Assembly: GCA_030141585.1 (NCBI GenBank)
Contig: JAQIFP010000010.1
Coordinates: 70,772 to 94,322, forward strand
DNA length: 23,551 nucleotides
Direction of reading: 5' to 3'
Origin: Ophryocystis elektroscirrha
Taxonomy: Eukaryota; Apicomplexa; Conoidasida; Neogregarinorida; Ophryocystidae
Of this stretch, positions 1-23,551 are shown in pieces. The translations under genes were made by a program, and so were the position numbers. Within the stretch, counting starts at the first letter, position 1, and every line of letters starts with the position of its first letter. The notes below the pieces were generated by a model. The model was not told the origin of the DNA. It did no database searches and saw only the letters and a list, made by a program, of their open reading frames with translations.

Positions 1-1
1 T

Positions 2-381
2 AACACAGTTAAAGATAATAGTAATGTTTTTAAGCGTATAGATGGTAATATGTATAATTACGGAAATATTTATGCCAAAATAAACTATGTAAGTTATCAT
101 TTAAATAAAAAAAAGCCATAGAACTCAGATAAAGGACTCATAGTTATTTATGAGGATAAAATTTATCCGATAAATGATTTTATTGAATATCAAAACGTAT
201 GATTATGTTTTTAATAGATTCATAGAGCTTAAAATACACAGAATTAAAGCCAGTAGATAAACCGGTTCAACCTTCCTCTGTACATAGTGGAGATTCAGAA
301 TCCGATTTTTATGATCCCACAGCCGCAGCCGCTGCAGCGTTTATTAAAAAGCTAAAAGTCCAGAAAAGTAATTTTGCTTAG
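2..381 (+). CDS. 3' end of an unrecognised gene (partial, runs off the left edge)
   Basis: Three exons read in one frame: 2-88, 122-196 and 226-381, ending at TAG 379-381. They are separated by a 33-nt intron (89-121, GTAAGT...TAG) and a 29-nt intron (197-225, GTATGA...TAG). The C-terminal residues include GLIVIYEDKIYP and a run DPTAAAAAAFIKKLK. The product is acidic and Ser/Asp-rich before the Ala run. I do not recognise the family. The reading frame is already open at the left edge, so the N-terminus lies outside. The true end is uncertain: after the TAG, another protein-like stretch (about 382-458, TAA 456-458) lies in the frame reached by removing 14 nt (368-381) or 32 nt (358-389). The strand is opposite to TrpRS, which has its own 3' end missing just to the right. 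Confidence 0.55.
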
Positions 382-484
382 AAAATAAGAGTGAAAATAA
401 CTTTAAAGGTGCTATATATGATAATCAATACATCTATTATGCTTTATATGAAGATTAATGTATAAAATATATATTATTAAGTAC

Positions 485-590
485 ATTATTATATATATTA
501 TTATATATATTATTATATATATATTATTATATATATTATTATATATATTATTATATATATTATTATATATATTATTATATATACTATTAT
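485..590. repeat. 12-bp AT minisatellite (ATTATTATATAT units)
   Basis: About eight to nine imperfect copies of a 12-bp unit ATTATTATATAT lie between the left-edge gene and the last visible TrpRS exon. The whole stretch 460-663 is A/T only apart from isolated bases and carries no coding signal on either strand. Confidence 0.85.
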
Positions 591-663
591 AAATATCATT
601 ATATGTATTTTTCTATATATATTACTGTATAAATTTATATATATTTTTATATATTTATGTTAC

Positions 664-2747
664 CAGTGAAAATAAATGTGCGATCTAAATCAAATCCTAT
701 ACTAATAATGTCTTTAGCGTTTTCATATGCCAATCTGTGAGTTTCCTCCAATGAAAGAGAATTTTTGAACAAAAACTTTTCATCATCAGTTAATTGAATA
801 ACAACAGGAACATCAAACATATCTTGTAATACTTTAGTGAACATAAAAGGTATCAAATGTCCGATGTGTAAAGATTCACTTGAAGGCCCCCGGCCTAAAC
901 CATAAAAGAAAACCATTATATTACCAGTATATATATAGAACGGAATTTTTTTTTCATATAAATTTAATATTTCGTCTAAGTCTCTATGAGAAAAAAAAAT
1001 TTCTCTAGTAAGGAAATAATGTGCTTTCTTGTTCGTAAGCTTCTCCATTCTTGAAATTTGTTCTGGCGTTATCTTGGAGCAACCAAACTGTTTTCTAATA
1101 GTAAATAACGTTTGTTGTACTTCAAATATATCACTTCTTATAAATCAAGCAATATAAAAAGTTCCATATTAATAAATTTTTGCAAAGCGGCAGATAATTA
1201 AAAAAAAAAAGCTCATATAAATTAATGACTGACAAAAATTATCATTTCTGGATTCATTATTTACTCTATTTCGTATATTAGACACTTTATATATTAATTT
1301 GTATTAATAAACATTATTGAATAATAAAATTCTTACATAAGTTTATCATAATCAATTTTGGTAACTGCTTCAGTCTTCCATGGTGTAATGGTTTGATTAC
1401 TTATTGTACTCTCTTCATTGCTGGTTTGCTAAAAAAAAAATGAAGCATAAAGTTTTGTCTTACACAATGAAACATTGGGACATTATCTAAAGTGGTGATT
1501 TTCTCCACTATTGCAAGTTGGTCTTCAGGTATAGTTTTCAGCTGATCTTTTTCAACTTCAAATGTAAAAATTACCTAAGGTTATTTTTTTTTTTTTTTGT
1601 AATATTTTTATTACTGTGTTACATTTATGCTCTGCCTTCAAAATTTTAACAAATTTAATTTTTCCCGTACTATTAAAAATTGGTGACGCTATTAATTAGG
1701 TTTACTATACAAAATTATCTTACGACTGCAGTTTAAGTTCCAATCGTACATATACACAATTTGAAGCCTAAAATGATATACGGAGTCCAATAATTAATTA
1801 CTGCTTCAAATTAGAGGGTATTCCAAACTCATCGTACATTGTTATCCCGTAAACGGATTCAGCTAAATCACGTTCCATAGATAAAACTCGTATTTTTGAG
1901 TTTTCAGCAACCTGTTGTGTACATATTTTTAAAATATATTAATATTAAATATATAAAAATAAATTAACTATAAGAGTAAAACAATTATAGTAGTATAATG
2001 AAGTACTTGTAATACTTAGATTATAAAATATTGGAAATAATGTCTAATTACAACTATTTTATGTAATAATAACACCTAATAAGCTTAATTTATATTATAT
2101 ATATTATATATTATATATATTATATATATTATATATTTTATATATATATTTGTGTATACATATATATATACATATTTGTGTATATATGTTTATTATTATT
2201 AATATTATATATTATGTATATGTATATATATATAATATATTATAAATATATAATCTATTCAAAGTAAACAACATTCATAACGTATATTGTTTAGCTTAAC
2301 ATTATGTAATTTAAGCAAATGTACGTTTATAGATTAAATGTGTAACATTCATATATATTACTTGAAAAACTATAAAGTTTGATAAATAAATTTTAATAAT
2401 AAAAAAAAAAGAAATTACATTAATTTGTATGATTGGTTGTCTTTCTATGACAACTAATTATTATAAATCATAGGAAACGATTCAGAACAAAACAATATAT
2501 ATACTAATATACCTTAGCGTCGACAGCTGTTTGGATTTCTTCAATAACCTCATTGCTTAGAGGTTCAGTAAATGGCCCAACTGTGAGTATTCCTTGATGG
2601 GCCTTCTTGCAAAAGCTACTGCTATTTATAATTACTTACTTTGGATTTACAATTATAAGTAGTTTTTTCAATAGGAATAGAAGTTACCGAGCATATCGCT
2701 CCTTTGAGCAACTGCTGCGCCGTATGAATGTATGGATTTTTTATCAT
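664..2747 (-). CDS. Cytosolic tryptophanyl-tRNA synthetase, 5' half only (AlaX-like domain plus start of catalytic core)
   Basis: Nine exons can be joined in frame: 2747-2640, 2605-2513, 1911-1802, 1767-1724, 1688-1615, 1574-1464, 1428-1337, 1094-925 and 894-664 (1033 nt, about 344 codons). Introns are 34, 601, 34, 35, 40, 35, 242 and 30 nt. Exons 1-6 resemble an AlaX-like editing domain (HTAQQLL, then [20 protein letters not shown]), as found N-terminally in Plasmodium TrpRS. From exon 7 the class I core is clear: [58 protein letters not shown] and [10 protein letters not shown], ending at FIFTG before a GT donor at 663. The ATP-binding HIGH motif is exact. The KMSKS half (roughly 290 codons in homologues) is not found in the remaining 663 bp. 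The start at 2747 is tentative, because an upstream TTTTTTAG could be an acceptor for an earlier exon. Product charges tRNA-Trp in the cytosol. Confidence 0.85.
895..924 (-). other. 30-nt stop-free intron inside the TrpRS active-site region
   Basis: The intron runs GTAATA...GTTTAG. Removing it restores YTG-RGPSSE exactly as in homologues. It is divisible by three and contains no in-frame stop, so the unspliced reading stays open and inserts ten residues ([10 protein letters not shown]) just before the GPSS/HIGH segment. Confidence 0.85.
1912..2512 (-). repeat. Long TrpRS intron with AT simple repeats
   Basis: This 601-nt intron (AAG/GTATAT to CAACAG/GTTGCT) is nearly pure A/T. At 2095-2245 it carries runs of TATATAT, ATATTATAT and TATATACATATAT. 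No exon or RNA gene is visible in it. Confidence 0.75.
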
Positions 2748-3278
2748 TGCTGCACTAAAAAACACAAATATTAATAAAAAAATAATTTATTAAACCTATC
2801 GATAAATTATTTTTGCATATATATTTATTTATAATTACACTTTGATAATACTAAATATACTGTCAAAATCACAGTATATATATTTAAAGAAAAGTTATAC
2901 ATGGTATTAGACAATCATTATATTTATTATATATCATGCCAATATTATGCTCTATTGTTAAAGTTATAATATATATATATATATATATATATTAGTAATA
3001 AATTTTTTGCAGTATTTTATACATGCACTAAGTCAGAAAGTTTATTAATTAGTATATATTAAGTATACGTAGAAAAGTTAATAGTAGGGTTATTATATAT
3101 ATGAATATATATATATAGAGCTTAAAAAAAAATTACTTTAAGTATGATTTTTACGTATATTTAATACATTATATAACAAAAAAAAACATACAATATATTA
3201 TTCAGTCATAAATTTGATCTTCGAAAAATAAAATTAAACTTAATTGTTGCCGGCACGATAGTAATATCATTCACAATA
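2748..3278. other. Divergent intergenic region between TrpRS and Kish
   Basis: About 530 bp separate the TrpRS start (minus) from the Kish start (plus). It is A/T rich with an (AT)12 run at 2969-2992 and poly-A tracts near 3124 and 3178-3186. It presumably holds both promoters, but I see no recognisable element. An earlier TrpRS exon could also be hidden here. Confidence 0.5.
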
Positions 3279-3497
3279 ATGTCTGCCATATTTAATTTAT
3301 CCTCTATGATATTATGTTTATTATTAGCTATATGCAGCTCTTCATATATGCGACCAATATTTCCAACCTATATAAATCCACAGCGTCAAGGATTATGGGG
3401 TTTTTTTGGGAAATTGGCTGTTATAGGTGATAGGTTAAGTGCATATGTTAGTGTAGCTTGTATAATTATGACAGTTTTTGTAATAATTTATCATTAA
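3279..3497 (+). CDS. Protein Kish (TMEM167 family), small Golgi membrane protein
   Basis: This is a single-exon, 72-residue protein, the normal length for the family. It starts MSAIFNLSSM, like the MSAIFNFQS start of animal Kish. A first hydrophobic segment lies at about residues 5-24 and a second at about 54-70 (YVSVACIIMTVFVIIYH). Between them is the conserved stretch with GLWGFFGKLAVIGDRLSAY, matching the family pattern GLLGIFWKCARIGERKSPY. Kish proteins are implicated in the early constitutive secretory pathway. The gene converges on CIA1, and its last 32 bp (3466-3497) are also coding for the CIA1 C-terminus on the other strand. Confidence 0.93.
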   Translation: MSAIFNLSSMILCLLLAICSSSYMRPIFPTYINPQRQGLWGFFGKLAVIGDRLSAYVSVACIIMTVFVIIYH

Positions 3498-6034
3498 ACT
3501 TGAAAATGTGTATATCGCCATCATCATCCCCTGTAGCCAGTAACCAACTTCCGTCATCTGAATATATGATATATATACAAACTCAATAATTTTACCACAT
3601 TGCTTTGGGTTCCATGTTACGACATTTATATCTGATGAATGGGTATCTGTCGAAAAGCAAATTAAATTCCAAGAAGACTCTTCTGGTGCAGAGTTTAAAT
3701 GAACTTTTGGTTTTTCGACTCTTTGAAATATGTGTATACTATTATTACCGCAAGCCTACAAAAAAAAAAAAAAATAAATATATATAAATAAATATAAGAC
3801 ATATATAAAAAAAAAAAAAAAGCCTTACTGTAGCAATAATATCTGCATTTGGATGCCATGCAACTGAATATATAGGTCTCTCATAGTATCCTGATATGAT
3901 AGCTGAACACACCCAATTGTGCTTGGTTAAGGGTAGCTTATTTGACCATTTTGAAGAAATGGATAAACTTGGTGATAACACAAATGACCATGGATGCGCA
4001 AGGGGTATTTCACTGTCTAATAATGTATTTAATTAATTATTTGATTTTTCAGCAAACCATATACATCACTGAAACTGTGTATATACATTACAATATATAT
4101 TTATAGCAATTAACTGTGTATAAATGTTTTTGTATCTCAAAAATTGTAGATTTTTAATTTATTATACACATATTTTAAATTAATTAATAATAATGCTGTT
4201 ATCTACTACAGTGTATACATAAATTTAATTTTTTGCAATTGCATTCAAAACTAATAATATATATATATATATATATATGTATTTATATATATGAATATTT
4301 ATTTTTAATTGAGAATTTTGACATAAGGTATTACCGCGAGGCACAGCAGTCCATATACGCACTGTCTTATCTTCTGAACAGCTAGCAAATTCTCTACCAC
4401 ATTGTGATAATGAGATTTGCCAAACCGTTGATTTATGTTGCGATAGTATGTCTATGCAATTCCACTCTTCCTCGTCATCTGAATGTATTTTTTGTAATGG
4501 AGCCCATATACGAATAGTGGAGTCATATGAGCATGAAAATATAATTTTTTCAGTCGGGTGCCATAAAACATATTTAACATCTATACAAAAATACACACAT
4601 ATATAAATTTGTTTTTTTTAACCTTGTAGATGCCCTGTTAATATCGCTGTGCAAATAAACCTGTCTTCATACAGAGAATGAAGCCAAATAGATTTATTTC
4701 GACTACATGTTGCTATATGTTTGTTATCTCCGGACCAGCTAAGTTGTTTTATCTAAAAGTACACTTAAAATAAGAACAATTTAATTATTATTTTTTCAAA
4801 TATTTAAGTAATTACGTGTAAATTACAATAAATTTATGTAGTCTAATCTTCTAAGGTAAAGGCGTAAGAATAATTTTGTACTTAACTATTAAAGAAACGC
4901 TATCTAATACACAAATAAATACATGCCTATTTTTTGTAAGCATGTTTTTTTGATAGTCAGCTGATTTTATTAATATTAATTGCATTTTTTGTCATTATAT
5001 ATTTTTTGTTCAATATATATATATATATAAATATATAATCAAAATTAATATATATAATTAATACTAATATATATATATATATATATATAGTATATATAAG
5101 ATACTTAAATAAATGATTAATTAATGATACATACGTTATACCTCTTTAAATATCTATAATAAGTTAACCTCGTTTTCTTGACCTTGAATAATAGAAAAAA
5201 CTTCCCATTTATTTAATTCCTTTTCTACCCAAAGAGACACTGATGCGTCAAATGAGGCAACACCCAGACATTTTCCATCCCTTGACCAACTAACATTACG
5301 AGCTGTTTTGGAATGTACTGTTTCGTTTACTGGATACGGAATCTCTATTGTTTTTTTATGATAATTTTTAACGGAAGGTGATTTGTTAAATAGAACAGCC
5401 TAAGTGCAAATATCCTTTAAAACTCTTTAATATATGTAAACTATAGACGTTTAAGTATTTAGTCACATAGAAATACCATAAATTTATTATGAAGCTCAAT
5501 TATCATAAAAAATAATATAGCGTTAATATATGATAATAACTGTTTTGCATATCTCTATATAATAAATTATATATACACACTCTTAAATTACAATTACGTC
5601 CAAAACATTTCAAACAACGAGTATATATACTTAGATAGTTATAAAGAATATATACTGATGGATTACAATTAGTTATTAATTAATTATATGTATGCATATT
5701 ATTTATTTCTCAAGAATGTTTGTAGTTCGATCTAATAAAAAAAAAATATTACTAATTAGTTCAATATTTAATAATTATCAAAGGATATAGCTATTACGCA
5801 TATTTTAGATAGTAATAAGAATAAATTATTCCTGTATAATTTTTTTTTTGAGAGAGATAATTAGCTTATAAAAATTTTTCGTACTTTAATTTTGTTTTCC
5901 GCTAAAGTATAATCCCAAAGCAGTATGCGGCTTGCTCCGCAACTGGCTAGCTGAGATGGATAGTTTGGGCGCCAACTTACGCCCCAAACAACATCCTCAT
6001 GTCCGTGGAGTGTCTCAATTAATACTAGACTCAT
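3466..6034 (-). CDS. CIA1: Cytosolic iron-sulfur assembly WD40 protein (CIA1/CIAO1)
   Basis: Seven exons join in frame: 6034-5885, 5399-5169, 4752-4623, 4580-4335, 4016-3829, 3755-3596 and 3557-3466. They total 1197 nt, giving 398 residues against 330-340 in yeast and human. Introns are 485, 416, 42, 318, 73 and 38 nt. WD-repeat hallmarks follow the CIAO1 order: LHGHEDVVWGVSWRP, TARNVSWSRDGKCLGVASFD, ENEIKQLSWSGD, GHLQDVKYVLWHP, HKSTVWQISLSQCG then CSEDKTVRIW, RPIYSVAWHP, and DINVVTWNP then DDDGDIHIF. CIA1 is part of the targeting complex that delivers Fe-S clusters to cytosolic and nuclear apoproteins. The extra length comes mainly from an insert in the first repeats (about residues 45-75) and one after VRIWTAVPR. 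The final exon ends inside the Kish coding sequence. Confidence 0.92.
3558..3595 (-). other. 38-nt CIA1 intron (last)
   Basis: The intron runs GTAAAA...TTCAG and splits a codon as G/AT (Asp). It joins VVTWNPKQC to DDGSWLLATGDDDG, recreating the last WD repeat. It illustrates the short intron class of this genome. Confidence 0.75.
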
Positions 6035-6292
6035 TTTAGAGGTAATTAGCGAAATTGCTGTTTTTTATATAACCCCCTATCCGTGACTATAATTGTTATA
6101 CGTACAGTTCATTTTTAATCTATCTATTTACATAACTAATTAATAACTTAATTGTCGTATCATGTTTACATAATAATTTTTTTTTTATTAAATGAGATAT
6201 TAAACTATATAATAATATTTGATTTATACTATCAGTCATAAATATACTTAATATACATAAATTTACGTAAATATTACAATTATTTTATTTTA

Positions 6293-6445
6293 ATGAATCC
6301 CGTATTACAATTTTTAAATAACTATGGAAACTCAAAAAATCGCTCAGTATCTAAATTTAAAAAAAGAGTTATTCAAATAAGAAAAATTAAAGTAGAAAAT
6401 ACACATTTTCAACAGAATAATGAATTTGTTCGATCTGTGTGGTGA
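6293..6445 (+). CDS. Small ORF upstream of the coiled-coil gene (possible upstream exon, uORF or chance)
   Basis: ATG 6293 to TGA 6443-6445 encodes 50 residues that are basic and Asn/Lys rich (KFKKRVIQIRKIKV). It lies between the divergent CIA1 start (6034) and the start chosen for the next plus-strand gene (6519). A phase-2 donor at TG/GTGATT (6441) could splice to AG/CCAACATTC within the next ORF, giving an alternative N-terminus that bypasses the MGALQ start. I do not recognise the sequence, so real status is uncertain. Confidence 0.25.
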   Translation: MNPVLQFLNNYGNSKNRSVSKFKKRVIQIRKIKVENTHFQQNNEFVRSVW

Positions 6446-6518
6446 TTTTTTGGTATGCGGGATGCATGTTAGGCCTTCATTTTAAACCGATAAAATATAA
6501 TAATAATTTGATATTGTG

Positions 6519-8218
6519 ATGGGTGCTTTACAAACAACAATGATTAATAATGCCAATAAAGATATAAAAAGCCAACATTCAGTTAAAATTTCTCGCCGTT
6601 CGCGAAAAAATACGTCAAACATTTCAAATCAAACTGTATTTTGTGATACTGAAAAACTAATAGACCAAAATTCTTTTGATTATCCCATTAATGATTACTG
6701 CACGTCAGGGTCAAAAATTTCGCCTCCTGTATCTTTCATAGGATTACCAATGGAATCTGATAAATATTTCCATGATCCTATAAAAATAAATTCGCCTCCT
6801 TATCCTTATGAAACTCCCGTATATATGAACAACGTTCCTAATTCTTATAATTCAAAATCCTATTATCATTATACTCCACAGCAAAGTATTATTACTACGG
6901 TACCACATGTCAGACCAATTCATAATGAGTTTCAACCTCCGTGTCTTTATTCTTCAATAGGTGAACAACTTTACAATTTATATAAAAAAATGTACAATGT
7001 ATAATTGTATGCATGTATTTGCTAATAAGCAAATATTCCTGTATGCACGTTGCCCGACCGACTAAACAATATTTATATGCAAAAAATAAATGGTCTTTTC
7101 TTAAATTATATGAAATAACTACAATTTAAATATACTTACAATTAATATAAATCAATTATTTATCGCTTCAGGAAATCAAAGAAAAGAAACAGTTATAAAT
7201 ACTCAACTTACTGAAGAAGAACAAGAATATGCAAACCAATTATATAAAATGATACCTCCTGTACGTTACAGTCTTCCCATTCAACCTACAGCAGTTGCTG
7301 CAGTATGTTTATTTTACATAACAGTATTTATCACTTATATTTGAGCAGTATATACAGTTGTGATATATATATGTATATGTATCACAAGTCTATATAATAT
7401 ACCATGTATTTGATATTTATGCAATATACTTAAATATATATTATGACATGATTTTAATTAGGGATATTTATATTCATATATTTATAATTTATTTATCTAT
7501 AATATACATTTATAATTAATTACTCTAATTGTATATATAATTAAATCATATAAATATAAAAATACCTGCAATTTAATTTACTTAGCTCATCAATGTATAT
7601 ATAAAGATGTACTGAATATTATAATTATATAAGTTTATTGTTAGAACAAAAGACAATTTATGATCTTCAGGTTGTAAGTCAAAATAGTTTGAAAGAATCT
7701 TCAAACGAATCAAAAGAAGATTTACTATCTAACAGCTCAGATACGTCTGAGATACAGAAAAAGACAAATATATCCAACGACTTGGATAAAAAGGAATCTT
7801 TGCTCAATAAATCAGTAATTAAAGATAAAAATAAATTCGCTGGCTCTTTTGTATCTTTCCCGAGACAGAAAGCTGTAATTAAGTCTAGAGCGACAAGATT
7901 AGGGCAATCTATTAAAGCTTCTGGAACAAAAAAAGCTGTGACTGTGCAAAAACCCTTTTCTTTGACGCAGTCTAGACAGGTTTCCTTAGCTGGGAAAACC
8001 TTAGCACAAAAAAACGGTTAGCTTCATACTTTATAATGTTAAATTTAGACGATTTAGTTGTATCAAAAGCTTCAATCAAGCAATTGAATACACTAGTAGC
8101 GTCCTTAAGAAAAAAGTTGAAAGAACAAGAAGAAAAATCAAGTAAACTTGAAAAAGGGATACTTCTGGAAAAAAAAAAAAATGAGAAACTTAAACAGTCT
8201 CGACTAGAGAGAAGATAA
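6519..8218 (+). CDS. Unrecognised protein with C-terminal coiled coil and possible N-myristoylation
   Basis: Four exons close in frame: 6519-6960, 7172-7302, 7671-8016 and 8049-8218 (1089 nt, 362 residues). Introns are 211, 368 and 32 nt. The N-terminus MGALQT has Gly2 and Thr6, fitting an N-myristoylation signal if this start is right. The first 145 residues are Tyr/Pro/Asn rich and low in predicted structure. The middle has EEEQEYANQLYKMIPPVRYS followed by an Ala/Val-rich stretch, then a Ser/Lys-rich linker. The last 50 residues form a clear coiled coil (LVASLRKKLKEQEEKSSKLE, then more Lys/Glu heptads). The first donor (G/GTGAAC) is the weakest splice call; without it the first ORF stops at 7004. 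The family is unknown to me. A coiled coil with a lipid anchor would suit a pellicle or cytoskeletal protein, but that is inference. Confidence 0.6.
8017..8048 (+). other. 32-nt intron that explains an apparent frameshift
   Basis: Without splicing, the upstream frame stops at TAG 8019-8021 while the coiled coil continues in another frame. Removing GTTAGC...TTTAG (32 nt) joins AQKN to DDLVVSKAS in frame. The length matches the local short-intron class. Confidence 0.75.
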
Positions 8219-8474
8219 TACATTTTTTCATTTCTTTTATAGTTCGTTAACTACTGTAATTCACTTTACACTAGAGAAAATATTCATTTATATTTAATAA
8301 ATATAAAGTTAAATTTAATTTTTTTGAATTCATTGCAATTTATGTTTCTGTTTTAATAACTCGAAACTTAAAATTACGAAATAATACGTATATAATATAT
8401 TTATGTATCAATTTTTATTAAATTTTTTAACTAGTCAGGTAGCTGTAAAGGAGAAATACTAGGATTGATATTTT

Positions 8475-10221
8475 ATGGACTCATCGCAAGCAATATATGA
8501 TAATGCTTTTGATGGTAAAAAAATGTTTAAAAACCATTTAAATTTTTACAGAAGTTGAAATTAAAGGAAATAATGGACAAGAAACAAAATCAAAAAAATT
8601 AAAACAACAAAGAAAATCAGAAAAAGACAATTCAGACTTAAAAAGAGGATCTAGACGCGTAGAATTGCACGAAAATCAAGCTGCTGTAATTTTTTTATAT
8701 AGACCGAATATGATTATGTTTGTATAATGTATGAGTGCTGCTTAGAATTATCTTACTGTAAAATCATTAGGAATATGTGCGCTCTGTTATCAAAAAAATG
8801 CACAAAGCTGCTGATGAAGATGAATTAGCTGTCTCTCAAAAACGACCAAGTCTATCAAAGTTTAAAATATTGGATAACGTTCTAGCCGACATTATTAAAC
8901 CTAAATGGGCGCATTGGTTTTTGAATGAGGGCGTGTGTGCTGTACTTGGAAGGTAATTTAGAAGTTATTTTCTGTAACATATCATAATTACATATTTATT
9001 ATATTTTGATATTTATATATAATATAATTTATTCATTTCTTTAACATATTATCGTGAAATTCTTTGATGCGCTTGTTGTATAGATAATCCTTAATAATAT
9101 ATTTTATATATATTTTATTTGAATTATACTTTATATATACATATGTATATGTTGTATGTATCATTTTATGCTATGTGAATAAACTTTAGTATAATTGCCT
9201 ATATATAACAACAAACAATATTAAAATAAATTAAATTTAGTAAATTTAATTTTATTTGTCACCTCTTAATTGCGTTTAATTAGGTGGCTGGCTCCTAACG
9301 CTAATGCTACTTTACCAAGCTTAGCTTTTCGAAGTCAAATATTGCAAACCCTTAGAAAACTTCCAGTAATAATTTCAACTGCTTTTATGGATACTATAGA
9401 TTCATTATGAACATATGCAAGGAACGGATCTAGGTTTTCGCTTAATTTCTCTATGGAAATCTCCTGGTATGGTTTGTAGTAACAAATTCTGAAAAAAATT
9501 ACAGATGAAACGAGTGATAATAAGGAAGCCATCAGATCAATTGTTCAAACTGCATTAAAACCTTTACTAGATCAACGTGATGAAGAAAGTTATGGTTATG
9601 GAGAAGACGTAGAAGAAATACAGCAAACACCAAAAACGCCTTTTTTGCATCCCACAAACATTTCTCGAGATAAATTAAAGGTAAAGTGAAATTTGCATCT
9701 AAAAGTATAAAAAACTAAATTAACCTTTAATTAAAGCTGTATACACTATTTGTATATGATTCATAAAATATATTTCACAAATTGGTATATTAAATTAATC
9801 AATACAAACATGTATGTAAAGTTTCTTAATTTTATATTTATAGAAAGATACATTCAAATAAAATTATATTTATATATATATGTATATGTATAATTATTAT
9901 AATATATTATTATATTCTAACGTAACATAATATTAATTAAACGCTTAATTAATAATTTATCCATTGTATAAAATTATCTATCAGATAAAAGTTTAATTTT
10001 AATGTTAATTTTAGCGCCCTAAAGAGAGTAAGTTTTGGTTATTTTTTAATACGCTAGGTCGCGCTCTCAGAAACTCCCTAACAACGAGCGCTTATACATT
10101 TAAGGTAAAAAATCAGTCAGATAATGATTAAGTGTAGGTTATGCCCAAATCTGATGTATACGCCCTTCAAAATAGTGATGCAAAACAATCAAATGTCTTT
10201 ATGGTAACTCAAAATCTCTAA
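8475..10221 (+). CDS. IWS1: Transcription elongation factor IWS1/SPN1
   Basis: Nine exons join in frame: 8475-8514, 8552-8685, 8771-8952, 9284-9365, 9400-9466, 9505-9680, 10015-10027, 10058-10104 and 10138-10221 (825 nt, 274 residues). Introns are 37, 85, 331, 34, 38, 334, 30 and 33 nt. An in-frame TGA just upstream supports the start. The N-terminus is short, Lys-rich and acidic. The TFIIS-N/IWS1 helical domain spans about residues 70-200: AADEDELAVSQKRPSLSKFK, then GRWLAPNANATLPSLAFRSQ, then LRKLPIHYEHMQGTDLGFRL and SPDETSDNKEAI. The tail FKVMPKSDVYALQ matches the conserved C-terminal RVPMPS..DY motif. IWS1 binds Spt6 and acts with elongating RNA polymerase II. It is shorter than yeast Spn1 (410 residues), mainly at the N-terminus. 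Exon 7 is only 13 nt long. Confidence 0.9.
10028..10057 (+). other. 30-nt stop-free intron in IWS1
   Basis: The intron runs GTAAGT...GCTAG between a 13-nt and a 47-nt exon. It is a multiple of three with no in-frame stop. Retention would insert KFWLFFNTLG, a hydrophobic stretch out of character for the basic C-terminal tail, which favours its being spliced. Confidence 0.7.
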
Positions 10222-10491
10222 AAATCTATTTATTTATAGCAACGTTTCAACCATATAATTTCAAACAAAAGAGGAAAGTTTCGGAGTTAAGTATTAAAGC
10301 TAAATATGTTTTGGTCTTAAAATAAAATATAACTTCTAATTGGAAATATAAACTTATGTAACGCATTACTCTGTTTCCAAACAGAAAAAAAAATATAATT
10401 TATAATATAGAGAAGAAAAAAACTAACTTCATTTTATCAAGAAGAAGGAGATCTAATTGAGTGGGTATTAAAGGTGAAAAAGAGGAAGATC
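10222..10491. other. Convergent intergenic space between IWS1 and CK1
   Basis: This 270-bp A/T-rich stretch holds the 3' ends of IWS1 (plus) and CK1 (minus). I see no ORF, RNA gene or repeat. A relatively G-rich segment at 10270-10300 is probably transcribed UTR. Confidence 0.5.
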
Positions 10492-11450
10492 TTAAGCAGT
10501 TTTGCTTTGACTACTTGTATCATTACTTATGGAGCCTGCATTTTCTTTTGAACCTTTCTCTTTTTTTGTAACATTTTCATTTTGCTCCTTTTTTTTTACA
10601 CACGAGAGTAACTTAAGATCATTTTCTTTAGTTGTTCTGTTCCCTCCAGGAAACCATTTGTAAGGTTTATATAACATTTTCTAAAAAGTCAATATAATAT
10701 CTTTCTTATTATACTAATTTCATAATCAGTAGACAAAGCATAAAATTAAAAAAAAATATATATTTAACTTATATATATTATATATAAAAATTTGACTTAA
10801 TTATTTATTATATATGTATATATATATAATAAATATATGCACAACTTCAAAAATATACAAATTAAATTCAAAAAAAACTGCACAAGTATTATATTACATT
10901 TACTTAAGCAAATTAAATTGAAAATTTTATTGTATGTTTAATAATAATTCTTAGTTTTCAACAGAAAAACCAATATTCAGTTTATTAATAATTTATAATA
11001 TTAATATATCTGAATTGAATCAAATTTAAATTAAATATAATTTATAGTTGCCTTTATGAAAGATATAAAATAATTAGTGATATATATACATTAAAAAATA
11101 AATTTTAAATGTAAAAGCTAGTTGAGAATTACCTCATCTCTTTGCAATCTGGGTATCCAATCAAATTGATTGTCCATAACGTGACCATGAAAATAAGATA
11201 AATCTAAAAATAAACGACGAAGGAAGCCATAGTTTGGTTTATCTTCAAAACGTAAGCTTCGACAATATTGGAAATAAGAGTGAAATTCATCTAAAAACAC
11301 AATTTTAATAGTTATAAAATAATTATTGATAGTATTTAAATACTAATAATCTTATATAAATTTATTTCATATAGACAACAAAATATATTAACGTTTATTA
11401 AATAAATATTTATACTATAACAGACAAATTACTTTATGGATTAATTATAT

Positions 11451-11501
<51 letters not shown>

Positions 11502-12217
11502 TACATATACATATATACAAAAAAATGTACATATAATATACATATATATATATATATATATATTAATATTAAAACAAAGATTATTAAACGTAATTATATA
11601 TGCATGCACTATTGTATATTTAATTATCCTGTGGAAGACAGAATAACTGTTTACAATCAAATTACCGGGAAAATCGTGACAAAGAACTTGAATAGGTGTG
11701 CCCATTTTCTTTTCCATGATTTTGTCGTATTTCCCTTTTTTTGAACCAGCTTTTAAACCTTGCCAAGGCAGACAGCCTCTATTGAAATACATCATGACAT
11801 ATCCAAGAGCTTCTAAATCATCTCTTCTTGATTGTTCGACCCCCACGTGTGTGTTAACAGAAGCATATCTAGCGGTTCCGGTTAAATTTTTGCCTTCTTT
11901 GTATGGAATATGCGTTCTACATGAATCCATGTATTTTTTCGCCAGACCAAAATCAATAAGGTAGACTCTGTGACATTGTTTCCCTCGACCCACTAGAAAA
12001 TTATCTGGTTTGATATCGCGATGGATGAACAGCTTTGAGTGAACATACTCCACGCGTCGTAGCTAATTGTAACAAAACTTAATTTACGTTTTATATTTGC
12101 ACTCAAATATTTGAACTAAATGTTTTCTATAAGCGTCAATTATTTAAACCGAAATAACAAAAAAATTATATATATATATACATGAAAAACATAAAATATT
12201 TAGAAAACTAATAACTC

Positions 12218-12289
<72 letters not shown>

Positions 12290-13253
12290 TTATGTGGACA
12301 TAGGTATACGAATTATGTATTCATTAATAGATAAAATATATCTGAATTTTTTTTTAATTAATTTTATATATTATAAAAAACAAATAAATAGAATATATAA
12401 AAAAATAATTATAAAATATATCTTGTATGTATCAGCATATATATTTACGATTTTACTAATATTATAATAAACTATTATTCACTATAAATAATATACTATT
12501 AATTATTATATATAATCAACATATATAAATAATTTCATTAATATATAATTCATATGTGTATAGTTATATATGTATATATCTATATCTATATTTATATATA
12601 TATATATATATATTAATTATTAACAAAAGTATATTAAGTATAAATATAACCAAAATATGTACACAAAAATGTTTAATTTGAATAATTACAGACAATAATA
12701 AGATAATACCATTTGATCAGCAAGCATGATAACGGTTTTCATACTAAATTTACGACTACATAATACAAACAGCTCCTCTAAACTGGGACCAAGTAGCTCC
12801 AAAACCATGACATTGTAATCACCTTCTACCCCGTACCAAAATAATTCAGGAATTCCTGCGAATAAAATAAAAACCTTATAAAACATCAAAATTAAAGATA
12901 CAAACATAAACTTATAGTTCAATATAATGAACTTACATATATAACTACATATACAAGAACGTATTATATTCCAAAATAATAACTTTGGTACTTTTCTAAA
13001 TTAATCTTCACCGTATACACAAAACTTACCATGCCCTTGTATATATCGATAAACTTTAGACTCATACAATAATTGCGGATGCCTGGCTCTAACAGATTCG
13101 AGTTTGACAGCGACTTCTTCACCAGAGGATACATTACACCCTATTAATTATTATTTACTATAAATAACGTGTGTTACCAAGATATATATCACCAAATGAG
13201 CCACTGCCTATTTTGCGACCCAGTTTAAATTTTCCCCCTACACGTACTTCCAT
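10492..13253 (-). CDS. CK1: Casein kinase 1 (serine/threonine kinase)
   Basis: Six exons join in frame: 13253-13178, 13140-13030, 12855-12710, 12062-11666, 11290-11133 and 10680-10492 (1077 nt, 358 residues). Introns are 37, 174, 647, 375 and 452 nt. The start [21 protein letters not shown] fits the CK1 start MELRV/MEIRV, and an in-frame stop lies upstream. Catalytic parts are intact: glycine loop GSGSFG (16-21), VAVK38, HRD with D127 in [11 protein letters not shown] with D148, and the CK1 signatures [20 protein letters not shown] and [11 protein letters not shown], ending with FDW. CK1 phosphorylates primed or acidic Ser/Thr sites and acts in many pathways. The last exon encodes a tail of about 60 residues, Lys/Asn/Ser rich, beginning [13 protein letters not shown]. 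This makes it longer than Plasmodium CK1 (324) and has no lipidation motif. Confidence 0.95.
11457..11562. repeat. (AT)n microsatellites in CK1 intron 4
   Basis: A perfect (AT)21 run at 11457-11498 is followed by a second run at 11542-11562. Both sit in the 375-nt intron between the kinase exons. Read through on the minus strand they give a spurious Ile/Tyr tail after the true exon ends at 11666. Confidence 0.9.
12063..12709 (-). repeat. Long CK1 intron 3 with perfect (TA)33
   Basis: This 647-nt intron lies between LADQM and LRRVEYVHS. It includes an uninterrupted (TA)33 tract at 12221-12286 and shorter TA runs near 12165-12180 and 12590-12612. Nothing coding is visible in it. Confidence 0.85.
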
Positions 13254-14298
13254 AAAACGATCTCGATTTATGTAATACTTTTCAAATTTTTATTATCTGA
13301 GGCGGAACAGGACCTAAATTGCAGAAATTATGATTTATATTATCCATATATCTAACATATATGCTATTTTACAGTAAAAAATAAACTTGAAATATCAGAA
13401 TTGTAATACGAAGAGTCTTATTATATCAAATATTGTTACTGATTCATTGTATATTATATAAATCAGTAGTTTTACTTTTTTTTTTTATTTTTTCAAAAAT
13501 GTACATAATTTTATTCAAATGTGTTTTCAAAATTCATTACTATATATCTATTTAGCAGCTATTATAAAGAATTAATTACTTATTTTGAAATTTATAGTAA
13601 TTTTTACACAGGGAGCTTGACGAATTTTTAATTTTGTAAATAAGAACCGTTATCTCGTGTTAATATAAAAAACAAAAAATTTAATATATTTATTTTTTAT
13701 CTATTAATCTGCATTAAATTACAATTATACATTAAAAAGAACAAAGTTAAAAACAAACTAAAAATTTTTTCCATAAATCGATTTCAAGCATAACATGGCG
13801 AAAAGTTATTAATTAATTGCAATCCAATATTTAATTCCGGGTTAGCACATTGACTCACAATTTACCATTATTAATTGCTTCGCAACACTTTTATATCCCA
13901 ATTTTCTAAAAAACAAACTCGCATTTTTTAAGAGTTAAAAAAATATTTGTAAATAAAAAATAATGTAAATTAATATAATAAACAATTGTATGTTTTATTA
14001 TATAATAAACTTATATTTTTGTAGCTGTAAATATATTCACTTACTAAATAATGTGATAGTTGATTTAATAAACAATAATTTATATAAGAATTTTATAAAT
14101 ATGCACAAACAATTGTATAATTTTTAATAAACTCGTACATAATATTTATAATAATTAAATTTGTGTATATATCATATAGGATGCTATTTTTAATAATTAT
14201 TTGGGAATAAAATTACAAAAATAATAGTATTTTTAAATATGTTCAATATATTTATTTTTTTTAACTGCATAGATAAACTATTAAGTGTGGTATTTTTC
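13254..14298. other. 1-kb intergenic region upstream of CK1
   Basis: The region separates the CK1 start from the 3' end of the repeat-protein gene, both on the minus strand. It is mostly A/T with no long ORF. One patch at about 13785-13880 has clearly more G and C than its surroundings and contains TTAATTGC twice (near 13812 and 13873). It could be a small non-coding RNA or a conserved promoter element, but no known RNA motif is recognisable. Confidence 0.45.
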
Positions 14299-17200
14299 TT
14301 ACTTAAAAGCTTGCTGCAAGTTGAGTATATCAATCATTTGGAAATGTTCTACTTGAGAAAATACGACTTGAGCAGCTACAAACATAACATCTGGATGATT
14401 CCAATTAAGCTTATAGCATGCCCAAACAAAGTTAACTATTTCTTGTTGATTAAATTTTTTTATTAGATTAAGAAGACATTTGAGTTTAGCAAATTTGGGA
14501 TGATTACTGGTAAGTACAGTATTGGTGACTTCGAGTGATGCCAAAGCCCAATATATATTAGATATATTTTGAGGTATATATTGATTTAATTTTTCGGCAG
14601 CATCATTACAAAGAGCTGTAGTTAATTCAATATGGCGATAATTTAATTTAGCCAATCCCCATAAAAGGTTTCCAACTTCTTGTGGTTTAAATTGATTAGC
14701 CAATTTTAAAGAAATTAAACAGCTTTTTTCTAATATCGGCATATGTTTCCATTTGAGGCGTGCACATGCCCATATAAAATTAGCTAATTCTTGAGGTTTA
14801 TAATACTGAAGTTTTTCCAATACTATACGGCATACATAATAGGCATCTTGATGCTTATTATCTGTTGTTTCATTATTAAATACACAGGATGTAGTATCCG
14901 CATAAAAATTACTGTTACTATTCTTATTATAAGAATAATTATTATAGCATATATCATTTATACAGCTAAAATCACTTTTTATGGTATCATTTGTTAATAA
15001 TTGATCTGAGGGAGTTAAAGCTGTCGAGTTTATCTCCAAAGTACCTAGTGCCCAATATATATTCGCTATTTCTTGGGTATTAAATTTGACTAACTGAGAA
15101 CAAGCTGTATCGACCAATAAATGTATTAAATTAATACGCTTAGTTCGAAGCTTAGCTAATGCCCATAAACAATTAGCTGTATTTTGGGGTCTTAATGTAT
15201 TAATATTCTTAATAATAGCTTGTTCAAGTGCATGGCATAATGGTGCACATTTCCATTGTAATTTCCCACATGTCCATAATACATTTGCTGTAGCTTGTGC
15301 ATTAAAATTCTCCACTTTTTGAAGTAAAGCTTGAAGTAATATTTGAGACTCTGTATTATACATATTATGGTCCATTGTATCTATTGAAGATTCTCCTTTA
15401 GATGTTAAATTATTAATATTCTTATAATAATTATTACTGTTATTACTATTAGTATTATAATTATTATAATTATTATAAGTCGGGTTATTATTAGGATTAT
15501 TACCAGGGTTAGTGTTATTATCCCAATTATACGACCGTATAGTAGCAGTATTATTAGTACTTAACCTAGAAGGATAATCTAATGATGAATGCTGCATATA
15601 TAAATTATTATCATTATAATTTATAGAGGAGAACTTTTTATTGATATTGTAATCATAGTCGAGTTTATCCTCAAACTCAACCAAATCCGATGGCGTCAAT
15701 TTACTGTCATGTATCTCTAAAGTCCCTAGACACCAATAAATATTCGAAACTTCTTGTAAATTAAATCGAATAATATTTGCTGCAGAATGATTAGCAAATA
15801 AAGTAATCACTGGTTTTAAAGAAGTAAGTTTAAGCTTAGCTACTGCCCACATAAAGTTGGCGATTTCTTGAGGCTTAAAGAATTTAAGCTTATTTTGAGC
15901 CTCTAATATCAAAGAAATGAATAAATGATGACCCCATTGTAACTTGGCACATGCCCATGCAAAATTTGCTATTGCTTGTGTATTAAAAGAGGACAATTTT
16001 GTTAAAATAACTTCCGTTAATTTAATTTTATTCGAGCAATGCATATTAGGAGTTAATACGGTATTTTTTATTTCGAGAGTACCAAGACTCCAATATACAT
16101 TTACAATATTCTGTGCATTAAATAAATCTATTTTTTTTAGGGCATATTCAGCAAGGATATGAAAAAGCTTTTCATTGCGTATATACATCTTAGAATAAGC
16201 CCACATAATATTGGCTATAGAAAGAGGCTGGAATTCTTCAATTTGGTTCATTGTTTCATTTGCTATAAAATCAAATAATCTTTTTATATATTTTTTCATA
16301 GTGCCATTTTTATCATTTTCCGAATGTTTAGTGCAAGTTTTTGCTACAGACCATACCGTTAATGCTAATTGATAAGATGTTAAACGATGTTGATTTTTTT
16401 CGCATTTTAGCACCCGCTCACATAAGATTTCTTCACAAATAGGCAAATGTGTTAATAGTCGAACAAGTAAGCGAATTAAATCCGCTGCTATTATAGGAGA
16501 TATTTTTTCAATATGTATACTCGCTAAAATGATATATTGGATACCCAATAAACGATGCATTGGACGGTTAAAATACCGAATTAAAACTTCTATAGGTATT
16601 TCAAATATACCTATATTTATATTTTCAATTACTGAAGATTTCTGTTCTCGATTATGTATAATATCTGAAAATTTATGAAGAGAAATTGAATGATCTTCAA
16701 AGTAATTTAATTGGGAATCTAAAAAATTAAAATATGATTCCAAATCTTCATCAGTCTTTTGGGACTCCGAGTTAGTGGTATTTATTTTTTCATAGTCCAA
16801 AGAAGACTGTAAGAAGTAATGATTAGCAGCAGCTATATGTTGGCTTTTTATTAAGCAAGATGAGGAAGAAGAAACTGGAGGAGGAGAATCTTTACGAAAA
16901 TGGTGAGTTTCTAGACTACCACTCGACTGCGATGCTATGCCTTCATAGCAAAAGTCACTTTCTGTTTTTTTATATGGAGACGAAGAAGTTGCTAAAGGGA
17001 AAGATTTGTTCGAGCGAAGATAATTGTTAGGGGATGGCTTCAAATATCCAGCAGCTATAGTTGGAGATACACATAATGGAGAACTTAACAGAGCATTGGT
17101 AAAATTTTGACGCTGTTCATTACAAAATATATTAAGATCTTTCATATTAGTGCCAAACTGTTTACGGAAGATGTTTATATGCTTAAATAGAGACTCAGAT

Positions 17201-17352
17201 ATATAAGTTACCAATATTAAGAAAATTAATATAAAAATAACCCATCCACAATTAATATCGTATATACTTATGAAAAACTCTCTTGTAAATAATAAACCCA
17301 GACCGATATAACTAAATCGTGTTAAATATTCCATAATATCCTTTACTACCAT
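14299..17352 (-). CDS. Membrane-anchored protein with 13 helical (OPR/HPR-like) repeats
   Basis: A single uninterrupted ORF of 1017 residues. A hydrophobic segment at about residues 35-52 (CGWVIFILIFLILVTYI) suggests one membrane anchor. Residues 80-240 are Ser/Asn-rich. From about residue 325 to 1010 there are 13 repeats of about 35-40 residues with the core F-x-x-Q-x-[IL]-[AS]-N-x-x-W-[ATS]-x-[AG]-[KT]-L, for example FKPQEIANFMWAVAKL. Such repeats resemble octo-/heptatricopeptide modules of alveolates and algae, which are often RNA-binding and organellar. Three types alternate strictly A-B-C: type A ends KLQW, type B ends AKL, and type C reads NIYWALGTLEI..T.LTP. Low-complexity inserts follow two C repeats (Asn-rich 568-660, and 785-835). 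No RAP domain is visible at the C-terminus, which ends ILNLQQAFK. The start at 17352 is the first Met; Met7 is possible. Membrane topology and RNA binding are inference. Confidence 0.85.
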   Translation of the reverse strand: MVVKDIMEYLTRFSYIGLGLLFTREFFISIYDINCGWVIFILIFLILVTYISESLFKHINIFRKQFGTNMKDLNIFCNEQRQNFTNALLSSPLCVSPTIAAGYLKPSPNNYLRSNKSFPLATSSSPYKKTESDFCYEGIASQSSGSLETHHFRKDSPPPVSSSSSCLIKSQHIAAANHYFLQSSLDYEKINTTNSESQKTDEDLESYFNFLDSQLNYFEDHSISLHKFSDIIHNREQKSSVIENINIGIFEIPIEVLIRYFNRPMHRLLGIQYIILASIHIEKISPIIAADLIRLLVRLLTHLPICEEILCERVLKCEKNQHRLTSYQLALTVWSVAKTCTKHSENDKNGTMKKYIKRLFDFIANETMNQIEEFQPLSIANIMWAYSKMYIRNEKLFHILAEYALKKIDLFNAQNIVNVYWSLGTLEIKNTVLTPNMHCSNKIKLTEVILTKLSSFNTQAIANFAWACAKLQWGHHLFISLILEAQNKLKFFKPQEIANFMWAVAKLKLTSLKPVITLFANHSAANIIRFNLQEVSNIYWCLGTLEIHDSKLTPSDLVEFEDKLDYDYNINKKFSSINYNDNNLYMQHSSLDYPSRLSTNNTATIRSYNWDNNTNPGNNPNNNPTYNNYNNYNTNSNNSNNYYKNINNLTSKGESSIDTMDHNMYNTESQILLQALLQKVENFNAQATANVLWTCGKLQWKCAPLCHALEQAIIKNINTLRPQNTANCLWALAKLRTKRINLIHLLVDTACSQLVKFNTQEIANIYWALGTLEINSTALTPSDQLLTNDTIKSDFSCINDICYNNYSYNKNSNSNFYADTTSCVFNNETTDNKHQDAYYVCRIVLEKLQYYKPQELANFIWACARLKWKHMPILEKSCLISLKLANQFKPQEVGNLLWGLAKLNYRHIELTTALCNDAAEKLNQYIPQNISNIYWALASLEVTNTVLTSNHPKFAKLKCLLNLIKKFNQQEIVNFVWACYKLNWNHPDVMFVAAQVVFSQVEHFQMIDILNLQQAFK
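15380..15560 (-). repeat. Asn-codon (AAT/AAC) low-complexity tract within the repeat protein
   Basis: Residues about 600-655 are dominated by Asn with Tyr, Pro and Ser, seen as ATTATTATT-like runs on the plus strand. It separates the second A-B-C triad from the third. Such Asn tracts are common in AT-rich protozoan proteins. Confidence 0.8.
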
Positions 17353-17891
17353 TTATGAAATGAGCGAAATTATTTGTGGAATACATGCATATATAATCTA
17401 AGGGCAACATTTTTTTTTTTTTTTTTTATACCATACTTTTTTTCTCTTTCTCAAATTGTATCTCAGTAGTTTATTATTATTATTATGAATAATAATTAAT
17501 TTGTATATATACGCGCTTGTTGAAATGGATAAATTTATTATTATCAATAAAAAAAAAAAAATAAAGATCTACAGTTATTTGATTTCTTGAAAATATATTT
17601 CAGTAAAATAAGTTTTTAACGTAAAAATTTATAAGGGCGTATACTTTTTTTATGGGAAATCACCATTTTGATACTTAATAAATATTAAGTTAAATTTTTC
17701 GATATTATGTGAAAAATAAACATATTAGTAAAAAGTTTTATTAATTAGTAATCAACACATTCATCAAGTTAACATATTTTATTCTAATATAATAACTTTT
17801 ACTTGTAATTTATGCATGCAATATTATTAAAAAGTTGTTAAGAAGATCGCATGTATCATTGCATGCAGAATGTTGTATATTACATGTGAGA
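17353..17891. other. Intergenic region, no gene seen
   Basis: 540 bp lie upstream of the repeat-protein start and downstream of the small membrane-protein gene. It holds an 18-nt T run (17410-17427) and an A run near 17550. I see no coding or RNA signal. Confidence 0.5.
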
Positions 17892-18392
17892 TTATATATT
17901 TTCAATATTTGCATTTCTTATAATATCGTCGTCTATTGTTTCGTATTCAGTTGAATCGGCTAATGGGCCCAGTGCATGCCTAAAAATCACTCTTAATTTT
18001 CTTTTTTTTTTGCATATATGCATTTTATTGTGTATATAATTGTTTACAATAATTTTTATTATAGTTATGCATTTATTAATTTTTAAAATTTTTGTAAGCT
18101 GCATATAGGAATTGTATAAAAGTCCTTTCCTGTATCACTATTTCGATTTTTTTATTAAATATTTTTTTTTTTTTTTTAAATAGCTAAATAATTGTGTTAA
18201 TAATAATAAAAACTATTTTTAATATATTTCTTACTGTCTTTGGATTATATATAAAAAAAGTAATTCCGTTGTTATCCCCATATACATAAAAAACATTGTC
18301 CATAATATCACTTTTGAGAATTTTAATTCATATAATAAGATTAATAATACTTCCAATATCAAAACAAACACTAGAACTCCCAAGTTTGCCAT
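17892..18392 (-). CDS. Small two-TM membrane protein, possibly V-ATPase subunit e-like
   Basis: Two exons, 18392-18235 and 17979-17892, join across a 255-nt intron (CA/GTAAGA to TTTTTAG/G). The product has 81 residues, and a TGA lies in frame upstream of the ATG. It starts MANLGVLVFVLILEVLLILL (first TM, about 4-21), has a second hydrophobic segment at about 29-50, then QRQHALGPLADSTEYET and an acidic tail ending NIENI. Length, two-helix topology and a Q-x-x-x-L-x-P motif after the second helix resemble V-ATPase subunit e (human 81, yeast Vma9 73 residues, with QLxPLxxP). This match is weak and made by eye. It could equally be another small ER or pellicle protein. Confidence 0.6.
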
Positions 18393-18783
18393 TACTATTC
18401 TATTTCAGGTAATATTAGAGGTTTTTGGTACTTACGAAAAACTGCAGCATGATGGCTCTATGTCGTCATATCCGCTCAAATTGTTTAAAATTCTTCCTAT
18501 AATAACTCTTTATATATACAAATTATTAATAAGTTAAATATAATACTAATATATAAATTATTTAAAAACCATGTATAAAAAAAAATACATATAATTATAT
18601 CTATATATATATATGTATATATATATATGAAATTTACATAGATCCTAAAATTGAATTCAATATTAAACTAATCAATGATTATTCTTTTTTGAATATATAA
18701 AATACAGTTATATAGCTAATATGTAGTTATAACTTATAGATTTTTCTGCTCAATATATATATTTATTCTTATTTTATATATAC

Positions 18784-18816
<33 letters not shown>

Positions 18817-19501
18817 AATTTGTCTATATACATATATCAATATACATGTCTTTATCAACATATTATATACATGTATCAAAATACATATAAATATATATAT
18901 ATATATATATATATTCAAATACATATATTTATATACACATATGTAATTATAAATATATCGTAATACATATGTCTATATGGATATATCCATATACATGTAT
19001 ATATCAACATTTTAAATAGATACATCTATACACACTTATATATATATATATGAATATATATGTCTATATAAATATATATATACATATACATTTATAAGAA
19101 TATATTGATATGTGTATTTTTAGAAATGTATTAACATACATTTATATATGTATAGTGGAATACATACATTTATGTATATATTATTACACATATATCTAGA
19201 TATGTAATTTATACTTGTAAATTATACTTGTATACCTTTATGTAAATATGTGGGTATAGATATGTGAGTATATATTTGTGAGTATTTACATGGGATACTG
19301 AATACGTGAAAATGTATTTAAGTACAAAACATAATATTAATTTATACAGACATATGAATAATCATTATACAACTTTTTAATTGATTTATTGTAACGAATT
19401 TTAATACAAATATCATCAAAAACTTCTTAAATGTAAAATAATATATATATATATATGTATATTGCGAATATTAAGCTAGTTTATAAAATAATATGTTATA
19501 A
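18393..19501. repeat. 1.1-kb AT-repeat intergenic region
   Basis: The region lies between the small membrane-protein start and the RING-gene stop. From about 18590 to 19250 it is degenerate TATATACATATAT and ATATATAT sequence with CATATA punctuation. The 18400-18500 part is less simple and probably 5' leader. No coding or RNA gene is seen. Confidence 0.75.
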
Positions 19502-19994
19502 TTAATTACCTATTGTTTGGAGTAGTTCATTTTGTATTACATGGGTTTGTTCTGAAGGCTCCAGAGATTTACTAGATTTTCTACTATTAAGTTTGCCATT
19601 CAATAATTGCCCATAACCTTTTTTATAAAAGAAAACCACATCTTTCTTACCTGTTTTGCAAACTGAACAGATGCTTGGATCTGGATAATTTTGAGCGAGC
19701 AAACGTGCTCTTAAACTAGATAGTTTTTGTGTTTTTCGCCATTGCCTCCTATACAAATAAAAAAAAAAAAAAAAAAAGTTTACCAACACTGCTTGTGTAC
19801 TACGGTATAGCATTGTGAACAGCAGGGAATTAAACTCTCTGATGGCTTACATCCTTCGTTATTTGATTCCTCTAAACAAATAAAGCAGCTTTTACATGGT
19901 TTATTTGTAAGCAAGGGGGATTTCGCAGTATTTTTATATGTAAGCTCGATCGAATCTAAAAAACCTAAAAATTAAAAAGCTTACCAAAATTCAT
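19502..19994 (-). CDS. C4HC3 RING-like zinc-finger protein
   Basis: Three exons join in frame: 19994-19985, 19955-19784 and 19748-19502 (429 nt, 142 residues). Introns are 29 and 35 nt. Zinc ligands are visible as C27-x2-C30, C49-x2-C52, H57-x2-C60 and C88-x2-C91, with additional Cys at 24, 39 and 48. This is the C4HC3 order of RING-CH or PHD-like fingers, here with the segment LIPCCSQCYTVVHKQCWRQW. RING-CH proteins are usually E3 ubiquitin ligases, but activity here is inference. The basic helix after it (KTQKLSSLRARLL) separates the last Cys pair. The first exon has only ten coding bases. The stop at 19502 follows a potential donor (ATAG/GTAATT), so a further exon cannot be excluded. It is divergent from MOG1 with 245 bp between starts. 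Confidence 0.75.
19956..19984 (-). other. 29-nt (or 20-nt) intron with two in-frame acceptors
   Basis: The donor GTAAGC at 19984 can use an acceptor after 20 nt (TTTTTAG at 19965) or after 29 nt (TTTTTTAG at 19956). The two products differ by exactly three residues (GFL before DSIEL), and both keep the frame. The 29-nt choice matches other introns here. Confidence 0.6.
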
Positions 19995-20239
19995 CTTTGG
20001 TTTAAAGAATATTCAAATAAACATTTAAATTTGATTTCATGGCAAATTCATATATATATGTGTTCTTTTATTCATCATATAATTATTCAATAAAAAAAAA
20101 AAAAAAATTCTTTCTATTAGACAGCCTGATTAATAAAAAATAGAAAATAAAATAATAGCTAGTTGATTGATTTAGATCACAATTTATATTTTAAGTTTTC
20201 AAAAATTGTCAGATATATATCTATAAGTAAACAAAGACA

Positions 20240-22141
20240 ATGCCGATTCATCAACTTTGGGATGGAAAGGCACAAGTCTTATTACCAAGCGACAAAGATT
20301 TTTATGATTACAGTAAATACTTTCCAGTACCAGATCACCAAGTAAGTAGTTTTATATCAAATGAGTTCTAATGATTATATAAATATATTAACGTTTGCTT
20401 TTTGAGTTCAAATGTGCATCCCACTTTGCATATGGTGTATATATATGGTGTATATATATGGTGTATATATATGGTGTATATATATGGTGTATATATATGG
20501 TGTATATATATAGTGTATATATATGGTGTATATATATGGTGTATATATATGGTGTATATATATGGTGTATATATATGGTGTATATATATGGTGTATATAT
20601 ATGGTGTATATATATGGTATATATATAAGGTGTATATATATGGTGTATATATATGGTATATATATATGATGTTTATATATTTGAATTATATATATAATAT
20701 CTATATATATATATATTTATATATATTTATATTTGAATTATGAATTTATATTAGAGTCATATCTAAATTGTAGGAAATTTTGATAATGCATTCGCAAAGT
20801 GATTTGGAAGCAAAACTTATATTTGAAATTAGTGAATATATAAGTTTCCCTTATTATCAAGATACCGCAAAACTATATTGGAACGATTTACAAGACGCCA
20901 ATGAGGCTTTAGGAGATCAAGTAAAAAATTTTTTTAAGTAAAGTTCTGGAAATCAGATTTGGAACATAGACTTTAAACAAATTAAAATCGACGAAATGGA
21001 ATGTGAATTAATCAATACAGTTGGTTATCAGCTTATCAGAAATGACAGTAAAAAAATACATTTTGTAATTGTATTTTTAACAGTTCTTCAGTTATCACAT
21101 GTGCAATCAAATGTAATCTTGTATAATTTGTATTATAAGGAATTATTACTTAACATTTTTATAGCATATGTAACATTTATATTACAAATCTAAGCAAATT
21201 CGTATAATCTTGATATATATATAATCATATGTGTATTGATATATTTGTCTATTTCAAGTTAGACTTATATAAACATATACTGTTATGTTATATACATATA
21301 TTAATCGTACACATATATATACATATATATAAATAGATATACAGATATATACATATATATACATATGTATAATTATATTTACATATATATACATATATAT
21401 ACATATATATACATTTATATACATTTATATACATTTATATACATTTATATACATTTATATACAAATATATACATATAAATACATATGTATAATTATTTTT
21501 ACATATATATACATATGTATAATTATATTTATATATATATACATATATATACATATATATACATATATATACATATATATACATATATATACATATATAC
21601 ATATATATACATACAAATACATATATATATACATGTATTTATGTAGCTATGTGTAAATACTAGACATAATAATTTAGTATACTAAGTATATCGTCACTCA
21701 GATAAATGCTTAGTTAAAGAATAAATCTATATACAGTTTACATTTAATGTTGCAAGTACATTATATGTAAACTGTATATATGAAATATATATTGCGTATA
21801 TACGTCAAATTGCACAATAGCATAGTAAATATACATCAGTATAACTTATAATAAAATTGAAACATACAGCTAGTTACATATAAAGTAAAATAAGAAATAT
21901 ATATGAATGAACCTGCGCATAATTATGAACATATAATGGCAATATAGACCCTGTATATATATATTGAATGCAGATATCGTTAACTTATTATGTGCCTCAA
22001 CATGTTGTTTCTGACAAAATGGATTTTAAGAGAAACTTCAGTATTTCCAAATATACAGATGCTATACAAACAGCTGGTGATGTTTTTTATTATGTTTTGG
22101 AATCATTCAAAATAAATGATTGGGCTTTATTTGATGGTTAA
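20240..22141 (+). CDS. MOG1: Ran-binding protein MOG1 (Ran guanine nucleotide release factor)
   Basis: Four exons, all phase 0: 20240-20341, 20774-20920, 20957-21112 and 21974-22141 (573 nt, 190 residues, against 186 in human and 218 in yeast). Introns are 432, 36 and 861 nt. The family pattern is followed throughout: [12 protein letters not shown] (start of the fold), [12 protein letters not shown] (family PVPDNQEVF), [32 protein letters not shown], then [16 protein letters not shown] joined to ISLTYYVP (family LIRLxQFxTDVVISINVP). MOG1 binds Ran in the nucleus and promotes nucleotide release, supporting nuclear protein import. The 36-nt intron is a multiple of three but carries an in-frame TAA. 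Both long introns are built from minisatellites. Confidence 0.9.
20434..20665. repeat. 13-bp minisatellite GGTGTATATATAT in MOG1 intron 1
   Basis: About 17 near-perfect tandem copies of the 13-bp unit. Variants include AGTG in place of GGTG near 20512 and GGTAT or AAGG variants near 20615-20660. Because 13 is not a multiple of three, it translates in every frame as a 13-residue repeat ([13 protein letters not shown]), giving long but meaningless ORFs. Confidence 0.93.
21302..21630. repeat. 10-bp minisatellite (TATATACATA) in MOG1 intron 3
   Basis: An array of 10-bp units, mostly TATATACATA with blocks of the variant TATATACATT (21408-21460). It is interrupted twice by CATATGTATAATTAT-type segments (near 21363 and 21482), which suggests duplication of larger blocks. 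It sits inside the 861-nt intron. Confidence 0.88.
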
Positions 22142-22396
22142 TTATAATTTGGATTTTTCGATAACTTAATATTTTGCAAATTTTTTATAGAACTTTTTTT
22201 GTTTATGGAATATAGTTTGATACAATAAGAAGACTATATATTTCAACAGTTCTGGTTCAATAAAACTTTGTTACAATAAATGAATTTAACAAAAAAAAAA
22301 AAAAGAGATTATATTATGTTACATAGATATTTTTAATTTAATTCAATTTTTCTTTTTTTAAAAAAAAAAGTATGAATAATAAAAATACTTAACAAT
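22142..22396. other. Short intergenic region MOG1 to Rab3GAP-like gene
   Basis: 255 bp between two plus-strand genes, with A runs near 22290-22303 and 22359-22369. It presumably holds the MOG1 3' end and the next promoter. No specific element is recognised. Confidence 0.5.
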
Positions 22397-22984
22397 ATGT
22401 TTGAAATTATAGAGCTAGATAAAAAAAAATCAGATAGTGAATTTGAAGATTTTACTACAGTGAATACACATGAAAAGTTTACACGGCATATATCCATTCA
22501 ATTGATAGAATGGAAAAATCAAGCACAAGAATCCAATGAATCGCATTTTTCTAAGCCCTTGCGTCGCTTGCATTCATACACTGGCTTAGTGCTAGAATTA
22601 AGCCTAGAAAAAAATAAGAATCTTCGCTGGTCGGAATTAACGTTCCACAATAAAGACGTGTCCAAATTTATTAGACATTTTGGAGTTTCCGAATATGCTT
22701 GCATCTATGGCTGTAATTTACACAATTCTGAAGAGTAACATAGCTTTTTTTAAGATACACTTTTAGAGTCCTGAATGCTCTTGTTTTAGCTCTCAATGAA
22801 GCTAAACTAAAAATCCCTGCTTTTGTTCAAAACAATAGTGCTTTATTAGGTCAATGTTTCGATACAGACACTTTGTCTATCAGGAGTTATTATTCTTTCA
22901 AAATACACTTTACAAATACTTTCAGTCGTATTTTTGGATACACCTACAACGATATTGGTCCATCCAAGCAAGTTGGTCAATTAT
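22397..22984 (+). CDS. Rab3GAP catalytic subunit-like protein, 5' part
   Basis: Exon 22397-22734 and exon 22767 to about 22984 join across a 32-nt intron (GA/GTAACA...TTTTAG/A) without breaking the frame, giving about 185 residues. The start MFEIIELDKKK with EFEDFTTVNTHEKFTRHIS resembles the FEITDFTTASEWERFI start of RAB3GAP1. Later VLNALVLALNEAKLKIPAFV with QNNSALLGQCFD resembles its SSVSIALGNTGCQVPLFVQ...GEC segment. Rab3GAP1 with Rab3GAP2 acts on Rab GTPases (GAP for Rab3, exchange factor for Rab18). A likely donor T/GTAATT follows at 22985. The remaining exons, including the GAP region near the C-terminus of homologues, are not visible before the right edge. Assignment is by eye and moderate. 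Confidence 0.6.
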
Positions 22985-23551
22985 GTAATTTATATACTAA
23001 TACATATATAATGACCATTATAAGCATTTATTATTTTACTTGTTATTATTAAAAAATTATTATATATATAATTTTTATATATATATTTATTAAATATATA
23101 ATTATTATATATAAATATAATACATATATAATTACTATACATATATTTATTATATACATAATTACCATATATAAAATTACTATATATATCGTTCCTATAG
23201 GTAATTATTATATATATAATTATTATATATAAAATAAGTATTATATACAAACAGATTTGATGAATCATTTATTCAAAGTTACTGTACTCATGTTCCATAC
23301 ATAGTTATTACACAATATATACATGTATATGCATACTCATTTGTATACGTATATCTATATAAGTATATTGATGTGTGCATATATATTTAATTCTACATTA
23401 ATACACATATTTATATGTATATTATATGTGTATATCTATATATATATTTATACAAATATTTACATGTAAATTAATACGCATATTTATATTTATATTTATA
23501 TTTGTATGTACATTTATACATACATTTACACACACTTTTAAACGTTTATTT
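22985..23551. repeat. AT-repeat sequence to the right edge
   Basis: A probable intron of the Rab3GAP-like gene. From 23000 to 23260 it is made of TATATATAATTATTATATA-like units; from 23300 to the end, of CATATATTTATATGTATA-type sequence. A short more complex patch at 23255-23310 shows no convincing exon. Confidence 0.6.

Follow-up and report, generated by a model that had tools for sequence, protein, structure and literature searches.

A period of three in the helical repeats of an HPR/OPR-like protein from Ophryocystis elektroscirrha

Why should a helical-repeat protein carry its repeats as three distinct types in a fixed order, and what might such an order serve? The question is raised by a gene of Ophryocystis elektroscirrha (assembly of 8.0 Mb in 118 contigs). 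It lies in a window of 23,551 nucleotides, by which we mean the whole stretch of DNA that was analysed; the locus DNA is AT-rich, with 18–30% G+C per 1000-base step across the window. The minus-strand ORF 17352-14299 (listed as 14299-17352) is 1017 amino acids long and encodes the helical-repeat protein.

The main exon (14303..17352, minus strand) was delimited from the ORF list and, over the repeat part, from the homologues P0002 and P0003. It encodes an N-terminal hydrophobic segment, a low-complexity linker and 13 helical repeats. The hydrophobic segment (aa 33-51; 17200..17256, minus strand), called by a Kyte-Doolittle scan only, is a possible membrane anchor. By hydropathy it is the one strong segment near the N terminus of the window protein, and P0002 and P0003 have two such regions each. 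A long linker of low complexity leads from it to the repeats. Two weaker hydrophobic segments at aa 274-305, directly before repeat 1, are probably helices of the cap. At the other end of the gene, a last intron of 397 bases is probable (13906..14302, minus strand; donor GTAAGA at 14302, acceptor TTTTTTAG at 13906), because joining the exon beyond it yields a C terminus like that of P0002: the K that ends the main exon would be followed by KLGYKSVAKQLIMVNCESMC, like the R followed by KLGRLDVAKQLDSRVV in P0002. This probable last exon (13842..13905, minus strand) would complete the C-terminal half repeat with a sequence resembling that of P0002. Comparison with P0002 thus suggests that the stop codon of the 1017-residue ORF lies inside the intron. 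The predicted P0003 ends at the same border as the main exon of the window protein.

Thirteen full repeats were found in the ORF, as the preliminary description had stated, with cores starting at aa 326, 376, 413, 458, 494, 532, 685, 722, 759, 853, 890, 927 and 969. Where no insert interrupts them, they follow each other in steps of 36-38 residues. All are on the minus strand. Repeat 1 (16237..16386) holds position A by its order and, as judged by core comparison and the repeat tree, is too diverged for typing. Core comparison and homologue alignment gave the types of repeat 2 (16126..16236, type B), repeat 3 (15991..16125, type C, NVYWSLGTLEIKNTVLTP), repeat 4 (15883..15990, type A, WACAKLQW), repeat 5 (15769..15882, type B), repeat 7 (15199..15309, type A), repeat 8 (15088..15198, type B), repeat 10 (14695..14805, type A), repeat 11 (14584..14694, type B), repeat 12 (14458..14583, type C, 42 residues, without a large insert) and repeat 13 (14347..14457, type A). 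Repeats 6 (15310..15768) and 9 (14806..15087) were assigned to type C by homologue alignment and columns; the former holds a long Asn-rich insert and the latter a second one, confirming both inserts that had been noticed after the second and third C repeats. A half repeat 14 in position B (14303..14346) forms the C-terminal cap and runs on into the probable last exon.

The preliminary description had all 13 repeats in perfect A-B-C register. Since repeat 1 cannot be typed, we count 12 of the 13 in strict order, that is, B-C-A four times over. The types themselves are real, but the motifs proposed for them were too literal: WACAKLQW occurs as such in repeat 4 only, and WAxAKL is absent from repeats 2 (WAYSKM) and 11 (WGLAKL).

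The 13 cores were first placed by eye, and their order was then tested by shuffling, using a 23-residue core and BLOSUM scores; the period of three was itself the hypothesis under examination, so the test was not blind. Pairs in phase (3, 6, 9 and so on apart) outscored the others by a BLOSUM difference of 20.2, and 13 of 100,000 order shuffles were as good. The mean scores at 3, 6 and 9 repeats apart were 58.4, 51.6 and 53.5, compared with 29.4-35.8 at the other distances up to 8. Differences for periods of 2, 4 and 5 were negative, and that for period 6, a multiple of three, was weakly positive. Repeats three apart are thus more alike than other pairs, as the preliminary description had predicted. 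With the same 13 repeats located in P0002 and P0003 by alignment, the window protein (P0001), P0002 and P0003 showed the same period, with 2, 10 and 14 shuffles as good per 20,000; when repeat 1 was left out, 6, 1 and 19 of 50,000 were as good in the three proteins, respectively.

The period is not confined to the first helix. In helix B it is weaker, with 501, 4 and 189 of 20,000 shuffles as good. The spacing of the repeats follows the triad as well: in each of the three proteins, all four gaps at C repeats are among the five longest of 12. With cores of 21 and 23 residues, the split between A and B was the best of all 70 label choices in all three proteins (counted as 2 of 70, each split having an identical mirror image); for 17-residue cores the figures were 2, 4 and 4 of 70. 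A repeat tree, built on 24 columns only, agreed in part: the C repeats formed one clade (99/99), but A and B were not cleanly separated (4 and 3 changes). An arrangement of two types only, C against the rest, is ruled out by the A/B split, even though the tree resolves neither A nor B as a clean clade.

Could the triad be a product of chance, or of misalignment in a degenerate repeat family? There are only 13 repeats, their cores were initially placed by eye, and the period had been proposed beforehand. A position-specific scan, with a matrix seeded from the triad family itself, recovered the same 13 places in the window protein; with that seeding, the scores of its repeats were 7.8-47.3, and the highest of 44 peaks in shuffled sequences reached 4.1. 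The pattern also recurs in two homologues, in helix B, in the spacing and in the charge of the helices. We regard an artefact as scarcely conceivable. Chance or misregister is ruled out by the shuffling, the two homologues, the result without repeat 1 and a survey of 97 other proteins given below.

P0002 and P0003 are 42-43% identical to the window protein over the best local alignments, which cover 44-46% of the query region, and 35-36% identical over the whole alignment. Both keep all 13 repeats, the order of types and long inserts after the first three C repeats; relative to the window protein, they have additional inserts after the first C repeat and in the fourth repeat. When each repeat was matched with those of another protein, the best hit was the repeat at the same position for 10 of 13 between P0001 and P0002, 9 of 13 between P0001 and P0003, and 13 of 13 between P0002 and P0003. 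Repeats at the same position in different species resemble each other more than in-phase repeats at other positions do, and the DNA of the repeats is only 60-81% alike; hence, the duplication is old. A recent duplication is ruled out on the same grounds, since for most positions the closest match in a homologue is the corresponding repeat. That the array grew by duplicating a block of three repeats, as suggested in the preliminary description, is supported by in-phase similarity that is found also, though more weakly, in helix B, in the spacing and in both homologues. It may be noted that the inserts of P0002 and P0003 between repeats 6 and 7 share an identical SLATPSTTESLGSPLLD.W amid poorly alignable insert sequence. 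It is not kept in the window protein, and is perhaps a short binding or phosphorylation motif.

To see in which residues the types differ, 36 repeats were compared, 12 from each of the three proteins. Type A has C at +10 and W at +15 in 12 of 12, type B has P at 0 and K at +12 in 12 of 12, and type C has Y at +7 and L-T at +20/+21 in 12 of 12. Only W at +15 (A) and Y at +7 (C) are exclusive to their type; P at 0, K at +12, C at +10 and L at +20 are found in some repeats of other types too. Column +12 is T, S or A in all 12 C repeats and K or R in all 24 A and B repeats. The net charge of helix A in the window protein averages +1.4 for A, +1.75 for B and -1.25 for C. That the C repeats lie below the rest in this respect was matched by 2, 4 and 17 of 715 label choices in the three proteins, and the best-phase charge amplitude was matched by 0, 1 and 3 of 97 other proteins. 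As a whole, helix A is basic in this family (0.54 to 0.69 per repeat), compared with a mean of -0.05 (sd 0.34) in 140 related proteins.

One column behaves otherwise. In each of the three proteins, the residues at +2 of helix A spell Q S N A E E A N E E E N E, so that 13 of 13 positions are identical. In repeats 2-13 this amounts to 24 of 24 cells identical between the window protein and its two homologues, and within a protein +2 agrees in only 0.29 of repeat pairs. The resulting contrast of 0.71 is the largest of 25 columns, the next being 0.55 (repeats 2-13); +2 was chosen after inspection of these 25. The +2 residue of repeat 1 is kept too, at a core identity of 39% to each homologue. The residue at +2 does not follow repeat type (p=0.298). 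In sum, what the triad distinguishes are the packing columns, the length of the loop and the charge of the helix, and not column +2; the residue that probably does the reading varies from one repeat to the next.

This has a bearing on the step of three units on RNA that had been proposed for the repeats: it is not supported, since +2, the best candidate for reading a ligand, does not follow the triad. A related explanation is that only the A and B repeats contact RNA, with the C repeats as spacers that do not bind, which would give a three-unit step like that of the PLS triplets of plant PPR proteins. Such triplets exist, and the available text of PMC7190159 describes L motifs that are mostly spacers in two moss proteins. 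The C repeats do lose the basic residue at +12, the largest inserts are found in them, and their helix A has on average a negative net charge. However, T at +12 is common in repeats of other proteins as well (0.21 of 1779), and the +2 residues of the C repeats are polar (N, E, E, N) and identical in the three proteins, whereas position 5 of PLS L motifs is nonpolar in the same source (PMC7190159). Together with the independence of +2 from the triad, this makes the spacer explanation quite improbable.

Is +2 frozen in other HPR/OPR-like proteins? Strings of +2 residues are conserved elsewhere: EEEEEEDEEGDEE is common to six proteins and QEEGDEGEGEED to three Volvox proteins. The six are probably from diatoms, a guess from the names Skeletonema and Amphora in their groups. 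Over 15 groups, the same-repeat identity at +2 was at least 0.89 in seven, 0.60-0.71 in four and at most 0.38 in four. The last four include a 50-member, paralogue-rich group, the shown names of which are largely Endozoicomonas, and two of them are single pairs. In the 50-member group, +2 is the most variable column of helix A (0.33 at a core identity of 0.69). Being frozen in orthologues and hypervariable in paralogues is what would be expected of a specificity position, and +2 may thus be a candidate for that role in HPR/OPR repeats in general. Against this, the pairs P0039/P0128 and P0012/P0031 have +2 identities of 0.00 and 0.33, and +2 tops the contrast ranking in only 1 of the 15 groups. 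Over 1973 pairs, with paralogues and orthologues mixed, the +2 contrast was small (0.12); the split into orthologues and paralogues was made after that comparison and so was not planned blind. A primary specificity position of OPR repeats, with three helping positions upstream, is mentioned in the accessible part of PMC13126933, which cites a thesis for it; we do not equate that position with +2.

How widespread is the triad? For a survey, the position-specific matrix was applied to 157 proteins, that is, the window protein and 156 among the matches listed (41 of 41 in one search and the best 120 of 148 in another). At least nine repeats in an uninterrupted run were demanded, and 57 of the 157 fell below this and were dropped. 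The three family members, in which inserts break the run, were exempted and their aligned positions used instead. A period of three at p<0.01 was found in these three and in not one of the remaining 97 HPR/OPR-like proteins that qualified, which were gathered by similarity to the window protein and are in many cases interrelated, so they are not independent, and among whose source names as shown there is no Plasmodium or Toxoplasma. One of the 97 had a period of five. Every family member has four copies of the type A motif W.C.[KR]L.W and four of the full motif of type C, neither of which occurs in any of 169 other proteins; the short C core occurs once outside the family (P0164, among the 169). 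The suggested motif search thus did reveal a family, of three proteins. Since none of the 97 others shows the period, the window protein, P0002 and P0003 make up a triad subfamily of HPR/OPR-like proteins. The preliminary description had said that ordinary OPR, HPR and PPR proteins do not usually show such a period. For OPR and HPR proteins this agrees with the sample; for PPR proteins it does not hold, because PLS-class PPRs are arrays of triplets according to the text available of PMC7190159. Above 32% identity, P0002 and P0003 were the only further family members among the matches listed (41 of 41, the best 120 of 148 and 17 of 17). Prokaryote genomes and viral contigs, scanned once each, gave 163 and 600 pattern matches, among which no member was confirmed. 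The available portions of the open-access literature searched (PMC8635915, PMC12691811, PMC8190603, PMC7729196, PMC13126933) describe no HPR/OPR protein with a triad, a claim that we make only weakly.

In Pfam, the window protein matched DUF6832 (PF20725) with 46.4 bits (cut-off 26) and FAST_1 with 33.7 bits (cut-off 27.4). No RAP domain (PF08373) was matched at E<=10, FAST_2 was not found by Pfam, and no PPR family was among the Pfam matches up to E=10; hence, of the FASTK order FAST_1, FAST_2, RAP, only the first is seen. NCBIfam gave only sub-cut-off matches to DVU0298_fam. The tandem repeats of 37-38 residues with a first helix of the N..WA.AKL type are those of HPR/OPR proteins. Most of the relatives whose structures have been solved belong to organellar RNA complexes, e.g., RESC6, mL115 and mL123; ASA2 of the Polytomella ATP synthase is also among those of the wider family.

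The genome was searched for relatives of the repeat gene and for organelle markers. With the OPR query P0004 (E<=10) all three hits fell in the repeat gene, DUF6832 found the repeat gene only, and FAST_1 found nothing, not even the repeat gene, whose protein passes its cut-off. Provisionally, then, the repeat gene is the sole one of its kind in the 8.0 Mb genome. COX1, COX2 and Rieske had no genome match, with controls matched in 8, 9 and 10 of 14 named genomes, respectively. For phage-type RNA polymerase and RAP there was no match in this genome or in any control genome. The only S12 gene found is of the eukaryotic cytosolic type, in two exons, the type being judged by reading the sequence. 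IscU was found by the same kind of search, and AP2-domain matches occurred at 11 places, five of them over the cut-off, which fits ApiAP2 factors. Because the FAST_1 search missed the repeat gene and exon-wise searches can miss short exons, these absences are provisional. The organism may lack a mitochondrial genome. In the parts available of PMC8051059 and PMC9250747, Cryptosporidium is reported to have lost that genome, and the same is suggested of several gregarine groups; according to the available text of PMC8190603, C. parvum yielded no RAP protein.

Mitochondrial contigs are often dropped from assemblies. The protein could then be an ordinary mitochondrial HPR factor, with the organellar genome merely missing from the assembly. 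Known apicomplexan HPRs serve mitochondrial RNA, some of them at the periphery of the mitoribosome (PMC11652630, as far as its accessible text goes), and a genome search that overlooks the repeat gene can miss real genes. But nuclear-encoded markers fail too (no Rieske, no COX2, and an S12 of cytosolic type only), although IscU and AP2 domains were detected by the same kind of search; RAP had no match either, in a search that lacked a positive control. We consider such a factor improbable. It overlaps with the explanation that we prefer, which leaves location open, so the likelihoods of the two do not add up with the rest to certainty.

Several other features of the window were noted, of which the exons and the small ORF named first are on the minus strand. 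A tryptophanyl-tRNA synthetase exon lies at 650-1048; its best PDB match is 3hv0 (162 bits, versus 148 for the next), which we take to be the Cryptosporidium parvum enzyme. A WD40 protein exon lies at 4228-4596. Downstream of the repeat gene and in the same direction is a casein kinase 1 exon (11598-12053), and a first exon of the same kinase gene was read by eye at about 13290-13160. Upstream of the repeat gene, a small hydrophobic ORF of 53 residues that begins MANLGVLVFVLILEVLLILL (18231-18392) is possibly one exon of a short membrane protein. Two AT-rich tandem arrays were also observed. One, at 20430-20680, has a 13-base unit in 19 copies with 95% matches and extends to 20709 at a 39-base period; the ORF 20402-20743 is mostly its translation. 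The other, at 21289-21629, has a 10-base unit in about 35 copies with 82% matches. Scans of the window for tRNAs and Rfam families found none.

What, then, may the protein be? Sequence-specific RNA binding is our first choice, on the grounds of family descent, the basic helix A and the frozen +2 column. By this explanation, which we rate a little better than even, the protein would be a membrane-held, sequence-specific RNA-binding protein, an alpha-solenoid of the HPR/OPR/FAST type in which the triad is a matter of architecture. The predicted fold is a series of helical hairpins of about 37 residues, with 13 full repeats and a C-terminal half repeat, placed behind the low-complexity linker and the N-terminal hydrophobic segment, the latter of which would anchor it to a membrane. 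Old duplication of a three-repeat block would have fixed three types that differ in packing residues, loop length and helix charge. Each repeat would offer one reading residue, +2 of helix A, to a ligand that is presumably RNA, with one repeat per nucleotide; every third repeat, C, would have a non-basic first helix and a long loop that tolerates inserts. Some points count against parts of this. The anchor is a hydropathy call only, and one N-terminal segment passes in the window protein. The failure to find organellar-genome markers counts against organellar RNA, the usual ligand, as the target; that ligand may not exist in this organism. Moreover, HPR/OPR-type solenoids can be parts of complexes without a known RNA role, as ASA2 suggests in the available text of PMC8190603.

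The last point leads to a protein-protein scaffold, a structural part of a membrane complex like ASA2, the triad reflecting contacts with a partner that is itself periodic. We put it second because ASA2 suggests that the superfamily can be structural, and PLS-like spacing third. The hydrophobic segment, the failure of the searches to show an organellar genome and the finding of only one gene of its kind are all in keeping with a scaffold, and an extended peptide is another ligand that a frozen column could read. The basic helix A of the A and B repeats and a column frozen at one residue per repeat, on the other hand, resemble nucleic-acid reading, and we think a scaffold rather unlikely.

The RNA-binding explanation can be carried further, though only tentatively. 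The three proteins could be a separate class of triad RNA readers, evolved independently of PLS, membrane-anchored and kept after loss of the organellar genome, with +2 residues frozen since their common ancestor and now reading cytosolic, nuclear-encoded RNA at a membrane. This is possible, if doubtful. If right, it would be the second independent triplet-organised RNA-binding solenoid after plant PLS, posing the question of what a period of three buys, and a single gene would serve to test the role of an organelle-type RNA reader once the organellar genome is gone. The contrast at +2 between orthologues and paralogues singles out one residue per repeat for testing an HPR/OPR code.

Among known systems, the apicomplexan HPRs share helical hairpins of about 37 residues and Asn-rich inserts between helices with the window protein, and most Plasmodium and Toxoplasma HPR/OPR proteins also have no recognisable RAP, going by the part available of PMC8190603. 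They differ in that known HPRs are many per genome and reported to be mitochondrial, whereas the window gene is the only one found, and its protein has repeats of three fixed types and is possibly anchored in a membrane. The OPR and RAP/DUF1601 proteins of algae, diatoms, dinoflagellates and Endozoicomonas-like bacteria share the core N..WA.AKL and are the nearest among the matches listed after P0002 and P0003, at 32% identity or less; they differ in the absence of period three from the 97 testable proteins. The FASTK family is alike in FAST_1, found over its cut-off, and differs in FAST_2 and RAP. ASA2 belongs to the same wide helical-repeat/RAP superfamily, but it is an ATP synthase subunit with a RAP domain, as the accessible text of PMC8190603 has it, and none was detected in the window protein. 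The PLS-class PPRs of land plants resemble the window protein in having three repeat types of differing lengths in a fixed order (PMC7190159, in the text available), an analogous triplet order in another repeat family. Their motifs are of 35 residues, and the window protein has no editing domain; its third type, C, is long through a loop insert. The two periods are probably of separate origin.
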